Shown here: piece after piece, positions 1 to 64,000 of the stretch | How positions within the stretch are numbered: position 1 is the stretch's first letter | Layout of the letters: the number at the start of each line of letters is the position of its first letter | Origin: Agrobacterium vaccinii | GTDB lineage: Bacteria; Pseudomonadota; Alphaproteobacteria; Rhizobiales; Rhizobiaceae | NCBI RefSeq assembly: GCF_021310995.1 | Contig: NZ_CP054150.1 | Span: 2,232,001 to 2,296,000, forward strand | Direction: 5' to 3' | DNA: 64,000 nt | Position numbers and translations under genes: made by a program | The notes under the pieces: generated by a model | The model's input: the letters and a program-made list of their open reading frames with translations, nothing else | Database searches by the model: none | What the model was told of the DNA's origin: nothing

Positions 1-338
1 CGTGAGGGATCAAGGCCTGTTTCTGTTGTCGTCGGATGGATGCTCTACGGAAATGCGCGACCCCCTACCGCTTATGCCCGCGCTGTCATCTTGAACCTAA
101 GCCCCTGAAAATCAGGCTTTCGCGATACCTGTTCCTCTCCTTCAGTCACACCAACACGCCCCTTCCAAAACTCTGCAAAACCGCTGCCAAGCCCCAGATT
201 TGACCCGCCACCAGTCGGGGTCGATTTTCATACTTAATTAAGGCTCAAGGCAGTCTTTAAAGTCTTAGCGGTTTTGTTGCCTGACATTGGCTTCAGCTTG
301 CAAAGCTTCGGGCGGTACAGACGGACAAGGGGAAATGC
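1..338. other. Left-edge non-coding stretch
   Basis: I see no convincing gene in these 338 bases. The long open frame on the minus strand that reaches into this stretch is antisense to the carboxypeptidase gene and has no recognisable protein features. The part nearest position 338 must hold the promoter of the carboxypeptidase gene and contains an AAGGGGA ribosome-binding site just ahead of its ATG. Any gene to the left lies outside the window. Confidence 0.5.
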
Positions 339-1610
339 ATGTCGGGAAAGATCAGACGGAGAATGGCTGGAGCATGGATTTTTGCTTTTGCTTTCTTCTG
401 CGCGATCGTCTCTTTTGGGGCAGCGCCAGCGCAGGCGCGCTATGCGCACATCATCATCGACGCGAAGACGGGCAAGGTGCTGGACTCGCAAAATGCAGAT
501 GTCATAAACTTTCCTGCCTCCCTGACCAAGATGATGACCCTCTATCTGACCTTCGAGGCGCTGCATGATGGCCGCCTGAAACTCGATCAGCGCATCACCA
601 TGTCCAAGAACGGCGCGGCGACCATTCCCTCCAAACTCTGGGTCAAGGCGGGCACGACTTTTACAGCGCGCGAAGCCATCTATGGCATGATCGTCAAATC
701 CGCCAACGACCTTGCCGAGGGCATGGGCGATCATCTGGGTGGATCGGAAGCCAAGTTCGCGCAGATGATGACACGCAAGGCCCGGCAACTGGGCATGACG
801 AAGACGGTGTTTCGCAACGCATCCGGCCTGCCCGACAGGGCGCAGGTGACAACGGCTCGAGATATGGCAAAGCTGGGGCTTGCGCTTCAGCGGGATTTCC
901 CCAGAGAATACAAGATGTTCAACACAACATCCTTCAAATTCAGGGGCAAGACGATCCGTGGCCATAACAGGCTTCTGACCCGCTATCAGGGTGTGGACGG
1001 CATCAAGACCGGCTACACCAACGCTTCGGGCTTCAACCTCGTCAGCGCCGTCAACCACAATGGCCGCAGCGTCGTGGGCGTGGTTCTGGGCGGGCGGACG
1101 GCCCAGCGCCGTGACAACCAGATGGTTGCCCTGCTGGACAGGACCCTGCCCAAGGCGTCGAGAACACGGGTCAACGAACAGCTCATCGCCAGCGCCAGCA
1201 CCAGCCGCACATTCGACGTACCGCCCGCAACCGTGCCGCTGCCAATGTTTGCCGAGCGGCGTGAGCCTGCGACCACTCAGGTCGCCGCAGCCAATGGTGC
1301 AATCGCCGACATGATCCAGACCTCGTCGGTGGCGCCAACCGCATCTGCGCATAGAAGTGCATGGGAAGTTCAGATCGCTGCCGCCGATTCAGAAGCCGCC
1401 GCCCTGACGCTTCTCCGCAATGCGCAATCCTCTCTCTCTGCCGGACCGGCAGCGAACATTGCACCCTACACGGAAGCCGTACGCAGTGGAGGCGTGACGC
1501 TCTACCGCGCCCGCTTCACCGGCTTTGACAATCAGGCCGATGCCCTCTCGGCCTGCAAGGACCTGAAAGCGCAATCCTATTCCTGCGTGGTCATGTCGAG
1601 CAACGGCTAG
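339..1610 (+). CDS. D-alanyl-D-alanine carboxypeptidase with C-terminal SPOR domain
   Basis: This is a periplasmic penicillin-binding protein of the PBP5/DacA (peptidase S11) family, which removes the terminal D-Ala from peptidoglycan pentapeptides. A signal peptide with cleavage after about residue 33 (AQA) is followed by the three active-site motifs: S61-x-x-K64 (SLTK), S121-A-N123 and K223-T-G225. Roughly the last 80 residues resemble a SPOR domain, which binds denuded glycan strands at the division septum; that would target the enzyme to division sites. The 423-residue length fits an S11 catalytic domain plus SPOR tail. The ATG is preceded by AAGGGGA at good spacing. The gene appears monocistronic, convergent with the phosphoesterase gene 12 bp downstream. 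Family assignment is firm; the SPOR assignment rests on length, position and weak similarity. Confidence 0.9.
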   Translation: MSGKIRRRMAGAWIFAFAFFCAIVSFGAAPAQARYAHIIIDAKTGKVLDSQNADVINFPASLTKMMTLYLTFEALHDGRLKLDQRITMSKNGAATIPSKLWVKAGTTFTAREAIYGMIVKSANDLAEGMGDHLGGSEAKFAQMMTRKARQLGMTKTVFRNASGLPDRAQVTTARDMAKLGLALQRDFPREYKMFNTTSFKFRGKTIRGHNRLLTRYQGVDGIKTGYTNASGFNLVSAVNHNGRSVVGVVLGGRTAQRRDNQMVALLDRTLPKASRTRVNEQLIASASTSRTFDVPPATVPLPMFAERREPATTQVAAANGAIADMIQTSSVAPTASAHRSAWEVQIAAADSEAAALTLLRNAQSSLSAGPAANIAPYTEAVRSGGVTLYRARFTGFDNQADALSACKDLKAQSYSCVVMSSNG

Positions 1611-1622
1611 CGGCGACAGGCT

Positions 1623-2363
1623 TTAGTCCTGCCAGCCGCTGGCGATAGCATTTCCGATTCGGTCCATGCCATTGCGGCGCGCAAGCTCTGCCATCGGGGC
1701 CGTGTCGTAGGGTATTTGCCGGTAAGATACCTGCCACCCGTGGGCAGTCTCTTCGAGAACAGCGTAGGCCGCAAGCGCGTGTCCCGCATCCACCTGATGA
1801 TGGAAGGGTTCGTCATCCTTCCAGCCGGGGCAACCGACGCTGCCCGGATTGACGATAAGACGTCCGTCAGACAGCTGAACTGTGCGCGCAATATGCGTGT
1901 GGCCGCATAACATCAATGGCTGTTCGATACCCGTCGCAAGCGCCTCGATCTCTGCACGCGCACGAAGATGCAGCACGCCCTGCGGTAGCAACTGTTCCAA
2001 CCAGTAATCCAGATCGCCTTTCGGTGACCCATGGCAGCAATAGGCAACGTCCTTGAAAACCATCTCGAACGGCAAGGCCTTCAACCAGTCGAGATCGGAC
2101 GGAGAAAGCTGAGGATAGACGGTTTTTTCCCACGGTCCCATCTCGTCGAATGGCTGCTCGATCAGGGCGCGGTCATGGTTTCCACGGACACTCGGAATGC
2201 CGCCATCGATCAACAGCTTTGCGGTTGGCCCGGCATCCAGTGGGCCGCTGAAGCAATCACCCAGATTGACGATGTCTTCGATCCCAAGCTTTCGTATATT
2301 TGCCAAAACGGCTTCAAGCGCAGCGTAATTTCCGTGAACATCGGCGATTGCAGCAAAAATCAT
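1623..2363 (-). CDS. Metallophosphoesterase of the calcineurin-like (YfcE/phosphodiesterase) family
   Basis: The 246-residue protein has the complete metallophosphoesterase signature: D-x-H near residue 8 (ADVHGN), GD near residue 37 (GDCFSGP), GNHD near residue 81 and CGHTH near residue 173. These residues bind two metal ions and hydrolyse phosphomonoesters or diesters. No signal peptide is visible, so it is probably cytoplasmic. It is the last gene of the minus-strand purine catabolism operon, beginning only 5 bp after the hydroxyisourate hydrolase gene. No step of ureide breakdown needs a phosphoesterase, so its role in the operon is unclear and its substrate unknown. Confidence 0.82.
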   Translation of the reverse strand: MIFAAIADVHGNYAALEAVLANIRKLGIEDIVNLGDCFSGPLDAGPTAKLLIDGGIPSVRGNHDRALIEQPFDEMGPWEKTVYPQLSPSDLDWLKALPFEMVFKDVAYCCHGSPKGDLDYWLEQLLPQGVLHLRARAEIEALATGIEQPLMLCGHTHIARTVQLSDGRLIVNPGSVGCPGWKDDEPFHHQVDAGHALAAYAVLEETAHGWQVSYRQIPYDTAPMAELARRNGMDRIGNAIASGWQD

Positions 2364-2368
2364 GATCG

Positions 2369-2725
2369 TTAGCTTCCCCGATAGGTCGAGTAACTATAGG
2401 GCGAGAGCAGCAGCGGCACGTGGTAATGCCCTGTTTCATCGGCAATGCCGAAGCGAATGGGTATGACATCCAGAAACGCCGGTTCCGGCAGCGTCAGCCC
2501 TTTGGCGCGCAGATAGTCGCCTGCGTGAAAGACCAGTTCGTATTGACCGGCGCGAAACGCCTCTCCAATCAGCAAAGGCCCGCCATCGACACGACCATCG
2601 CTATTGGTTTCAACAATTTTCAGCTTCTCGCGGCGCTCCCCATCCAGCCGGTAAAGCTCGATTTTCAGACCTTGCGCGGGTGTGCCATGGGCGGCATCGA
2701 GAACATGGGTCGTCAGGCCGGTCAT
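2369..2725 (-). CDS. uraH: 5-hydroxyisourate hydrolase (transthyretin-like)
   Basis: The enzyme hydrolyses 5-hydroxyisourate, the first product of urate oxidation, to OHCU. The 118-residue length is that of the family. The N-terminal TTHVLD stretch (active-site His), the central RLDGE region and the C-terminal YRGS tetrapeptide that distinguishes the enzymes from true transthyretins are all present. Its ATG overlaps the stop codon of allA as ATGA, so the two genes are translationally coupled. It acts immediately before OHCU decarboxylase, whose gene uraD lies upstream in the same operon. Confidence 0.95.
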
Positions 2726-3222
2726 AGGGTTGGCTCCGCAATGAAATAGGGCTCGTCGTAAAAATATTCCTCGAGATTATTGCCCGGCCCATCCCGGTCA
2801 ACAACGAGAAAATCGCAGGTCTCACCTACCGTCATCAACGGGTGATGCCAGACGTTGCGATGGTAATTCACACCTTGACCAGCATTCGCGATGAAGACGT
2901 TGGGCTTGCCCGGTCTGCCATTCTCATCATGCGAAACCACCACGAGAAAGGGTTTGCCGGACAACGGCGTAAAACTCTGACTGCCCAGTGGATGACGCTC
3001 CATCATGTCAAGCGTATAAGGAAATCCGCGTGCCTTGCCTCTGAAAATATTGAGCACCACCCGCGCGCCCTCACCCACGACATCGGCCTGCGACAGGGCG
3101 TGGTAACGTTCGGTGTTGCCGCCATTGATGAGGCGCATGGATGATGGTTCGGGCTCGATGACATCGCCGAATGGTGCGAATGTGTGCCGTGTGAGGGGCT
3201 GTATTTCAATAAAGTCAGTCAA
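2722..3222 (-). CDS. allA: Ureidoglycolate lyase (ureidoglycolate hydrolase family)
   Basis: The 166-residue protein matches the AllA family in length and in its N-terminal [15 protein letters not shown] segment and the conserved HPLGSQSF and [13 protein letters not shown] stretches, the latter resembling the cupin-type active site. AllA converts ureidoglycolate to glyoxylate and urea at the end of the ureide pathway. The apparent start is TTG, with AAGGTGA six bases upstream. That ribosome-binding site lies inside the last codons of hepT, only 2 bp of spacer separating the two genes. Its translation is therefore tightly tied to the toxin-antitoxin pair ahead of it. Gene identity is firm; the start codon is likely but not proven. 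Confidence 0.93.
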
Positions 3223-3224
3223 TG

Positions 3225-3587
3225 CTATTCACCTTGGGCCCGCCAATGACTAACTGTATCGAGCCATTGCAATAACTCTGGTATCGTCGTTTGCGTCGTT
3301 TCCCAAATGATGTTTAGATCCAGAGTAAAATATCCATGCGCAACCCGGTTACGCAAACCGCGGATCGAATGCCAAGGGAAATCCGGATGATCTTCAATAA
3401 AATCCGGGTACGTTTCCATCAGACGAACTGCGGACTCACCGATCACGATAAGGCTCATGCCGACAGCATGTTGCGTCTTTATATCTGAAAGAAACTCGCC
3501 CTCCTGCATTCCAGAAACGAAACTTCTCGCAGCTTCAGCGGCTCTCCTCATATCAGCAAGATAATCTAACCGCCGATCCAAACTCAT
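3225..3587 (-). CDS. hepT: HepT-like ribonuclease toxin (DUF86)
   Basis: The 120-residue protein is a HEPN-domain toxin of the DUF86/HepT family. The diagnostic R-x4-H-x-Y motif is visible as RNRVAHGY near residues 80-87, preceded by the usual IRGLRN helix; in characterised family members these residues form the RNase active site and the tyrosine is the target of the antitoxin. The gene starts within the stop codon of mntA (ATGA overlap) and ends 2 bp before allA. It has no relation to purine breakdown, so it looks like a cassette placed in the operon. Toxicity is inferred from the family. Confidence 0.88.
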   Translation of the reverse strand: MSLDRRLDYLADMRRAAEAARSFVSGMQEGEFLSDIKTQHAVGMSLIVIGESAVRLMETYPDFIEDHPDFPWHSIRGLRNRVAHGYFTLDLNIIWETTQTTIPELLQWLDTVSHWRAQGE

Positions 3588-3877
3588 ATCGGCTTAGCTT
3601 CCGAAAGAACACGAAGCTTTACTCGCTCCGGAAAATCCCCCGGAGTGAGGAGATGGATTTTTGTTCCGAGCATCATTTGCTCAAGAGCGTCCTGAAGACC
3701 TCCAAGGCTCAGCAATGTTGAGCCCGGCAACGCATCCACCAGAATATCCAGATCGCTATCCGGCCTGTCCTCGCCGCGCGCAACGGAGCCGAAGACACGG
3801 GGGTTTGCCGCGTTAAAGCGTTTGGTCGCTTCGCGGATGGCTTCACGGTTGTTTTCTAGCACTTCCGAAGGTTTCAT
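3584..3877 (-). CDS. mntA: MntA-type minimal nucleotidyltransferase antitoxin
   Basis: The protein is a minimal nucleotidyltransferase with the Pol-beta fold signature GS-x9-D-x-D seen as GSVARGEDRPDSDLDILVD, with a further carboxylate expected downstream. In studied MntA-HepT systems this enzyme transfers AMP to the HepT tyrosine and so neutralises the RNase. I chose the ATG at 3877, which gives 97 residues, because AGGAG lies eight bases upstream; an upstream in-frame start adds only seven arginine/cysteine-rich residues. Its last bases overlap hepT as ATGA. There is a 70-bp gap to the preceding gene uraD, which may carry the module's own promoter. Confidence 0.87.
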   Translation of the reverse strand: MKPSEVLENNREAIREATKRFNAANPRVFGSVARGEDRPDSDLDILVDALPGSTLLSLGGLQDALEQMMLGTKIHLLTPGDFPERVKLRVLSEAKPI

Positions 3878-3947
3878 CGCACATCTCCTGCAACGCAATA
3901 TAGAGCGTCGCAGTTACGGTGAAAAGACGGTTGTATGCGCATCCGGC

Positions 3948-4442
3948 TCAGCCCTGCGGCAACACGGCGGATAGGCGCAGCCACGCGATCTTTTCCACCT
4001 GCGCCGACGCCGTTGCGAACTCGTCTTGTGCATCATCATGAATACGCTGCTCGAATGCTTTCAAGATGTCAGCCTTATCAAGCCCTTTCACAGCAATGAT
4101 GAAGGGGAAGCCGTTTTTTTCGACATAGGCGGTGTTGAGTTCCGTGAAGCGACCGTGCTCCTGCGACGTTAGCCGGTCGAGGCCTGCCCCGGCCTGCTCA
4201 CGGCGGCTATCGTCCGTCAGGCCGCCTGCGATGGCAAGTTTTCCAGCGAGGTCCGGGTGCGCGCGCAGGACGCCCAGTCTTTCCGCCTCGGACGCCGCGC
4301 GGAACTGCGCAACGAGCGCGGCGTGCAGGCTTGCCGCTGTTAGTGGTTCAGCAATTGCGCCTGCATCGAAGGCCCGCTCAGCAATGAACGGTGAATGCTC
4401 GAATATTCCGCCAAAACGGCTGATGAAATCCCCCCGCTCCAT
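3948..4442 (-). CDS. uraD: OHCU decarboxylase
   Basis: The enzyme decarboxylates 2-oxo-4-hydroxy-4-carboxy-5-ureidoimidazoline to S-allantoin. The 164-residue protein has the family hallmarks FGGIFEHSP near the N terminus, RAHPDLAGK (containing the active-site His in HPDLA) in the middle, and NTAYVEKNGFPFIIAVKG. The ATG at 4442 overlaps the puuE stop codon as TGATG. A start 33 bases upstream is also open, but would add a non-conserved extension encoded inside puuE. The gene order puuE-uraD, interrupted then by mntA-hepT, then allA-uraH, covers 5-hydroxyisourate to glyoxylate apart from allantoicase, which is not in the window. Confidence 0.93.
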   Translation of the reverse strand: MERGDFISRFGGIFEHSPFIAERAFDAGAIAEPLTAASLHAALVAQFRAASEAERLGVLRAHPDLAGKLAIAGGLTDDSRREQAGAGLDRLTSQEHGRFTELNTAYVEKNGFPFIIAVKGLDKADILKAFEQRIHDDAQDEFATASAQVEKIAWLRLSAVLPQG

Positions 4443-5365
4443 CACAGTGTCTCCGGCTTGTGGTGCGCATGCCAATGACGAGCGATTTCAACGCGTTGCG
4501 GTATCCAGACCTTGTCATGGCCAAGAACATATTCGATGAAGCGGCGAAGTGCTGCCGCCCTACCCGGGCGCCCAACGAGGCGGCAATGAAGACCGATGCT
4601 CATCATTCTGGCAGAGCCTTCTTCACCCTCCTGATAGAGCACATCGAACGTGTCCTTCAGATAGGTGAAGAACTGGTCGCCGGAATTGAAGCCTTGCGGT
4701 GTGGCAAAGCGCATGTCGTTGGCGTCGAGCGTATAGGGAATGATCAGGAACGGATCGTTCCTGGCGCCTTTGACCCAATAGGGAAGATCATCCGCATAGG
4801 AATCGGAGGAATAGAGGAAACCACCCTCCTCCATCACCAGCCGCAAGGTGTTATCGGACGGTTTGCCCTGATACATTCCATAGGGGCGCTCGCCGGTCAG
4901 TTCGGTGTGTAGACGCACCGCTTCCTGAATGTGTTTGCGCTCTTCTTCTTCAGAGAAATCCTTGTATTCCAGCCAGCGGTAACCGTGGCTGGCAATTTCC
5001 CAGCCCGCTTCCTTCATGGCGGCCACCGCCTCCGGGTTGCGCGACATGGCTGCGGTGACGCCGTAGACTGTGGTTGTCACGCCAAGCGAGGTGAACATGC
5101 GCCACAGCCGCCAGAAGCCAGCGCGCGATCCATATTCGTAGATCGATTCCATGTTGAGGTTGCGCTGCCCGAGCCAGGGTTGCGCGCCGACGATTTCGGA
5201 CAGAAGCGATTCGGATGCCTTGTCGCTGTCGAGAATGCAGCTTTCGCCGCCTTCCTCGTAATTGATGACGAATTGCACCGCAATTCTGGCATCACCGGGC
5301 CATTTTGCATCGGGAACAGTGCGGCCGTAACCGACGAGGTTGCGGGGATAGTCAGCCGAAATCAT
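4442..5365 (-). CDS. puuE: Allantoinase of the polysaccharide-deacetylase-like PuuE type
   Basis: PuuE hydrolyses allantoin to allantoate with a cofactor-independent fold related to chitin/peptidoglycan deacetylases rather than to amidohydrolases. The 307-residue protein begins with the family-typical YPRNLVGYG stretch and continues with INYEEGGE, EYGSRAGFWR, the NodB-like segment EIASHGYRWLEY and GEAGSARMMSIGLHCRL-type C-terminal residues. I prefer the ATG at 5365 with AAGGTGA upstream over a TTG 18 bases earlier. It is translationally coupled to uraD. It lies 78 bp downstream of the DUF1045 gene, probably in one transcript. Confidence 0.92.
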   Translation of the reverse strand: MISADYPRNLVGYGRTVPDAKWPGDARIAVQFVINYEEGGESCILDSDKASESLLSEIVGAQPWLGQRNLNMESIYEYGSRAGFWRLWRMFTSLGVTTTVYGVTAAMSRNPEAVAAMKEAGWEIASHGYRWLEYKDFSEEEERKHIQEAVRLHTELTGERPYGMYQGKPSDNTLRLVMEEGGFLYSSDSYADDLPYWVKGARNDPFLIIPYTLDANDMRFATPQGFNSGDQFFTYLKDTFDVLYQEGEEGSARMMSIGLHCRLVGRPGRAAALRRFIEYVLGHDKVWIPQRVEIARHWHAHHKPETL

Positions 5366-5443
5366 CAAATCACCTTCACGCAAATTTCGTGAACGGTAAC
5401 ATCGCGGCCCGGAAAGTCGAGTGCATTTTACTGCATTCTCTGA

Positions 5444-6151
5444 TCAGGCACTCTTGCGCGCGGAGACCCGCCCCATGGGGTGCAGCGAGTGCACGCGGAA
5501 AGGTGCGCCGGGCTCGTCTTCCACGAAAAGCGCAAGGTTGGTAAACTCGACCGGACGTGCCAGAACAGGCTCGAAAACACCTCGAACGGCCTTTTCCACC
5601 CTTGCACAATCGGCTGGAACGACGCCGCCCGTCAAAATCATCTGAAAGCGAAACTCGTCCATCACGTAAGGGTGGCCCCAGCGATGAAGGTTGGTCAGTT
5701 GCGTCGCCGACAGCCGGTCCGGGTCTGCGCGTTCGATATCGGCATCGGAGAGCGGCATGCGATAACGGTCGAATTCCTGCACCACGCTTGCTGCCAGAAA
5801 ATTCAGGGTTTCGGACTGCCATGACGGGACCAAGCCGTAGGTATTGCCGAGCTTGGCGATTTCGAGAGGTGGCAGCGTGAAGGGCTGATGCGTGCCGGCG
5901 AAATGCATCAAGGCGCGCAGCAATGCCGCCTCCCCCACCTCATCGAGCAGCCGAAAGGGAGCCTTGATCGCGCCGTGGAAGCCGTAACGGCGCGGCAGCG
6001 CGGTGTGATAAGAAATTTCCTGCATGCCGAGGCTTGAAACCGCAGGTGGTTCAACGCTCTGCCCGGAGTAGACGTCACGGCCCAACCAGGCGGACGCCGC
6101 ATGGCTAAGCGGGTCGTTCGGGGTCGGCGTAAAATGGATGGCATACCGCAT
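5444..6151 (-). CDS. DUF1045 family protein (2H-phosphoesterase-like, phosphonate-operon type)
   Basis: The 235-residue protein belongs to DUF1045, a family related to the 2H phosphoesterases and often annotated as a phosphonate metabolism protein. The N-terminal MRYAIHFTP, the RYGFHGAIKAPFRL segment and the FRFQMILTGG segment mark the two motif regions. The second motif usually carries a His (FRFHMTLTG); here it is Gln, and the first motif reads HGA rather than the expected H-x-T/S. The catalytic pair therefore looks incomplete. The gene stands at the head of the purine operon, 78 bp before puuE. The function is not known; a role connected with ureide breakdown is only suggested by position. 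Confidence 0.75.
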   Translation of the reverse strand: MRYAIHFTPTPNDPLSHAASAWLGRDVYSGQSVEPPAVSSLGMQEISYHTALPRRYGFHGAIKAPFRLLDEVGEAALLRALMHFAGTHQPFTLPPLEIAKLGNTYGLVPSWQSETLNFLAASVVQEFDRYRMPLSDADIERADPDRLSATQLTNLHRWGHPYVMDEFRFQMILTGGVVPADCARVEKAVRGVFEPVLARPVEFTNLALFVEDEPGAPFRVHSLHPMGRVSARKSA

Positions 6152-6254
6152 GCGTCGTCACCTCGCCGTCCGAAACGGTTTTCATAGCTCTATTGCATGA
6201 GCCAAGCTGTTAGGTGATTTGCGTGACAGATTGACGACTATAAAAGCCGCGACG

Positions 6255-7448
6255 TCACATCTTTGCGTTGAAAACACGAATGTGATCGTCGAGTGTAAAA
6301 CTATCGGGCACAGCGGCCACGTTGCCCAAAACCGCGTCCAGCGCGGCATCGGCCAGTCCGTGCGCCAGCCCGAAACTGACCTTGAAGCCACCCGTCAGCG
6401 CCACGATGCACGGGTGATCGGGATGCCGCCCGACCATGGGGTCGCGTCCGATGGCCTTTGGCCGCAGCCCGGCCCAACGCTCGATCACGGTTGCATTGCG
6501 CAGTGACGGCACGATCTGCCTTGCTTTTTCGATCAGCGTATCCAGCAATGCATCCGTCGAAAAGGCGTCATCGAAATCCTCTTCGCTGGTGCTGCCGATG
6601 GCGACCGTGCCGTCCTCATGTGGCACCACGTAAAGTCCATTCAAGAACACCACTGGCAAAGACGGGTCTATGTCTGCGCGCAACAGCGCCGCCTGCCCTT
6701 TAACGGGCTGGCCAAGTTTTGGGTCCGAAGACAGGCCGAATGCACCCGACAGCAGCGGGAAAGACTGGTGACCTGCGCAGACAACGGCATGGCCAAACGC
6801 GATCTGTTGCCCAGTCGTCAACTGTGCCGTTCCAACGGGAGAAAGCGTCGATACGCCGCACTGCTCCATCACGCGAACATGCCGGGACTGGCGTAGATAA
6901 TAGGCAAGGCTTGCGATGAACGCTCTGGGGGACACTTTGGCGGCCAGCGTGTCGTGCACGAAACCTGCCTCGCCCGTACCTGCATCCACCCAGCCATCGA
7001 CAGGTGGCGCATCCAGCACGTCCCAGCGAAATTGCTCTCCGGCTGTGCACCAGTTCACGCCTGCTTCGTCACTGTGGCGTTCGGCAATTGCGCGAAGGTG
7101 AGGCTTCGGCAGCGGAATAAGCCGCCCGCAACGGCGGTAACCGGCAGACAGACCGGTCGCGGCCTCTATCGCGGCGATATCCGCCTCAAGGCTGACGAGC
7201 GCATCGAACTGGAATTGCTTCTTGTCGGACCAGCGATCCGGCATGTGCGGCATGAGAGCGCCCAGAAGCCCGCCGCTTGCGCCATCGCCGATGTTTCCCA
7301 CGTCCAGCAACAGCGTATCGATACCCAGCCTGTCAGCCTTGACCGCCGCCCAAAGCCCCATGATGCCACCGCCGATGATCAACAAAGGCACGCTGGAGGG
7401 CAAAGGTGATTGACCTGTTTGATCGGGAAGACTATCGGCTTTGACCAT
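6255..7448 (-). CDS. FAD-dependent oxidoreductase of the DAO family, probable MnmC oxidase-domain counterpart
   Basis: This 397-residue protein has a Rossmann FAD-binding motif near its N terminus (LLIIGGGIMGLWAA) and the DAO-family C-terminal segment ERWAGLRPKAIGRDPMVG. Such enzymes oxidise amines; the closest types are glycine oxidase (ThiO) and the C-terminal domain of MnmC, which removes carboxymethyl from cmnm5(s2)U at tRNA position 34. It lies head to head with mnmD, the methyltransferase half of MnmC. I therefore infer the MnmC-oxidase role, but ThiO-like activity remains possible. The ATG at 7448 overlaps the mnmD ATG at 7447 on the other strand. No other upstream start looks better. 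Confidence 0.78.
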   Translation of the reverse strand: MVKADSLPDQTGQSPLPSSVPLLIIGGGIMGLWAAVKADRLGIDTLLLDVGNIGDGASGGLLGALMPHMPDRWSDKKQFQFDALVSLEADIAAIEAATGLSAGYRRCGRLIPLPKPHLRAIAERHSDEAGVNWCTAGEQFRWDVLDAPPVDGWVDAGTGEAGFVHDTLAAKVSPRAFIASLAYYLRQSRHVRVMEQCGVSTLSPVGTAQLTTGQQIAFGHAVVCAGHQSFPLLSGAFGLSSDPKLGQPVKGQAALLRADIDPSLPVVFLNGLYVVPHEDGTVAIGSTSEEDFDDAFSTDALLDTLIEKARQIVPSLRNATVIERWAGLRPKAIGRDPMVGRHPDHPCIVALTGGFKVSFGLAHGLADAALDAVLGNVAAVPDSFTLDDHIRVFNAKM

Positions 7449-8175
7449 GACACACCCCGATAACAGTGGACCGGAACGAGCCGGTTCAAACATGCTGGAT
7501 TGGCGAGAGGGCGATATGCCCTATTCGTTGGCCTTTGGCGATCATTTTTATTGCCAGACCGATGGCAGGCAGGAATGCAGCCATGTTTCGCTGTCCGGCA
7601 ACGGTTTGCCGGAGCGGTGGCAAACTGCGCAGGGAACGTTCCGCATCGGCGAGCTCGGCTTCGGCACGGCGCTGAACCTTTGCGAGACGTGGCGGCAGTG
7701 GAAACTCTCAAGGCCTGCCGATGCGCAGCTGCATTTCGTGTCCTTCGAGCTATACCCGATGACGGCGCGCGAGCTGGACCGAGCGCTCTCCCATTGGCCG
7801 CAATTGGATGCCGAACGCAAAGCCTTCGTCGCGCAATGGCCTTCAGACCCGGAGGGCTGGGTTGAGATCACTCTGGATGAGCAGACACGTCTGACCGTTT
7901 TCTGCGGAGATGCCATGCAGGGCATCATCCAAAGCACCGATACATTCGATGCTTGGTATCTCGATGGCTTTGCACCGGCGAAGAACCCCGAGATGTGGAC
8001 GCTGGACATCATGTCGGCGGTGTTTGATAAGACCGCTCCCGGCGGCACCTTCGCGACATTTGCAGCGGCCGGTTTCGTGCGGCGCAATCTGGGCGAGGCC
8101 GGGTTTAAAGTCGAAAGACGGCCCGGCTTTGCCGGAAAGCGCGAAATGCTCTGCGGCACGAAACCCGCCCTATAG
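7447..8175 (+). CDS. mnmD: tRNA (5-methylaminomethyl-2-thiouridine34)-methyltransferase
   Basis: The 242-residue protein corresponds to the N-terminal half of E. coli MnmC, which methylates nm5(s2)U34 in tRNAs that read split codon boxes. The SAM-binding motif is GELGFGTALN near residue 60 and the family signature is WYLDGFAPAKNPEMW near residue 165, ahead of a GGTFATFAAAGFVRRNL helix-strand. The gene begins inside the 5' end of the divergent FAD oxidoreductase gene; the two halves of MnmC are split and inverted instead of fused. A TTG six bases upstream is an alternative start. The TAG stop forms the left edge of a palindromic mosaic repeat. Confidence 0.9.
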   Translation: MTHPDNSGPERAGSNMLDWREGDMPYSLAFGDHFYCQTDGRQECSHVSLSGNGLPERWQTAQGTFRIGELGFGTALNLCETWRQWKLSRPADAQLHFVSFELYPMTARELDRALSHWPQLDAERKAFVAQWPSDPEGWVEITLDEQTRLTVFCGDAMQGIIQSTDTFDAWYLDGFAPAKNPEMWTLDIMSAVFDKTAPGGTFATFAAAGFVRRNLGEAGFKVERRPGFAGKREMLCGTKPAL

Positions 8176-8277
8176 AGCATTTCCAGCAAAAGTGCTAAGC
8201 GGTTTTGCGTCCGGATAATGCGTTAAAACAAACAGATAGAGCGTTTTCGCGTTTCGAAGAAAAGCGGAAATGCTCTA
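8173..8277. repeat. Palindromic rhizobial mosaic repeat (RIME-like)
   Basis: The element starts with TAGAGCATTTCC at 8173 and ends with the exact reverse complement GGAAATGCTCTA at 8277. The interior (AAAGTGCTAAGCGGTTTTGCGTCC and a run ending in GAAGAAAAGCG) resembles the short intergenic repeats I know from many Rhizobiaceae genomes. It overlaps the TAG stop codon of mnmD. The transcript of this stretch could fold into an imperfect hairpin. Naming it RIME-like rests on memory of the family, not on a search. Confidence 0.7.
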
Positions 8278-8286
8278 GTCCCGAAC

Positions 8287-8320
8287 GAAAAACGCCCGGA
8301 TTTGCATCCGGGCGTTTTTC
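8287..8320. terminator. Bidirectional terminator between mnmD and the RNA helicase gene
   Basis: The segment is a perfect inverted repeat: GAAAAACGCCCGGAT, a short loop, then the complement ending in GGGCGTTTTTC. A GC-rich stem with A and T runs on its two sides works as a Rho-independent terminator on both strands. It serves the convergent genes mnmD (plus) and the DEAD-box helicase (minus). Confidence 0.88.
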
Positions 8321-8338
8321 ATTTCAGATCAGAACCGA

Positions 8339-9901
8339 TCAACCGCGCTTGCGGCCACGACCGGCATTACCGGCAGGACGACCCTGACCGGCAGGGGCAA
8401 AGGAGCCAGCCTTACGTGCCGGACGACCCTGACCACCGCGATGGTTGCGGTTGCCAGCAGGCTTGCCAGCAGCAGCGGCAGCGCCTTCGGTCTTCGGACG
8501 CTTGAAGTCGGACGTCACTTCCAGATCGTTGTCACGCTCTACAGGTGCAAACTCGCCGGCACGCTGGCCACGGAAGTCGCCGTTGCGGCGTCCGCCGTCA
8601 CGAGGACCGCCTTCGCGATGACCACCGTCACGGGGGCCACGTGCAGGACGGTCGCCATGGGCGCGTTCGCCACGTTCACCACCCTGACGACGCGGACCGT
8701 TGGCATTGGCGCGATTGCCACCGTTGCCGCCACGGTTGTTGTTGCCGCGCGATGGGCTTGCCAGACCTTCAGGACGTTCGCCCGAAAGGACCGGAATTTC
8801 GATCTTCATCAGCTTTTCGATGTCGTGCAGCAGACGGGTTTCGTCCGGTGCGCAGAACGCGATAGCGATGCCATCACGACCCGCACGCGCCGTACGACCG
8901 ATGCGGTGAACATAGGCGTCGGCCACTTCCGGCAGATCGTAGTTGAAGACGTGCGTCACGGCAGGAATATCGATGCCGCGTGCTGCCACGTCGGTTGCGA
9001 CCAGAACCTGAACTTCGCCGTCCTTGAAGCCCTTGAGCGCACGCTCGCGCTGACCCTGGCTCTTGTTGCCATGGATCGACTGGACCTTGAAGCCGATGTG
9101 CTCCAGATGCTTGGACAGCTTTTCAGCGCCATGCTTGGTGCGCAGGAACACGATGGCGCGGCCATCCGGGTTGTCTGTCAGCGACTTCTTCAGAAGTTCT
9201 GTCTTGTCGTTCTTGCCAGCAACGAAGTGAACATACTGTTCGACCTTGTCGGCGGCCTTGCCCGGAGGCGTGACCTGAACGGTAACAGGGTTGGTCAGGT
9301 AGCTGCCTGCGAGGTCGGCGATTGCCTTCGGCATGGTTGCCGAGAACAGAAGAGTCTGGCGGCCAGCAGGCACCATTCTGGAAATCTTGCGCAGGTCATG
9401 AATAAAGCCGAGATCCAGCATCTGGTCGGCTTCGTCAAGCACGAGATACGTGACCTTGGACAAGGAAATCGCGTTGCGTGCGATGAGGTCGAGCAGACGG
9501 CCAGGCGTGGCAACCAGAATATCTGTGCCCTTTTCCAGCTGTAGCTGCTGCTTGTTGATGGACGCGCCACCAACGACCTGATTGATCTTCAGATGCGTCT
9601 TGCGCACGAAACCACGCAGGCTCTCGCCGATCTGGTTTACCAACTCGCGCGTTGGCGCAAGGATAAGCGTTCGGGTCGTGCGGTTTGCCGGACGGTCGGG
9701 CTGCTTCAAAAGCATTTCGATAATGGGAAGGCCGAAAGCGGCGGTCTTGCCGGTACCGGTCTGTGCAAGGCCGATCATGTCGCGGCCTTCGAGAAGAAGA
9801 GGAATAGCCTTTTCCTGAATAGGAGTAGGCGTTGTGTAACCGAGCTGGGTGACACCGGCCACGATTTTTTCGGAGAGGCCGAGTTCGCTAAAACTGGTCA
9901 A
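8339..9901 (-). CDS. DEAD-box ATP-dependent RNA helicase, RhlE-like, with Arg/Gly-rich tail
   Basis: The 520-residue helicase shows all core motifs in order: Q motif region (TPTPIQ), motif I AQTGTGKTA, Ia PTREL, II DEAD, III SAT, and motif VI HRIGRTARAG, within about residues 1-375. The remaining 140 residues form a low-complexity RNA-binding tail rich in Gly, Arg, Asn and Lys. This architecture is that of RhlE/DeaD helicases that unwind structured RNA at low temperature and in ribosome assembly or RNA decay. The start is TTG, with AAAGG seven bases upstream, so initiation may be weak. It is monocistronic, with a 490-bp gap to the next gene upstream. Confidence 0.93.
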   Translation of the reverse strand: MTSFSELGLSEKIVAGVTQLGYTTPTPIQEKAIPLLLEGRDMIGLAQTGTGKTAAFGLPIIEMLLKQPDRPANRTTRTLILAPTRELVNQIGESLRGFVRKTHLKINQVVGGASINKQQLQLEKGTDILVATPGRLLDLIARNAISLSKVTYLVLDEADQMLDLGFIHDLRKISRMVPAGRQTLLFSATMPKAIADLAGSYLTNPVTVQVTPPGKAADKVEQYVHFVAGKNDKTELLKKSLTDNPDGRAIVFLRTKHGAEKLSKHLEHIGFKVQSIHGNKSQGQRERALKGFKDGEVQVLVATDVAARGIDIPAVTHVFNYDLPEVADAYVHRIGRTARAGRDGIAIAFCAPDETRLLHDIEKLMKIEIPVLSGERPEGLASPSRGNNNRGGNGGNRANANGPRRQGGERGERAHGDRPARGPRDGGHREGGPRDGGRRNGDFRGQRAGEFAPVERDNDLEVTSDFKRPKTEGAAAAAGKPAGNRNHRGGQGRPARKAGSFAPAGQGRPAGNAGRGRKRG

Positions 9902-10391
9902 TAGTATACCTTTCGGGGCGCCAAAACGCTTGCATCCGGATCAGCCTTGCTGTCCGGTTGTCTTGGCGTCAAGAACCCCGCGTGAATTGGGAACTTGTGG
10001 GTTGGAATGACTTTCTGCGCTTCAGTGCGGCGCGTACGCCGTCTCCTGTATCAATGCGCTTTTCCCTCATGCGTCATCGTTTTTGTTTGACGCTGCAGCT
10101 CACGCGGCTGCCTAAGGGTGAAAGCTTGATGGGGGATGTGGTCTTTTTGGCAGGGAAAGTCAAGTGAATGTTTCTGGGCATGCTCGTCAAACATGCCCAG
10201 TTGACGAAACGGGCGATGTGCTGTGCCGTGTCAAAACACTAACAAATGGTGAAAAACTATAGTTAAAAAGCTCTTGATATCTCGTCCAGCTCATAGCCAA
10301 GTTCATCATTCTACAATAGTTTCCGATCTACAAGAAAACGTAGATAGACGCGCTGATTCTATTGCGTTTCGTAGCAACGACGGAGACTATT
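9902..10391. promoter_or_regulatory. Divergent intergenic region between the RNA helicase and the hybrid kinase
   Basis: This 490-bp stretch holds no convincing gene; the one open frame on the plus strand (9958-10167) has no recognisable features. It must contain the helicase leader and promoter on the minus strand and the kinase promoter on the plus strand. A perfect 9-bp stem lies at 10174-10200 (CTGGGCATG ... CATGCCCAG). The palindrome AACTATAGTT lies at 10255-10264 in an A/T-rich stretch and is repeated upstream of the marR gene at 39157. The length would allow a long structured 5' leader for the helicase, as is common for cold-induced helicase genes. Confidence 0.5.
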
Positions 10392-13300
10392 TTGGTTGAG
10401 GGAGGTGGATTGCTTGAAAAAGCGCGTGAAGGCGTTCTATCGCTGGATCTGCCCGCCTGCATCAAAGATAGCCAGCTTCGATATGTCTGCGTGAATGAAG
10501 CCTATGCCCGCTTCGCCGGTCGCACGCCGTCTGACTTTACGGATAAAACCACCCGCCAATTGCTTGAGACCGCCGACGACCACGAACGCGAGGACAAGGA
10601 AAGGCGCTGTCTGGTATTTGCAACGGAAGAGATTGCCGCGTGCAAGAGCCACTTTCGCGATGAAACACACGGTTTGAAATGCGAGCGCTTCGAGACCGAA
10701 GACGGCGCCCTGTTTTTATATGAGGTCTTTGAGACAAGACCGTCTGCCGCCGTTGACCGATCCGCCGATGAACCCGCAACGCTGATCGACACCAGCATTC
10801 TCGACCTTCTGGATGTAGCAGTCGCGGTCTATGCCGCCGACAACCGGCTGCTCTATTCGAACGAGCGGTTCGAGAACCTCTATGCTGATTTGAACCTGAA
10901 CTGGCAACCGGGCCTGCGCCTTGAAGACATCGCTTTGGCATTCTACGACCGCTGTTTAATGGCGGGAGAGCCTGATGGCGAAAGAGTAGCTAAGCGGAAA
11001 ATCTGGTTTGAGGAAAGGCTTGCAGAAATCAGCAAACCTTATTCCGAATTCATCGACGAAATTCCTGACGGTCGCTCCATCCGCTTCATCAACAAGCGCC
11101 TGGAAAACGGCATGCTCGTGGCTCTGCGCATCGATATTACCGATGCCAGAACGCAGGAAATGCTGATGGAAAAGCACACGCGCGAGAACTGGCTGTTCCG
11201 GGAAGCGCTGGAGCGCCTGCCGGTTTCCGTCTTCATGCTGGATAGCAAGCGCCGCCTCACCTATGCCAATGCCTCCTACGAAGCGTTCTGGGGCGAGCCC
11301 AGAGAAAAGTTCTACGGGCTGACGGAAGAGGAACTCTTCGTCCATGAAGGCGAACGGTTCAGAGGCGAAAACGCCCATGTTCTGGAAACCGGCGAGGCAC
11401 TAGAGAGAGCCGAAGACATCACGCTGAATGACGGCACGGTCGTTCCGACTCTTGTCAGGGTGGGCCGCATCATCAGCCCCGCCAATGAGCCCTACTTGGT
11501 CGGCTCGGTCACCGACACGACCCTTTTGATGCAGCAGAGCCAGGACCTGCTTGCCGCCCGTAACGACGCCGAAAGACTGCACGCCGAAGTCGAGTCCATT
11601 CTCCAGTCGCTGCCCGTTGGCGTCATGCTGCTGGGGCCTGACCTCACCATCGAATACGCCAACAAATCCTTCTATGACCTGTGGGAAGTCACCGAGCAGA
11701 TCGATCTTGTCGGCCAGCCTTACCGCCGCTATTTCGAAATGGGCTATGAAAGTGGCAAATATGATTTCGGTGATACCAGCTTCGAGGATGCCTATCGTGA
11801 CCGCGTCAAACGGCTGAGCCTCGTCGAGGGTTACACGTCGAGAGAGGTCGAGAGCAAGGCTGACAAGTTCACCATCCTGTCCAAGCGACGCATCGCCGGG
11901 GACAAGATTCTCATCACCTTCGCCGATAGCACCGCCGTACGCGCGCGGGATCGGGAGATCAGCACCACGCGTCAGGAATTGCAGCGCGTCGGCGAATATA
12001 TGCAGGATGCGACGCGCGTCATGGCGCAGGGTTTGGCGCTGATCCAGAACGGCAAGTTCATCATGTCGAACGAGGCGATATCGCGCATGTTCGACGTCGC
12101 GCCCGAGTTGGTAGCCCCCGGAAAAAGCTGGATGGGCTTTTTTAATTTTTGCGCTGAGCGTGGCGATCTCGGTGACGAGACAGAGACAGCATCAGCCCGC
12201 ACGCAATTGATGGACAAACTCGCTTCCGGCCAGCCGTTTTCCCGATCCGTACATGTGAACAAGACACGCTGGCTGAACGTGGAATCGACCATGGGCGCCG
12301 GTGAATATTGGCTGATCATCGTCACCGACATCACCGATATGAAGCAGCGCGAGGCGGAACTTGAGGGCCTACTCGCCCGCGCTGAAGCTGCCGACAGGGC
12401 GAAATCCGAGTTTCTGGCCAATATGAGCCATGAAATACGCACACCGATGAATGGCGTACTGGGCATGGCAGAACTGCTGGCCAAATCCCAACTCGACACG
12501 CGGCAGCGGACATTTACCGATGTCATCGTCAAATCCGGCAATGCGCTTTTGACGATCATTAACGATATCCTCGACTTCTCCAAGATCGACGCCGGTCAGA
12601 TGACGCTGCGCAACACGCCTTTCGACGCTGCCGAGGCAGTGGAAGACGTAGCATCCCTGCTGTCCTCACAGGCGCTGGAAAAAAACATCGAACTCATCGT
12701 CCGGGTCGATCCGTCGTTGAAGCAGATCGTCAGCGGCGATGCCGGTCGCTTCAGGCAGATCGCAACCAATCTCATCGGCAACGCCATCAAGTTTACCGAA
12801 ACAGGCCATGTCCTGATCGAGCTTTCCGGCGAGAGGGCAGACGACAGCGAACTCATGCTGATCCTGTGCGTCAGGGATACCGGCATCGGCATTGCGCAGC
12901 ATGAACTGGACCGCATATTCGAAAAGTTCAGTCAGGCTGATGCATCGTCCACGCGCAGACATGAAGGCACAGGTCTCGGACTTGCGATAACGGTCGGTCT
13001 GGCCGGGCTTTTCGGCGGCAAGGTGGATGTGGAGAGCATCGTCGGTCAAGGCTCCACCTTCACCGTCACCCTGCCCTTGCGTGTGGTTGAAGAACGGAGC
13101 GAACAGGCGATCTCACCGACCGACATGAGGAATGTCAGCGTTCTGGTCATCGACGACAATGCCATCAACAGGCAAATCCTGATCGAGCAATTGACGCGCT
13201 GGGGTATCGACAGCCACGCAGCGGAAAGCGGCAACGCCGGTCTCGCCATTCTGGAAGAGGCAGCCCGGATCGGCTTTAGTATCGACGCCGTTGTTCTGGA

Positions 13301-14030
13301 TTACCACATGCCCGAGATGGACGGCATGCAGGTGGCCGCAAAGATCAGAGCCGACGCCCGCCTTGATGGCACAGCAATCATTTTCCTGACGTCGATGGAC
13401 GCCGTCAACACCGAACGCGACATCCAGTTCGACGCCCATCTGATGAAACCAGTGCGAGCACGGCTTTTGCGAAAAACGCTGACGGATGTGGTCCGAACAT
13501 CGCGATCAAAGCGCGCGGTTCCACACCGGCCAGATGCGACGGCTGCACAAACGCTTCCCGCACCCGCGGTCAGATCGACGCCCCATACGCCGCAGCCAAA
13601 AACAAAGACAAGGCCCACGTCGTTGGACGTGCTGATTGCCGAGGACAACGACGTCAACCAGATCGTTTTCACGCAAATCCTGCAACAGACCGATCTTCGC
13701 TTTCGGATCGTCGCCAACGGCAAGAAAGCCGTCGAGGCGTGGAGTGAGGACAATCCGTCCATCGTCCTAATGGATGTGTCCATGCCTGTGATGAACGGAC
13801 ATCAGGCAACGCAGGCCATTCGTGCGGAAGAAGACCGGCTGGAAACGGGTGCGCGCGTGCCGATCATCGGCGTCACCGCCCATGCGCAGGACAGCGACCG
13901 TGACCTGTGCCTCGCCGCCGGTATGGACGACTATCTGTCAAAGCCCATCAGCCCGGAACTGCTGCAAGCCAAGATCGACAAATGGTTGATGAGGGTCCCA
14001 GACAAGGCGCGAGACCTGAAATCCAATTAA
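10392..14030 (+). CDS. Soluble hybrid sensor histidine kinase with multiple PAS domains and two receiver domains
   Basis: The protein (about 1212 residues) has no membrane segment. Five PAS-like segments occupy roughly residues 10-640, each with a 'sxxgvxxxdxxxrlxyxNxxf' type core. They are followed by a coiled coil, a HisKA domain with MSHEIRTPMNG (phosphorylated His680), an HATPase_c domain (NLIGNAIKFTETG, DTGIGIA, GTGLGLAI), receiver 1 (acceptor Asp970 in LDYHMPEMDG) and receiver 2 (acceptor Asp1128 in LMDVSMPVMNG, then SKPI). No Hpt domain is present, so a separate phosphotransfer protein is expected. The frame has no early ATG; I chose the TTG at 10392 because GGAG lies six bases upstream, but TTG codons at 10362 and 10410 are alternatives. 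The signal is unknown. Confidence 0.92.
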   Translation: MVEGGGLLEKAREGVLSLDLPACIKDSQLRYVCVNEAYARFAGRTPSDFTDKTTRQLLETADDHEREDKERRCLVFATEEIAACKSHFRDETHGLKCERFETEDGALFLYEVFETRPSAAVDRSADEPATLIDTSILDLLDVAVAVYAADNRLLYSNERFENLYADLNLNWQPGLRLEDIALAFYDRCLMAGEPDGERVAKRKIWFEERLAEISKPYSEFIDEIPDGRSIRFINKRLENGMLVALRIDITDARTQEMLMEKHTRENWLFREALERLPVSVFMLDSKRRLTYANASYEAFWGEPREKFYGLTEEELFVHEGERFRGENAHVLETGEALERAEDITLNDGTVVPTLVRVGRIISPANEPYLVGSVTDTTLLMQQSQDLLAARNDAERLHAEVESILQSLPVGVMLLGPDLTIEYANKSFYDLWEVTEQIDLVGQPYRRYFEMGYESGKYDFGDTSFEDAYRDRVKRLSLVEGYTSREVESKADKFTILSKRRIAGDKILITFADSTAVRARDREISTTRQELQRVGEYMQDATRVMAQGLALIQNGKFIMSNEAISRMFDVAPELVAPGKSWMGFFNFCAERGDLGDETETASARTQLMDKLASGQPFSRSVHVNKTRWLNVESTMGAGEYWLIIVTDITDMKQREAELEGLLARAEAADRAKSEFLANMSHEIRTPMNGVLGMAELLAKSQLDTRQRTFTDVIVKSGNALLTIINDILDFSKIDAGQMTLRNTPFDAAEAVEDVASLLSSQALEKNIELIVRVDPSLKQIVSGDAGRFRQIATNLIGNAIKFTETGHVLIELSGERADDSELMLILCVRDTGIGIAQHELDRIFEKFSQADASSTRRHEGTGLGLAITVGLAGLFGGKVDVESIVGQGSTFTVTLPLRVVEERSEQAISPTDMRNVSVLVIDDNAINRQILIEQLTRWGIDSHAAESGNAGLAILEEAARIGFSIDAVVLDYHMPEMDGMQVAAKIRADARLDGTAIIFLTSMDAVNTERDIQFDAHLMKPVRARLLRKTLTDVVRTSRSKRAVPHRPDATAAQTLPAPAVRSTPHTPQPKTKTRPTSLDVLIAEDNDVNQIVFTQILQQTDLRFRIVANGKKAVEAWSEDNPSIVLMDVSMPVMNGHQATQAIRAEEDRLETGARVPIIGVTAHAQDSDRDLCLAAGMDDYLSKPISPELLQAKIDKWLMRVPDKARDLKSN

Positions 14031-14032
14031 AA

Positions 14033-14061
14033 ACGCCGCCTGAGAAGCTCTCAAGCGGCGT
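14033..14061. terminator. Stem-loop downstream of the hybrid kinase gene
   Basis: The repeat ACGCCGCCTGAG ... CTCAAGCGGCGT forms a long stem with a five-base loop just after the kinase stop codon, between convergent genes. It is preceded by a run of A but is not followed by a T run on the plus strand. It is therefore a better terminator for the minus-strand DoxX gene than for the kinase gene. Confidence 0.55.
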
Positions 14062-14087
14062 CGGCAACTTTGTCTGCGCGGCGATAA

Positions 14088-14477
14088 TTACCGGCGATTT
14101 CCATCCACGGAAAAAGCACCCGGGCCTGCAAAGACCAGATACAGGAAGATGAAGCAAAACAGGATGGCGCCGTCGCCACCGTTCAGCACCGGGTAAAAGC
14201 TCTTCGGTGCATGTGCCATGAAGTAGGCGAAAGCCATCAGACCCGAGGCCAGAAATGCAGCCGGACGCGTGAAGAGGCCGACGAGGATCAGCACACCGCA
14301 TACGGTTTCGATAATGGCGGCCGTCAGCAACATGGGAGGAAGCGAGCCTTCCATCTGGGAAGCAGGAAAGCCGAAAAGCTTCTGCGTGCCGTGTTCAATG
14401 AACAGCAGCGCAGCGATGATCCGCAGTGCAGCCAGAGCGTAGGGCTGATACCGCGACAGTTTGTCAAAAAATGCCAT
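14088..14477 (-). CDS. DoxX family membrane protein
   Basis: The 129-residue protein has four predicted membrane segments and the DoxX family features: an N-terminal ALAALRIIAALLFIEHGTQKLFGFP stretch split by polar residues, LVGLFTRPAAFLASGLMAFAYF in the middle and NGGDGAILFCFIFLYLVFAGPGAFSVD near the C terminus (motifs quoted in part). DoxX-like proteins are small inner-membrane proteins, often linked to redox or oxidative stress. The substrate is not known. The gene stands alone, with 194 bp to the MFS gene on its upstream side. Confidence 0.85.
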   Translation of the reverse strand: MAFFDKLSRYQPYALAALRIIAALLFIEHGTQKLFGFPASQMEGSLPPMLLTAAIIETVCGVLILVGLFTRPAAFLASGLMAFAYFMAHAPKSFYPVLNGGDGAILFCFIFLYLVFAGPGAFSVDGNRR

Positions 14478-14671
14478 GTGTTTGTCCTTATGACGCAGGT
14501 TCGATCTTTTGATCGTTAAAACCTAACTTAGAAATACAACTAATCGAGATACACGGTTTGCATCCAAAAACAACATGCTCTGCGATCACTTAGAAGTGCG
14601 TGGAAAAGGCTGATCGCCCGCCCCTCCCCACGCCCGGAGAAAATCGTCGAAAACGCAACGAAAACGGCGTC

Positions 14672-15868
14672 TTATCTCATGCGAACATGACGGGTCAGCG
14701 ACAACATTAAGGCGCAGATCAGGATGCAATAGATGCCCATCACCATGATTTGCGCGGTGAATGCCACGCCCCAGTCGATCAGCACACCGCCCAGACCAGG
14801 CCCCAGCGCCGAGGCAAAGACCATGATCGCGACGATCACAGCGCGGATCGCGCCCAGAAATTTGACGCCGTAAACTTCCGGCCAAAGGCTGCCGAAAAGT
14901 GTGAGCGAAAATCCGTCCGAAATTCCATAGAGCACCATGAACGCGAAAACGACCCATGGCGCATCGATGACGCTGAGCAGGACACAGCCGATACCAAAGG
15001 GAATGAGATAGAAAGGCAACAGGCGGAGCGCTGAAAACCTATCGACGAGATAGCCGGAGAGCAACGAATTGGTCACGGCAACCACGGCGTAAATCAGAAA
15101 CGCCGACGCGAATGTCTCGACCGGCCAGCCCTTGGATTGCGACAGATGCACCTGATGGAAGAAAATCGTGTTGCTGATAAAGGCGGGCGGCAGCATTCCC
15201 AGCATCAGGCCGTAAAAATACGGATCGCGCAGCACCTCACCGCGCGTCCAGTGTCTGGTAACAGCAGCTTTCTGAGAGACTGCCACCGGGGTTGGTATGC
15301 GCTCGTGCTTGATGAGCGAAAGAAGCGGGATCAGCAGAACAAGCATGAAGACCGCCACCGCGACCCAGAGATTTCGCCATCCGAACGCGGCGATGCCCGC
15401 CACCGCCAGCAGCGGCAACATCGCCTGCCCCGCATTCAGGCCCAGCGCCGATATCGACACGGCACGGCCACGTTCGGCTGCAAACCAGCGCCCTATAGTC
15501 GTATAGGCAGTGTGGACCATCATGCCTTGCCCGAACAGACGCAGAAGAAACAGACCGAGAATGAGCACCGCAAGAGACGTGGCTTGCGACAACAGGATGG
15601 CGCCAAGCGCGAGTGCAATGGCTGTCATCGACATCACGAGGCGCAACGCCTTGGCATCCAGAAGCTTTCCCAGCCAGACGAGACTGAACGCGGATGCAAG
15701 TGTGACGCCCATATAGATGAGCCCGAATTCCCCATCTGTGAGACCAAGCTCACGCCTGATTTCACCGCCGGAAAGCGAAATGAAGAATGTCTGGCCGAAG
15801 GAGGACGCAAACAGCATCGCGAAGCCAGCACCCAGCCAGCGGATGTTATCGCGCAGAAAGAAAAGCAA
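14672..15868 (-). CDS. MFS transporter
   Basis: The 398-residue protein has about twelve hydrophobic segments in two halves of six, and a typical loop 2-3 motif region (GVTLASAFSLVWLGKLLDAKALR). Overall it resembles major facilitator superfamily exporters or organic-anion symporters of roughly 400 residues. The substrate cannot be told from the sequence. The start appears to be TTG at 15868 with an AGGG element upstream; an in-frame stop precedes it closely, so the start cannot be far off. The glutamine amidotransferase gene lies 32 bp upstream, so the two may share a transcript. Confidence 0.85.
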   Translation of the reverse strand: MLFFLRDNIRWLGAGFAMLFASSFGQTFFISLSGGEIRRELGLTDGEFGLIYMGVTLASAFSLVWLGKLLDAKALRLVMSMTAIALALGAILLSQATSLAVLILGLFLLRLFGQGMMVHTAYTTIGRWFAAERGRAVSISALGLNAGQAMLPLLAVAGIAAFGWRNLWVAVAVFMLVLLIPLLSLIKHERIPTPVAVSQKAAVTRHWTRGEVLRDPYFYGLMLGMLPPAFISNTIFFHQVHLSQSKGWPVETFASAFLIYAVVAVTNSLLSGYLVDRFSALRLLPFYLIPFGIGCVLLSVIDAPWVVFAFMVLYGISDGFSLTLFGSLWPEVYGVKFLGAIRAVIVAIMVFASALGPGLGGVLIDWGVAFTAQIMVMGIYCILICALMLSLTRHVRMR

Positions 15869-15900
15869 TTGAAGACCCTGACATTATAGGACCAGCCTGA

Positions 15901-16698
15901 TCAGGCTATCATGCGCACCTGGGGCTGTTCCACCGGATTGAACGGCTGGAACGTTATGTCGGTCCCGACGATGGTTGCAACCGTGTTGGCGCAAATTGTT
16001 TCCCATTTTTCCGCGCCCGTTCCAAACGGTTCGGACGCAATGGCAATGCCTGCCCCCATGTTGCGCCAATACAGGGTCGGTGGCCGGTCATCGCTCGACC
16101 AGCGGAAAGCATGGATTTTGTCCCCATCCGCGTGGATGGCGCTGAAGCGAATTGGCAGGTGGAGACCTGAGCGATCAACGACATCGAGGCACAATTGAAT
16201 GGTTTTGCGAAACGCCTCGATCGGATCGAGGTCGAGACCGAAGCCCGCCGCAATCAGGAACATCGCCTCGCTATCGCCATTGCCTGCCCGCGAACAATAG
16301 ACCTTATCGGGGATATGCGCTTCGATAGTGCGCTTGACCTTCTCATAGTCGCCGATCTGGCCGTTATGCATGAAGAGATGGCGGCCAAAGCCGAAAGGAT
16401 GGCAATTCGCCATGGAAACGCCGCCGGTTGTGGCAGAGCGAACATGGGCGAGAAACATGCTGGAGCGCAACTGGTGGCACAGCGACGTCAGGTTTCGATC
16501 AGACCACGCGGGCAAAATCCCGCGATAAATGCCAGGCTCGTCCCGATCGCCATACCAGCCGATGCCACAGCCATCGCCATTCACCACCGTTTTCGCCTCC
16601 CGCGCCGCCATCGACTGGCTGATCAGCGAGCTTTCCGGCTCGATCAGAAGGCTGTCGAGCCAGACGGGAGAGCCGGTATAGGCGAGAAAACGACACAT
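15901..16698 (-). CDS. Class II glutamine amidotransferase (YafJ/EgtC-like)
   Basis: The mature enzyme begins with the catalytic Cys directly after the initiator Met (MCRFLAYTG), so the ATG at 16698 must be the start although the frame is open further upstream. Other class II (Ntn-hydrolase) glutaminase signatures are AHVRSATTG near residue 92, NCHPFGFGR, HNGQIGDYE and GNGDSEAMF. The 265-residue length means the protein is a stand-alone glutaminase domain without a synthase partner. It may supply ammonia or hydrolyse gamma-glutamyl bonds, as EgtC does in ergothioneine synthesis. No egt genes are nearby, so the specific role is open. Confidence 0.88.
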   Translation of the reverse strand: MCRFLAYTGSPVWLDSLLIEPESSLISQSMAAREAKTVVNGDGCGIGWYGDRDEPGIYRGILPAWSDRNLTSLCHQLRSSMFLAHVRSATTGGVSMANCHPFGFGRHLFMHNGQIGDYEKVKRTIEAHIPDKVYCSRAGNGDSEAMFLIAAGFGLDLDPIEAFRKTIQLCLDVVDRSGLHLPIRFSAIHADGDKIHAFRWSSDDRPPTLYWRNMGAGIAIASEPFGTGAEKWETICANTVATIVGTDITFQPFNPVEQPQVRMIA

Positions 16699-16763
16699 GC
16701 TGGGCACCGTGGCGGGTTGCGATCCGGCTCTCAAAGCGCCGGATCAAGGCGTTTCTAAGATCG

Positions 16764-17384
16764 TTAGGCTTGCAGAACCACCACACGAGCGCCAACAGGT
16801 ACGCGCTCAAAGAGATCGACGATGTCGTGGTTCAGCATGCGAATGCAGCCACTGGACATGGCGTGACCAATGGATTGCGGCTGGTTTGTGCCGTGCAGGC
16901 GGAACATCGTATCGTTGCCGCCCCGATACAGATACAAGGCGCGGGCACCAAGCGGATTGTTCGGGCCGCCCGGCATGCCGCCTGCATATTTGAGGTTCCG
17001 CTCAGGCTCACGGCGGATCATGTTTGGCGTTGGCGTCCAGCTTGGCCATTCGGCTTTGCGACCCACATAGGCATCGCCCCTCAGCGCAAGGCCCTGGCGT
17101 CCGACGCCGACGCCGTAACGCATGGCCTGACCATTGCCCATGACGTAATAAAGACGGCGAGCAGGCGTATCGACAACAACGGTGCCCGCTGGGTACGTGG
17201 TCGCATACGCGACCTGCTGACGGCGAAGCTCGGGATTGATCTTGTCCAGCGGCATGGCCTTCAGCGGAAATTTTTCATCCGGGATGGCTGCGTAGTTGTT
17301 TCTCTGCTGTGCAAAATTGGTGCTGGCGCAACCAGCAAGAAGAAGCGGCAATCCAAACAGGACACCACGGCGCGAAATAGACAT
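16764..17384 (-). CDS. L,D-transpeptidase (YkuD domain), lipoprotein
   Basis: The 206-residue protein starts with a lipoprotein signal (SRRGVLFGLPLLLAGC, lipobox LAGC around residue 19; the twin Arg could also suggest Tat export). The YkuD catalytic motif is HGTNQPQSIGHAMSSGCIRM near the C terminus, with the His and the nucleophilic Cys at the usual distance. Such enzymes make 3-3 cross-links in peptidoglycan, abundant in Rhizobiales with polar growth, or attach proteins to peptidoglycan. It lies 65 bp upstream of the glutaminase gene and divergent from the ATP-grasp gene. Confidence 0.92.
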   Translation of the reverse strand: MSISRRGVLFGLPLLLAGCASTNFAQQRNNYAAIPDEKFPLKAMPLDKINPELRRQQVAYATTYPAGTVVVDTPARRLYYVMGNGQAMRYGVGVGRQGLALRGDAYVGRKAEWPSWTPTPNMIRREPERNLKYAGGMPGGPNNPLGARALYLYRGGNDTMFRLHGTNQPQSIGHAMSSGCIRMLNHDIVDLFERVPVGARVVVLQA

Positions 17385-17744
17385 GTAACCCCCGGTCGAT
17401 GAATCTCTTTGTTACCAAGGAGTATAATTTTATGGTTAACAAACCTCTAATCCGCAGCATGCGACGATTAACGAAAGATCGCTTCGAGACGCGAATTGCA
17501 TGCCTACTGGCGGCGTGTAAGTGGTGAAAACTTGTGCAGTCTTTAGGTTGCAATGGTCCAAACACACCTCTTCAGACAGTTTGCGGGACGCAACCTTTTG
17601 GCCCGCTGCCGCATTTTAACGCAACAAGGACCAAAACTGCTTATTTTATGTGTGTTTAGCGTCCGGGGACCGATCTAAAAAATCTGACTTGAGACGACGC
17701 ATGGTTCTTGCATTGCGCTCGTCCTTGTAATCAAATGGACAAAA
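17385..17744. promoter_or_regulatory. Divergent intergenic region, L,D-transpeptidase / ATP-grasp operon
   Basis: This 360-bp, A/T-richer stretch separates divergent genes and must hold both promoters. It contains one very short open frame with a good ribosome-binding site (listed separately). I see no clear repeat or RNA gene in it. Confidence 0.5.
17432..17527 (+). CDS. Possible 31-residue small protein
   Basis: An ATG at 17432 is preceded by AAGGAG with nine bases of spacing, an unusually good ribosome-binding site for a chance frame. The frame encodes 31 residues, basic in the middle (SMRRLTKDRFETR) with a short hydrophobic end (IACLLAACKW). I do not recognise it. It could be a leader peptide, a small protein or chance. 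It ends 218 bp before the ATP-grasp gene. Confidence 0.3.
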   Translation: MVNKPLIRSMRRLTKDRFETRIACLLAACKW

Positions 17745-19169
17745 ATGGGGAACCTAAAGTTGGCATTTGACGAAATGATAAATGCGGACTCATCGCCGCG
17801 AAGCCCATACGAAAAGTATAATGATTGGTACAGCCGGCAGGACAGATCGCACCTGATCCAGAAATCCCGGGATGCCGAAAACATATTTCGAAAGACCGGC
17901 ATTACATTCGCCGTTTATGGGCATGCCGACAGCGCTGAAAAGCTCATCCCCTTCGACATCATTCCCCGCATCATCTCCGGTCGTGAATGGCGCAAGCTGG
18001 CGCAGGGTATCGAACAGCGCGTGCTGGCGCTCAACGCCTTTCTGGACGACATCTACCACAAGCAGGAAATCATTCGCGCCGGACGCATCCCCCGCGAACT
18101 GATCGAGCGCAATGAGGCGTTTCTGCCTGAAATGATCGGCTTCAAGCCGCCGGGCGGCGTTTACACGCACATTGTCGGCACGGATATCGTGCGCACTGGC
18201 GAAGACCAGTTCTACGTTCTGGAAGACAATGCCCGCACGCCTTCCGGTGTCAGCTACATGCTGGAAAACCGCGAAACCATGATGCAGATGTTCCCGGAAC
18301 TGTTCCACGAGAACAAAGTGCAGCGCGTCGAAGATTATCCCTATCAGCTGCGTCAATCGCTGGCATCGCTGGCACCTCCGGGCTGCAAGGGCAAGCCGCG
18401 CGTCGCCGTGCTGACCCCTGGCATTTTCAACTCGGCCTATTACGAGCACTCCTATCTGGCAGACATGATGGGTGTGGAGCTCGTCGAAGGATCTGACCTG
18501 CGCGTCATGGATGGCAAGGTCAAGATGCGCACGACTCGGGGCTATGAGGCCATCGACGTGCTCTACCGTCGTGTTGACGACGATTTCCTCGACCCCCTCA
18601 CCTTCCGCCCGGATTCGGCGCTGGGTGTTCCTGGCATCATGGATGTGTACCGTGCAGGCAACATCACCATCGCCAATGCACCGGGCACGGGAATTTCAGA
18701 CGATAAGGCCATTTATTCCTATATGCCTGAGATCGTCGAGTTCTATACGGGCCGCAAACCCCTGCTGGAAAACGTGCCGACATGGCGCTGCTCCGAGCCG
18801 GACAGCCTGAAATACGTTCTCGACAATCTGGCCGATCTGGTCGTCAAGGAAGTTCACGGCTCGGGCGGCTATGGCATGCTCGTCGGCCCAACGGCGTCCA
18901 AGAGAGAACGCGCCCTGTTTGCCGACAAACTGCGTGCGCGCCCCTCGAACTACATCGCACAGCCCACACTTTCGCTTTCCACAGTGCCTATCATGGTGAA
19001 AAACGGCATCGCGCCACGCCACGTCGATCTTCGTCCCTATGTTCTCGTCTCGGACAAGGTGAAAATCATACCTGGCGGGCTGACACGCGTTGCCCTCAAG
19101 CAGGGATCACTGGTCGTGAATTCCAGCCAGGGCGGCGGCACCAAAGATACGTGGGTACTGGAGGACTAA
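17745..19169 (+). CDS. Circularly permuted ATP-grasp protein (DUF404/DUF407)
   Basis: The 474-residue protein belongs to the circularly permuted ATP-grasp type 2 family. Recognisable segments are AFDEM at the start, EAFLPEMIGFKPPGGVYTHIVGTD, FYVLEDNARTPSGVSYMLENR, DVLYRRVDDDFLDPL, KEVHGSGGYGMLVGP (the ATP-grasp lysine/glycine region) and RHVDLRPYVL near the C terminus (quoted in part). ATP-grasp enzymes join carboxylates to amines through acyl phosphates. With the alpha-E and transglutaminase-like genes that follow it forms a widespread three-gene unit that comparative genomics predicts to make or modify peptides. The reaction is not established. The gap to the next gene is 3 bp. Confidence 0.88.
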   Translation: MGNLKLAFDEMINADSSPRSPYEKYNDWYSRQDRSHLIQKSRDAENIFRKTGITFAVYGHADSAEKLIPFDIIPRIISGREWRKLAQGIEQRVLALNAFLDDIYHKQEIIRAGRIPRELIERNEAFLPEMIGFKPPGGVYTHIVGTDIVRTGEDQFYVLEDNARTPSGVSYMLENRETMMQMFPELFHENKVQRVEDYPYQLRQSLASLAPPGCKGKPRVAVLTPGIFNSAYYEHSYLADMMGVELVEGSDLRVMDGKVKMRTTRGYEAIDVLYRRVDDDFLDPLTFRPDSALGVPGIMDVYRAGNITIANAPGTGISDDKAIYSYMPEIVEFYTGRKPLLENVPTWRCSEPDSLKYVLDNLADLVVKEVHGSGGYGMLVGPTASKRERALFADKLRARPSNYIAQPTLSLSTVPIMVKNGIAPRHVDLRPYVLVSDKVKIIPGGLTRVALKQGSLVVNSSQGGGTKDTWVLED

Positions 19170-19172
19170 GCC

Positions 19173-20114
19173 ATGCTGGGAAGAACGGCGAACGGACTCT
19201 ACTGGATGTTCCGCTATATCGAGCGCGCGGAAAACATTGCCCGACTGGTGGATGCAGGCATGCGCGTGTCGCTGACCCGCAGCGGCAGTGCCGACGAAGA
19301 CTGGGACGGCGTGCTGCAAAGTGCTGGCGCACGCGAGGAATTTCTCCAGACCCATGAAAAGGTGACCTCGGTCGATGCCATCGATTACATGCTGCGCGAC
19401 AAGGCCAACCCCTCCAGCGTCATGTCCTGCATCGAATTCGGCCGCAACAATGCACGCATGGTGCGCACCGCACTGACACGTGAAACATGGGAAGCGACCA
19501 ACGAATTCTGGATTGAACTCAAGAATCTTCTTGGTCGCAAAGTAAAAGCCGCGGAATTACCTCAAGTCATCGATGTTATTAAACATCGGGCAGGACTTGT
19601 GCGCGGCGCCTTCCACGGCTCGATGCTGCGCAACGATCTCTACAACTTCTCGCGCATCGGCACCTTCATCGAACGCGCCGACAACACAGCGCGAATTCTC
19701 GATGTGAAATACTATGTCCTGCTGCCCGCTGCGGCCCAAGTCGGATCATCGCTGGACAATGCCCAATGGGAGTCGATCCTGCGCTCCGTTTCGGCCCACC
19801 GCTCCTATGGTTGGGTCTATGACGCAGAGTATAAACCGGCCAATATTGCAGACTTTCTGATTTTAAACGGAAGGATGCCAAGATCACTGGCCTACTGTTA
19901 CGAAAAGATCGTCAGTAACCTTGGCCATCTCGCCGAAGACTACAGCGAGAAACATAAAGCCCACGATACCGCAGCAGCTATTCTGGCGACCTTGCAGAAA
20001 ACGACGATAAATAGGGTGATGGATCAGGGATTGCACGAGTTTCTCGAGCTGTTCGTCAACAAGAACGCCCAACTGGGGCAGGAAATCACGGATGGCTACC
20101 GCTTCTATCAGTAA
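19173..20114 (+). CDS. Alpha-E domain protein (DUF403)
   Basis: The 313-residue protein is an all-alpha 'alpha-E' family member, with the typical start MLGRTANGLYWMFRYIERAEN and the pairs FIERADNTARILDVKYY and PRSLAYCYEKIVSNL (quoted in part). The alpha-E domain is rich in conserved Glu/Arg and is found almost only beside circularly permuted ATP-grasp and transglutaminase-like genes. It is predicted to be a partner of the ligase. It follows the ATP-grasp gene by 3 bp and precedes the transglutaminase-like gene by 24 bp, so the three are one operon. Confidence 0.9.
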   Translation: MLGRTANGLYWMFRYIERAENIARLVDAGMRVSLTRSGSADEDWDGVLQSAGAREEFLQTHEKVTSVDAIDYMLRDKANPSSVMSCIEFGRNNARMVRTALTRETWEATNEFWIELKNLLGRKVKAAELPQVIDVIKHRAGLVRGAFHGSMLRNDLYNFSRIGTFIERADNTARILDVKYYVLLPAAAQVGSSLDNAQWESILRSVSAHRSYGWVYDAEYKPANIADFLILNGRMPRSLAYCYEKIVSNLGHLAEDYSEKHKAHDTAAAILATLQKTTINRVMDQGLHEFLELFVNKNAQLGQEITDGYRFYQ

Positions 20115-20138
20115 GCGGACGTGAGACGGGGATACGAC

Positions 20139-20960
20139 ATGCGCCTGAAGATCAATCACACGACCGAATATCTCTATGACGAGCCGGTCCCCTATTCCCT
20201 GCAACGCCTGCGGTTGACGCCTGCAAGCGGGCCGACGCAGACCGTGAAGGAATGGGAAGTCACCGTCGATGGCGCAACGCTGGAAGTGCGCTACGACGAC
20301 CACTTCGGCAATCGCGTCGAACTGGTGGAAACCGAGGGCCCGCGCAGCGCCGTCAAAGTCGTTGCCCGTGGCGAAGTCGAGACCATCGACAAGGCTGGCG
20401 TCTTCGGCGCCCATGTCGGCAACGCGCCGCTGTGGTTGTTCATGCGCGAGACGCCGCTGACCAAGCCCGGCAAGCTCATCCGTGAACTCGTTCGCCAGTC
20501 TACCGGCGACACGCCGTTGGAGAGACTGCACGAGTTGATGGCACTGGTTCATCTCGAGGTCGAATACGAAACCGGTTCGACAGGCACGGAAACGACGGCG
20601 GAGCAGGCTTTGGAAGCGGGCAAAGGCGTCTGTCAGGACCACACCCACATCTTCATTTCCGCCGCCCGCCATATGGGCATGCCCGCCCGTTACGTCTCCG
20701 GCTATCTGATGATGGAAGACGTCGCAGAACAGATCGCCACCCACGCCTGGGCCGAAGCCCACGTTCCCGGTCTCGGCTGGGTGGGGTTCGATGCCGCCAA
20801 CAAGCTCTGCCCTGACGAGCGTTACGTCCGCATCGCCAGCGGTCTCTCCTATCGCGACTGCGCGCCGGTTTCCGGCATGCGCGTTGGCCTTTCCGATGAA
20901 AGCCTGACGGTATCAGTCACCGTCCAACACGCCCAAAGCCAAAGTCAGTCACAAAGCTGA
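20139..20960 (+). CDS. Transglutaminase-like cysteine peptidase family protein
   Basis: The 273-residue protein has the N-terminal beta domain of bacterial transglutaminase-like proteins (INHTTEYLYDEPV) and the catalytic triad: Cys in GKGVCQDHTHIF, His in HAWAEAHVPGLGW and Asp in GFDAANK. Members usually act as peptidases or amidases on peptide bonds rather than as cross-linkers. I chose the ATG at 20139; a GTG 18 bases upstream is possible. It ends with a short Gln/Ser-rich tail. It is the third gene of the ATP-grasp/alpha-E unit and is followed by a strong terminator. Confidence 0.88.
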   Translation: MRLKINHTTEYLYDEPVPYSLQRLRLTPASGPTQTVKEWEVTVDGATLEVRYDDHFGNRVELVETEGPRSAVKVVARGEVETIDKAGVFGAHVGNAPLWLFMRETPLTKPGKLIRELVRQSTGDTPLERLHELMALVHLEVEYETGSTGTETTAEQALEAGKGVCQDHTHIFISAARHMGMPARYVSGYLMMEDVAEQIATHAWAEAHVPGLGWVGFDAANKLCPDERYVRIASGLSYRDCAPVSGMRVGLSDESLTVSVTVQHAQSQSQSQS

Positions 20961-20986
20961 CCATTCCCACCTGCTGACTGTCACGC

Positions 20987-21022
20987 CCGGCTCGCGATCC
21001 CGTGATCGCGAGCCGGTTTTTT
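20987..21022 (+). terminator. Rho-independent terminator of the ATP-grasp operon
   Basis: A perfect 13-bp stem, CCGGCTCGCGATC ... GATCGCGAGCCGG, with a 3-4 base loop is followed by TTTTTTAT. It lies 27 bp past the transglutaminase-like gene. It separates the three-gene operon from the repeat-protein gene. Confidence 0.92.
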
Positions 21023-21794
21023 ATATCTCCACCGTTCTTCGAACGATCCAGAGTTTCACGCGCCTTTACTGCCTACATCACCAGATTATGCTTTTATTTT
21101 GGATTTTTACTGGTCCATAATTCAAGAATGGCCTCGTTAGAATCCTACTTTTCTTGAAAACCACAACTTGAAATACTTTTTATCTCTTGGAGTCCTGCGA
21201 AAACCAGCCAAACCCAAAAAAAGTCACCATCTGGGCGTTAGAGACTGTTTTTTATTTTGCGTGCAAATACAACACGCAAATACTATTAGAATGACCTGCA
21301 CATGATTCGGAAATCCATCATTATGGCTCAGCTTATTTCGCACTTTAAGAATATGAGAGTAGTTTAGACTCTGTGTTAACTTTGGTAACACATGGGTCTG
21401 CCCGTCGTGTTAACCAATAATTCACACTTGGCGTACAATAGTGACGCTGTTCATGTGAGGTGTCCGTGATCGCACGATCTTGAGTGCGACGCGCGCACCG
21501 AAAGCTTCTGTCAAATGGGCTCTAGTGAACGATGGCGTAGGGACCAGACTCTCGAAGAGAGTTCTGCACGCATGATGCCCCCCGATGCGCCGGCTCTACA
21601 CGAGCCATGTTCTGCTTAACATGCTGTTGTCCACAAGGACGCTCACTCGATCGACGCTACCGTCGAGCGCTTGAGACACCTTATCAATTCGCGCCTTGCG
21701 CATCCGGGGGACCGGATCAGCCCTCGTGGTTGCGCGGCAGAGAATTGATACGGCGAATGGCGCTTTGGTCAGTTATCAACGGGGGCACGTGTCC
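21023..21794. promoter_or_regulatory. Long A/T-rich leader region of the repeat-protein gene
   Basis: About 770 bases without a gene, clearly richer in A and T than the surroundings for its first 420 bases. A possible sigma-70-like promoter is TTAACC at 21410-21415 with TACAAT at 21434-21439, 18 bases apart; this is a weak visual match. Short direct and inverted copies of GTGTTAAC/GGTAACAC lie around 21372-21417. The last 300 bases up to the ATG would form a long transcribed leader. Only chance short frames are present. Confidence 0.45.
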
Positions 21795-24700
21795 ATGACT
21801 TCGATTATTTCTTCCCTTTCTGTCAAACAGATTGCCAATCTTTCAACCACCACTATGGCCAGCCTGAAAACCTCTGACGTTGCTGCCCTGAGCGCAACCC
21901 AGACTGCTGCGCTATCTTCCAAGCAGATTGCAGCACTAGACGCTGGCACGATATCCTCATTCAAGACAGACGCGATCGCTGCCATCTCGGCAAAGGCCAT
22001 CGTCGGTTTGACCGTTGATCAGCTTCAGGCGGTCGCCACGAACCAAGTGTCGGTTCTGTCCGCAAGCCAGATCGTTGCAATGTATTCCAGCCAGTTGGCA
22101 GCCCTCACGACCGGTGGCATCGAAGCATTGACCTCGACACAGGTTGGTTCTCTGACAGCCGCTCAGCTTGGAACACTCGACGCTGGCGAACTCAACTCCT
22201 TCACGACGAATGAAATTGCTGCTCTTAACGTCAAGTCCCTTGCTGGCCTGACAACGGATGCGATCTCTGGTCTTACCACCAACAAGGTGGCAGTCCTCAG
22301 CACGCCTCAGGTTGCAGCACTGACAGACAAGCAACTGGCATCGATCTCTTCCGCACAGCTTGCTGCTTTCGGAACGGGTCAGATCGCTGCACTGACTGCA
22401 AAGCAGATCGTTTCCATTTCGACCGACGCCATCGTCGGACTGACAAGCAATCAGACAGCCGTGCTCAGCGCAACTCAGCTGGCAGCTATCACAACCGCAC
22501 AGTTGGAAGCCTTTACCACAGCCAACATCGCAGCATTGACCTCGACACAGGTCGGCTCCCTGACAGCCGGTCAGCTCGGAACACTCGACGCTGGAGAACT
22601 CAACTCCTTCACGACGGATGAAATTGCGGCCCTCAGCGTCAAGTCGCTTGCCGGTGTAACAACGGACACGATGGCTGCTCTTGCAACCAACAAGATCGCT
22701 GCTCTCACCAACCCTCAGATCGCAACACTGACAGATAAGCAACTGGCATCGATCTCATCCGCTCAGCTTGCTGCTTTCGGAACGAGCCAGGTTGCTGCAC
22801 TGACTGCAAAGCAGATCGTTTCCATTTCGACCGACGCCATCGTTGGACTGACAAGCAATCAAACAGCGGCACTCAGCGCAGCTCAGCTGGCAGCTATCAC
22901 AACCGCACAGTTGGAAGCCTTCACCACAGCCAACATCGCAGCATTGACCTCGACACAGGTTGGTTCTCTGACAGCCGCTCAAATCGGAACGCTCGACGGT
23001 GGCGAACTCAACTCCTTCACGACCGATGAAATTGCTGCCCTCAGCGTCAAGTCTCTTGCCGGTGTAACAACAGACACGATGGCCGCTCTTGCAACCGACA
23101 AGATCGCTGCTCTCACCAACCCTCAGATCGCAACACTGACAGACAAGCAACTGGCATCGATCTCCTCCGCACAGCTTGCTGCTTTCGGAACGGGTCAGAT
23201 CGCTGCACTGACTGCAAAGCAGATCGTTTCCGTGTCGACCGACGCCATCGTCGGACTGACAAGCAATCAGACAGCAGCGCTCAGCGCAGCTCAGCTGGCA
23301 GCTATCACAACCGCACAGTTGGAAGCCTTCACCACAGCCAACATCGCAGCGCTGACCTCGACACAGGTCGGCTCCCTGACAGCCGGTCAGCTCGGAACAC
23401 TCGACGCTGGAGAACTCAACTCCTTCACGACCGATGAAATTGCTGCCCTTAACGTCAAGTCCCTTGTAGGCCTGACGACGGACACGATGGCTGCTATTGC
23501 AACCAACAAGATCGCCGCCCTCACCGCCCCTCAGGTCGCAACACTGACAACCAAACAAATCTCATCCATCACCTCGGGTCAGCTTGCTGCGCTTACAACA
23601 ACACAGATCACTGCACTGACAGACAAGCAGGTTGCAGCTCTTAATTCAGAGATGTTGTCAGGCCTGAAAAGCGAGCAGGTGCAAGCCCTGAGCAACAAGC
23701 AACTCGTTGCGCTCACAACTGCACAGTTGGCAGCCTTCACGACTGGTAGCATCGAAGCATTGACCTCGACACAGGTCGGTTCTCTGACTGCCGCTCAAAT
23801 CGGAACACTCGACGCTGGAGAACTCAACTCCTTCACGACGGATGAAATTGCTGCTCTTAACGTTAAGTCCCTCGCTGGCCTGACAACGGATGCGATCTCT
23901 GGTCTTACCACCAACAAGATTGCCGCCCTCAGCGCTCCTCAGGTTGCAACACTCACAGACAAGCAATTGGCATCGATCTCTTCTGCACAGCTTGCTGCTT
24001 TCGGAACGGGTCAGATCGCTGCACTGACTGCAAAGCAGATCGTTTCCGTGTCAACCGACGCCATCGTCGGACTGACAAGCAATCAGACAGCAGCGCTCAG
24101 CGCAGCTCAGCTGGCAGCGATCACAACCGCACAGTTTGAAGCTTTCACCACAGCCAACATCGCAGCGCTGACCTCGACACAGGTCGGCTCCCTGACAGCC
24201 GGTCAGCTTGGAACACTCGACGCTGGCGAACTCAACTCCTTCACGACCGATGAAATTGCTGCTCTTAACGTCAAGTCCCTTGTTGGCCTGACAACAGACA
24301 CGCTGGCTGCTCTTGCAACCAACAAGATCGTTGCTCTCACCGCCCCTCAGGTCGCAACACTGACAACCAACCAAGTTGCATCCATCACCTCGGGTCAGCT
24401 TGCTGCACTTACAACAGCGCAGATCACTGCACTGACAGACAAGCAGGTTGCAGCTCTTAATTCAGAGATGTTGTCAGGCCTGAAAAGCGACCAAGTGCAA
24501 GCCCTGAGCAACAAGCAACTCGTTGCGCTCACAACTGCACAGTTGGCAGCCTTCACGACTGGTAGCATCGAAGCATTGACCTCAACGCAGGTCGGTTCTC
24601 TGACAGCCGCTCAAATCGGAACACTCGACGCTGGCGAACTCAACTCCTTCACGACCGATGAAATTGCTGCTCTTAACGTCAAGTCCCTCGCTGGCCTGAC

Positions 24701-26042
24701 AACGGAAACACTGGCTGCTCTTGCAACCAACAAGATCGCCGCCCTCAGCGCTCCTCAGATCGCAACACTGACGGACAAGCAACTGGCATCGATCTCTTCC
24801 GCACAGCTTGCTGCTTTTGGAACGGGTCAGCTCGCTGCACTGACAGCAAAGCAGATCGTTTCCGTGTCGACCGACGCCATCGTCGGACTGACAAGCAATC
24901 AGACAGCAGCACTCAGCGCAACTCAGCTGGCGGCTATCACAACCGCACAGTTGGAAGCCTTCACCACAGCCAACATCGCAGCACTGACCTCGACACAGGT
25001 CGGCTCCCTGACTGCCGCTCAAATCGGAACACTCGACGCTGGAGAACTTAACTCCTTCACGACCGATGAAATTGCGGCCCTCAACGTCAAGTCGCTTGCT
25101 GGCCTGACAACGGAAACGCTGGCTGCTCTTGCAACCAACAAGATCGTTGCTCTCACCAACCCTCAGATTGCAACACTGACGGACAAGCAACTGGCATCGA
25201 TCTCTTCCGCTCAGCTTGCTGCTTTCGGAACGAGCCAGGTTGCTGCACTGACGGCAAAGCAGATTGTTTCCGTGTCAACCGATGCTATCGTCGGACTGAC
25301 AAGCAATCAGACAGCGGCGCTCAGCGCAACTCAGCTGGCGGCTATCACAACCGCACAGTTGGAAGCCTTCACTACAGCCAACATCGCAGCATTGACCTCG
25401 ACACAGGTCGGTTCTCTGACAGCGGCTCAAATCGGAACACTTGATGGTGGAGAACTCAACTCCTTCACGACGGATGAAATTGCGGCTCTTAACGTTAAAT
25501 CGCTTGCTGGCCTGACAACGGACACGATGGCTGCTCTTGCAACCAACAAGATCGTTGCTCTTACCAGCCCTCAGATCGCAACACTGACGGACAAGCAACT
25601 GGCATCGATCTCCTCCGCACAGCTTGCTGCTTTCGGAACGGGCCAGGTTGCTGCACTGACGGCAAAGCAGATCGTTTCACTGTCAACCGATGCTATCGTC
25701 GGGCTGACAACCACTCAGGCTGCTTCCATCAGCGCAACTCAGCTGGCGGCTCTGACAACCGCACAGCTGCAGGCCTTCACCACCGCCAACATCGCGGCGT
25801 TGACATCCACGCAGGTAGCAGTTCTGACATCTGCACAGGTCGCAACACTCGACGCTGGAGAACTCAACTCCTTCACGACCGATGAAATTGCGGCCCTCAA
25901 CGTCAAGTCGCTTGCTGGCCTGACGACTGAAGCAATCATGGGCATGGAGGACACTAGGATCGACGCAATGTCGGACACTCAAAAGCAGTCGCTCAACGAT
26001 GCACAGGTAGCAGCAATCATTGCCGCCTATGGCAACATCTAA
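21795..26042 (+). CDS. Giant octapeptide-repeat protein, 176 tandem octads
   Basis: The 1415-residue protein consists of seven N-terminal residues followed by exactly 176 eight-residue repeats with the pattern [LIF]-[TS]-x-x-Q-[ILV]-A-[ASG]. Thirteen diverged octads lead in, nine higher-order units of 17 octads (136 residues) follow, and ten octads close the protein up to the last residue. I found no Cys, His or Trp and only one Arg. There is no signal peptide, transmembrane segment, RTX motif or anchor, so location is unknown. I chose the ATG at 21795, with GGGGG nine bases upstream; a longer frame back to 21696 has no repeats. Proteins with similar LTxxQ octads in other proteobacteria carry uninformative names. 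The octad fold and role are not known to me. A strong terminator follows. Confidence 0.9.
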   Translation: MTSIISSLSVKQIANLSTTTMASLKTSDVAALSATQTAALSSKQIAALDAGTISSFKTDAIAAISAKAIVGLTVDQLQAVATNQVSVLSASQIVAMYSSQLAALTTGGIEALTSTQVGSLTAAQLGTLDAGELNSFTTNEIAALNVKSLAGLTTDAISGLTTNKVAVLSTPQVAALTDKQLASISSAQLAAFGTGQIAALTAKQIVSISTDAIVGLTSNQTAVLSATQLAAITTAQLEAFTTANIAALTSTQVGSLTAGQLGTLDAGELNSFTTDEIAALSVKSLAGVTTDTMAALATNKIAALTNPQIATLTDKQLASISSAQLAAFGTSQVAALTAKQIVSISTDAIVGLTSNQTAALSAAQLAAITTAQLEAFTTANIAALTSTQVGSLTAAQIGTLDGGELNSFTTDEIAALSVKSLAGVTTDTMAALATDKIAALTNPQIATLTDKQLASISSAQLAAFGTGQIAALTAKQIVSVSTDAIVGLTSNQTAALSAAQLAAITTAQLEAFTTANIAALTSTQVGSLTAGQLGTLDAGELNSFTTDEIAALNVKSLVGLTTDTMAAIATNKIAALTAPQVATLTTKQISSITSGQLAALTTTQITALTDKQVAALNSEMLSGLKSEQVQALSNKQLVALTTAQLAAFTTGSIEALTSTQVGSLTAAQIGTLDAGELNSFTTDEIAALNVKSLAGLTTDAISGLTTNKIAALSAPQVATLTDKQLASISSAQLAAFGTGQIAALTAKQIVSVSTDAIVGLTSNQTAALSAAQLAAITTAQFEAFTTANIAALTSTQVGSLTAGQLGTLDAGELNSFTTDEIAALNVKSLVGLTTDTLAALATNKIVALTAPQVATLTTNQVASITSGQLAALTTAQITALTDKQVAALNSEMLSGLKSDQVQALSNKQLVALTTAQLAAFTTGSIEALTSTQVGSLTAAQIGTLDAGELNSFTTDEIAALNVKSLAGLTTETLAALATNKIAALSAPQIATLTDKQLASISSAQLAAFGTGQLAALTAKQIVSVSTDAIVGLTSNQTAALSATQLAAITTAQLEAFTTANIAALTSTQVGSLTAAQIGTLDAGELNSFTTDEIAALNVKSLAGLTTETLAALATNKIVALTNPQIATLTDKQLASISSAQLAAFGTSQVAALTAKQIVSVSTDAIVGLTSNQTAALSATQLAAITTAQLEAFTTANIAALTSTQVGSLTAAQIGTLDGGELNSFTTDEIAALNVKSLAGLTTDTMAALATNKIVALTSPQIATLTDKQLASISSAQLAAFGTGQVAALTAKQIVSLSTDAIVGLTTTQAASISATQLAALTTAQLQAFTTANIAALTSTQVAVLTSAQVATLDAGELNSFTTDEIAALNVKSLAGLTTEAIMGMEDTRIDAMSDTQKQSLNDAQVAAIIAAYGNI
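22128..25799 (+). repeat. Nine tandem 408-bp repeats inside the octad-protein gene
   Basis: The DNA of the repeat gene is built from nine direct copies of exactly 408 bp (22128, 22536, 22944, 23352, 23760, 24168, 24576, 24984, 25392), and a tenth, partial copy begins at 25800. Each starts at the codons for LTSTQVGS. The second halves come in two types: type A (…TDKQLASISSAQLAAF…) and type B (…SGQLAALTTTQITALTDKQVAALNSEM…). The order is A-A-A-B-A-B-A-A-A. Copies are nearly identical in sequence, so the array should be prone to unequal recombination and to assembly error. Confidence 0.95.
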
Positions 26043-26069
26043 GACTGAATGATACCAAGCTCAAACACG

Positions 26070-26104
26070 AACGGCGCGACCTAGGTCGCGCCGTTTTCTT
26101 TTTG
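26070..26104 (+). terminator. Rho-independent terminator of the octad-protein gene
   Basis: The stem ACGGCGCGACC ... GGTCGCGCCGT, with a short CTAG-centred loop, is followed by TTTTCTTTTT. It lies about 28 bp after the stop codon. Confidence 0.92.
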
Positions 26105-26705
26105 CCCCACCTATTACAAGACACAAACGCGGCAGATCGGGTCTCGTCGAGTGACTGACATCAAGCAGACCTGAAGCACAACAAAGACGATTGGCGAAGA
26201 ACATACGGAACCACGCCCCGCAACCATTTGCGGCTATCGAGGATGCGCTTTTAACGTTACACTTCCGCCAAGCAAGAACCCGCTGCTGGCCTGAACGGCC
26301 AAGTCCCCTACAACCATCATCGTTCCATTCCCGAAGACGACCTAGAGCGTTTATTGTTAATTGAGCAGGTTTTCGTCAGGGCAAGCTTGGCTAGCGAACG
26401 GCATTATCCCAGGTACTGTCACGCCGAAAGCTTCGAGCCTAGCGAAAAATGCCCGCAGAATGCTTCCATTTAACAAGGAAGCGCTCTAGGCCACCGCAAA
26501 GACACCTTGTCAACCGTGGGTGCAATATCCCCCTTCCCGAACGTGTAGCTCTAGACCGCAACGGTTTTCGACGGCACGCAGATCACTCAGAAAAATGGAT
26601 TGGACATACTGCCCAGCTATCAAGCCTGCCCGTCGGATGTCCTCATTCGACGTGGCGGCCCTCGCTCTCGCTTTATTCTCGCGAACACGCTCAGTTCTCA
26701 GAAAC
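26105..26705. other. 600-bp non-coding stretch between the octad-protein gene and the ggu operon
   Basis: Apart from the inverted-repeat element at 26341-26490 and the terminator at its right end (both listed), I see no gene here. Several short open frames overlap one another in different frames and have no recognisable features or good ribosome-binding sites. The two neighbouring transcripts converge on this region. Confidence 0.5.
26341..26490. repeat. Short element bounded by CCTAGAGCG / CGCTCTAGG inverted ends
   Basis: A 9-bp perfect inverted repeat, CCTAGAGCG at 26341 and CGCTCTAGG ending at 26490, bounds 150 bp in the gene-free stretch. The TAGAGC ends recall the mosaic element at 8173-8277. 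The interior is not obviously the same. It may be a decayed rhizobial intergenic mosaic element; it may also be chance, as the ends are short. Confidence 0.4.
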
Positions 26706-26737
26706 AAAAAAGCCCCGAGCCGGGAGGCTCGAGGCTT
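26706..26737 (-). terminator. Terminator of the chvE-ggu operon
   Basis: Read on the minus strand, AAAGCCTCGAGCC, a short loop and GGCTCGGGGCTTTTTT form a strong stem followed by a T run. It lies about 55 bp beyond the gguC stop codon. Confidence 0.88.
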
Positions 26738-26792
26738 TGCGGTGAGGTTTGGAGCGCTTCTCTACAAAGGGGAAACGCTCTGAATGAATGGC

Positions 26793-27788
26793 TCAGAGTT
26801 GGCCGATGGAGATGGTTTCTTCCATTTCCACCTTTAGCACATTGCGCAGCGGCAGGCCGAAACCTTCGGCTTCGATTTCGAAGACGTCGCCTGCTTCGGG
26901 CTTTACGCCATCTGCGAAGGATAGCGTTGCCGTGCCGAACATGTGGACGTGGACTTCGCCTGGTGCGCGGAATAGGCCGTATTTGAAGTGGTGGTATTCC
27001 AGATTGGCGAAGGTGTGGGACATATTATCCTCACCCGACAGAAACGGCTTTTCGAAAATGACCTTGCCGTCGCGTAGGATGCGGGACGTACCGCGGATAT
27101 CCGACGGCGGAGCGCCGATACGGATTTCTGGGCCGAAGCTTGCCGGGCGCAGCTTGGAGTGGGCGAGATAGAGATAGTTCATCCGCTCCGTGACGTGATC
27201 CGAAAACTCGTTGGAAACGGCAAAGCCGATGCGGAAGGCCTGGCCTTCATCGGAGATAACGTAAATACCAGCCATTTCGGGCTCTTCACCACCATCAAGC
27301 GCAAACGACGGCGACATCAGAGCCGCACCTGGTGCGGTCGCGACATGGCCATTACCCTTATAGAACCACTCAGGCTGAACGCCCTTCTGGCCCGCAGCAG
27401 GCTTTCCATTTTCGTGGCCCATCTTGAACATCTTCATCGAGTCGGTCAGCGTTTCCTCTGCCGCTTCGCCAGCCTTCTTATGCATGCTGTCACGCGTGGC
27501 AGCCGAACCCAGATGGGTAAGGCCGGTACCTGTCAGGTGCAGATGGGCAGGATCTGGATGCGTGATCGGCGGCAGGAACTTGCCTTCAGCATAGGCTTCC
27601 TCGAGGTCGATAGCATCGCCATAACCGCGCGCTTCGATGACCTCAACCAGCGTCTTGCCGGCATTGGCAGCTTCGAGTGCCAGCGCGTAGACGGACTCTG
27701 CATTGTTTACAGCACGCGCCTGTCCACCCTCGTCACGAGCGGCGACGATAATGCTTCCGTTCGCATTCTTGATCTGAGAAATCAGCAC
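26793..27788 (-). CDS. gguC: GguC, fumarylacetoacetate-hydrolase-superfamily enzyme
   Basis: The 331-residue protein is the GguC component of the Agrobacterium ggu operon. It has an FAH-superfamily C-terminal domain with the acidic metal-binding cluster GGEEPEMAGIYV and the NEFSDH region. Homologues in other bacteria have been described as 2-keto-3-deoxy-sugar-acid dehydratases of the L-arabinose pathway, so a catabolic step for a sugar taken up by ChvE-GguAB is likely. I chose the GTG at 27788, with AAGGA six bases upstream; the frame is open further but that part is not protein-like. It is the last gene of the operon, 95 bp after gguB. Confidence 0.9.
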   Translation of the reverse strand: MLISQIKNANGSIIVAARDEGGQARAVNNAESVYALALEAANAGKTLVEVIEARGYGDAIDLEEAYAEGKFLPPITHPDPAHLHLTGTGLTHLGSAATRDSMHKKAGEAAEETLTDSMKMFKMGHENGKPAAGQKGVQPEWFYKGNGHVATAPGAALMSPSFALDGGEEPEMAGIYVISDEGQAFRIGFAVSNEFSDHVTERMNYLYLAHSKLRPASFGPEIRIGAPPSDIRGTSRILRDGKVIFEKPFLSGEDNMSHTFANLEYHHFKYGLFRAPGEVHVHMFGTATLSFADGVKPEAGDVFEIEAEGFGLPLRNVLKVEMEETISIGQL

Positions 27789-27883
27789 GGTAATTCCTTT
27801 CAAAGACGTTTGACGCCTGCATCTCATGAAAGTGGCCGGAAACCGGCCACTTGTTATCATTTCAACCTATGGAACGAGAGCAA

Positions 27884-29080
27884 TCAGCCCTTGTTCTTGT
27901 TGTAGACGTCGAAGAAGACGGCGGCGAGAAGCACGAGGCCCTTGACCATCTGCTGGAAGTCGATGCCGAGACCGACGATCGACATGCCGTTGTTCATAAC
28001 GCCCATGATGAACGCACCGATAACAGCACCGGTGATCTTGCCAACGCCGCCGGATGCCGAAGCACCGCCGATAAAGCAGGCCGCGATAACGTCAAGCTCG
28101 AAGCCCACGCCAGCTTTCGGCGTTGCGGAGTTCAGACGCGTCGCGATGATCATACCGGCGAGACCAGCCAGCACACCCATGTTGACGAAGGTTAGGAAGC
28201 TCAGTCGCTCGGTGTTGATGCCGGAAAGCTTCGTCGCCTTCTCGTTACCGCCCATGGCGTAGATACGACGACCAATGGTCGTGCGGCGCGTGACGAAGCT
28301 ATAAAGCGCGATCAGAACCAGCATGACGATGAGGACGTTTGGCAGGCCACGATAGGTCGAAAGCTGGTAGCCGAGGAACAGGATTGCGCCAGCGATCAGC
28401 AGGTTCTGGACGATGAAGAAGCCGAAAGGCTCGACATCGATACCGTGGCGAACATTCACCTGACGGCGGCGCAAAGCCAGCACGAACAGAGCAAGCGTGA
28501 TCGCGAGCGTCAGCACCATGGATGTGACGTTGATGCCTTCGATACCACCGATATCCGGCAAGAAGCCGGTGCTGACGACCTGGAAATCGACAGGAAACGG
28601 ACCGATGTTCTTACCGCCCAGCACGAAGAGCGTCAGGCCGCGGAAGACGAGCATGCCCGCCAGTGTCACGATGAAGGACGGAATGCGGTGATAGGCGATC
28701 CAGTAGCCCTGCGCCGCACCGATCAGACCACCGACGCCAAGGCAGATGAGCGCCGCCAGAAGCGGATTCATGCCCCATTGCACGGTCAGGATGGCCGCGA
28801 CCGCGCCGACGAAGGCGACGATCGAGCCAACTGAAAGGTCGATATGCCCTGCGACGATGACCAGCAGCATGCCGAGCGACATGATGACGATGAACGAGTT
28901 CTGGAGGATCAGGTTCGTCAGGTTAACAGGGCGAAACAGAATACCGCCGGTGTAAAACTGGAAGAAAACCATGATGGCGACGAGCGCGATCAGCATGCCG
29001 TATTCGCGAATGTTGGCGCGAATATACGAGCCGACTGAAACGACGTTGCTTTCTTCGGTGGATGTGTTGGCCGAACTCAT
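27884..29080 (-). CDS. gguB: GguB, sugar ABC transporter permease
   Basis: The 398-residue inner-membrane permease of the RbsC/XylH/AraH class has about ten hydrophobic segments and the conserved [20 protein letters not shown] region near residue 85 and GGNEKATKLSGI loop near residue 285. It forms the channel through which sugars delivered by ChvE pass, powered by GguA. Its ATG overlaps the gguA stop as TGATG. The longer upstream frame lies inside gguA and is not used. Confidence 0.93.
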   Translation of the reverse strand: MSSANTSTEESNVVSVGSYIRANIREYGMLIALVAIMVFFQFYTGGILFRPVNLTNLILQNSFIVIMSLGMLLVIVAGHIDLSVGSIVAFVGAVAAILTVQWGMNPLLAALICLGVGGLIGAAQGYWIAYHRIPSFIVTLAGMLVFRGLTLFVLGGKNIGPFPVDFQVVSTGFLPDIGGIEGINVTSMVLTLAITLALFVLALRRRQVNVRHGIDVEPFGFFIVQNLLIAGAILFLGYQLSTYRGLPNVLIVMLVLIALYSFVTRRTTIGRRIYAMGGNEKATKLSGINTERLSFLTFVNMGVLAGLAGMIIATRLNSATPKAGVGFELDVIAACFIGGASASGGVGKITGAVIGAFIMGVMNNGMSIVGLGIDFQQMVKGLVLLAAVFFDVYNKNKG

Positions 29081-30615
29081 CAGTTCTTCTCCCCTGAGCG
29101 CATGATAGCGCGCATGATGCTTTCCTGGCTCGCCTCTCCCTTCGGCAATTCGGCGACAATCCGTCCTTCGTTCATAACGTAGATGCGGTCGCAATTGCCA
29201 AGCAGTTCGGGCATTTCCGATGAGATCATCAGAACGCCTTTTCCGTCGGCGGCGAGCTGGTTGATAATGGTGTAGATTTCATATTTCGCGCCGACATCGA
29301 TACCGCGCGTCGGTTCGTCCAGAATGAGAACGTCAGGGTTCGAGAACAACCATTTCGACAGAACGACCTTCTGCTGGTTGCCGCCGGAAAGGTTGACCGT
29401 TTCCTGAAAGATGCCGGACGAGCGGATGCGAAGGCGTTTACGGAAGTCGTTCGCGACCGACATTTCCTTGTGGTCGTCAATGACGCTTGCAGACGACACA
29501 CCAGCAAGATTGGCAAGCGTGGTGTTGTGCAAAATATTGTCGTTGAGCACGAGGCCCAGATGCTTGCGGTCTTCGGTTACGTAGGCAAGACCGGCATCGA
29601 TCGCTTTGCGAACAGTGCTGACATCCACAGGCTTGCCATGGATCAGAACGTCGCCGGTGATCTTATGACCATAGGACTTGCCGAACACGCTCATCGCAAA
29701 TTCGGTGCGGCCAGCGCCCATCAGGCCAGCAATACCCACGACCTCGCCCTTGCGGACATTGACGTTGATATCATGTAGAACCTGACGATCCCGGTGCTGC
29801 TGGTGATAGGCGTTCCAGTTCTTGACTTCGAGAATGGTTTCGCCGATCGGCACATCGCGTGGCGGATAGCGGTCTTCGAGATCGCGGCCCACCATGTTGC
29901 GGATGATCACGTCTTCGCTGATCTCTTCGTTATGACAGTCGAGGGTCTTGACCGTCATACCATCGCGCAGAACCGTGATCTGGTCTGCCACCTTACGCAC
30001 TTCGTTCAGCTTGTGCGTGATAATGATGGAGGTCAGGCCCTGCTTGCGGAACTCGATCAACAGGTTGAGGAGCGCTTCCGAATCGCTTTCGTTCAGCGAT
30101 GCCGTTGGCTCGTCGAGGATCAGGAGCTTCACGCTCTTGGAAAGAGCCTTGGCGATTTCCACCAGCTGCTGCTTACCCACACCGATGTCGGTGATCAGCG
30201 TCTCAGGTGATTCCTTGAGGCCAACCTTTTTCAACAGCTCGCGCGTGCGGTTGAACGTCTGCTGCCAGCTGATGACGCCATTGGTGGCGATCTCGTTGCC
30301 GAGAAAAATGTTTTCCGCAATCGACAGAAGCGGGACCAGGGCCAATTCCTGGTGAATGATGATGATGCCTATTTCTTCACTGTCGTTGATCGCGCGGAAA
30401 TTTCGCAGCTGACCTTCGTAGTGAATTTCACCGTCATAGGTGCCAGCGGGGTAAACGCCTGAAAGGACCTTCATGAGGGTCGACTTTCCGGCACCGTTTT
30501 CGCCGACGAGTGCGTGTATCTCACCCTGGCGAACCTTGAGGTTCACGTTCTCCAGCGCTTTCACGCCCGGAAACGTCTTGGTGATATTCCGCATTTCGAG
30601 GATGGTATTGTCCAT
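29080..30615 (-). CDS. gguA: GguA, sugar ABC transporter ATPase with two ATP-binding cassettes
   Basis: The 511-residue protein is a double ATPase of the RbsA/MglA/XylG class. Cassette 1 has Walker [10 protein letters not shown] near residue 39, a signature segment [13 protein letters not shown] and Walker [11 protein letters not shown]. Cassette 2 keeps the signature [14 protein letters not shown] and Walker [14 protein letters not shown], but its Walker A (GLMGAGRTE) is degenerate, as in the family. It energises uptake of the sugars bound by ChvE. It starts 89 bp after chvE, beyond an intercistronic stem-loop. Confidence 0.95.
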
Positions 30616-30659
30616 ATCGCAATCCAGCGCCGTACAATCCGGCGTTCTTTTTTGAAGAA

Positions 30660-30689
30660 GCGGGGACAGGCAACAAAGCCTATCCCCGC
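30660..30689 (-). promoter_or_regulatory. Intercistronic stem-loop between chvE and gguA
   Basis: On the minus strand, GCGGGGATAGGC, a six-base loop and GCCTGTCCCCGC form a 12-bp stem with one mismatch. It sits in the 89-bp gap after chvE and is not followed directly by a T run. Such hairpins commonly protect the binding-protein part of the transcript and give it higher levels than the transporter part. That role is an inference. Confidence 0.7.
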
Positions 30690-30704
30690 CACGATCATAG
30701 AAGC

Positions 30705-31769
30705 TTACTTGAGCTGGTCTTCTTTGTAGTAACCGCCGTCAACGAGAACCTGCTTGTAGTTCTCCTTAGTAACAGCAACTGGCTTCAAGAGGTAGGAAGG
30801 AACAACCTTGACGCCATTTTCATAGGTCTTGGTGTCGTTCACTTCAGGCTCTTTGCCCTGCATGACGGCGTTGACCATGCCAACAGTAACCTTCGCGAGT
30901 TCGCGTGTGTCCTTGAAGATGGTGGAGTACTGCTCGCCAGCGATGATCGACTTGACGGAAGGCACTTCAGCATCCTGACCGGATACGACTGGCAGCGGCT
31001 GGTCCTTGGAGCCATAACCTACGCCCTTGAGCGAGGAGATGATGCCGATGGAGATACCGTCGTAAGGCGACAGAACAGCGTCAACCTTTGCGTCTGTGTA
31101 GAAGGCAGAGAGAAGGTTATCCATACGGGCTTGGGCCGTTGCTGGATCCCAACGCAGCGTACCGACCTTGTCCATGCCCATCTGGCCGGACTTCACGACG
31201 AGCTTGCCGCTGTCGATGTAAGGCTTGAGAACGGACATTGCGCCATCGTAGAAGAAGAAGGCGTTGTTGTCGTCTGGCGAACCGCCGAACAGTTCGATGT
31301 TGAATGGACCCTTGCCATCCTTCAGGCCGAGCTTGTCGGCAATCGATGTTGCCTGCAACACGCCAACCTGGAAGTTGTCGAAGGTTGCGTAGTAGGAAAC
31401 GTCGCCGCTGTTACGGATCAGACGGTCATAAGCGATGACCTTGATGCCCTGCTGGCCAGCCTGCTTGAGAACGTCAGACAGTGTCGTGCCGTCGATCGAA
31501 GCGATAACCAGAACCTTTACGCCCTTGGTAACCATGTTTTCAATCTGGGACAGCTGATTCGGAATATCGTCGTCAGCGTACTGCAGATCGGTTGTGTAAC
31601 CGGCTTCCTGAAGCTGCTTGACGATGTTGTTGCCGTCATCGATCCAGCGTGCGGAAGACTTCGTTGGCATAGCAATGCCGACTGCGCCCTTGTCCTGCGC
31701 CCAAACAGGGCCAGCAAATGATGCAGCGCCGATGGCACAGGCCGCAAACAACGAAATAATGGATTTCAT
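30705..31769 (-). CDS. chvE: ChvE, multiple-sugar-binding periplasmic protein
   Basis: The 354-residue protein, exactly the known ChvE length, has a signal peptide ([20 protein letters not shown], cleaved near QDK) and a periplasmic-binding-protein fold with [17 protein letters not shown] at its start. ChvE binds aldoses such as glucose, galactose, arabinose and xylose, feeds GguAB, serves in chemotaxis, and in virulent strains presents sugars to VirA for vir induction. I chose the ATG at 31769, with GGGAGAGAG upstream. No Ti plasmid functions are in this window, so the strain's virulence cannot be judged. Confidence 0.96.
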
Positions 31770-32037
31770 ATACTCTCTCCCTTGGAACCCTCTTTCAGGC
31801 GTTGTTCTGTACAAATCACCTGTAAATTCATGACCGAGCGTCAGGAGTTTAGCTTACTCGAATTGAATGCAAAGACACAATCCGAACTTTTGCCACTCCT
31901 CCCCGGCACAGGCGCAACCTGTTCTGAATCCATATAACTGTCAAATAGAATATATTGCTTTTCCTATATCATTTTTGTTATATTAAATCGGTATAATTGC
32001 CTATCCCGCTTTCCCGGGGTGCAATGGGGAAAGCGCC
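31770..32037. promoter_or_regulatory. Divergent control region chvE / gbpR
   Basis: The 268 bp between the divergent start codons must contain both promoters and the LysR-type operator. The part nearest gbpR is strikingly A/T-rich (31930-31990). In Agrobacterium GbpR is known to activate chvE in response to sugars such as galactose and arabinose. I could not single out one T-N11-A operator with confidence. Confidence 0.6.
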
Positions 32038-33030
32038 ATGGAACGAAATGGAACGGATTCGTTCGAATTTTTATCGCTGACAGAAGACAACCCCCTGTTG
32101 CGCGCAGGTCTGAAAATGACCCATTTGCGCATGCTGGTGACGATTGAAGAACACGGCCAGGTAAGCGCTGCGGCAGCTGCGCTGAACATGACCCAACCCG
32201 CAGCATCCCGAATGTTGTCCGAAATGGAGGCCATCGTGAAGACGCCGTTGTGCCAGCGGGCGTCACGCGGCGTGGTCCTGACGCAATTCGGCGAGGCACT
32301 GGCGAAACGTGCGAAAAAGATTCTTCTCGAACTTCGCGAGGCAAGTCGCGAGCTGGCACAGATGAAATCAGGCGGCGGTGGCTCGGTCTTCATCGGGTCC
32401 GTCACCGCACCCGCCATCAGCCTTGTGGTGCCTGCGTTGCGAAAGGCGATGGACACCTATCCTGGTATCGAGGTCAATGTTCAGGTGGAGACGAGCAATG
32501 TGCTGGCGCGTGAACTGCTGGCCGCCCGCCACGACTTCGTCATTGGCCGCATTCCTGATGATATTGACCCTGCTTTGTTCAACGCGCATGAAATCGGCAT
32601 CGAACGCGCCTGCCTTCTGGTGCGCAAGAATCATCCGTTGTTGGCAACAGCGCCTGCGAAGCTGGAAGACCTCTCGCAATATGACTGGGTGTTCCAGCCA
32701 CCGGGTGCCCTGCTGCGGCGGACGATGGAAGATGTATTTCTGGCGCAGGGCGTGGCGCTGCCGCGCAACATCATCAACACCCCCTCCATCGTGCTGACAC
32801 TTGCCATCGTGACGCAGACGAATGCGATTGCGCCGCTAGCCTATGAAATGGCGGAATTCGTTTCCGGCCAGCACTCGCCCATGGGCGATATTCGCATTCT
32901 GCCGACGGAATTCGAACTCAGCGTCAAGCCTTACAGCCTCATCATGACCAAGGATCGTGCCCTGCCGCCCAGCGCGCAGTTGTTGTACGATCTCGTTCTG
33001 GAAGAGAGTCGGAATCTGACGTGGAATTGA
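32038..33030 (+). CDS. gbpR: GbpR, LysR-family regulator of chvE
   Basis: The 330-residue protein has an N-terminal winged helix-turn-helix (MTHLRMLVTIEEHGQVSAAA then LNMTQPAASRMLSEME, in part) and a LysR substrate-binding domain of about 200 residues. It is divergent from chvE, the arrangement known for gbpR in Agrobacterium, where it controls chvE expression in response to sugars. The N terminus is about 30 residues longer than in many LysR proteins, as expected for GbpR. The stop is followed within 60 bp by the J-domain-like gene. Confidence 0.92.
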   Translation: MERNGTDSFEFLSLTEDNPLLRAGLKMTHLRMLVTIEEHGQVSAAAAALNMTQPAASRMLSEMEAIVKTPLCQRASRGVVLTQFGEALAKRAKKILLELREASRELAQMKSGGGGSVFIGSVTAPAISLVVPALRKAMDTYPGIEVNVQVETSNVLARELLAARHDFVIGRIPDDIDPALFNAHEIGIERACLLVRKNHPLLATAPAKLEDLSQYDWVFQPPGALLRRTMEDVFLAQGVALPRNIINTPSIVLTLAIVTQTNAIAPLAYEMAEFVSGQHSPMGDIRILPTEFELSVKPYSLIMTKDRALPPSAQLLYDLVLEESRNLTWN

Positions 33031-33089
33031 AGGCGCAAGCCAGAGACCACCTTGTTATGATCTCGTGACGCACCAATCGGGAAGATCGA

Positions 33090-33545
33090 ATGCTGTTCGG
33101 ACAGTCTGTTTTTCAGTCAGTGGTGGAACGCCTGGAACGCGAGGCGGAGGACGAGCCTTCCGTCGAGGATGCCAAGCCAAGCCTTGGCATGAACAGTTTC
33201 AGCGCCAGTCTCGTCTTCGACACGGCAACGCAAGACCCATCCTCTGCCAATCTGCCGCTATCGTCTTACCTCGGCTTTCTGGAAGAGCCATCGGCGCCGG
33301 TCGAACCCGTGCCGGAACCCCAGGTCATGCCGCCGCACCTTGCCCGCACATCGCTGGCCGACGTCTCCGAGGAACTCGGCATTGGTGACAAGGACACGAT
33401 CGAGACGCTGAACGAGAAGCGCCGCAGCTTTGCCCGGATGAACCATCCCGATACGATCAGCCCGGAATTCCGTGAGAATGCGACACTGCGAATGACAGCC
33501 GCCAATCTGCTGATCGATCAAGCCATTCGCTTCATCGGCAAATAG
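33090..33545 (+). CDS. Small J-domain-like (HPD-containing) protein
   Basis: The first 90 residues of this 151-residue protein are acidic, Pro/Ser-rich and without recognisable fold. The last 60 resemble the C-terminal half of a J domain: a helix ending in KRRSFARMNHPDTI with the HPD tripeptide that contacts Hsp70, then a helix RMTAANLLIDQAIRF. No Gly/Phe or zinc region is present. It is probably a specialised DnaK co-chaperone; its client is unknown. ATG at 33090 has GGGAAGA upstream. It abuts the convergent membrane-protein gene with no spacer. Confidence 0.7.
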   Translation: MLFGQSVFQSVVERLEREAEDEPSVEDAKPSLGMNSFSASLVFDTATQDPSSANLPLSSYLGFLEEPSAPVEPVPEPQVMPPHLARTSLADVSEELGIGDKDTIETLNEKRRSFARMNHPDTISPEFRENATLRMTAANLLIDQAIRFIGK

Positions 33546-33776
33546 TCAGGCCTCGTCCGGTTCCACCGGCTTGGGCTCCTCAATCTTCTCAGGCGCAGGC
33601 TTGAACGTGAACAGCAGCACATAGGCCGAATAGGCCGCAACACCGCCCACTACCGTTGCCCAGAATATCTCATGATTGATGAATTCGATGACGGCCCACA
33701 CGGTTGAGAAACCAACGATCAGCAGCCGCACCCAGAGGGGCTTGTAGATGGGGTGGCTCGTGTCGATGTTCAGCAT
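33546..33776 (-). CDS. Small two-span membrane protein
   Basis: The 76-residue protein has two hydrophobic segments (about residues 16-34 and 38-58) and an acidic Pro-rich cytoplasmic or periplasmic tail (PAPEKIEEPKPVEPDEA). The pattern and codon use look like a real gene. I do not recognise a family. It is convergent with the J-domain-like gene and begins 29 bp after the ROK regulator's stop codon, so it is probably co-transcribed with that regulator. Confidence 0.65.
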   Translation of the reverse strand: MLNIDTSHPIYKPLWVRLLIVGFSTVWAVIEFINHEIFWATVVGGVAAYSAYVLLFTFKPAPEKIEEPKPVEPDEA

Positions 33777-33805
33777 ATCGTCTCCATGCGCCTTGTCGGC
33801 TGCGC

Positions 33806-35026
33806 TCAGCCTGTCTGTTGCGCGGCCATACCAGAGGTCAGGATATCTCCATCCAGACGAGACAATGCAAGCCCCATGTGACCATCGAAGACCAAAGTCT
33901 GCTCATCTGGCTCGATTGTGATGTCCGGCAGGCCAGAGATGCGCACGACATTGGTCTGCACCATGCCCTCCAGAATGCTGGCCTTGAGAAGATCGAAAAA
34001 CCGGGTTCCCGGCCCCGTCACGAATAACGGCATGTGACCGTGCAGGCTGAATAGCCGCGACAGACCATTGCCAAGCGCCAGTCCCGCCTGCCGAAAGGCA
34101 AAGGCCGCCATACGGTTGCCGGAGCGCGCCGAGGCGGCGATTTTCTCGACCTCTGCAAGCGGCACGAATTTGGCCGGTATCGTATTGGTCGAAACCTCGA
34201 AGGCGGTCCGCAATATTCCGTAGAACCCGCTATAGGCCTCCACGCACCCCCTCGCCCCGCAACGGCAGAGCGCACCGTCCGGCACATGCAGCATATGCCC
34301 GAAATTGAGTGCAATGACATCGGCGCGCCCGTCCCCGACATCACGCGCCACACCTAGCCCAATGCTGTGTCCGAGCGAGAGTGCCGTCAGCGACTTCGCA
34401 GCACCATCGGCGCCACGCATGCGCATCCACAGCGCTTCGGCAGCCAGCAGCGTTTCATTGTAGAGATAGACCCGTGCCCTGAAATGCACGGCCAAAAGCG
34501 TACGAAAGTTGACCTGCCCCTCCCCCAGCACCGGCGACCACAACAGCGTGGCACTTTCGGTATCCACCAATCCCTTACTGCTGATGGAGATATGAAGAAT
34601 GGCGCTCTGCGCGATTTTTGATCGGGCTGCCAGACGCAGAAGACCGGCGAGAACCGCCTGCGCAAAACTCTCGCTCGTGCCGGAGGCCCGCGCCTCGCCG
34701 AAGCGGTCCATCAGCTTGCCGGTAAAATCCACGAGGGAATACTGAACGGCATCCGAGGAGATCACCACGACGGCGACATAGCCGAAGCCTCTATTGGGTT
34801 GAAACAGAACACGTGGACGCCCCCTGCCCGATGCCGCCTGCTGTTCCGTTCGTTCGATGAGGCTGAAGCGTTCCAGTTCTGCGGTAATGGCGGAAACCGT
34901 GGCCGATGCCAGCCCTGTCAGGCCTGCCATATCCGTATGGGACAGATTGCCGTGCCGACGCAGTGCGCCCAGCACGCGAAGACTGTTTTGCTGTCGGACC
35001 AGCTCTGTGCTTGCTATGGCCGACAT
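33806..35026 (-). CDS. ROK-family transcriptional repressor (XylR/NagC type)
   Basis: The 406-residue protein has an N-terminal winged helix (LRRHGNLSHTDMAGLTGLASATVSAITAELE, in part) and a ROK sugar-kinase-like domain with the zinc signature CRCGARGCVEAYSG. The phosphate-binding residues of true kinases are not obvious, as in regulators. It is divergent from xylF and most likely represses the xylFHG transporter in the absence of its sugar. A perfect 19-bp palindrome in the intergenic region is its likely operator. Confidence 0.88.
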   Translation of the reverse strand: MSAIASTELVRQQNSLRVLGALRRHGNLSHTDMAGLTGLASATVSAITAELERFSLIERTEQQAASGRGRPRVLFQPNRGFGYVAVVVISSDAVQYSLVDFTGKLMDRFGEARASGTSESFAQAVLAGLLRLAARSKIAQSAILHISISSKGLVDTESATLLWSPVLGEGQVNFRTLLAVHFRARVYLYNETLLAAEALWMRMRGADGAAKSLTALSLGHSIGLGVARDVGDGRADVIALNFGHMLHVPDGALCRCGARGCVEAYSGFYGILRTAFEVSTNTIPAKFVPLAEVEKIAASARSGNRMAAFAFRQAGLALGNGLSRLFSLHGHMPLFVTGPGTRFFDLLKASILEGMVQTNVVRISGLPDITIEPDEQTLVFDGHMGLALSRLDGDILTSGMAAQQTG

Positions 35027-35148
35027 CGCTTTTCAGTTTCCTCGTTTGTTTTCCACGCCATAAACCCTGTGCGTTCCAGCCGCAACCAACCCCATGAAAA
35101 CAGACGTTTTCGGGCCTGTTGACAGCATCTGGATTCTCTGACATCTAA

Positions 35149-35167
35149 TTTCTCGACTGTCGAGAAA
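35149..35167. promoter_or_regulatory. Perfect 19-bp palindrome, probable ROK operator upstream of xylF
   Basis: The sequence TTTCTCGAC-T-GTCGAGAAA is perfectly symmetrical around one base. It lies in the 230-bp divergent region, 122 bp from the ROK gene start and 90 bp from the xylF start. ROK regulators bind palindromes of about this length with A/T-rich outer arms. The assignment is an inference from symmetry and position. Confidence 0.65.
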
Positions 35168-35256
35168 AAATGCTGACCGCATAGCTCGACAGGTTTTCTG
35201 GCACGCACGCAGGCATGGAGGTGCCACGTGTGTTGCCGTCACCCGGGAGGACATTC

Positions 35257-36297
35257 ATGAATTCTTTTGCCAAGTTGTTGGCGGGTACAGCCGTACTCGT
35301 GTCGCTGCACACCGCAGCCATTGCTGCCGATCTCGTGGTCGGCGTGTCCTGGTCCAACTTTCAAGAAGAACGCTGGAAGACGGACGAAGCCGCGATCAAA
35401 GACGCATTGAAAGCATCCGGCGCCAAATACATTTCCGCTGACGCCCAGACATCCGCTGCAAAGCAGTTGACCGACATCGAAAGCCTGATTGCCCAGGGAG
35501 CAAACGCGCTGATCGTGCTCGCGCAGGACAGCAGCGCCATCGGCCCGGCCATCGAGAAGGCCAATGCCGAGGGAATTCCGGTTGTCGGCTATGACCGCCT
35601 GATCGAAAACCCAAGCACCTATTACATCACCTTCGACAACAAGGAAGTTGGTCGCCTGCAGGCCAGGGAAGTCTTCAAGATCAAGCCGACCGGCAATTAT
35701 GTCTTCATCAAGGGTGGTTCGACCGACCCGAATGCGGACTTCGTGTTCTCCGGCCAGATGGAAGTGCTGAAGGACGCCATCACCTCCGGCAAGATCAAGA
35801 ATGTCGGCGAGGCCTACACGGACGGCTGGAAGCCTGAAATCGCCCAGAAGAACATGGAACAGTTCCTGACCGCCAACAACAACAAGGTCGATGCTGTCGT
35901 GTCGTCCAATGACGGCATGGCGGGCGGCGTGGTCGCGGCGCTGGAAGCACAGGGGTTGGCGGGTTCCGTTCCCGTGTCCGGTCAGGACGGCGACAAGGCT
36001 GCGCTGAACCGCGTAGCGCTTGGCACACAGACGGTTTCCGTGTGGAAAGACAGCCGCAAGCTCGGCAAGAAGGCGGGCGAAGTCGCTGTCGCGCTCGCCA
36101 AGGGCACCAAGATGGAGACGCTGGAAGGCACCATCAAGTTCAAGGGCGGCACCCAGGGTGTGGAAATGAGCTCCTATTTCCTTGAGCCGCAGGCCATCAC
36201 CAAAGACAACCTGAATGTCGTTCTGGATGCCAAATGGATCACCAAAAGTGAACTGTGCCAGGGCGTAAAGGGCGGCACCGTCGCTGCTTGCAAATAA
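35257..36297 (+). CDS. xylF: XylF-type sugar ABC transporter substrate-binding protein
   Basis: The 346-residue protein has a signal peptide ([20 protein letters not shown], cleaved after AIAA) and a periplasmic-binding fold close to Xyl[44 protein letters not shown] and [14 protein letters not shown]. XylF binds D-xylose; I infer the same ligand but related aldoses are possible. The ATG follows GGGAGGACATTC, a good ribosome-binding site. It is the first gene of xylFHG. Confidence 0.88.
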
Positions 36298-36307
36298 CGC
36301 GCATGGG

Positions 36308-36387
36308 GTCGTGATGGCAGCGATGGCTTAGGCGTCGCCATCGTCACGACCTGACGCCAGCCGCCGCGGGGCAATCCTCGCGGCGTT
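36308..36387 (+). promoter_or_regulatory. Two intercistronic stem-loops between xylF and xylH
   Basis: The 135-bp xylF-xylH gap holds a compound hairpin (outer GTCGTGA ... TCACGAC, inner CGATGGC ... GCCATCG, 36308-36349) and a second one (CGCCGCG ... CGCGGCG, about 36361-36387). No T run follows. As at chvE-gguA, these probably stabilise the binding-protein message or attenuate read-through. Confidence 0.65.
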
Positions 36388-36432
36388 TCCGGCACGCGCG
36401 AGACACGACATATTTCAGGGAGTATAATAACC

Positions 36433-37746
36433 ATGGCGGAACAAACCGTTGTCGCACCGTCATCCGAGACCAGGGTTGAACGGGGCAACCCGTTGCGGCG
36501 TTTTCTGAACGCGACGGAAATAGACACCCGCTTGCTGGGGATGGTGGTGGCGCTGTTTGCGATCTGGGTCGGCTTTGAGATCCTGTCCGGCGGCCTGTTC
36601 CTGACCTCGCGCAATTTGTGGAATCTTTCCGTTCAGGCTGCATCCGTATCGGTCATGGCCACGGGCATGGTGCTGGTCATCGTCACCCGCAACATCGACC
36701 TCTCGGTCGGCTCCATCCTCGGTTTCGTCGGCATGATCATGGCCGTGACGCAGACACGCTTTCTGCCGGGATGGCTGGGCTATGACCACCCCATGTCCTG
36801 GGTGTTCGCGCTCAGCGTCGGCATCGCACTCGGTGCCGCCATCGGTGCGTTTCAGGGCGTCATCATCGCCTTCATGAACGTGCCATCCTTCATCGTCACG
36901 CTTGGCGGCCTGCTGGTCTGGCGCGGTGCCGCGTGGATGGTCACCAGCGGTGCGACGGTTGCGCCCATGGACACGCGCTTCCGCCTGATGGGCGGCGGTG
37001 CCGATGGCTCCATCGGTGCCATGGCCAGTTGGATCGTCGGCATCATCGCCTGCGTTCTCATCGTCCTCACCATCATCAATTCACGGCGACAGCGCAAACG
37101 CTTCGGCTTCCCGCTCAAGCCCATCTGGGCCGAGTATTTCATGGGGCTGGTCGGCTGCGGTGTGGTGCTGGGTGCCGTGAAGGTGCTGAACAGCTATTAC
37201 ATGCCTGTCAATCTCGCCCGCAAATATGCCGAAGCAAACGGCATCGCCTGGCCGGATGCGGGGTTGGAGATATCGCTGGGCGTTGCCATTCCGGTGCTGA
37301 TCGCGCTTGGCATCGCCATCGTCATGAATTTCATCACCAACCGAACCCGCTTTGGCCGCTATGTCTTCGCCATCGGCGGCAACCCGGAAGCCGCCGTTCT
37401 CGCTGGCATCAAGACCCGCTGGGTGACCATCCGGATATTTGCCCTGATGGGCGCGCTCTGCGCCATCGCAGCTGCCATCTCCACCGCACGTCTCAACGCC
37501 GCGACCAACGCGCAGGGCACGCTGGACGAACTCTACACCATCGCCGCAGCCGTTATCGGCGGCACGTCGCTGGCCGGTGGTGCGGGCACCATCGCCGGTG
37601 CCATTCTCGGGGCCGTGGTTATGCAGTCACTCAACTCCGGCATGGTGCTTTTGGGAATGGATACGCCACTGCAAAGCATCGTCATCGGCATGGTGCTCGT
37701 CATGGCCGTCTGGCTCGACACTGTTTATCGCGCCAGAGCGAAATAA
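36433..37746 (+). CDS. xylH: XylH-type sugar ABC transporter permease
   Basis: The 437-residue permease has about ten to twelve hydrophobic segments and the conserved [20 protein letters not shown] region (near residue 80) and [17 protein letters not shown] loop (near residue 315). An insertion with charged residues ([16 protein letters not shown]) lies in the middle, as in XylH proteins. It forms the channel for the XylF ligand. The ATG at 36433 is preceded by AGGGAG. It is followed after 20 bp by xylG. Confidence 0.92.
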
Positions 37747-37766
37747 TAAAAAGAGGAGTTTCCGAT

Positions 37767-38549
37767 ATGACGGACCGATCCACTCCGCTTGTGGAAATGC
37801 GCAATATTTCCATCTCCTTCGGTGGCATTCACGCGGTTGAAGACGCTTCCGTGGATCTGCACGCCGGTGAAGTCGTCGCCCTGCTCGGCCACAACGGTGC
37901 AGGCAAATCCACGCTGATCAAGATACTCTCGGGTGCCTATCGCCGGGACAGCGGCGACATCCTGATCAACGGCGAGGATGTCGATATCCGCAACCCGCGT
38001 GATGCGAAGAAATACGGCATCGAGACCATCTACCAGACGCTGGCTGTGGCAGACAATGTCGATGCCGCTGCCAATCTCTATCTTGGCCGCGAACTGCGCA
38101 CCCCCTGGGGCACGCTGGATGATGTCGCAATGGAAGCCTCGGCTCGCGAGGTGATGGGCCGCCTCAACCCCAACTTCAAGCGTTTCAAGGAACCGGTAAA
38201 AGCACTCTCCGGCGGCCAACGGCAATCCGTCGCCATTGCCCGCGCCATCCTGTTCGATGCCCGTATCCTCATCATGGATGAACCAACGGCAGCACTCGGC
38301 CCACAGGAAACGGCGCAGGTGGGTGATCTCGTCAAGGAACTGAAGAAACAGGGCATCGGCATTTTCCTGATCAGCCACGATATTCACGATGTCTTCGATC
38401 TCGCAGATCGTGTCTTCGTCATGAAAAACGGCAAGGTCGTGGGCCATGCCAAAACCGAAAATGTAACCAAGGACGAGGTCCTGGGCATGATCATTCTCGG
38501 CAAGGTGCCAGCAGGCGCCGCCGCTGGCCCCGGCGCCATGCGCATGTGA
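37767..38549 (+). CDS. xylG: XylG-type sugar ABC transporter ATPase, single cassette
   Basis: The 260-residue ATPase starts at the ATG at 37767, behind AAGAGGAG; the frame is open far upstream, but that part only shadows xylH in another frame. Motifs are Walker [10 protein letters not shown], the signature [14 protein letters not shown] and Walker [12 protein letters not shown], followed by the H-loop SHDIHD. Enterobacterial XylG has two cassettes in about 510 residues; here there is only one, the FrcA-like form common in rhizobia, which must act as a homodimer. A Gly/Ala/Pro tail ends the protein. Confidence 0.9.
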
Positions 38550-38562
38550 GAGCCTTCAAAGC

Positions 38563-38591
38563 AAAAAGGTGCGGTAAACCGCACCTTTTTT
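38563..38591. terminator. Bidirectional terminator between xylG and marR
   Basis: AAAAAGGTGCGGT, a two-base loop and ACCGCACCTTTTT form a perfect stem with A and T runs on both sides. It can end the xylFHG transcript on the plus strand and the marR transcript on the minus strand. Confidence 0.92.
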
Positions 38592-38621
38592 AACAGTGCC
38601 GCGAAGCCTGCGAAGACGATA

Positions 38622-39131
38622 TCAGTCCTGAATGCGCCGCAGAAGACCGATCAACTGGTCGCGCGCCTTCTCGCCACCCAAACGGTCGATCAACTTGTCT
38701 TCGTGCTCTCTCCAGATATGGGAGATGTCATCCATGACGGAACGACCCTCCTCCGTCATTTCCATGAAATGAACCCGCCGGTCGGTTTCCGAGCGGCGTC
38801 GCTGCAACAGGCCCTTGTCTTCGAGGCCATCGATGATGGCGACGAAATTGGCGCGTTGAATGCCAAGCGCCTCTGCGACATCGCTCTGCTTGAGGCCCGT
38901 ATTGTTGGCGACCAGAATCAAAACCGAAAAATCGGCTGGCCGCAGTCCAAAGGCCAGCAAGCTCTCGTTAAATTCTGTCACAACCGAAAGCTGTGCGCGT
39001 CGGAGCCGGTAAACGACTGCCTCCGAAAGGATCGAATAATCAATTTCCCCCTTAGACACCAGGGGCTTCTCATCGGCTTCATTATAGGAAACCTTGCCTC
39101 TGCCATGCTCAAATGCGAGACCTACCGTCAT
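38622..39131 (-). CDS. MarR-family transcriptional regulator
   Basis: The 169-residue protein has a winged helix with LKQSDVAEALGIQRANFVAII and the wing RRRSETDRRVHFMEMTEEGR (in part), flanked by dimerisation helices, the MarR layout. MarR proteins bind short palindromes and respond to small phenolic or oxidant ligands. A 30-residue N-terminal extension precedes the fold. The palindrome AACTATAGTT lies 26 bp upstream of its start and is a likely autoregulatory operator. Its targets are unknown. Confidence 0.88.
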   Translation of the reverse strand: MTVGLAFEHGRGKVSYNEADEKPLVSKGEIDYSILSEAVVYRLRRAQLSVVTEFNESLLAFGLRPADFSVLILVANNTGLKQSDVAEALGIQRANFVAIIDGLEDKGLLQRRRSETDRRVHFMEMTEEGRSVMDDISHIWREHEDKLIDRLGGEKARDQLIGLLRRIQD

Positions 39132-39589
39132 TTTAGCCCCTTTGATTCGTCCCGTGAACTATAGTTAATTACCCAATTACATGTATTAGAACAAGGTTTA
39201 ATAATAGATAAAGCAAAGGTATAAACTTTCGCATCCGTTATAAGTCGCACCCATGACAAGTTAGCGCAAACATCAAGCACCCCAACACGCAGACCCGCTA
39301 GCCATGCGAATGCGAGCACCCCACCACACACCGTGGAAACCCTTCAAAAGGGCAAGTTATTCAATATGAAAAGCCCGCGCGGACCCTTCACCGTCAGCCC
39401 ACTGACCAAAATTTGATCGACATGCTTTCCCAGCGTGCAATTTCTAAGCGAAAAAATTTCAAGATTTCGAACGTTTCCAGACGAATCTTCCCCCCTAGCT
39501 CCTAGCCACACCATTTTACGCATTGATGCGCAAACAAAGCTGAGCTAAGAACCAATCACCACCAGTTGCGATTCATCGCACGCACGGAT
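39132..39589. other. Gene-free stretch upstream of tRNA-Arg
   Basis: This 458-bp stretch holds the marR promoter and the AACTATAGTT palindrome (39157-39166) on its left and the tRNA promoter on its right. It is noticeably A/T-richer than the genes around it. I see no protein gene, repeat or attachment site in it. Confidence 0.45.
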
Positions 39590-39666
39590 GCACCCGTAGC
39601 TCAGCTGGATAGAGTGTTGGATTCCGATTCCAAAGGTCGCAGGTTCGAATCCTGCCGGGTGCGCCA
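39590..39666 (+). tRNA. tRNA-Arg (anticodon CCG)
   Basis: The 77-nt sequence folds as a complete cloverleaf: acceptor GCACCCG with CGGGTGC, D arm GCTCAGCTGGATAGAGT, anticodon stem TTGGA/TCCAA with loop TTCCGAT (anticodon CCG, reading CGG), and T arm GCAGG-TTCGAAT-CCTGC. The discriminator G and CCA are encoded. I found no repeated copy of its 3' end in the window, so there is no sign of an integrated element here. Confidence 0.95.
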
Positions 39667-39678
39667 TTAAACAATTTT

Positions 39679-39894
39679 TCAATATTCTCTTTTCGAGCGA
39701 TTTTTGTTCTGTCTCCATTTCACGAGATAGCCGAAGCCAGGTCCGATCAGCATTCCACCGATTACCCAATGGATCAGAGTTAGTGGCTTCTCGTCAGGAT
39801 CATGCCCAGTCACGAAGAGGAAGAGAAAGAAAGCGGCCACGCCAGCGGCCAAGAGGAAAACAGGAAACATCAGGCTTTGTCGAAAGCTATGCAT
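39679..39894 (-). CDS. Small two-span membrane protein
   Basis: The 71-residue protein has two hydrophobic stretches (MFPVFLLAAGVAAFFLFLF and WVIGGMLIGPGFGYLV) joined by a polar turn and ends in a basic tail (KWRQNKNRSKREY). I use the ATG at 39894 because GGAG lies eight bases ahead. I do not recognise a family. It stands alone between the tRNA and the anti-sigma gene. Confidence 0.6.
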   Translation of the reverse strand: MHSFRQSLMFPVFLLAAGVAAFFLFLFVTGHDPDEKPLTLIHWVIGGMLIGPGFGYLVKWRQNKNRSKREY

Positions 39895-40184
39895 GAGGTT
39901 TTCTCCAGAAGGATTTGTCTGCAATCTAGCCAAGTCGGACATGTTTGCAAGAAACGACCCGCCTAAACCAGCTTGGCTAGCGGTAGCTTGGCCTTATCCA
40001 ACTCGGTCAATGGAAACTCCTCGCTTTAACCTTCAATCTATTAACGAGCTGATTCCTGATGAAGACATCCCTCGGTTCTCCTCTCCGCATCCTGATGGTG
40101 CTTTAAACACGGCATCCATGTCAGGCAGACCGGAAAGGTTCGCATTTTCATGCGCAGTAGTACGCCATTTCCAGATACCTCCCG

Positions 40185-40892
40185 TCACCGAGGCGCTTTC
40201 GCGTAGCCCTTCACCAATATCGGCCCGGTGGGACGTCCTGTCGGCGATCCGCCTGATTGTTCCAGAGTGATTTCGTAGAGTTGCTCATCCGTGGGCTTGG
40301 GAAGCCGTGGGGTCGCGAGGCTGGCGGAGCGGTGCTCGTTGAGGAGGCCGAGGGATACCGGCCCTGTGTCGCGGTTCGGCAGCGTCCAGACCTGCATGGT
40401 CTTGCCTTCGGGCACCGTAAAATCTGCGAGCAGACGGACGCTGGCGTGTTCGTTGCTGAAATCCTCAACGATGGCCTGCGGCTCGCCCGCATCGTTGAGC
40501 AGAATGGCAATGACGACCGGGTCCACCTGGCGCATGAGTGACCAGCCGAGACCCACCGTGAGCAGCAGGGACGCCGCGAGCGATGTGATGGCGGTGCGTT
40601 TCCATGGGGAGGCTGTGTTGTCGTTGGTAGCGGGCGGGCGGGCCGCGGCGCTCACAGGTGCGGGCGCGGCGCTTAATCCGTCATCGATGCGTTGCCATAG
40701 GGATGCACTTGGCGTAACGGCCTCAGCGGAGGTATCGAGCGGCAGAAAACGCTCGCGGCTGGCCGCGATGGCGCGGCGCAGATCGCCGTCATCTTCCACC
40801 TGCGCTTCGACACGGCTCATGTCGTCGTCATCCAGCAGGCCAAGCACATATTCATCAGCAATGCGGTCGAGGTCTTCGCGGGGAAATGTCAT
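40185..40892 (-). CDS. RskA-type anti-sigma factor
   Basis: The 235-residue protein has the layout of RskA anti-sigma factors. A short N-terminal cytoplasmic domain has ADEYVLGLLDDDDMSRVEAQ, the usual A-x-x-YVLG-L start. A Pro/Ala linker and one membrane segment at about residues 112-130 follow. The periplasmic domain contains the MQVWTLP and PVSLG segments typical of RskA. It should hold the sigma factor at the membrane until an envelope signal arrives. Its ATG overlaps the sigma stop as ATGA. No ChrR-type zinc motif is seen. Confidence 0.88.
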   Translation of the reverse strand: MTFPREDLDRIADEYVLGLLDDDDMSRVEAQVEDDGDLRRAIAASRERFLPLDTSAEAVTPSASLWQRIDDGLSAAPAPVSAAARPPATNDNTASPWKRTAITSLAASLLLTVGLGWSLMRQVDPVVIAILLNDAGEPQAIVEDFSNEHASVRLLADFTVPEGKTMQVWTLPNRDTGPVSLGLLNEHRSASLATPRLPKPTDEQLYEITLEQSGGSPTGRPTGPILVKGYAKAPR

Positions 40893-41476
40893 GCCATGCA
40901 CTCCCGCAGAGAAGAGAGGCCGCGCCTGATCCACGACTTGGTGGTACCCAGCGGTATTTTCAGCCGCCCGGCTATTTCGCCGTGGGTATAGCCGCCGACA
41001 TAGGCCATGAGAATGCCGCGACGTCTGGTTTCATCCAGCGTTGAGAGACAGTCCCGCAGCCTGCTGTCCTGATCCAGCCGGTGCCAGGATGTCATGATAT
41101 GCTCGACATGGTGGGCTTCCTGCAAGGTGTCGAGGTGGTCATCGGTAACCAGATCCTCGCGTTTTCCATCGCGCAGCATGTTCAGCGCACGGTTACGAAC
41201 GATGGCATAAATCCAGCCGCGGGCCGATCCGCGCTCTGGCGCATATTGATGCGCGTTCTTCCAGATGCGGATGAAAGCCTCTTGCACCACCTCTTCAGCC
41301 AGATCGCGCCGCCGCACGATACGCTCGGCTACAGTGATCAGGCGCCCGGCCTCCGTGTCGAAAATCAGTCGCAGACCATTTCGATCACCCTTGGCGCAAG
41401 CCTTGAGCGCTGCGCTAAAATCGTCTGCCACTGTCTGCCTGACGTCCAAAGGGCCTCTCCCGGGCGTAGTTTTCAT
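40889..41476 (-). CDS. ECF sigma factor (SigK/RpoE-like)
   Basis: The 195-residue protein shows region 2 (DLAEEVVQEAFIRIWKNA ... GWIYAIVRNRALNMLR) and region 4 (RRGILMAYVGGYTHGEIAGRLKIPLGTTKSWIRRGL, in part) and lacks regions 1 and 3, as ECF sigmas do. It is paired with the RskA-like anti-sigma gene. I chose the ATG at 41476; an ATG 30 bases upstream would fall inside its own predicted promoter. If that promoter is right, the message is nearly leaderless. Targets probably include the divergent DUF4394 gene. Confidence 0.9.
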   Translation of the reverse strand: MKTTPGRGPLDVRQTVADDFSAALKACAKGDRNGLRLIFDTEAGRLITVAERIVRRRDLAEEVVQEAFIRIWKNAHQYAPERGSARGWIYAIVRNRALNMLRDGKREDLVTDDHLDTLQEAHHVEHIMTSWHRLDQDSRLRDCLSTLDETRRRGILMAYVGGYTHGEIAGRLKIPLGTTKSWIRRGLSSLRECMA

Positions 41477-41487
41477 ATGAGAAACAT

Positions 41488-41513
41488 ACACATGAAAACC
41501 ATGCATGGATGCA
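41488..41513 (-). promoter_or_regulatory. Predicted ECF-type promoter of the sigma operon
   Basis: Read on the minus strand, TGCATCC (41513-41507) is followed after 13 bases by ATGTGT (41493-41488). The same two elements occur in mirror position on the plus strand ahead of the DUF4394 gene. Matching elements on both sides of a sigma gene suggest promoters read by that sigma factor. The -10 element lies only 11 bases from the sigma ATG. Confidence 0.5.
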
Positions 41514-41536
41514 AATCAAAAAAAAATTTACCCACC

Positions 41537-41563
41537 TGCATCCAAACCGCCTTCCCCATGTGT
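41537..41563 (+). promoter_or_regulatory. Predicted ECF-type promoter of the DUF4394 gene
   Basis: TGCATCC (41537-41543), 14 bases, then ATGTGTCTAC (from 41558) mirror the elements on the minus strand ahead of the sigma gene. The DUF4394 start codon lies 71 bases downstream. The spacing differs by one base from the sigma copy. This is a visual match between two sites, not a match to a published consensus. Confidence 0.5.
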
Positions 41564-41634
41564 CTACCCTTTGAGAGCGATGAACAGCGGTCTGCTGGCC
41601 ACCTCTTTAAACGGATAGAAAACGGGAGAAAGAT

Positions 41635-42423
41635 ATGACCATCCTTCGCACTGCAACGATTGCTTCCGCCCTGCTCGCAACGACGGCAACCTTCGCCTCT
41701 GCTGCGCCCGTGCTGGGCCTGACGGGCGACAAGACACTCGTCATGTTCGATACCGAAAAGCCTGCCGTGACCAAGACCATGGACGTCACAGGGGTCGACA
41801 AGCTGGTCGGCATCGATTTTCGTCCGGGCAACAAAGCCGTCATCGGCGTAACGCCTGACAACACCATCGTGTCGATCAACCTCGAAACGGGTGCCGCCAC
41901 CGAAGTGGCGAAGATGGACAAGTCGCTGACAATGACGCAGGCCCCTGTCATCGTTGATTTTAACCCGATGGCGGACCGCCTTCGCTACATGACCGGCACC
42001 ACCAACCACCGCGTTCACCCCGATACGGGTGCTGTGACGGTCGACGGTGTGCTGGCCTTCGAAGATGCGGATATGCACAAGGGCGAGACACCCAACATCG
42101 TGGCTGCCGCCTATACCAATTCCTACGGCAAGCCTGAAAAGACGGCGATGTACAACATCGACGCCACGATTGGCGCGCTGGTGCAGCAGACGAAGCCGAA
42201 TGACGGTACGCTGAAGTCCATCGGCAAACTGGGAATCGATGGCAAGCCAGCAACCTATGCCTTCGATATTCAGACGACGGCAGAAGGCAAAAACACGGCA
42301 TGGCTTGCCGCTGATAAGGCGCTTTACACGGTTGATCTGGAAACGGGCAAGGCCACCAAGGCTGGCGATATCACCGGCGTTGAGACACCCGTGCGGGCCA
42401 TCGCCGTTTTGCCTCCGATGTAA
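41635..42423 (+). CDS. Secreted DUF4394 beta-propeller-like protein
   Basis: The 262-residue protein has a signal peptide (cleaved after about residue 23, SAA) and a DUF4394 domain, whose repeated blades show here as TPDNTIVSINLETG, MADRLRYMTGTTNHRVHPDTG and DKALYTVDLETGKAT (in part). It is probably periplasmic. Its gene is divergent from the ECF sigma gene and behind a matching promoter element, so it is a likely output of that sigma factor. The biochemical role of DUF4394 is not known to me. Confidence 0.85.
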   Translation: MTILRTATIASALLATTATFASAAPVLGLTGDKTLVMFDTEKPAVTKTMDVTGVDKLVGIDFRPGNKAVIGVTPDNTIVSINLETGAATEVAKMDKSLTMTQAPVIVDFNPMADRLRYMTGTTNHRVHPDTGAVTVDGVLAFEDADMHKGETPNIVAAAYTNSYGKPEKTAMYNIDATIGALVQQTKPNDGTLKSIGKLGIDGKPATYAFDIQTTAEGKNTAWLAADKALYTVDLETGKATKAGDITGVETPVRAIAVLPPM

Positions 42424-42434
42424 ACCGACAACGC

Positions 42435-42475
42435 AATGGGCTGGCCGGTTCCGAACCGGTCAGCCCATTCTTTAT
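42435..42475. terminator. Bidirectional terminator between the DUF4394 and hydrolase genes
   Basis: The stem AATGGGCTGGCCGGTT ... AACCGGTCAGCCCATT, with one mismatch and a three-base loop, is followed by CTTTATTT. It lies between two convergent genes and can serve both. Confidence 0.85.
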
Positions 42476-43476
42476 TTGCCGTCGTTGGCAATCTTGGCTT
42501 CCAGCGTTTTCGCGATGGATTTCAGGTTGCGCTTCTTACCGGAGATTTTCTCGATGGCCGCGATAGCCAGATCGCTCGCGACGTAATCCGATTTATGACC
42601 GAGATTGTGCACGACGATGAGTTCAGCACCCTTTACGTCCCGCGCCAGGTGGCGTGAATGAATCTCTGTGGAAACGACATTGTCGGCATCGCCAGCAATG
42701 ATCACCGTTGGCGCTTTTATATCACGAAAACTGGCAGACGCCGTCTTCGCCCATGCATTCAGGCCACCCACTTCCTGCGCATTGTGGCGGAAGGCGACAG
42801 GGCGTAACGCCTGATAGGCCCGCGTTTTGGAGATGTAATCCGCTGGTCTCGGGTTTGGCGTGAACACGGATTTCACCGCCCCATCGATAACGAGAGCACC
42901 GGCGGCAGGCGCAATCAGCGTGCTGAACAACACCCCGGCAACGGGCGTGCGGGCTGCATCATAATACCATGATACGCCGCCCGGCCATGGGTAGAGCGCA
43001 GGCGACAGGAACACCAGGCCTTCCACCATGTCTTTGTGGCGTACAGCGAATGCAGCCGTTATGGCGCCACCGAAGGAGTGGCCGACGATGATGGCTTTTC
43101 TGATACCCCTCTTCTTCATCAGAACGGCAATAGCGTCTGCCTGTGCATCCGGCTGAACATTGGCCTTGGGGCCGACATCCGAGCGTCCGTGTCCGGGCCT
43201 GTCGACAAACAGCAGCGTGGCCTTGCCTTCCAGCTTGTCGCGAAAAGCGTACATCGGATCATAAAGGCTGGTGCTCGCGCCGTGAATGAAGACGATGGGC
43301 GGCAGGCTGGCACCTTTTTTGGCGGGCAGCAGCACACTGTTCATCTTGAAACCGCCAACGTCGATTTTTATCTCTCCGGTAACGACTGAGCTTGCCGATT
43401 TTTCAGAGGCCAAAGCACTTCCCCCAAGCATGATTGCTGCGAGAATACCAAACACGGGAATGAAGTGAGACGCCAT
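42472..43476 (-). CDS. Secreted alpha/beta hydrolase
   Basis: The 334-residue protein starts with a signal peptide (GILAAIMLGGSALA) and has the alpha/beta hydrolase core: oxyanion segment VFIHGASTS, FVDRPGHGRSD, nucleophile elbow VGHSFGG, the acid in IIAGDADNVV and the catalytic His in VVHNLGHKSD. The probable substrate is an ester or lipid; it is not defined. It is the first gene on this side of the sigma cluster and may belong to its regulon, as lipid and envelope genes follow. Confidence 0.87.
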   Translation of the reverse strand: MASHFIPVFGILAAIMLGGSALASEKSASSVVTGEIKIDVGGFKMNSVLLPAKKGASLPPIVFIHGASTSLYDPMYAFRDKLEGKATLLFVDRPGHGRSDVGPKANVQPDAQADAIAVLMKKRGIRKAIIVGHSFGGAITAAFAVRHKDMVEGLVFLSPALYPWPGGVSWYYDAARTPVAGVLFSTLIAPAAGALVIDGAVKSVFTPNPRPADYISKTRAYQALRPVAFRHNAQEVGGLNAWAKTASASFRDIKAPTVIIAGDADNVVSTEIHSRHLARDVKGAELIVVHNLGHKSDYVASDLAIAAIEKISGKKRNLKSIAKTLEAKIANDGK

Positions 43477-43541
43477 GATGAACCTGAAATAATGTAAGAA
43501 CCGCTTGATGCAGCGGTGATGCTAGATACTCAAGAGATCGA

Positions 43542-43582
43542 GACCCGGTCGTCTGGAGACGCCTGACGCGGACGACCGGGTC
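43542..43582 (-). terminator. Stem-loop downstream of the DUF2177 gene
   Basis: GACCCGGTCGTC and its exact complement GACGACCGGGTC form a 12-bp stem with a 17-base loop, ending 3 bp from the DUF2177 stop codon. It lies between that gene and the hydrolase gene on the same strand. No T run follows, so it may be a processing or weak termination site. Confidence 0.55.
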
Positions 43583-43584
43583 CT

Positions 43585-44001
43585 TTAACGGGCGATACGC
43601 CCATTCAGTTTTTCCGTGATCCAGTGACCCGCGACTGCGGAAACTGCCGAAAGCGTCGAGCCCCAGATCAGGTCGGCAACGGTCAAGGTCGTAGACCAGT
43701 TTGCAAGCGTTGCCTGATTGGTCAGATCGTAGGTTCCGTAGGCCATAAAACCAAGCAGACCACCATAAAGAAACGACGTGCCGAACTTTGCGGTCACCAA
43801 ACCGGGGCGCACGGCGAAGAACGTCAGGCCAGCCGCATACATGAGGTAGAACAGGATGGCGGGAGCAAGCCGAAATTCAGTGGCAAGCATGTCGCCTAGC
43901 GCTGGCCTGTAAAGCACATTGGCCATGACGCTCAACCATACGAAGTCAATCGCGACGAAGACGATCAGTGTCGAGATATAGGCAACGGCGCGCTTCTTCA
44001 T
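43585..44001 (-). CDS. DUF2177 family membrane protein
   Basis: The 138-residue protein has four hydrophobic segments and the DUF2177 hallmarks FVAIDFVWLSVMANVLYRPALGDM near the start, FAVRPGL, FLYGGLLGFMAYGTYDLTNQATL and LIWGSTLSAVSA (in part). In other proteobacteria this family occurs beside ECF sigma factors, DUF1295 and cyclopropane-synthase-like genes, the setting seen here. The function is unknown. It begins 22 bp after the DUF2147 gene's stop codon and is likely co-transcribed with it. Confidence 0.87.
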   Translation of the reverse strand: MKKRAVAYISTLIVFVAIDFVWLSVMANVLYRPALGDMLATEFRLAPAILFYLMYAAGLTFFAVRPGLVTAKFGTSFLYGGLLGFMAYGTYDLTNQATLANWSTTLTVADLIWGSTLSAVSAVAGHWITEKLNGRIAR

Positions 44002-44023
44002 TGGGTACCCTTAAAGTTTGCGA

Positions 44024-44398
44024 TCAGGACTTGATACGTGACCAGTTGACGCCCTTGCAGACGATCCCGGCCAGAACGCAACCCTTCGTGGTCATGGTGT
44101 CACCCTTGACGGAAACGGTCAGCTTGTAGGTCAGGTCGCGCTGGGGGTCGAAGGCCGTTCCGGCATATTCGCCATCCGATGTTGGCTTGATGCTCATCAC
44201 CAGCTTGTCGCCGGTCTTTTCCTTGGGCGTGCCGGGCTTGATCCACGTGTTCGTGGCACAGATATCAGCGCCGCACGGGCTGATCTGGACTTTGGCGTTT
44301 CCGTCACCCCGGGCCCACTGGCCGCTGATATCGGCGGCAGAAGCGGCGCCAGCCGACAGGGCAAAAATGCAGACTGCGTATTTGAATGCCGTTTTCAT
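44024..44398 (-). CDS. Secreted DUF2147 domain protein
   Basis: The 124-residue protein has a signal peptide (MKTAFKYAVCIFALSAGAASA) and a DUF2147-type core: GQWARGDGNAKVQISPCGADICATNTWI and the C-terminal ending LAGIVCKGVNWSRIKS (in part), with four Cys that could pair in the periplasm. The ATG at 44398 follows GAGGAG. It heads the minus-strand pair with DUF2177. Its role is unknown. Confidence 0.8.
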   Translation of the reverse strand: MKTAFKYAVCIFALSAGAASAADISGQWARGDGNAKVQISPCGADICATNTWIKPGTPKEKTGDKLVMSIKPTSDGEYAGTAFDPQRDLTYKLTVSVKGDTMTTKGCVLAGIVCKGVNWSRIKS

Positions 44399-44579
44399 CA
44401 GTATCTCCTCCACCGAAACATTAGCCCAGCCCTGTTGTTGAAGATTAGAACGGTGGAAAGGTTTCATTGGATCACAAAGAAACTCTGCGTTGGCTTTTTT
44501 CTCTACCTGATGAAACCGATCTGTTCTGAGAACCGTAGTCTCCTGAAAGCAGAACAACGTACGGGTGAATGTGACAGCG

Positions 44580-45368
44580 ATGAATTATGGCCTGTTGATC
44601 TTCCTTGCCATCTTCCTCAGCCTTGCGATGGCTGCGGCATGGGCAATACAGCGAAAAACCGGCGCAAGCGGCTGGATCGATACGATCTGGTCCTTTGCGA
44701 TTGGGCTTGGCGGTCTCTTTGCGATCGGCTTTTCCGATGGTACGTTTGAACGGAGGGTTGCGGCTTTCCTCATTATCGCCGTCTGGTCCATCAGGCTTGG
44801 CAGCCACATCGGCTCACGCACCAAAGGCGGAGGAGAAGACCCGCGCTACGCAAAACTGGTAGAAGAATGGGGCACAAATGCCAGCCGCCGCCTGTTCCAG
44901 TTTCTGCAAATTCAGGCACTGGCCGGTTTCATTCTGGTTATGGCAATTTATGTCGCGGCCTCCAACAGTGCGCCCTTCCCGACCATTCTTGATATCGCAG
45001 GTGTCGTCATTGCACTGATCGCGCTGGCGGGCGAGGCCATCTCCGACTGGCAGCTTGCGCATTTTCGCAAGAAACCGGAAGCCCGCACAGAGGTCTGCGA
45101 GGAAGGCCTCTGGCGCTATTCGCGCCACCCCAATTACTTCTTCGAATGGCTGTTCTGGTGCGCATGGCCACTGCTGGCGTTGACGGGGCCATCACCCGCT
45201 GGCTGGGCAGCACTGCTTGCCCCGGCGTTGATGTACTGGCTGCTGGTCCACGCATCAGGCATTCCGCCGCTGGAGGAACACATGCTGCGCTCTCGTGGTG
45301 AGAAATTTCGCTCGTTGCAGCGCCGCGTCAACGCATTTTTCCCGGGTCCAAGAAAAGAGGAGGTCTAA
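44580..45368 (+). CDS. DUF1295 membrane protein (steroid 5-alpha-reductase-like)
   Basis: The 262-residue membrane protein has about six hydrophobic segments and the DUF1295 signatures ASGWIDTIWSFAIG, IRLGSHI and the C-terminal GLWRYSRHPNYFFEWLFW (in part), shared with NADPH-dependent lipid reductases and methyltransferases. An in-frame GTG 15 bases upstream is an alternative start, as no clear ribosome-binding site precedes the ATG. The CFA-synthase-like gene follows by 4 bp, behind AGGAGGT. Together they suggest modification of membrane acyl chains. Confidence 0.87.
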   Translation: MNYGLLIFLAIFLSLAMAAAWAIQRKTGASGWIDTIWSFAIGLGGLFAIGFSDGTFERRVAAFLIIAVWSIRLGSHIGSRTKGGGEDPRYAKLVEEWGTNASRRLFQFLQIQALAGFILVMAIYVAASNSAPFPTILDIAGVVIALIALAGEAISDWQLAHFRKKPEARTEVCEEGLWRYSRHPNYFFEWLFWCAWPLLALTGPSPAGWAALLAPALMYWLLVHASGIPPLEEHMLRSRGEKFRSLQRRVNAFFPGPRKEEV

Positions 45369-45372
45369 CAAA

Positions 45373-46404
45373 ATGAACATGCTGGCTTTTGCAATCAACG
45401 CCGCAGAAAAAGCACCGCTCTCGGACAGCCTCACGCTGACCGGCATCGATTTCCTATGCAACAGAACCAAGCGCAAGCTGGAAAAAGTGCCGCATGACGA
45501 AGAGCTTGCCTTCGTCCGCGACATGGGGAGCTTCCCTGTCGCGACTCACACCGATGAGGCCAACCGTCAGCACTACGAAGTACCAGCAGAATTTTTTGCT
45601 TTGGTGCTGGGCGCGCAGCGAAAGTATTCCTGCTGCTATTATCCGAGTGCCACGACCACACTCGATGGTGCCGAAACCGCCGCCTTGGCGGAAACCGTCA
45701 AGCACGCCGATATCCATGATGGAATGGACATTCTGGAACTGGGTTGCGGCTGGGGTTCGCTGTCGCTCTATCTTGCCCGCCAGTTTCCGAACTCTCGCGT
45801 GACCTCTGTCTCAAACTCCGCATCGCAGCGGGCCTATATCATGGAGAGGGCTGAGCTTCAGGGCGCGCAGAACCTGACCGTCATTACCGCCGACATGAAC
45901 GATTTTGGGCCGTCAGGCACCTACGACCGCATCGTTTCGGTTGAGATGTTCGAGCATATGTCCAACTGGCGCGCGCTGTTTGTGCGCACGCGCAGCTGGC
46001 TGAAGGAAGATGGCAAGCTGTTCATCCATGTGTTCAATCACAAGGATCGCTCCTATCGTTTCGATCAGAGCAACCCGGCAGACTGGATCGCGCACCATTT
46101 CTTCACCGGTGGCATCATGCCAGCGCTCGACCTGCCGCATCGGTTCGAGGACATCTACAATGTCGAGGCGGAATGGCGCTGGTCGGGTGACCATTACCGC
46201 CGCACGGCGATGGACTGGCTTGCAAATTTTGACAGGGAATCCGTGAAGATCACCCCTATTCTGCAACGTGTCTATGGCAAGGATGCCAACCTGTGGCGGC
46301 GACGCTGGCGGCTTTTTTTCCTCGCCACCGCCGGTCTTTTTGGGCACGACAAGGGTACTGTCTGGGGCGTTGGTCACTACCTTCTGACGCCAGCGAAATC
46401 GTAA
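45373..46404 (+). CDS. Cyclopropane-fatty-acid-synthase-like SAM methyltransferase
   Basis: The 343-residue protein has a SAM-binding motif LELGCGWGSLSLYLAR, SVSNSASQRAYI and the SVEMFEHMSNW segment common to CFA synthases and their relatives, but the N-terminal part is shorter than in classic Cfa. Relatives methylate or cyclopropanate unsaturated phospholipid chains; some, in other alphaproteobacteria, take part in furan fatty acid formation under ECF sigma control. AGGAGGT precedes the ATG at 45373. It is co-transcribed with DUF1295 and the following membrane protein. The exact product is unknown. Confidence 0.85.
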   Translation: MNMLAFAINAAEKAPLSDSLTLTGIDFLCNRTKRKLEKVPHDEELAFVRDMGSFPVATHTDEANRQHYEVPAEFFALVLGAQRKYSCCYYPSATTTLDGAETAALAETVKHADIHDGMDILELGCGWGSLSLYLARQFPNSRVTSVSNSASQRAYIMERAELQGAQNLTVITADMNDFGPSGTYDRIVSVEMFEHMSNWRALFVRTRSWLKEDGKLFIHVFNHKDRSYRFDQSNPADWIAHHFFTGGIMPALDLPHRFEDIYNVEAEWRWSGDHYRRTAMDWLANFDRESVKITPILQRVYGKDANLWRRRWRLFFLATAGLFGHDKGTVWGVGHYLLTPAKS

Positions 46405-46408
46405 AGCC

Positions 46409-46957
46409 ATGGCGGAGGATGGAAAGCGCGATCCCTTGACGGCGGCGACATTGACCGTTGCCTGGGTGATTATTCTGAACAAGCCTTTCTATCCGCTGAC
46501 CATCTGGTGGCTGGTGGGAACAGGTGTTCAGGCGTCGCTGATCAGCGTCGTGTCCATGCTGTTTTTCCTGTCCATTCCGCTTATCGCGCGCCGCTCGGCG
46601 CTGGCCGCGCGCGTGGCATTGCCGCTGATCGGCACCATAGACACGATCTTCGAAACCAAGCTGTTCGGCACCGACTCCGGTACCGAACTCTTCTTTGCAG
46701 CTTGCATCATGCTCGTGGCGTTATCGTTCCGGCAAAGCGAACGTCTCTGGCAGATAGGGATGACCGGCATCGTCTTCGCAGGCTTTCTCTGGACGCGCTA
46801 CATGGTCGGCGATGCCCTGCACATCTGGAGCGAGTCCGATCTTGCCAAGCTTTTCAACCTCAACGCTTTTGCCGTCGCGTGTCTCACGGCTTTCATCGCA
46901 CTTCGCTATGCTGGGCTGAACCGGGAGGATCACTCCTCCGGGACGAGACCGTCATAA
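46409..46957 (+). CDS. Membrane protein of unknown function in the lipid cluster
   Basis: The 182-residue protein has about five hydrophobic segments and begins 4 bp after the methyltransferase gene. I do not recognise a family. The segment LIGTIDTIFETKLFGTDSGTELFF between spans 3 and 4 (in part) is unusually polar. Its 3' end overlaps the convergent small gene by 28 bp. Confidence 0.72.
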   Translation: MAEDGKRDPLTAATLTVAWVIILNKPFYPLTIWWLVGTGVQASLISVVSMLFFLSIPLIARRSALAARVALPLIGTIDTIFETKLFGTDSGTELFFAACIMLVALSFRQSERLWQIGMTGIVFAGFLWTRYMVGDALHIWSESDLAKLFNLNAFAVACLTAFIALRYAGLNREDHSSGTRPS

Positions 46958-47139
46958 ACTTCCAGCAATGCTGCCGAAATCACCGCACCCAGATTGTTCG
47001 CCGCTTCGCGAATGGCAGCTTCGTCTCCATCACGCGAGGCGATGGCAAGGTCCGACCCCTCGGCTGAAATGATCGCCTTGGCGCGCTCGATCGCCCACAA
47101 TCCAAAATCGCCGCGATTGTCGATCGATACAGTGTCCAT
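46930..47139 (-). CDS. Small hypothetical protein
   Basis: The 69-residue acidic protein (MDTVSIDNRGDFGLWAIERA at its start) is predicted to be helical, with no membrane segment. I do not recognise it. Codon use looks genuine and it has the only good start in that stretch. It overlaps the 3' end of the membrane-protein gene by 28 bp. Confidence 0.55.
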   Translation of the reverse strand: MDTVSIDNRGDFGLWAIERAKAIISAEGSDLAIASRDGDEAAIREAANNLGAVISAALLEVYDGLVPEE

Positions 47140-47350
47140 AGCGTCTTTTCTCCACCCGTCATGCCGGTTGCGGCCTTTGTCCGATATAGTGCCAATGAGC
47201 CTCGGCTGTCAAAACTTGAGAGGTCATTGTAAACCCGCTACCAACCACTGGCTGATATCAAGCGGGATCAATGCCGCATTGTTTGCGTTATATTTCTGAT
47301 CGGTTTGATCGATATATCTTTAAACGACCTGGAATAAGGAAGAAATTCTC

Positions 47351-48766
47351 ATGAGCCTGAAGTTTGGAACGAGCGGTCTTCGCGGACTTTCGCAGGATTT
47401 GAAGGGCAAGGCATCCGCCATATATGCCACCGCCTTCGCACGACATCTTCTGGCTTCGGGACAGGCAAAAGCAGGCGATCCCATTTTGATCGGACAGGAT
47501 TTCAGAGACTCAAGCCCGGACATTGCTGAGACCTGCATCGGTGCTCTGGCAGCAGCAGGCCTGAAACCCATCGATTGCGGGGCGCTGCCGACACCGGCTT
47601 TGGCGCTCTACAGCATGTCCCTCAAGGCTGCGGCGCTGATGATCACCGGATCGCACATCCCCGCAGATCGAAACGGCATCAAATTCTATCGCCCGGATGG
47701 CGAGATCGACAAACAGGACGAAACCGCGATTGCCGATCTTGCCAAGACGGTCGAGGCGGAAAATATCTCTGTAACCTCAGCGAGCGCTGAAAACCGGGCG
47801 GAGAAGGCCAATGCTTTCTTTTTCGAACGCAACGCTTCTCTGTTGCCGGAGAAGTCCCTGTCAGGCCTCAAAATCGGCGTCTACCAGCACAGCACAGTTG
47901 CCCGCGACCTCTTCGTAGACGTCCTGAAGCACTACGGCGCAGATGTTCTCACACTCGGTCGTTCTGAGACATTCATTCCCGTAGATACGGAAGCTGTCGC
48001 TGCCGACACCCTTGAGAAGCTCAAGGCATGGTCTGCCGAACATAAGCTCGATGCGATAATCTCCGCCGATGGTGACGGCGACCGCCCATTGCTGGCGGAT
48101 GAACACGGCGACCCCCTGCGTGGCGATCTGCTCGGCCTCATCACCGCAAACTTCTTGAAGGCGGATGTCGTGGTCACGCCCGTCACCTCGAATTCCGGCA
48201 TCGAAGATAGCGGTGAGTTCGAGGTTCTGCGCACCAAGGTCGGCTCGCCCTTCGTGATCGCAGGCATGGAAGAAGCTCTGTCGAAAGGCAACAAGGGCGT
48301 GATCGGCTTCGAAGCCAATGGCGGCTTTCTGACGGCCTCGCCTTTCACGCTGAATGGCAAGACGGTCTCAGCTCTGCCGACCCGTGATTGCTTCCTGCCT
48401 TTGCTCGCGGCTTTGAAACTCGTCGCCGAACAGAAAAAGCCACTCTCGGAAATTGCTGCCGCTTACAAACTCCCGGTCGCCGCCGCCGACCGTTTGCAGG
48501 ATTTCGCGCAGGAAAAGAGCGCAGCCCTGATGGAGCATTTGCGGTCCTCCCGCACGAACCTCGAAAGCTTTCTTGCGCCGGTGGGCGCGGTCAAAGAGAC
48601 CAGCGATATCGATGGCCTGCGAGTCACACTCACAAACGGCGACACCATCCACTTCCGTCCCTCCGGCAATGCGCCGGAAATGCGGTGCTATGTGGAAGCC
48701 GCCAATGAAGACGATGCCGACGCCCTGCTGAACAAGGGGCTCGATCTTATCCGCAACTTCGGCTGA
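47351..48766 (+). CDS. Phosphomannomutase / phosphoglucomutase family enzyme
   Basis: The 471-residue alpha-D-phosphohexomutase has the family motifs in order: N-terminal FGTSGLRG, the phosphoserine loop TGSHIPADRNG (near residue 100), the metal loop DGDGDRP (near residue 238), the sugar loop GFEANGG and the phosphate-binding RPSGNAPEMR near the C terminus. It interconverts hexose 6- and 1-phosphates for surface polysaccharide or nucleotide-sugar synthesis. The rhizobial NoeK type is a possible closer match. ATG at 47351 follows AAGGAAG. It is monocistronic. Confidence 0.9.
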   Translation: MSLKFGTSGLRGLSQDLKGKASAIYATAFARHLLASGQAKAGDPILIGQDFRDSSPDIAETCIGALAAAGLKPIDCGALPTPALALYSMSLKAAALMITGSHIPADRNGIKFYRPDGEIDKQDETAIADLAKTVEAENISVTSASAENRAEKANAFFFERNASLLPEKSLSGLKIGVYQHSTVARDLFVDVLKHYGADVLTLGRSETFIPVDTEAVAADTLEKLKAWSAEHKLDAIISADGDGDRPLLADEHGDPLRGDLLGLITANFLKADVVVTPVTSNSGIEDSGEFEVLRTKVGSPFVIAGMEEALSKGNKGVIGFEANGGFLTASPFTLNGKTVSALPTRDCFLPLLAALKLVAEQKKPLSEIAAAYKLPVAAADRLQDFAQEKSAALMEHLRSSRTNLESFLAPVGAVKETSDIDGLRVTLTNGDTIHFRPSGNAPEMRCYVEAANEDDADALLNKGLDLIRNFG

Positions 48767-48869
48767 GAAAATTCCGAGGTGCGGCGAAGCGAATTGCCGC
48801 ACCTGTCCTTTGCTGTTGCGCTTTTGGCCGTGAAGCGGCAAAACCGACGGGAAACGGAGACTGCACCCG

Positions 48870-49271
48870 GTGTCGGACGAAACCATCACGCTTTATGAAG
48901 CCATTGGCGGCGAGACCACCGTCCGCGCACTGACGAAGCGTTTCTACGCGTTGATGGATACGTTGCCCGAAGCCGCCCGCTGCCGCGCCATTCATCCACC
49001 AGAGCTTTCCGGCAGCGAGAACAAATTCACCGATTATCTGCTCGGCTATCTCGGTGGACCGCCGGTTTACGTCGAAAAATACGGCCATCCCATGCTGCGG
49101 CGACGGCATTTCGTGGCACCAATCGGCGCGGCGGAGCGAGACGAGTGGCTGCTGTGTTTCCGCCGCGCCATGGATGAGACGATCGAAAACCCGAAGCTTC
49201 GCGAGATCATCTGGGCACCGATAGAACGGCTCGCATTCCACATGCAAAATCAGGAAGAGACTGCATCATGA
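48870..49271 (+). CDS. Group II truncated haemoglobin
   Basis: The 133-residue protein has the 2-on-2 globin pattern: LYEAIGGETTVRALTKRFYALM, LSGSENKFTDYLLGYLGGPPVYVEKYGHPMLRRRHF with the proximal His in GHPMLRRRH, and the group II Trp in REIIWAPIERLAFHM (in part). Such globins bind oxygen or NO and are linked to NO or redox defence. The start is GTG at 48870. It is coupled to the DUF423 gene through an ATGA overlap. Confidence 0.9.
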   Translation: MSDETITLYEAIGGETTVRALTKRFYALMDTLPEAARCRAIHPPELSGSENKFTDYLLGYLGGPPVYVEKYGHPMLRRRHFVAPIGAAERDEWLLCFRRAMDETIENPKLREIIWAPIERLAFHMQNQEETAS

Positions 49272-49636
49272 GTATGAGCTGGCTGCGCCCGACGAGCCTT
49301 TTCCTCTCCGGTCTTCTGGGTGCCAGCGGCGTGGCGCTGGCGGCGGCGGCAACGCACACCGGCGCAACGCAATTGCTGGGCAATGCGTCCACCATGTGCC
49401 TTGCCCATGCGCCCATTCTTCTCGGCCTCTATGTCGGCTGGGAGCGCATCAAAACCGCAGCACCGGCAGCCATTCTGCTCGGTCTTGGAACCGCGCTTTT
49501 CGCCGGAGATCTCGTCTCACGCCATTTTACTGGAAGCGGTGCCTTCCCGATGGCCGCGCCCATAGGTGGCCTTGGCATGATACTCGGCTGGGTTGCCGTG
49601 ACGGTCGCCGCCTTTTTTAAGGCGGCAGGCCAGTAA
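49268..49636 (+). CDS. DUF423-like small membrane protein
   Basis: The 122-residue protein has four hydrophobic segments and resembles DUF423 membrane proteins (LLGASGVALAAAATH, LFAGDLVSRHFTG, PIGGLGMILGWVAV). It starts inside the globin stop codon. Its function is unknown; coupling to the globin suggests co-expression. It ends 4 bp before the convergent DUF2325 gene. Confidence 0.78.
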   Translation: MSMSWLRPTSLFLSGLLGASGVALAAAATHTGATQLLGNASTMCLAHAPILLGLYVGWERIKTAAPAAILLGLGTALFAGDLVSRHFTGSGAFPMAAPIGGLGMILGWVAVTVAAFFKAAGQ

Positions 49637-49640
49637 CATC

Positions 49641-50051
49641 TCAATTGGCGGCAGCGCGATCGTTCATCGTCTGAAGCGCCCGCTCCAGGCTGGATTTGCT
49701 GCCATTGCGCAGCGGAATGAATGTCTTGCCGAACTTCTTGCAGCCGGACTTTACCCGCAAACACGCATCATGGCTGATACAGTCGATAGGGCAGAACACG
49801 CAATCCACCGAGGGAAGCAGCGTATCGATGCGCGAAACGGCCTCGCGCAAACCGCCATCGTGATGGATGAGTTCGGCGTCGAAATTGCTGGCGATCTGGC
49901 GAAGATGCGCAACCTGACAATCACGGCCGCCCACGTAAAGAAAGCTTTTAGGCCCGGGAGGCGCTTGTTGGACGACGGATTGCGCTGCCTGCTGCGGTGC
50001 GTTGCCCCGCTTGCCGTTTCGCTCCGCCTTCTTCTTTTCCTTGCGCGCCAT
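49641..50051 (-). CDS. DUF2325 domain protein
   Basis: The 136-residue protein has a lysine-rich start (MARKEKKKAERNGKRGNA) and a DUF2325 domain (FLYVGGRDCQVAHLR ... FIHHDGGLREAVSRI in part, then CVFCPIDCISHDACLRVK with clustered Cys and His). The Cys pattern suggests metal binding. Its role is unknown to me. It lies 99 bp from the RutR-like gene, same strand. Confidence 0.82.
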   Translation of the reverse strand: MARKEKKKAERNGKRGNAPQQAAQSVVQQAPPGPKSFLYVGGRDCQVAHLRQIASNFDAELIHHDGGLREAVSRIDTLLPSVDCVFCPIDCISHDACLRVKSGCKKFGKTFIPLRNGSKSSLERALQTMNDRAAAN

Positions 50052-50150
50052 GCCTCACCTTATCGTTGAAAACCATTACCTGTGCGATCAGGTTGGCGCC
50101 ACGATAATAAAGATGAGTTTTAGAGTAAAGTATAAACTTGATAATTCGCA

Positions 50151-50807
50151 TCATGTTTTTTGAGTGGGTGTGGAAACGATCCCCAGCCCGCCCATGAAAA
50201 GCTGTTCCAGAAACCGCGCGGCATCCTCAAAACGCCCATCACCCGCATTTGCGCCCAGCACGGCCCGCACCTGCACATCGAAATCCGCATAGTGCTGAGT
50301 CGTTGCCCATATCGAGAAAATCAGGTGGTAGGGATCGCAGGCCGTCATGCGTCCGGCCTTGATCCACGCGCGAATGACGTCCGCCTTTTCATCTACCAGA
50401 CGTTTCAGCGGTCCCTTCAACTCATCCTCGACATGGGGGGCGCCTTGCAAAACCTCATTGGCGAAAAGTCGGCTTTCACGCGGATAGTCCCGCGCCATCT
50501 CCAGCTTACGGCGCAGATAGGAGCGGATTTCCGAGTGCGGATCACCAGCAGCATCGAAGGCGCGCAGGGGATCGAGCCACGTGTCGAGCACACGCTCGAT
50601 CAGCGCCCGGTGCATGGCCTCCTTGGTGCGGAAATAATACAGCACGTTCGGCTTCGACATGCCCGCGACCTCGGCAATCTGGTCGATCGTCGTGCCACGA
50701 AATCCGTTCACCGAGAAAACATCGAGCGCCGCTTCAAGAATGGTCTCTTCTTTTTCTTCCTGAATGCGTGTCCGTTTTTGCGTTTTTGCCGCTCTGGGTA
50801 TGGGCAT
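50151..50807 (-). CDS. rutR: RutR-like TetR-family regulator
   Basis: The 218-residue protein has an N-terminal TetR helix-turn-helix (FRGTTIDQIAEVAGMSKPNVLYYF, in part) and a C-terminal RutR/YcdC-type domain (RLFANEVLQGAPHVEDEL, FSIWATTQHYADFDVQV). RutR is a uracil/thymine-responsive regulator of pyrimidine degradation. It is divergent from the ureidopropionase-type gene, and a near-consensus RutR operator lies between them. The symbol is given by family and context. Confidence 0.87.
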   Translation of the reverse strand: MPIPRAAKTQKRTRIQEEKEETILEAALDVFSVNGFRGTTIDQIAEVAGMSKPNVLYYFRTKEAMHRALIERVLDTWLDPLRAFDAAGDPHSEIRSYLRRKLEMARDYPRESRLFANEVLQGAPHVEDELKGPLKRLVDEKADVIRAWIKAGRMTACDPYHLIFSIWATTQHYADFDVQVRAVLGANAGDGRFEDAARFLEQLFMGGLGIVSTPTQKT

Positions 50808-50952
50808 GAAAGGTCTCTGACTGTTTTGAATGCAATTGGTAGATCGATCTGGGCAAAAAATATTCTGATATATACGCGTGTCCGGAAAATACTGCTTTAC
50901 ACAGCATAATTCCCTCGGTTTCTTCTAGAGGTCAAAGCCTAAATTCACAATG

Positions 50953-50968
50953 TTTACCAGGCGGTCAA
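50953..50968. promoter_or_regulatory. RutR-like operator upstream of the pyrimidine operon
   Basis: TTTACCA-GG-CGGTCAA matches the E. coli RutR consensus TTGACCA-NN-TGGTCAA at 12 of 14 fixed positions. It lies between the divergent RutR-like gene and the first catabolic gene, 100 bp from the latter's start. This supports direct control of the operon by the neighbouring regulator. Confidence 0.65.
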
Positions 50969-51068
50969 ATAATCGACCGTCCGTTTTCTGCAAGCAATTC
51001 GCCGCCCGGCCTATCGATCGGCACGCCCCTTGCATGATGACTATCAAACAGGTGAGGAAAAGACTGGC

Positions 51069-52322
51069 ATGCCGGAAACACCCGCAAAAAATCTGACCAT
51101 CAACGGCAACCGCTTGTGGGACAGCCTGATGGACATGGCAAAGATCGGCCCCGGCATTGCTGGCGGCAACAACCGCCAAACACTGACCGACGAGGATGCG
51201 CAAGGCCGCGACCTTTTTAAAAAATGGTGTGAGGCCGCAGGCATGACCATCGGTGTCGATGCCATGGGCACCATGTTCGCCACGCGCCCCGGCACCGACG
51301 CAGATGCCCTGCCCGTCTATATCGGCAGCCATCTCGATACCCAGCCCACCGGCGGCAAGTTCGACGGCGTCTTGGGTGTGCTGGCCGGGCTCGAGGTCGT
51401 CAGAAGCCTCAACGATCTAGACATCCAGACCAAACACCCAATCGTTGTTACAAACTGGGCCAATGAAGAGGGCGCGCGCTTTGCCCCTGCCATGCTGGCA
51501 TCCGGCGTGTTCGCAGGCATCCACGATCTCGACTACGCCTACAGCCGCACCGACACTAGCGGCAAGACCTATGGCGAAGAACTGAAACGGATCGGTTGGC
51601 TGGGCGATGAAGAGGTGGGTGCGCGCAAGATGCACGCCTATTTCGAATATCACATCGAACAGGGCCCAATCCTCGAGGCGCAAAACAAACAGATCGGCGT
51701 CGTCACCCACTGCCAGGGCCTCTGGTGGCTGGAGGTGACGTTGACCGGTAAGGAAGCTCACACCGGCTCGACGCCGATGGCCATGCGCGTCAATGCAGGC
51801 CTCGCCGCCGCCCGCATTCTGGAAAAAGTGCAAGAGGTTGCCATTGCGCACCAGCCGGGCGCGGTTGCCGGTGTCGGGCAGATGATCTTTACCCCCAACT
51901 CACGCAACGTCCTTCCAGGCAAGGTGGTCTTCACCATCGACCTGCGCACGCCCTCGCAGGAAAAGCTGGACGCCATGCGTGCCATCTTCGAACGAGAGGT
52001 GCCACTCATCGCTGAACAACTCGGCGTCGGCTGCACCATCGAAGCCATCGGCCATTTCGACCCCGTCACCTTCGACCCCACACTCGTCGGGCGCGTGCGC
52101 GATGCGGCAGAAAAGCTTGGCTACACCCACATGGACATCATCTCCGGCGCCGGTCACGATGCCTGCTGGGCAGCACAGGTCGCTCCCTCCACCATGATTT
52201 TCTGCCCCTGCGTGGACGGCCTTTCCCACAACGAAGCCGAAGACATTTCCCCCGAATGGGCCGCCGCTGGCTGCAACGTCATGCTGCACGCCGTGCTGGA
52301 AACTGCGGAGATCGTGGAATGA
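51069..52322 (+). CDS. Zn-dependent M20 amidohydrolase, beta-ureidopropionase / N-carbamoyl amino acid hydrolase type
   Basis: The 417-residue protein belongs to the HyuC/AmaB peptidase M20 family. Metal and catalytic residues appear in GSHLDTQPTGGKFDG, NEEGARFAPAMLASG, the dimerisation segment EYHIEQGPILE and GAGHDACW. With the dihydropyrimidinase next to it, it probably hydrolyses N-carbamoyl-beta-alanine (from uracil) or N-carbamoyl-beta-aminoisobutyrate (from thymine). The ATG at 51069 fits the family start better than one 39 bases upstream. Its stop overlaps the next start as ATGA. Confidence 0.9.
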   Translation: MPETPAKNLTINGNRLWDSLMDMAKIGPGIAGGNNRQTLTDEDAQGRDLFKKWCEAAGMTIGVDAMGTMFATRPGTDADALPVYIGSHLDTQPTGGKFDGVLGVLAGLEVVRSLNDLDIQTKHPIVVTNWANEEGARFAPAMLASGVFAGIHDLDYAYSRTDTSGKTYGEELKRIGWLGDEEVGARKMHAYFEYHIEQGPILEAQNKQIGVVTHCQGLWWLEVTLTGKEAHTGSTPMAMRVNAGLAAARILEKVQEVAIAHQPGAVAGVGQMIFTPNSRNVLPGKVVFTIDLRTPSQEKLDAMRAIFEREVPLIAEQLGVGCTIEAIGHFDPVTFDPTLVGRVRDAAEKLGYTHMDIISGAGHDACWAAQVAPSTMIFCPCVDGLSHNEAEDISPEWAAAGCNVMLHAVLETAEIVE

Positions 52323-53773
52323 CCACCATCATCAAGAACGGCACCATCGTCACCGCCGACCTTACCTATAAGGCCGATATCAAAATCGATGGCGGGGCGA
52401 TCATCGAGATCGGCCAGAACCTGTCCGGCGGCACCGTCCTGGACGCCACGGGTTGCTACGTCATGCCCGGCGGGATCGATCCGCATGTGCATCTGGAAAT
52501 GCCCTTCATGGGCACCTATTCGGCGGATGATTTTGAGAGTGGTACCCGCGCGGCGTTGAGCGGCGGCACGACGATGGTGGTGGATTTCTGTCTGCCGGAA
52601 CCCGGCCAGTCGCTTCTGGATGCACTCAACCGCTGGGACAACAAGGCAACCCGTGCCACTTGCGATTATTCTTTCCACATGGCCGTGACATGGTGGGGCG
52701 AGCAGGTCTTCGATGACATGAAGACCATTGTTCAGGACAAGGGTATCAACAGCTTCAAACACTTCATGGCCTATAAGGGCGCGCTGATGGTGAATGACGA
52801 CGAGATGTTCGCCTCCTTCTCCCGCTGCGCCGAACTCGGCGCACTTCCCATGGTGCATGCGGAAAACGGGGATATCGTCGCGCAGATGCAGGCGAAACTG
52901 CTAGCGGAGAGTAATAACGGTCCGGAAGCGCATGCCTATTCCCGCCCCGCCTCCGTCGAGGGCGAAGCCACCAACCGCGCCATCATCATCGCCGATATGG
53001 CAGGCGCACCGCTCTATGTCGTCCACACCTCCTGCGAACAGGCGCATGAGGCCATTCGCCGGGCGCGGCAGAACGGCATGCGGGTCTATGGCGAACCGCT
53101 GATCCAGCATCTGATCCTCGATGAGCGCGAATATGCCAACCCCGATTGGGACCACGCCGCCCGCCGCGTCATGTCGCCGCCGTTCAGAAACAAACAGCAT
53201 CAGGACAGCCTCTGGGCAGGACTTGGCGCAGGCTCGCTGCAATGCGTCGCGACCGACCATTGCGCGTTTACCACTGAGCAGAAACGCAATGGCGTCGGTG
53301 ACTTCACCAAGATACCCAACGGCACTGGCGGGCTCGAAGACCGGATGCCACTACTGTGGACCCATGGCGTGACGACGGGCCGCCTGACGATGAACGAATT
53401 CGTCGCCGTAACCTCCACCAATATTGCCAAAATCCTCAATCTCTACCCGAAAAAGGGCGCGATCCTCGTTGGCAGCGATGCAGATATCGTCGTCTGGAAC
53501 CCGACGCTGGAAAAGACCATCACTGCCAAAAACCAGCAATCCGCCATCGATTACAACGTCTTCGAAGGCCAGACGGTGCAGGGCCTGCCGCGCTTCACGC
53601 TCTCTCGCGGTGTCGTGGCAATCGAAGAAGGCACGGTAAAAACCCGCGAAGGCCACGGCCAATTCGTGGCCCGCGAGCCCTACCCTGCCGTGAGCAAAGC
53701 ACTGTCTACCTGGAAAGAACTCGTCGCACCCCGCAAGGTGGAACGATCGGGCATTCCGGCGAGTGGGGTGTGA
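52319..53773 (+). CDS. hydA: Dihydropyrimidinase (D-hydantoinase)
   Basis: The 484-residue cyclic amidohydrolase opens dihydrouracil or dihydrothymine rings. Metal-binding motifs are DPHVHLEMPF (HxH), the carboxylated Lys in FKHFMAYKG near residue 150, VHAENGD, VVHTSCEQA and ATDHCAF. The length is that of the family. It is coupled to the upstream hydrolase gene by ATGA. The first pathway enzyme, dihydropyrimidine dehydrogenase, is not within the window. Confidence 0.95.
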   Translation: MTTIIKNGTIVTADLTYKADIKIDGGAIIEIGQNLSGGTVLDATGCYVMPGGIDPHVHLEMPFMGTYSADDFESGTRAALSGGTTMVVDFCLPEPGQSLLDALNRWDNKATRATCDYSFHMAVTWWGEQVFDDMKTIVQDKGINSFKHFMAYKGALMVNDDEMFASFSRCAELGALPMVHAENGDIVAQMQAKLLAESNNGPEAHAYSRPASVEGEATNRAIIIADMAGAPLYVVHTSCEQAHEAIRRARQNGMRVYGEPLIQHLILDEREYANPDWDHAARRVMSPPFRNKQHQDSLWAGLGAGSLQCVATDHCAFTTEQKRNGVGDFTKIPNGTGGLEDRMPLLWTHGVTTGRLTMNEFVAVTSTNIAKILNLYPKKGAILVGSDADIVVWNPTLEKTITAKNQQSAIDYNVFEGQTVQGLPRFTLSRGVVAIEEGTVKTREGHGQFVAREPYPAVSKALSTWKELVAPRKVERSGIPASGV

Positions 53774-53891
53774 TGATGACCGAAGTCCGAAATTAAGAAT
53801 TGTTTCTTCAAAAGAGGCTGCAAACCAACCAGCGAAGAATATCTACAACGGAAGACATGCGTGATTTTTGAAGCGAGGAAGGCACCTCAAC

Positions 53892-54359
53892 GTGACTAAG
53901 CAAATACTGAATGCCATCGGCCAGTTCGTTGCAACATATTTGGTTGCGATAACGGTGGGTACTCTGGCGGTCTTGCTTGTCATGCAAATTTACGTCGTCA
54001 CGGATGATCCCAAACTAGCTGATTTTAACCCACTGATTCTGTTAGGGAGGTTCGCCTTGCTTTTGCTCTTCGGTTTACCCTCCACGCTTATTCCAGCGGT
54101 GGTACTTCACGTTTCTTCTAGGTTTATCCGGACGACAGTCACGAATTATCTCGCCCTCGGCTTCCTAATGGCGGTTATGACGACATATGTTCTTTACCAA
54201 CTCTTACCAGACCCAGGTGAAAGTTTCAGATCCTCGTCAGAAAACATATGGCTGTACATTAGGCGTTTCTTTTTACTCCTTCCAGGAGGCCTAGCTGGAG
54301 CAATGATATTCTACAGGCAAGCCCAGAAAAGCCGGGCTACAGATAAGCCTTTGCGATAA
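53892..54359 (+). CDS. Four-span membrane protein inserted in the pyrimidine operon
   Basis: The 155-residue protein has four hydrophobic segments (about residues 10-35, 48-66, 82-100 and 122-142). I do not recognise a family. Its DNA is visibly A/T-richer than its neighbours and it uses a GTG start at 53892 behind AGGAAGG. It separates the catabolic pair from the transporter genes. These features suggest later acquisition, and a link to pyrimidines is not shown. Confidence 0.6.
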   Translation: MTKQILNAIGQFVATYLVAITVGTLAVLLVMQIYVVTDDPKLADFNPLILLGRFALLLLFGLPSTLIPAVVLHVSSRFIRTTVTNYLALGFLMAVMTTYVLYQLLPDPGESFRSSSENIWLYIRRFFLLLPGGLAGAMIFYRQAQKSRATDKPLR

Positions 54360-54371
54360 CGACAGGAAACA

Positions 54372-55190
54372 ATGATTTTGAAAGCCGCAGAAATTGAGAA
54401 AATAGATAGCCGTTTCGTCGTTGTGTCGGCACGCAATCTCGGCCTGACCTTTGAAACCGGGGACGGTCCGGTGCATGCGCTTTCCACCGTCGATCTGGAG
54501 GTGAAGAAGGGCGAGTTCGTCTCCTTCATCGGGCCTTCCGGCTGCGGCAAAACGACGTTTCTGCGCGTCATCGCCGATCTGGAAAAGCACACATCAGGCG
54601 ACATCACCGTCAATGGCACGACGCCAGAAAACGCGCGCAAGGACCGGTCCTACGGTTACGTGTTTCAGGCCGCAGCCCTCTACCCGTGGCGCACGATCGA
54701 GAAGAACATCGCACTTCCGCTGGAAATCATGGGCTACACCAAGGCGGAGCAGCAGGCGCGCATCGAACGCACGCTCGATCTGGTCAACCTCAGCGGCTTT
54801 GCCAAAAAATTCCCCTGGCAACTGTCCGGCGGCATGCAGCAGCGCGCCTCCATCGCCCGCGCACTCGCCTTCGATGCAAACCTTCTGCTGATGGACGAGC
54901 CCTTCGGCGCGCTGGACGAAATCGTCCGCGATCACCTCAACGAGCAGCTTCTGAAACTGTGGAGCACTACGGGCAAAACCATCTGCTTCGTCACGCATTC
55001 CATTCCCGAAGCCGTCTATCTCTCGACCAAGATCGTCGTCATGTCCCCCCGCCCCGGTCGGGTGACTGACATCATCGAGTCAACTTTGCCCAACGAACGG
55101 CCGTTGGAGATACGCGAGACGCCGGAGTTTCTGGAAATTGCACATCGGGTGCGCGAGGGGTTGAAGGCCGGGCATAGTTATGAGGGGTGA
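54372..55190 (+). CDS. ABC transporter ATPase, nitrate/sulfonate/pyrimidine (SsuB/TauB) type
   Basis: The 272-residue ATPase has Walker A GPSGCGKTTF, Q-loop FQAAALYPWRT, signature LSGGMQQRASIARAL, Walker B LLLMDEPFGALDE and the H-loop THSIPEAVYLS. It belongs to the family that works with two TauC/SsuC-type permeases and an NMT1/THI5-type binding protein, all encoded downstream. Given the operon, a pyrimidine or related ureide is the likely substrate. It begins 12 bp after the membrane-protein gene. Confidence 0.92.
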   Translation: MILKAAEIEKIDSRFVVVSARNLGLTFETGDGPVHALSTVDLEVKKGEFVSFIGPSGCGKTTFLRVIADLEKHTSGDITVNGTTPENARKDRSYGYVFQAAALYPWRTIEKNIALPLEIMGYTKAEQQARIERTLDLVNLSGFAKKFPWQLSGGMQQRASIARALAFDANLLLMDEPFGALDEIVRDHLNEQLLKLWSTTGKTICFVTHSIPEAVYLSTKIVVMSPRPGRVTDIIESTLPNERPLEIRETPEFLEIAHRVREGLKAGHSYEG

Positions 55191-55213
55191 GCCGTTGTCC
55201 GTTTTACCTGGGG

Positions 55214-55373
55214 CTACCCCCCTCTGCCCTGCCGGGCATCTCCCCCTCAAGGTGGGAGATTGGCTGGGCGCACCGATGTCGCTTCAGGCTCAACGACAGA
55301 GTTTGCCGAGAACTCTCCACGAATCGATCTCCCCCCTTGAGGGGGAGATGCCCGGCAGGGCAGAGGGGGGTAG
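55214..55373. repeat. 160-bp palindromic element with perfect 39-bp arms
   Basis: The left arm (55214-55252) and right arm (55335-55373) are exact reverse complements over 39 bp, beginning CTACCCCCCTCTGCC and ending GGCAGAGGGGGGTAG. The central 82 bp keeps further partial symmetry (GGGAGAT / ATCTCCC). It resembles the C-run-bounded intergenic repeats of Rhizobium and Sinorhizobium. It fills most of the 213-bp gap between the ATPase and the first permease inside one operon, and would form a very stable RNA hairpin. Confidence 0.88.
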
Positions 55374-55403
55374 CCACAGGCATAAGGTAAGAGGAGGCCA
55401 CCC

Positions 55404-56279
55404 ATGACCACCCTCCGGCACCGCATCCTCCCCGTCCTCACCATCCTCCTCGCGATCCTCGTCATCTGGCACATTGCCGTCGTCTATCTAAACCTGCCCT
55501 TCGCGCGCGATCAGGCTGCCAGAGCAGGCCAGCAGCCGAGCTTTACCGAACTCCTTCCGCAGACTTTCGCTCAGGAACGCCCGGTTCTGCCCGCCCCGCA
55601 CCAGATCATCGCGGAGTTGTGGGATACGACCGTCAACAAGGCCATCACCTCCAAACGCAGCCTCGTCTACCATGCGGGCATCACGCTTTCGGCGACGCTG
55701 CTGGGTTTTGCGATCGGCACGGCGCTCGGCATTTTGCTGGCGGTGGCCATCGTCCATAATCGCGCCATGGATCGCTCCGTCATGCCGTGGATCATTGCCA
55801 GCCAGACGATCCCCATCATTGCGGTGGCACCGATGATTATCGTCGTGCTGAATTCTATGGGTATTTCCGGCCTGCTGCCGAAGGCGCTGATTTCGACCTA
55901 TCTCAGTTTCTTTCCCATCGTGGTCGGCATGGTGAAGGGGCTTCGCAGCCCTGAGAGCATTCAGCTGGATTTGATGCACACCTATAACGCCGCACCATCG
56001 CAAATCTTCTGGAAGCTGCGCTGGCCGTCTGCCCTGCCCTATCTCTTCACCTCGCTGAAAATCGCAATCGCCATCTCGGTGGTCGGAGCCATCGTCGGTG
56101 AGTTGCCGACCGGTGCGGTCGCGGGCCTTGGCGCAAGACTGCTGTCTGGCTCCTATTACGGCCAGACGGTACAAATCTGGGCAGCGCTGTTCATGGCTGC
56201 CGCGGTTGCGGCCATTTTGGTGTCAATCGTCGGCATCGCTCACACAGCAGTCTTGAAGAGAATGGGAGAGCGGCCATGA
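55404..56279 (+). CDS. ABC transporter permease (SsuC/TauC type)
   Basis: The 291-residue permease has six hydrophobic segments and the BPD-type EAA loop region (LDLMHTYNAAPSQIFWKLRWPSALPYLF, in part). A periplasmic insertion rich in Gln/Arg follows the first span. It starts 30 bp after the 55214-55373 palindromic element, with AGAGGAGG ahead of its ATG. It overlaps the second permease as ATGA, so the two should form a heterodimer. Confidence 0.9.
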   Translation: MTTLRHRILPVLTILLAILVIWHIAVVYLNLPFARDQAARAGQQPSFTELLPQTFAQERPVLPAPHQIIAELWDTTVNKAITSKRSLVYHAGITLSATLLGFAIGTALGILLAVAIVHNRAMDRSVMPWIIASQTIPIIAVAPMIIVVLNSMGISGLLPKALISTYLSFFPIVVGMVKGLRSPESIQLDLMHTYNAAPSQIFWKLRWPSALPYLFTSLKIAIAISVVGAIVGELPTGAVAGLGARLLSGSYYGQTVQIWAALFMAAAVAAILVSIVGIAHTAVLKRMGERP

Positions 56280-57148
56280 GCAATCCCGGCTGGGTCATCG
56301 GCGCAGTCCTGTTCTGGCTTGCCGTCTGGGCGTTGAACGAATGGCTGGTGCGCCAGCATTTCCAAGCACCCAGCGCAAAACGCGCCAGCAGCATCGCCAT
56401 CCCGCTCATCTTCGGGGCGGCGATCATCGTGCTTTGGGAAGGCATGGTGCGTGGCTTTGCCATTCCGTCAATTCTTTTGCCAGCCCCAAGTGCCATCTTC
56501 CTGCGCCTCATCAACTCCGTCCCTATTCTCTGGGCGGATTTCCGACAGACGTTTCTGAAGGCCGTGCTGACGGGATATATACTTGGCTGTGGTCTGGGCT
56601 TTGCTATCGCCATCATCATCGACCGCTCGCCCTTCCTGCAACGCGGGCTCCTGCCCATCGGCAATTTCGTCTCGGCACTACCGGTGGTCGGTATCGCGCC
56701 CATCATGGTCATGTGGTTTGGCTTCGACTGGCAGTCGAAGGTTGCCGTCGTTGTCATCATGACGTTCTTCCCGATGCTGGTGAACACGGTGCAGGGGCTG
56801 TCCGCCTCCAGCCACATGGAGCGTGACCTGATGCACACCTATGCCGCCAGTTGGTGGCAGACGCTGGTCAAGCTGCGCCTGCCCGCCGCATGGCCGTTCA
56901 TCTTCAACGCCTTGAAGATCAATTCCACGCTGGCGCTGATCGGTGCCATCGTGGCGGAGTTCTTCGGCACGCCCATCGTGGGCATGGGGTTTCGCATCTC
57001 CGCCGAAATGGGCCGGAGCAATGTGGATATGGTCTGGGCCGAGATTGCCGTGGCGGCCATCGCAGGCTCTGGCTTTTACGGTTTGGTGGCGCTGGCAGAG
57101 CGCGCCGTCACCTTCTGGCATCCGTCCGTCCGCAGTGGACGCACGTAA
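56276..57148 (+). CDS. ABC transporter permease (SsuC/TauC type), second subunit
   Basis: The 290-residue permease has six to seven hydrophobic segments and the EAA loop DLMHTYAASWWQTLVKLRLPAAWPF (in part), closely parallel to the first permease. It starts inside the stop codon of that gene. The pair of coupled permeases, one ATPase and one binding protein gives a complete importer. The substrate is not fixed by the sequence. Confidence 0.9.
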   Translation: MSNPGWVIGAVLFWLAVWALNEWLVRQHFQAPSAKRASSIAIPLIFGAAIIVLWEGMVRGFAIPSILLPAPSAIFLRLINSVPILWADFRQTFLKAVLTGYILGCGLGFAIAIIIDRSPFLQRGLLPIGNFVSALPVVGIAPIMVMWFGFDWQSKVAVVVIMTFFPMLVNTVQGLSASSHMERDLMHTYAASWWQTLVKLRLPAAWPFIFNALKINSTLALIGAIVAEFFGTPIVGMGFRISAEMGRSNVDMVWAEIAVAAIAGSGFYGLVALAERAVTFWHPSVRSGRT

Positions 57149-57170
57149 ACAACGAAAAAAGGGAACAGCG

Positions 57171-58163
57171 ATGAAAAACAGACTTGCATCCATGCTTCTG
57201 GCCGGAGCAACGCTGATGACGGCGTTTAGCGCACAGGCCGCCGAAAAGGTGACGCTCCAGCTGAAATGGGTCACGCAGGCCCAGTTCGCCGGTTATTACG
57301 TGGCCAAGGACAAGGGCTTTTACGAAGCCGAAGGTCTCGATGTCGAGATCAAGCCGGGCGGCCCGGATATTGCCCCTGCGCAGGTTCTGGCAGGTGGCGG
57401 TGCAGATGTCGTCGTGGATTGGCTGCCCTCCGCGCTTGCCACCCGCGAAAAAGGCGTTCCGCTCGTCAACATCGCCCAACCCTTCAAAAAATCCGGCATG
57501 ATGCTGACCTGCCTGAAGGAAAGCGGCATAACCAAGCCGGCGGATTTTAAGGGCAAGACGCTCGGCGTCTGGTTCTTCGGCAACGAGTATCCATTCCTGT
57601 CATGGATGGCGCATCTGAAAATCCCGACCACCGGCGGAGCCGATGGCGTAACCGTGCTGAAACAGGGCTTCAACGTCGATCCGCTGTTGCAAAAGCAAGC
57701 CGCCTGCATTTCCACCATGACCTACAACGAATATTTGCAGGTGCTGGAAGCGGGCGTCAAGGCCAACGACCTTGTCACCTTCAAATACGAGGATGAAGGC
57801 GTCGCGACGCTGGAAGACGGTCTTTACGTTCTTGAAGACAAGCTGAAGGACGCCAAGTTCAAGGAGAACATGGTGAAATTTGTGCGCGCTTCCATGAAGG
57901 GCTGGAAGTGGGCGGAAGAGAACCCCAATGATGCCGCCGATATCGTGCTCGAAAACGATGCCTCCGGCGCGCAGACGGAAGCACACCAGAAGGGTATGAT
58001 GACCGAAGTCGCCAAGCTGACGGCGGGCTCCACAGGCGCGCTCGACAAGGCCGACTATGACCGCACCGTCAAAACGCTTCTGGGTGGCGGTTCCGATCCC
58101 GTCATCACCAAGGAGCCAACAGGCGCTTTCACCACCGAAATCACGGACGCCGCTTTGAAGTAG
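57171..58163 (+). CDS. ABC transporter substrate-binding protein, NMT1/THI5-like
   Basis: The 330-residue protein starts at the ATG at 57171, behind AAAAGGGA, and has a signal peptide (MKNRLASMLLAGATLMTA, cleaved after AQAA). The core LQLKWVTQAQFAGYYVAKDKG is that of NMT1/THI5-like binding proteins, which include pyrimidine-precursor binders such as ThiY. With the RutR operator and pyrimidine enzymes upstream, a pyrimidine or ureide ligand is likely. The open frame further upstream only shadows the permease gene. Confidence 0.9.
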   Translation: MKNRLASMLLAGATLMTAFSAQAAEKVTLQLKWVTQAQFAGYYVAKDKGFYEAEGLDVEIKPGGPDIAPAQVLAGGGADVVVDWLPSALATREKGVPLVNIAQPFKKSGMMLTCLKESGITKPADFKGKTLGVWFFGNEYPFLSWMAHLKIPTTGGADGVTVLKQGFNVDPLLQKQAACISTMTYNEYLQVLEAGVKANDLVTFKYEDEGVATLEDGLYVLEDKLKDAKFKENMVKFVRASMKGWKWAEENPNDAADIVLENDASGAQTEAHQKGMMTEVAKLTAGSTGALDKADYDRTVKTLLGGGSDPVITKEPTGAFTTEITDAALK

Positions 58164-58491
58164 AATAACAAGCGGAAGGCGCGCAGTTATGTGCGCCTTC
58201 CGCCCGCCAACATCATCGATATCTGAATAATGCGATATTCAAAAATGTATATGCGCTGTATCGGTTAGACGGATTGAATTAGCCTTCGCGACGAATTACA
58301 TTCTGCCTCGACAGACCTAGGTTTTTACCTTGCGATAAACATGGCCAGTGAGACGGCGTGTTTTGTGGAGGACGCAGAGATCTGCGAGGTAAGGGACGTC
58401 TCGTCACCCCTATTTTGCATTCATCGTCGCATGACTTTCAGGGCACGGATGTGCGGTGGACGTGCGATCCGACATTTGAACGGACAGGCAC
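58164..58491. other. Intergenic region ahead of the RND efflux genes
   Basis: A stem-loop with 11-bp arms (GCGGAAGGCGC ... GCGCCTTCCGC, 58172-58203) lies right after the binding-protein gene and may end the pyrimidine operon, though no T run follows. The rest, 290 bp, must hold the efflux promoter. I see no gene or clear operator in it, and no efflux regulator gene lies nearby. Confidence 0.5.
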
Positions 58492-59673
58492 ATGCAGCGT
58501 AATACAATCGCCCCCCGGCTCGCGGTCATCATGGTTTCGGCTCTGGTTTTGCCCGGTATCGCTGGTGCGCAGACCGCAGCAGACCGGAAAAACCTGCCCT
58601 CCATCGTCGTCAGCAAGGCCGCCACCCGCGATCTGGTGGATCGCGTCATTGCCACGGGCACGATTAGACCGGTGGACGAAATCTACGTTCAGCCGCTGGT
58701 CGACGGCCTGTCGGTGGACAAATTGAATGTCGATATCGGCGACAGGGTGGAGGCCGGTGCCGTGCTGGCGGAACTTTCGAAAGACAGCCTGCTGCTGCAA
58801 AAAAGCCAGCTTCAGGCCAACAGGGCCAAGGCCGAAGCCGGTGTTGCGCAGAACAAGGCGCAGGTCATCGAGGCGCAGGCCAATTACGATGACGCCGTGC
58901 GCCAGCGTGATCGGGCAGACCGTCTCGGAAAATCCGGTTCCGGCTCTGTATCCCAAGTCGAACAGACCGCCGCCGCCGCCGATGTGGCCAATGCCCGCCT
59001 TCAGGCCTCCAGACAGGCCGTGACCGTGGGTGAAGCGGATATCAAAGTCGTGGATGCTCAGATCGAGGATATCGATCTCAAACTGGCGCGCACCAGCGTC
59101 AAGACACCGGTTGCAGGCGTCGTTTCCGCCAAGAATGCACGCGTCGGCGCCATTGCCAGCGGCTCGGGCAATCCGCTGTTCACCGTCATCAAGGACAACG
59201 CGATCGAACTCGTCGCCGATCTCTCGGAAACCGATATCCAGCAGGTCAAGATCGGCCAAAGGGCCATCATCACCGTGGCCGGTGGCCGTAACAGGATCGA
59301 AGGCAAGGTGCGGATCGTCTCGCCCACGGTGGATGCCACCACCCGCCTCGGCACGGTCCACATCGTGCTGCCGACGGATAGCCCGGCCCGCGCCGGCATG
59401 TATGGCAGCGCAGAGGTGGTCATCGCCTCCGCCAACGCACTGGCCCTGCCCCTGTCCGCCGTCACCTCGGGCCGTGATGGTTCGACCACACGGCGCGTGG
59501 AAGATGGTGTCGTCAAACAGGTGCCTGTCGAAATCGGTATTCAGGATGGTGGTTTCGTGGAAATCAGAAGTGGAATTTCCGTCGGTGATGTGGTGGTCGA
59601 GAAAGCAGGCGCCTTCGTGCGCGATGGTGATAAGATCAACCCGGTCCCGGCTGACGCCGCAGCCTCGAACTGA
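58492..59673 (+). CDS. RND efflux periplasmic adaptor subunit
   Basis: The 393-residue membrane-fusion protein has an N-terminal signal/anchor (LAVIMVSALVLPGIAGA) followed by a barrel-sandwich hybrid domain split around an alpha hairpin (KSQLQANRAKAEAGVAQNKA to ASRQAVTVGEADIKVVDAQIEDI in part). The second lipoyl half (RTSVKTPVAGVVSA) and a beta-barrel domain come after it. It links the inner-membrane pump to an outer-membrane channel, not encoded here. The pump gene follows by 13 bp. Confidence 0.92.
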   Translation: MQRNTIAPRLAVIMVSALVLPGIAGAQTAADRKNLPSIVVSKAATRDLVDRVIATGTIRPVDEIYVQPLVDGLSVDKLNVDIGDRVEAGAVLAELSKDSLLLQKSQLQANRAKAEAGVAQNKAQVIEAQANYDDAVRQRDRADRLGKSGSGSVSQVEQTAAAADVANARLQASRQAVTVGEADIKVVDAQIEDIDLKLARTSVKTPVAGVVSAKNARVGAIASGSGNPLFTVIKDNAIELVADLSETDIQQVKIGQRAIITVAGGRNRIEGKVRIVSPTVDATTRLGTVHIVLPTDSPARAGMYGSAEVVIASANALALPLSAVTSGRDGSTTRRVEDGVVKQVPVEIGIQDGGFVEIRSGISVGDVVVEKAGAFVRDGDKINPVPADAAASN

Positions 59674-59686
59674 CTGAGGGAACACC

Positions 59687-62600
59687 ATGAACTTTTCCGC
59701 ATGGTCCATCCGCAACCCGATTGCGCCGCTGCTCTGCTTTGCCCTGCTGCTGTTTTTGGGCGTCAAAGCCTTTTACGATCTGCCGATCACGCGCTTTCCC
59801 AACATCGACGTGCCGGTGGTGGCGATTACCGTGACCCAAAGCGGTGCTTCGCCCTCAGAGCTTGAGGCGCAGGTCACCAAGGAAGTCGAAGACGCGGTCG
59901 CCTCCATCAGCGGTATCGATGAGATACAGTCCACCGTCACCGACGGCCAGTCCCTGACAACAGTTCTGTTCCGCATCGAAAAGCCCACGGAAGAAGCCGT
60001 TCAGGACACCAAGGACGCCATCGATAAAATCCGTAGCGAATTGCCTGCGGATATCGAGGAGCCCGTCGTCAGCAAGATCGATGTCGAGGGACAGGCGATA
60101 CAGACCTTTGCGGTCTCCTCCCCCAACATGACGCTGGAAGAACTTTCCTGGTTCGTGGATGACACGATCAAGCGTGCACTTCAGGGCCAGTCGGGCATCG
60201 GCAAGATCGACCGTTACGGCGGTGCGGACCGCGAAGTGCGCGTGTCGCTCAACCCGGCCAAGCTCGACGCCTACGGTATCACCGCGTCGGATGTGAACAC
60301 CCAACTGCGTGGCACCAACATCGACCTCGGCTCCGGTCGCGGACAGGTGGCAGGCAACGAACAGACCATCCGCACCTTGGGCGATACCCGTGATGTGGCC
60401 CAGCTTTCCAACACCACCATTTCGCTGTCCAACGGTCGCTTCGTCAAATTGTCGGAACTCGGAACGGTCACCGACACCTATGAAGAGCCGAAATCCTTCT
60501 CGCGTTTCAACGGCAATCCTGGCGTGACCTTTGCGGTCTTCCGCTCCAAGGGTGCCAGCGAAGTCTCGGTTGCGGAAACAGTCGCACAAAATCTGGACAA
60601 GGTGCGCGCAGACCACCCCAATGTCTCCATCGAAATGGTCGATGACGCCGTCTACTTCACATACGGAAACTATGAGGCTGCGCTTCATACGCTGGTAGAA
60701 GGCTCCATTCTCGCCGTCATAGTGGTCCTGCTGTTCCTGCGGAACTGGCGTGCGACCCTGATTGCTGCCGTCGCCCTGCCCTTGTCGGCCATCCCCACCT
60801 TCTGGGTCATGGATGTGCTGGGCTTCTCACTCAACCTCGTCAGTTTCCTCGCGCTGACGTTGGCAACGGGTATTCTGGTGGATGATGCTATCGTGGAGGT
60901 GGAGAATATCTCCCGCCACATAAAGATGGGCAAATCGCCCTACCGCGCCTCGCTGGAAGCTGCCGATGAAATCGGCCTTGCGGTGATCGCCACCAGCTTC
61001 ACCATCATTGCCGTCTTCGTGCCCGTGTCCTTCATGCCGGGCATTCCCGGCCAATACTTCATCCAGTTCGGTCTGACCGTCGCCTTCTCTGTGTTCTTCT
61101 CGCTCATGGTCGCGCGCCTCATCACCCCGTTGATGGCCGCCTATTTCATGCGCGCGGATGATGCGGTGGATGACCATCACGACAATGACGGCTGGTTGAT
61201 GAAGGCCTATACGCGCATGGTGACTGCGACGACCAGAAAATGGTGGGCGCGGTACCTGACGTTGCTGGGTGCCATCGGCTTCCTGATCGGCTCCGTCGTC
61301 CTGCTGGCTGGCGTTCCCGGCAGCTTCCTGCCGCCGGACGATGCGTCTCGCGTCGTACTCTCCATCGAGCTTCCACCCAATGCGACGCTTGAAGAAACCG
61401 ACGCCACGACGTCGAAAATCTATCAAGCAGTAAAAGATATCAACGGCGTCGAAAGCGTCTTCATTCTGGGCGGCGCATCGCCGAAGGGCGATCTGGAACT
61501 GCGCCGAGCGACGGTACGCGTCATTCTCCAGCACATCGACCACTCGCTGCTGAAAACGCTTGTGAATGACGGTCTCGGCTCCATTCCGTTGATCGGCCCT
61601 CACCTGCCGAAGGTGGAAGACACCGGCAGAACCCGCCCGCAATGGGATGTGGAGCGGGATATTTTCGCCAGCGTCAACACCATCCCCGACGTTCGCATCA
61701 TCAAGCTCAACGACCGTGCGGAACGCGAACTGAGCTTCAACTTCCTGTCTTCGAACGAAGAAGATTTGCAAAATGCCGTCGGCATTCTGGAATCGCTTCT
61801 TCGTGCCTCGCCGATCCTCGTCAACGTGTCGTCTGAAGGCGCTTTACCGCGGCCCGAGCTGCAAATTCGCCCGCGTAAGGATGAGATCGCTCGTCTCGGC
61901 ATCACCCCGCAGCAGATTTCGCAGACCGTGCGTGTCGCCACCATCGGTGATATCGACGCGCAACTGACGAAGATTTCGTTGGATGACCGGCAAATCCCCA
62001 TCCGTGTGCAGGCATCGCTGGATGTCCGTCGCGATCTGGCCGCCATCCGTGCCTTGAAAATCAAGACGGCGACGGGTGCGACCGTTCCGCTCTACAGCGT
62101 TGCCGATATCGACTACTCCGAAGGCCCAAGCTCCATCAAGCGCAATGACCGCAACCGGGTCGTTTCCATCGGCTCGGACGTGCCTTTCGGTACCGCGCTC
62201 GATACGTCGTCCGCCGAATTCAAACGCATCGTGGCAGAGGCCAAGCTGCCAGCATCCGTGCGCTTGGCGGAAAGCGGTGACGCCAAGGTGCAGGGCGAAA
62301 TGCAGCGCGGCTTTACCAACGCCATGCTTCTCGGTCTGTTGCTGGTGCTGGTCGTGCTTATCCTGCTATTCAAGGATGTTATTCAGCCCTTCACCATTCT
62401 GTTCTCGCTACCGCTTGCCATTGGCGGCGTGGCGGTGGCGCTTATCATCACCAACAACGCACTCTCCATGCCCGTCCTCATCGGCATTCTCATGTTGATG
62501 GGCATCGTGACGAAGAATGCCATTCTGTTGGTGGATTTTGCCATCGAAATGCGCCGACACGGGCTGGAACGGGTTCATGCCATGGTGGAAGCTGGCCGCA

Positions 62601-63013
62601 AACGCGCCCGCCCGATCATCATGACTTCGATTGCCATGTCCGCGGGGATGTTGCCGTCAGCGTTGGGTGTCGGTGAAGGTGGCTCGTTCCGCGCACCGAT
62701 GGCCATCGCCGTCATCGGCGGCATCATCGTCTCGACCGTCCTCTCTCTGATCGTCGTGCCCGCCTTCTTCCTTATCATGGATGACCTGTCACGGCTGCTC
62801 GCCCACCTCTTCGGCCGCTTCATCGGCAAAAAGGAAGAGGAGCATCCGGTTCTCTCGAATGAGGAACTGTCGGAAGTGGCACGCACCAACCAGGACGCGC
62901 TTTCAGGCCTTGAGGAGCGCTTGGCCAACATCGAGCAGAAAAACGGCCCCGCTTCCAAAACGGCGGGGAATGCCAACAATGTGCTGCGCCTGCCGCCACT
63001 CGCCGCCGAGTAA
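59687..63013 (+). CDS. RND multidrug/heavy-metal efflux permease
   Basis: The 1108-residue inner-membrane transporter has the RND/HAE layout. There is a membrane segment at residues 12-30, two large periplasmic loops, and twelve spans in two groups, with the proton-relay Asp pair in GILVDDAIVEVENI. The second-half segment PVLIGILMLMGIVTKNAILLVDFAIE is partly the counterpart. The C-terminal 70 residues after the last span (from about residue 1040) form an extra charged cytoplasmic tail. Substrates cannot be told. It forms one operon with the adaptor gene. Confidence 0.94.
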   Translation: MNFSAWSIRNPIAPLLCFALLLFLGVKAFYDLPITRFPNIDVPVVAITVTQSGASPSELEAQVTKEVEDAVASISGIDEIQSTVTDGQSLTTVLFRIEKPTEEAVQDTKDAIDKIRSELPADIEEPVVSKIDVEGQAIQTFAVSSPNMTLEELSWFVDDTIKRALQGQSGIGKIDRYGGADREVRVSLNPAKLDAYGITASDVNTQLRGTNIDLGSGRGQVAGNEQTIRTLGDTRDVAQLSNTTISLSNGRFVKLSELGTVTDTYEEPKSFSRFNGNPGVTFAVFRSKGASEVSVAETVAQNLDKVRADHPNVSIEMVDDAVYFTYGNYEAALHTLVEGSILAVIVVLLFLRNWRATLIAAVALPLSAIPTFWVMDVLGFSLNLVSFLALTLATGILVDDAIVEVENISRHIKMGKSPYRASLEAADEIGLAVIATSFTIIAVFVPVSFMPGIPGQYFIQFGLTVAFSVFFSLMVARLITPLMAAYFMRADDAVDDHHDNDGWLMKAYTRMVTATTRKWWARYLTLLGAIGFLIGSVVLLAGVPGSFLPPDDASRVVLSIELPPNATLEETDATTSKIYQAVKDINGVESVFILGGASPKGDLELRRATVRVILQHIDHSLLKTLVNDGLGSIPLIGPHLPKVEDTGRTRPQWDVERDIFASVNTIPDVRIIKLNDRAERELSFNFLSSNEEDLQNAVGILESLLRASPILVNVSSEGALPRPELQIRPRKDEIARLGITPQQISQTVRVATIGDIDAQLTKISLDDRQIPIRVQASLDVRRDLAAIRALKIKTATGATVPLYSVADIDYSEGPSSIKRNDRNRVVSIGSDVPFGTALDTSSAEFKRIVAEAKLPASVRLAESGDAKVQGEMQRGFTNAMLLGLLLVLVVLILLFKDVIQPFTILFSLPLAIGGVAVALIITNNALSMPVLIGILMLMGIVTKNAILLVDFAIEMRRHGLERVHAMVEAGRKRARPIIMTSIAMSAGMLPSALGVGEGGSFRAPMAIAVIGGIIVSTVLSLIVVPAFFLIMDDLSRLLAHLFGRFIGKKEEEHPVLSNEELSEVARTNQDALSGLEERLANIEQKNGPASKTAGNANNVLRLPPLAAE

Positions 63014-63034
63014 GCTAAGGACTCGAATATTTGG

Positions 63035-63061
63035 AAAACGCCGGGCACCGCCCGGCGTTTT
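63035..63061 (+). terminator. Terminator of the RND efflux operon
   Basis: AAAACGCCGGGC, a three-base loop and GCCCGGCGTTTT form a perfect 12-bp stem ending in T residues, 22 bp after the pump stop codon. Confidence 0.88.
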
Positions 63062-63097
63062 GCGTGTCGGCCAACGCCTTTCGAAAATTGTCATTGT

Positions 63098-63111
63098 TTG
63101 ATCGAAATCAA
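63098..63111. promoter_or_regulatory. Perfect FNR/FixK-type anaerobox upstream of the Crp/Fnr gene
   Basis: TTGAT-CGAA-ATCAA matches the FNR/FnrN/FixK consensus TTGAT-NNNN-ATCAA at every fixed position. It is centred about 105 bp ahead of the regulator's start codon. The gene is therefore probably induced under low oxygen, as known for sinR of Agrobacterium, which is under FnrN control. Confidence 0.85.
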
Positions 63112-63209
63112 GTCCGTCTGAACCGCTGCTGTTATCTTACGCGCATGGGAACATCGTCCTCAGACCAAGCATCCGTCCGGTCTGAAGGCTTTCGGGGAGT
63201 ACGCTGGAC

Positions 63210-63893
63210 GTGAACGGCATGGTAAAACTGAACAGCAAAGAGAAAACCATCCTTTTGAATGCGCCCTTCATCGGCGCTGGAGACGACATCTCGGCGGCGA
63301 AGCTGATGGAGGCATCGACCATCGTCACCGTGCCCGCACGCAGCGTCCTGTTTCGCGCGGGCGATCACGCGGAACATCTCTACTGCGTTCTCAACGGTTA
63401 TGTCCGCCTCTACCGTCTGAGCAAGGATGGACGCGAGGCCGATGTGAGGATTTGCGGGCCCGGCGACAGCTTCAACGAATGCCTGATTTTCGGTACGGAT
63501 CGATATCACTACCACGCACAGGCAGCAGAAAGCTGCACCGTCTCCCGCTTCGATCTGGACCGTCTCAGAACCATGGTCGAGGACGATCCAAAAATTGCCA
63601 GAACCCTGATGCAGTGGCTCTCGCGCAGTCTGACGACGACGATGGACTGTGTGGCTAATGATCGGCTTCAGACCGCACCCCAGCGTGTCGCCAACTATCT
63701 TGTCACGCAGGGACCACGAGACGCCACGTCCTTTTCACTGCGGCTGCCGTTCCAGAAAAGCGTTCTGGCGGGCAAACTCGGCCTTGCACCTGAAGCGCTG
63801 TCACGCGCCTTTTCCAGCCTTCGCGATGTCGGTGTCATCGTGCGAGGCCGGATCATTCAGGTCAGCGATATCGCAGCCCTCAAGCAGTTGTAA
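63210..63893 (+). CDS. sinR: Crp/Fnr-family regulator, probable SinR
   Basis: The 227-residue protein has a cyclic-nucleotide-binding-type sensor domain (PARSVLFRAGDHAEHLYCVLNGYVRLYRL, in part) and a C-terminal Crp winged helix (KSVLAGKLGLAPEALSRAFSSL). It lacks the N-terminal Cys cluster of FNR, so it does not sense oxygen itself through an iron-sulfur centre. The perfect FNR box upstream and its position within tens of kilobases of chvE fit SinR, the biofilm-maturation regulator known in Agrobacterium; the name rests on that reasoning. The start is GTG at 63210 behind GGGGAG; an ATG nine bases later is an alternative. Confidence 0.82.
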   Translation: MNGMVKLNSKEKTILLNAPFIGAGDDISAAKLMEASTIVTVPARSVLFRAGDHAEHLYCVLNGYVRLYRLSKDGREADVRICGPGDSFNECLIFGTDRYHYHAQAAESCTVSRFDLDRLRTMVEDDPKIARTLMQWLSRSLTTTMDCVANDRLQTAPQRVANYLVTQGPRDATSFSLRLPFQKSVLAGKLGLAPEALSRAFSSLRDVGVIVRGRIIQVSDIAALKQL

Positions 63894-63903
63894 AACGATC
63901 GAA

Positions 63904-63927
63904 AACGGAGCGCGACCGCTCCGTTTG
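63904..63927. terminator. Terminator downstream of the SinR-like gene
   Basis: AAACGGAGCG, a four-base loop and CGCTCCGTTT form a perfect 10-bp stem. It lies 10 bp after the stop codon and just ahead of the end of the convergent gene, so it may act in both directions. Confidence 0.75.
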
Positions 63928-63930
63928 ATA

Positions 63931-64000
63931 TTACAAACCGCCGTGCTGCTTCAGAAAGCCAACGATGCTATCCACGCCATCACCGCGCTTCATATCGGTG
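63931..64000 (-). CDS. 3' end of an unidentified gene (partial)
   Basis: The last 70 bases, read on the minus strand, give an open frame that ends in TAA at 63933-63931 with the residues TDMKRGDGVDSIVGFLKQHGGL before the stop (shown across the whole visible part except the first codon base). Codon choice looks coding. The rest lies outside the window, and I do not recognise the protein from this end. Confidence 0.55.
   Translation of the reverse strand, partial: TDMKRGDGVDSIVGFLKQHGGL

Follow-up and report, generated by a model that had tools for sequence, protein, structure and literature searches.

The locus studied here, in a window of 64,000 nucleotides of Agrobacterium vaccinii (the whole stretch of DNA that was analysed), raises the question of what fold and what role belong to P0001, a protein made of octapeptides.

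Architecture and transcription of the P0001 gene

Counting of in-frame octads bore out the claim of an earlier sequence-only reading that P0001 is composed purely of octapeptides, since 7 residues are followed by exactly 176 in-frame octads without a gap, summing to 1415. When the octads are placed in the phase of the super-repeat (Table 1), the chain reads as 7 aa followed by 16, 9 x 17 and 7 octads, in agreement with the nine 17-octad units that were implicit in the earlier count (153 = 9 x 17). Tandem Repeats Finder reported an array at 22118-25924 with a period of 408 and 9.3 copies, and the marker FTT[DN]EIAAL occurs in 10 copies at a spacing of exactly 136 aa. The octad pattern score was 625; over 2000 shuffles of the residues, each scored in the best of its 8 frames, the maximum was 236.

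Table 1. Features of the P0001 locus in window coordinates
Feature	Position	Strand	Basis
ALTTAQ octad protein P0001, ATG start, 1415 aa, stop codon included in span	21795..26042	+	ORF and translation; PF20080
7-residue leader MTSIISS, beginning the family-conserved N-terminal stretch (MTS-I/V)	21795..21815	+	N-termini compared
16 lead octads	21816..22199	+	octad phasing
Tandem array of nine 17-octad units (136 aa, 408 bp apiece), with a second type of unit at places 4 and 6	22200..25871	+	octad phasing
Final 7 octads, closing in an 11-residue capping helix (modelled)	25872..26039	+	phasing and AlphaFold model
Terminator-like hairpin, then T-rich tail, 3' of P0001	26069..26096	+	hairpin scan
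Terminator-like hairpin 3' of the upstream ATP-grasp / Alpha-E / transglutaminase genes	20987..21016	+	hairpin scan, Pfam

The hydrophobic character described earlier for octad positions 1 and 6 was recovered (L/I/F/V/M in 176 of 176 octads at position 1, I/L/V/M/F in 166 of 176 at position 6), as was the absence of Cys, His and Trp and the presence of a single Arg. The strict octad [LIF][TS]xxQ[ILV]Ax, which fits 41 of the 176 octads, and the presence of Q, E, D or N at position 5 of nearly every octad, which holds for 129 of 176, had both been overstated. Mean pairwise identity was 0.79 at octad position 1, 0.82 at position 5 and 0.34 at position 4. Ser or Thr occupies position 2 in 132 of the 176 octads and position 3 in 105, and the protein contains 360 of these residues in total.

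The hairpin that follows the upstream genes suggests that P0001 forms a separate transcription unit; the scan of the region returned 12 terminator-like sites where 6.1 were expected. Promoter-like sites around P0001 were no commoner than in shuffled sequence. Antisense ORFs are present inside the gene.

Repeat family and predicted fold

P0001 is a member of the Pfam family PF20080, 'ALTTAQ repeat' (ALTTAQ_rpt), scoring 603.7 bits where the cut-off is 26.4. The genome carries three pure-octad ALTTAQ proteins, namely P0001 and two paralogues that scored 1157.7 and 292.6 bits. Other Pfam names assigned to P0001, including Sigma70_r4_2 and bacteriocin_sig (both over their cut-offs) and DUF7443, had no stretch of their own and were taken as repeat-driven. 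In a protein search, the 7989 candidates sharing most words were scored, and the 120 listed out of 194 matches were mostly from other phyla; FlaEY of Caulobacter is presumably also a PF20080 protein. The Pfam model describes a bare repeat of 38 positions and does not cover the pure-octad build and its conserved N-terminus, nor the GT41 link and the order of 3.4 octads described below.

AlphaFold models of both ends of P0001 had, for every octad, one short helix about 4-6 residues long (pLDDT 95-96), with the last octad lying inside the terminal capping helix. The capped short helix per octad that had been proposed from the sequence was thus reproduced in the models, within a regular all-helical solenoid. 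Coiled coils and beta-solenoids were both rejected, since the models consist of short helices throughout and lack strands; leucine-rich repeats need a beta strand per repeat, which both models lack. LRR matches in sequence searches of the PDB, and LRR_EndoS scores in the paralogues that had no stretch of their own, look compositional.

The proposal of a new type of solenoid did not hold, since the repeat is that of PF20080 and its octads also occur in a solved chain. This chain, HeliScrew4 (PDB 9zem), apparently a designed protein to judge by its name, carries P0001-type octads over 108 of its 120 residues, compared with the 1415 residues of P0001, a likeness known here from sequence alignment alone (99.8 bits and E 1.5e-27 with a 34-sequence profile; 60.7 bits with P0001 alone). 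Because PF20080 catalogues the repeat and HeliScrew4 has been solved, the repeat belongs to a known family and the fold probably does so too. 9zem was not among the matches listed in the Foldseek and VIA-align fold searches, in which the mesothelin ectodomain, with similar short helices, was the top Foldseek match among solved natural structures (E 1.8e-4, probability 1.00). The best matches in a viral fold library had E 4.5e-6 but TM 0.23, and were rejected.

A periodicity of 3.4 octads

A hidden period of 3.4 octads (27 residues) was detected in 107 of the 112 ALTTAQ proteins that have at least 75 in-frame octads, out of 124 distinct proteins. This periodicity suggests a solenoid with about 3.4 octads per turn, in which the P0001 rod would make about 52 turns. 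It is rather unlikely, though an appreciable chance remains, that the lags of 7, 10, 17, 24, 27 and so on reflect nested tandem duplication and not a solenoid turn. Several of them could come from one duplication history, given that 17 = 7 + 10; the repeat-number comparison showed orthologues whose lengths (1279 vs 1415) are exactly one 136-aa unit apart; and homologues from other phyla do not clearly share the period (4 of 14). Against this origin, the units of other families, with 24 or 31 octads, are likewise near multiples of 3.4, and the fit of the period improved when the duplication lags and their neighbours were removed (Rhizobiaceae set, from 0.59 to 0.69; distant set, from 0.69 to 0.82). 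Fresh proteins also argue for the turn, as nine out of nine gave 3.39-3.44, compared with 17 of 220 shuffles within 3.3-3.55. The fresh order-level set comprised 14 proteins, four of them with fewer than 50 in-frame octads, so that ten were scored, one of which (L080) had been used earlier; for L173, L174 and L182, three of those scored, the strength of the fit was not above the best of 50 shuffles.

Linkage to GT41 glycosyltransferase genes

The sequence-only reading had missed this order, the paralogues and the partner that relatives of P0001 have in a glycosyltransferase of family GT41 (OGT-type, with TPR). In a survey by one peptide pattern, in which the best 80 of 335 matching stretches gave 73 named loci, a GT41 gene was located within 1 kb of the ALTTAQ gene in 52 loci and within 8 kb in 53, and Glf was located within 8 kb in 43; 40 fetched regions were picked by the author from among the matches listed. 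In an order-wide sample of 14 regions chosen from 23 PF20080-positive genomes, 11 of the 12 loci that could be tested had GT41 immediately downstream and on the same strand, after three of 15 order-level loci had been set aside (L177 and L182, whose ALTTAQ gene is cut off by the contig end towards GT41, and L186, weak with 14 octads). At the class level, GT41 was in the cluster at only three of seven loci. The only GT41 gene of four genomes (G386, G480, G495 and G499) is the ALTTAQ-linked one, whereas the ALTTAQ gene of locus L173 lacks a neighbouring GT41 and its genome has no GT41 at all. No GT41 or Glf was found within 8 kb of P0001, of its orthologous loci L081-L084 or of the 735-aa type; the two GT41 genes of the P0001 genome are both located elsewhere.

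The linked GT41 of this genome matched PF13844 in two stretches (245.1 bits, cut-off 25) and TPR families below their cut-offs. The closest solved relatives of the linked enzymes in the PDB are XcOGT, human OGT and SPINDLY, and an FNxxxK-like motif, which may correspond to the catalytic lysine region of GT41, was present in 105 of 115 GT41 sequences. A tree was calculated from 51 of these 115 rows, with duplicates omitted, 22 Rhizobiaceae rows chosen at random and three of the ten flagellin-linked rows included. It placed 40 of 41 ALTTAQ-linked rows on one side of a branch that is moderately supported (88/73), contained a core of 38 rows with support of 100/99, and as a whole carries a long-branch warning. 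With moderate support, the ALTTAQ-linked GT41s appear to form a group of their own, separate from the flagellin-linked GT41 that the genomes also encode. Nucleotide-sugar genes near the linked GT41s included Glf, the UDP-glucose dehydrogenase family and UDP-glucuronate decarboxylase.

A proposed glycosylated rod

That relatives of P0001 usually adjoin a GT41 of their own suggests a sugar-coated protein rod, and the structural or surface role proposed earlier fits their gene neighbourhoods. P0001 would form a solenoid in which each octad contributes one short N-capped helix and a turn takes about 3.4 octads, and its relatives in several Alphaproteobacteria families are encoded with a dedicated GT41 and nucleotide-sugar enzymes. 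A cytoplasmic TPR-GT41 would place a clade-specific O-linked sugar on the helix caps, which are rich in Ser/Thr (octad positions 2-3), after which the glycosylated rods would be exported and may act as surface or flagellum-associated rods. P0001 itself would receive its sugar in trans from the GT41 that adjoins the paralogue of about 2390 aa. Taken as a whole, we give this reading of a glycosylated and exported ALTTAQ rod, at the surface or associated with the flagellum, with a dedicated GT41 an even chance.

We also propose, tentatively and with some doubt, an alphaproteobacterial glycoprotein system in which a dedicated OGT-type GT41 and nucleotide-sugar genes accompany a pure-octad screw of up to about 3500 residues, the sugar varying by clade (galactofuranose vs xylose) and the rod remaining constant. 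With outward positions in phase with the 3.4-octad turn, the sugars or binding sites would be arranged in regular stripes running along a rod at the surface or linked to the flagellum. The large exoprotein HMW1, served by its own cytoplasmic GT41-related glycosyltransferase HMW1C, is comparable (PMC3012730, PMC3983070); HMW1 uses two-partner secretion and is modified on Asn, whereas P0001 is a predicted helical solenoid without such a domain, and among PDB entries the ALTTAQ-linked enzymes most resemble XcOGT and OGT.

The ALTTAQ repeat was already known, and the rod with its GT41 is apparently unreported; new here are the GT41 neighbourhood link, the 3.4-octad periodicity and the two paralogues. 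Literature searches found nothing in print on a natural function of the ALTTAQ repeat or on an alphaproteobacterial system of GT41 and octad-rod glycoprotein, and the family was absent, as judged from search results, from work on octapeptide solenoids, glycosylated octapeptide adhesins, GT41 with adhesins, and Agrobacterium Glf with flagella. If the proposal is true, a group of bacterial OGT-like enzymes would gain a natural substrate, and an anonymous Pfam repeat would become a testable system of one enzyme and a very simple repeat substrate with clade-specific sugar genes alongside. The octad and its 3.4-octad order would offer a very regular scaffold for studying how TPR-GT41 enzymes read substrates.

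Possible flagellar association and export, and selection on the repeats

A flagellum-specific variant, in which ALTTAQ rods exit via the flagellar type III apparatus to sheath, decorate or cap the flagellum and are glycosylated like the FlmG-modified flagellins of Caulobacter, is considered unlikely. In this genome fliF is immediately preceded by the gene for the paralogue of about 2390 aa, and in 14 of 14 fetched loci (L053-L066) likewise by a giant ALTTAQ gene; this recurring setting prompts the question whether rhizobia and agrobacteria have a flagellum-linked protein that has gone unrecognised. ALTTAQ genes are also near motB, motC or flagellin relatives in six Shinella loci, adjoin flagellin, FliD and FliS in L184, and in L166 lie 2.5 kb away from genes of the FlhB/YscU and FliR families. 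Flagellins were present in eight of eight genomes checked, and two of four neighbouring flagellins start with MTSILTNTS, as ALTTAQ proteins start with MTSI/V. According to PMC7591256, FlmG of Caulobacter crescentus combines a substrate-binding TPR domain with a glycosyltransferase domain and acts on flagellins in the cytoplasm before export, which resembles the arrangement proposed here, but its substrate is flagellin and the ALTTAQ-linked GT41s group apart from the flagellin-linked enzyme. Further against this variant, the Pfam list of P0001, taken up to E 1, contained neither of the flagellin families PF00669 and PF00700, the strongly PF20080-positive genome G386 has no flagellin match, and flagellins occurred in 14 of 15 strong PF20080 genomes compared with 233 of 297 overall, which is little enrichment. 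Moreover, 67 of the 73 named loci (best 80 of 335 stretches) had, within 8 kb, no flagellar gene of the reference set taken from the P0001 genome, and the L168 and L170 clusters contain a type I exporter with an HlyD protein.

These exporter genes also speak against a cytoplasmic scaffold, that is, a protein that stays inside and on which GT41 acts as a regulatory OGT, or which GT41 uses as a platform to modify others; RTX or haemagglutinin-type domains in the precomputed Pfam lists of other PF20080 proteins (among the matches listed, 120 of 194) do so as well, and the co-encoded nucleotide-sugar enzymes suggest bulk modification. We regard such a scaffold as improbable, even though GT41/OGT enzymes are cytoplasmic and the Pfam scan of P0001 gave no Sec signal or secretion domain, with PF00353 (RTX) and PF05860 (two-partner secretion) absent from its list. 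It is also consistent with a scaffold that most loci surveyed for type I secretion genes (L009-L011, L053-L172 and the window) have no adjacent exporter, the matches beyond L168 and L170 being mostly ATPase-sized and the longest, in L152, having 565 residues at 29% identity. A functionless expansion of the repeats, whether selfish or neutral, which the 408-bp tandem units and their change in copy number might indicate, is very improbable in view of the conservation of octad positions 1 and 5 and the retention of the locus in four other Agrobacterium loci. The dN/dS ratios were well under 1, both between 408-bp units (0.07-0.36, ten pairs) and between orthologues (0.12-0.29, ten pairs, with dS near saturation), and the P0001 frame is under purifying selection.

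The octad protein P0001 and its gene

The gene of P0001, the ALTTAQ octad protein under study, encodes 1415 residues consisting of MTSIISS followed by 176 octads (eight-residue repeats) without a gap, and counting of the translation confirmed the uninterrupted architecture described in the sequence-only reading. Hydrophobic autocorrelation in P0001 was 0.69 at lag 8, 0.65 at lag 16 and 0.64 at lag 24. The octads form nine direct super-repeats (units), each 17 octads long (136 aa, 408 bp), with 16 octads before and 7 after them, and the marker FTT[DN]EIAAL was found in 10 copies spaced by exactly 136 residues. Units 4 and 6 belong to a second type. The changes from unit to unit are mainly synonymous, with dN/dS of 0.07-0.36 in ten pairs.

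The gene seems to be transcribed on its own, because one terminator-like hairpin is located 3' of the upstream ATP-grasp, Alpha-E and transglutaminase genes and a second is located 3' of its own stop codon. Promoter-like matches were no more frequent than in shuffles. The same three-gene set is located less than about 5 kb from an ALTTAQ gene in L178, a locus from another family, and also near an ALTTAQ gene in Ciceribacter (L137), by chance or through a link.

Positions of P0001 and of other features considered in this study
Feature	Sequence	Positions	Strand
P0001 gene	window	21795-26042	+
Hybrid histidine kinase gene (1222 aa; PAS domains and receiver domain)	window	10362-14030	
ATP-grasp, Alpha-E and transglutaminase genes	window	17745-20960	
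ATP-grasp, Alpha-E and transglutaminase genes	L178	17079-20000	
Second TPR-GT41 gene, FlmG-like	L010 (own genome C1:359005-361063)	1006-3063	
Tandem GT41 frame	G501	C1:4682113-4689281	
Tandem GT41 frame	G590	C4:162546-169160	

Known repeat and probably known fold

P0001 matched the Pfam ALTTAQ repeat (PF20080) with 603.7 bits, and its single convincing PDB sequence match was 9zem (HeliScrew4), a solved chain of 120 residues with the same octads (60.7 bits, or 99.8 bits in the octad profile search with a 34-sequence profile). On the strength of these two matches, the octad repeat is already known and the fold type is most likely not new either, and the earlier proposal of a new type of solenoid is not upheld. 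No mention of "HeliScrew" or "ALTTAQ" was found in the literature searched, and publications containing the string "PF20080" concerned other subjects, as judged by their titles and the beginning of their abstracts. The 3.4-octad order and the GT41-linked system reported here appear undescribed in the literature searched.

Periodicity of 3.4 octads

Mean octad-octad identity peaked at lags 17, 34, 51, 10, 44, 27, 24, 54 and 7 in a set mostly from Rhizobiaceae, and at lags 24, 48, 31, 38, 14, 55, 7 and 10 in distant Alphaproteobacteria. Cosine fits gave 3.39 octads for the former versus 3.43-3.44 for the latter (27.1-27.5 residues), and single-protein fits fell within 3.35-3.50 for 100 of 105 and for seven of seven proteins, respectively. 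In all versions tried, 100 shuffles of octad order, carried out on every third protein, stayed below the observed fit. In the mostly Rhizobiaceae set, octad positions 3, 4 and 5 showed the strongest periodicity, and in P0001 position 4 did; these positions are taken to face outward.

The period of 3.4 octads is read as one solenoid turn, such that 17 octads would make 5 turns, 24 would make 7 and 31 would make 9. Alternatively, the lags might be the product of nested duplication rather than of a solenoid turn; against this, the fit holds in proteins new to the test, since all 10 order-level proteins, nine of them new, gave 3.39-3.44. Shuffles fell within 3.3-3.55 in 17 of 220 cases, in three of the 10 order-level proteins the best of 50 shuffles fitted at least as strongly, and the periodicity was seen in only four of 14 homologues from other phyla. 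With the period read as a solenoid turn and an assumed 10 Å per turn, the P0001 rod would be roughly 50 nm long.

Paralogues, orthologues and flagellar neighbourhood

The own genome contains three ALTTAQ ORFs: P0001, a 735-aa ORF adjoining a pyruvate kinase gene, and a giant of ~2390 aa, located immediately upstream of fliF and downstream of cheA-cheR-cheB...cheD, a TPR-GT41 gene (OGT-type glycosyltransferase) and glf (UDP-galactopyranose mutase). ALTTAQ matches were found in 27 of 37 Agrobacterium genomes, own counted, and in all 14 loci fetched (L053-L066) the giant has glf on one side and fliF on the other. P0001 orthologues in L081-L084 keep their position adjoining the transglutaminase gene and measure 1415, 1415, 1279 and 1279 residues, the two lengths differing by exactly one unit. 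In one Agrobacterium ALTTAQ type (L067-L078), a non-octad tail (e.g. ...VAATILSYLDV) replaces the usual octad end.

ALTTAQ genes are also located near motB, motC or flagellin relatives in six Shinella loci. In L184 the adjoining genes are those of flagellin, FliD and FliS, and in L166 genes of the FlhB/YscU and FliR families lie at a distance of 2.5 kb. Flagellins were present in all eight genomes checked, and in 14 of the 15 genomes of the order that had 20 or more PF20080 matches, versus 233 of 297 overall; the remaining genome, G386, had no flagellin. The link with the flagellum is recurrent, not obligatory.

Linkage to GT41 and sugar genes

Among 73 loci from named genomes, gathered by ALTTAQ sequence as the best 80 of 335 matching stretches, 52 had GT41 no more than 1 kb away, 53 had it within 8 kb, and 43 had Glf within 8 kb. 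The 40 genus loci had GT41 within 8 kb in 26 and Glf in 24; GT41 was within 1 kb in only five, because a glf or GT2 gene often intervenes. Among these 40 loci, neither GT41 nor Glf was found within 8 kb of the P0001 orthologues or the 735-aa type.

Even sampling across the order gave PF20080 matches in 23 of 297 genomes, and 15 loci were inspected (14 fetched, and L080). GT41 was immediately downstream on the same strand in 11, the ORF bounds (stop to stop) being 4-166 bases apart or slightly overlapping; by chance, the 12 genomes together should yield roughly 0.011 neighbours of this kind. The other four comprised two loci reaching the contig end on the GT41 side, one weak match, and L173, whose genome has no GT41 anywhere. 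At the class level, six of 289 genomes, own counted, had PF20080 matches. The other five supplied seven loci, of which L167, L168 and L170 had GT41 in the cluster; the last two also carried an ABC exporter together with an HlyD protein. L168 and L170 each have two GT41 genes, a C39-like region in the exporter, and a pure-octad ALTTAQ gene with 24-octad units (identity 0.91 and 0.85).

In a tree of 51 GT41 sequences (41 labelled ALTTAQ-linked, three flagellin-linked, and seven others of the sampled genomes), a branch with support 88/73 separated 40 of the 41 from the flagellin-linked and other sequences; support was 100/99 for a core of 38, and the tree program warned of long branches. The 41st (L071), called ALTTAQ-linked on distance alone, adjoins flagellin genes and grouped with the flagellin-linked sequences. 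The nearest solved chains to the linked GT41 of the own genome were XcOGT, human OGT and SPINDLY. The sugar genes vary by clade, with Glf in Rhizobiaceae, UDP-glucose dehydrogenase family genes in L174, L178 and L181, a UDP-glucuronate decarboxylase in L181 (417.7 bits to human UXS1 versus 147 to the next other enzyme), and epimerase-type genes in L167, L174, L178 and L185 for which no NCBIfam model was above its cut-off.

GT41 together with clade-specific sugar genes is the pattern expected of a putative protein-glycosylation cassette. We infer that the screw-like ALTTAQ rod would be O-glycosylated in the cytoplasm and then exported, by a route that may differ among clades.

The second TPR-GT41 gene of the own genome adjoins four flagellin genes, and its product is separate from the ALTTAQ-linked GT41 in the tree. 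In G501 and G590, single frames of 2108-2562 codons contain several GT41 domains in tandem, as separate PF13844 stretches.
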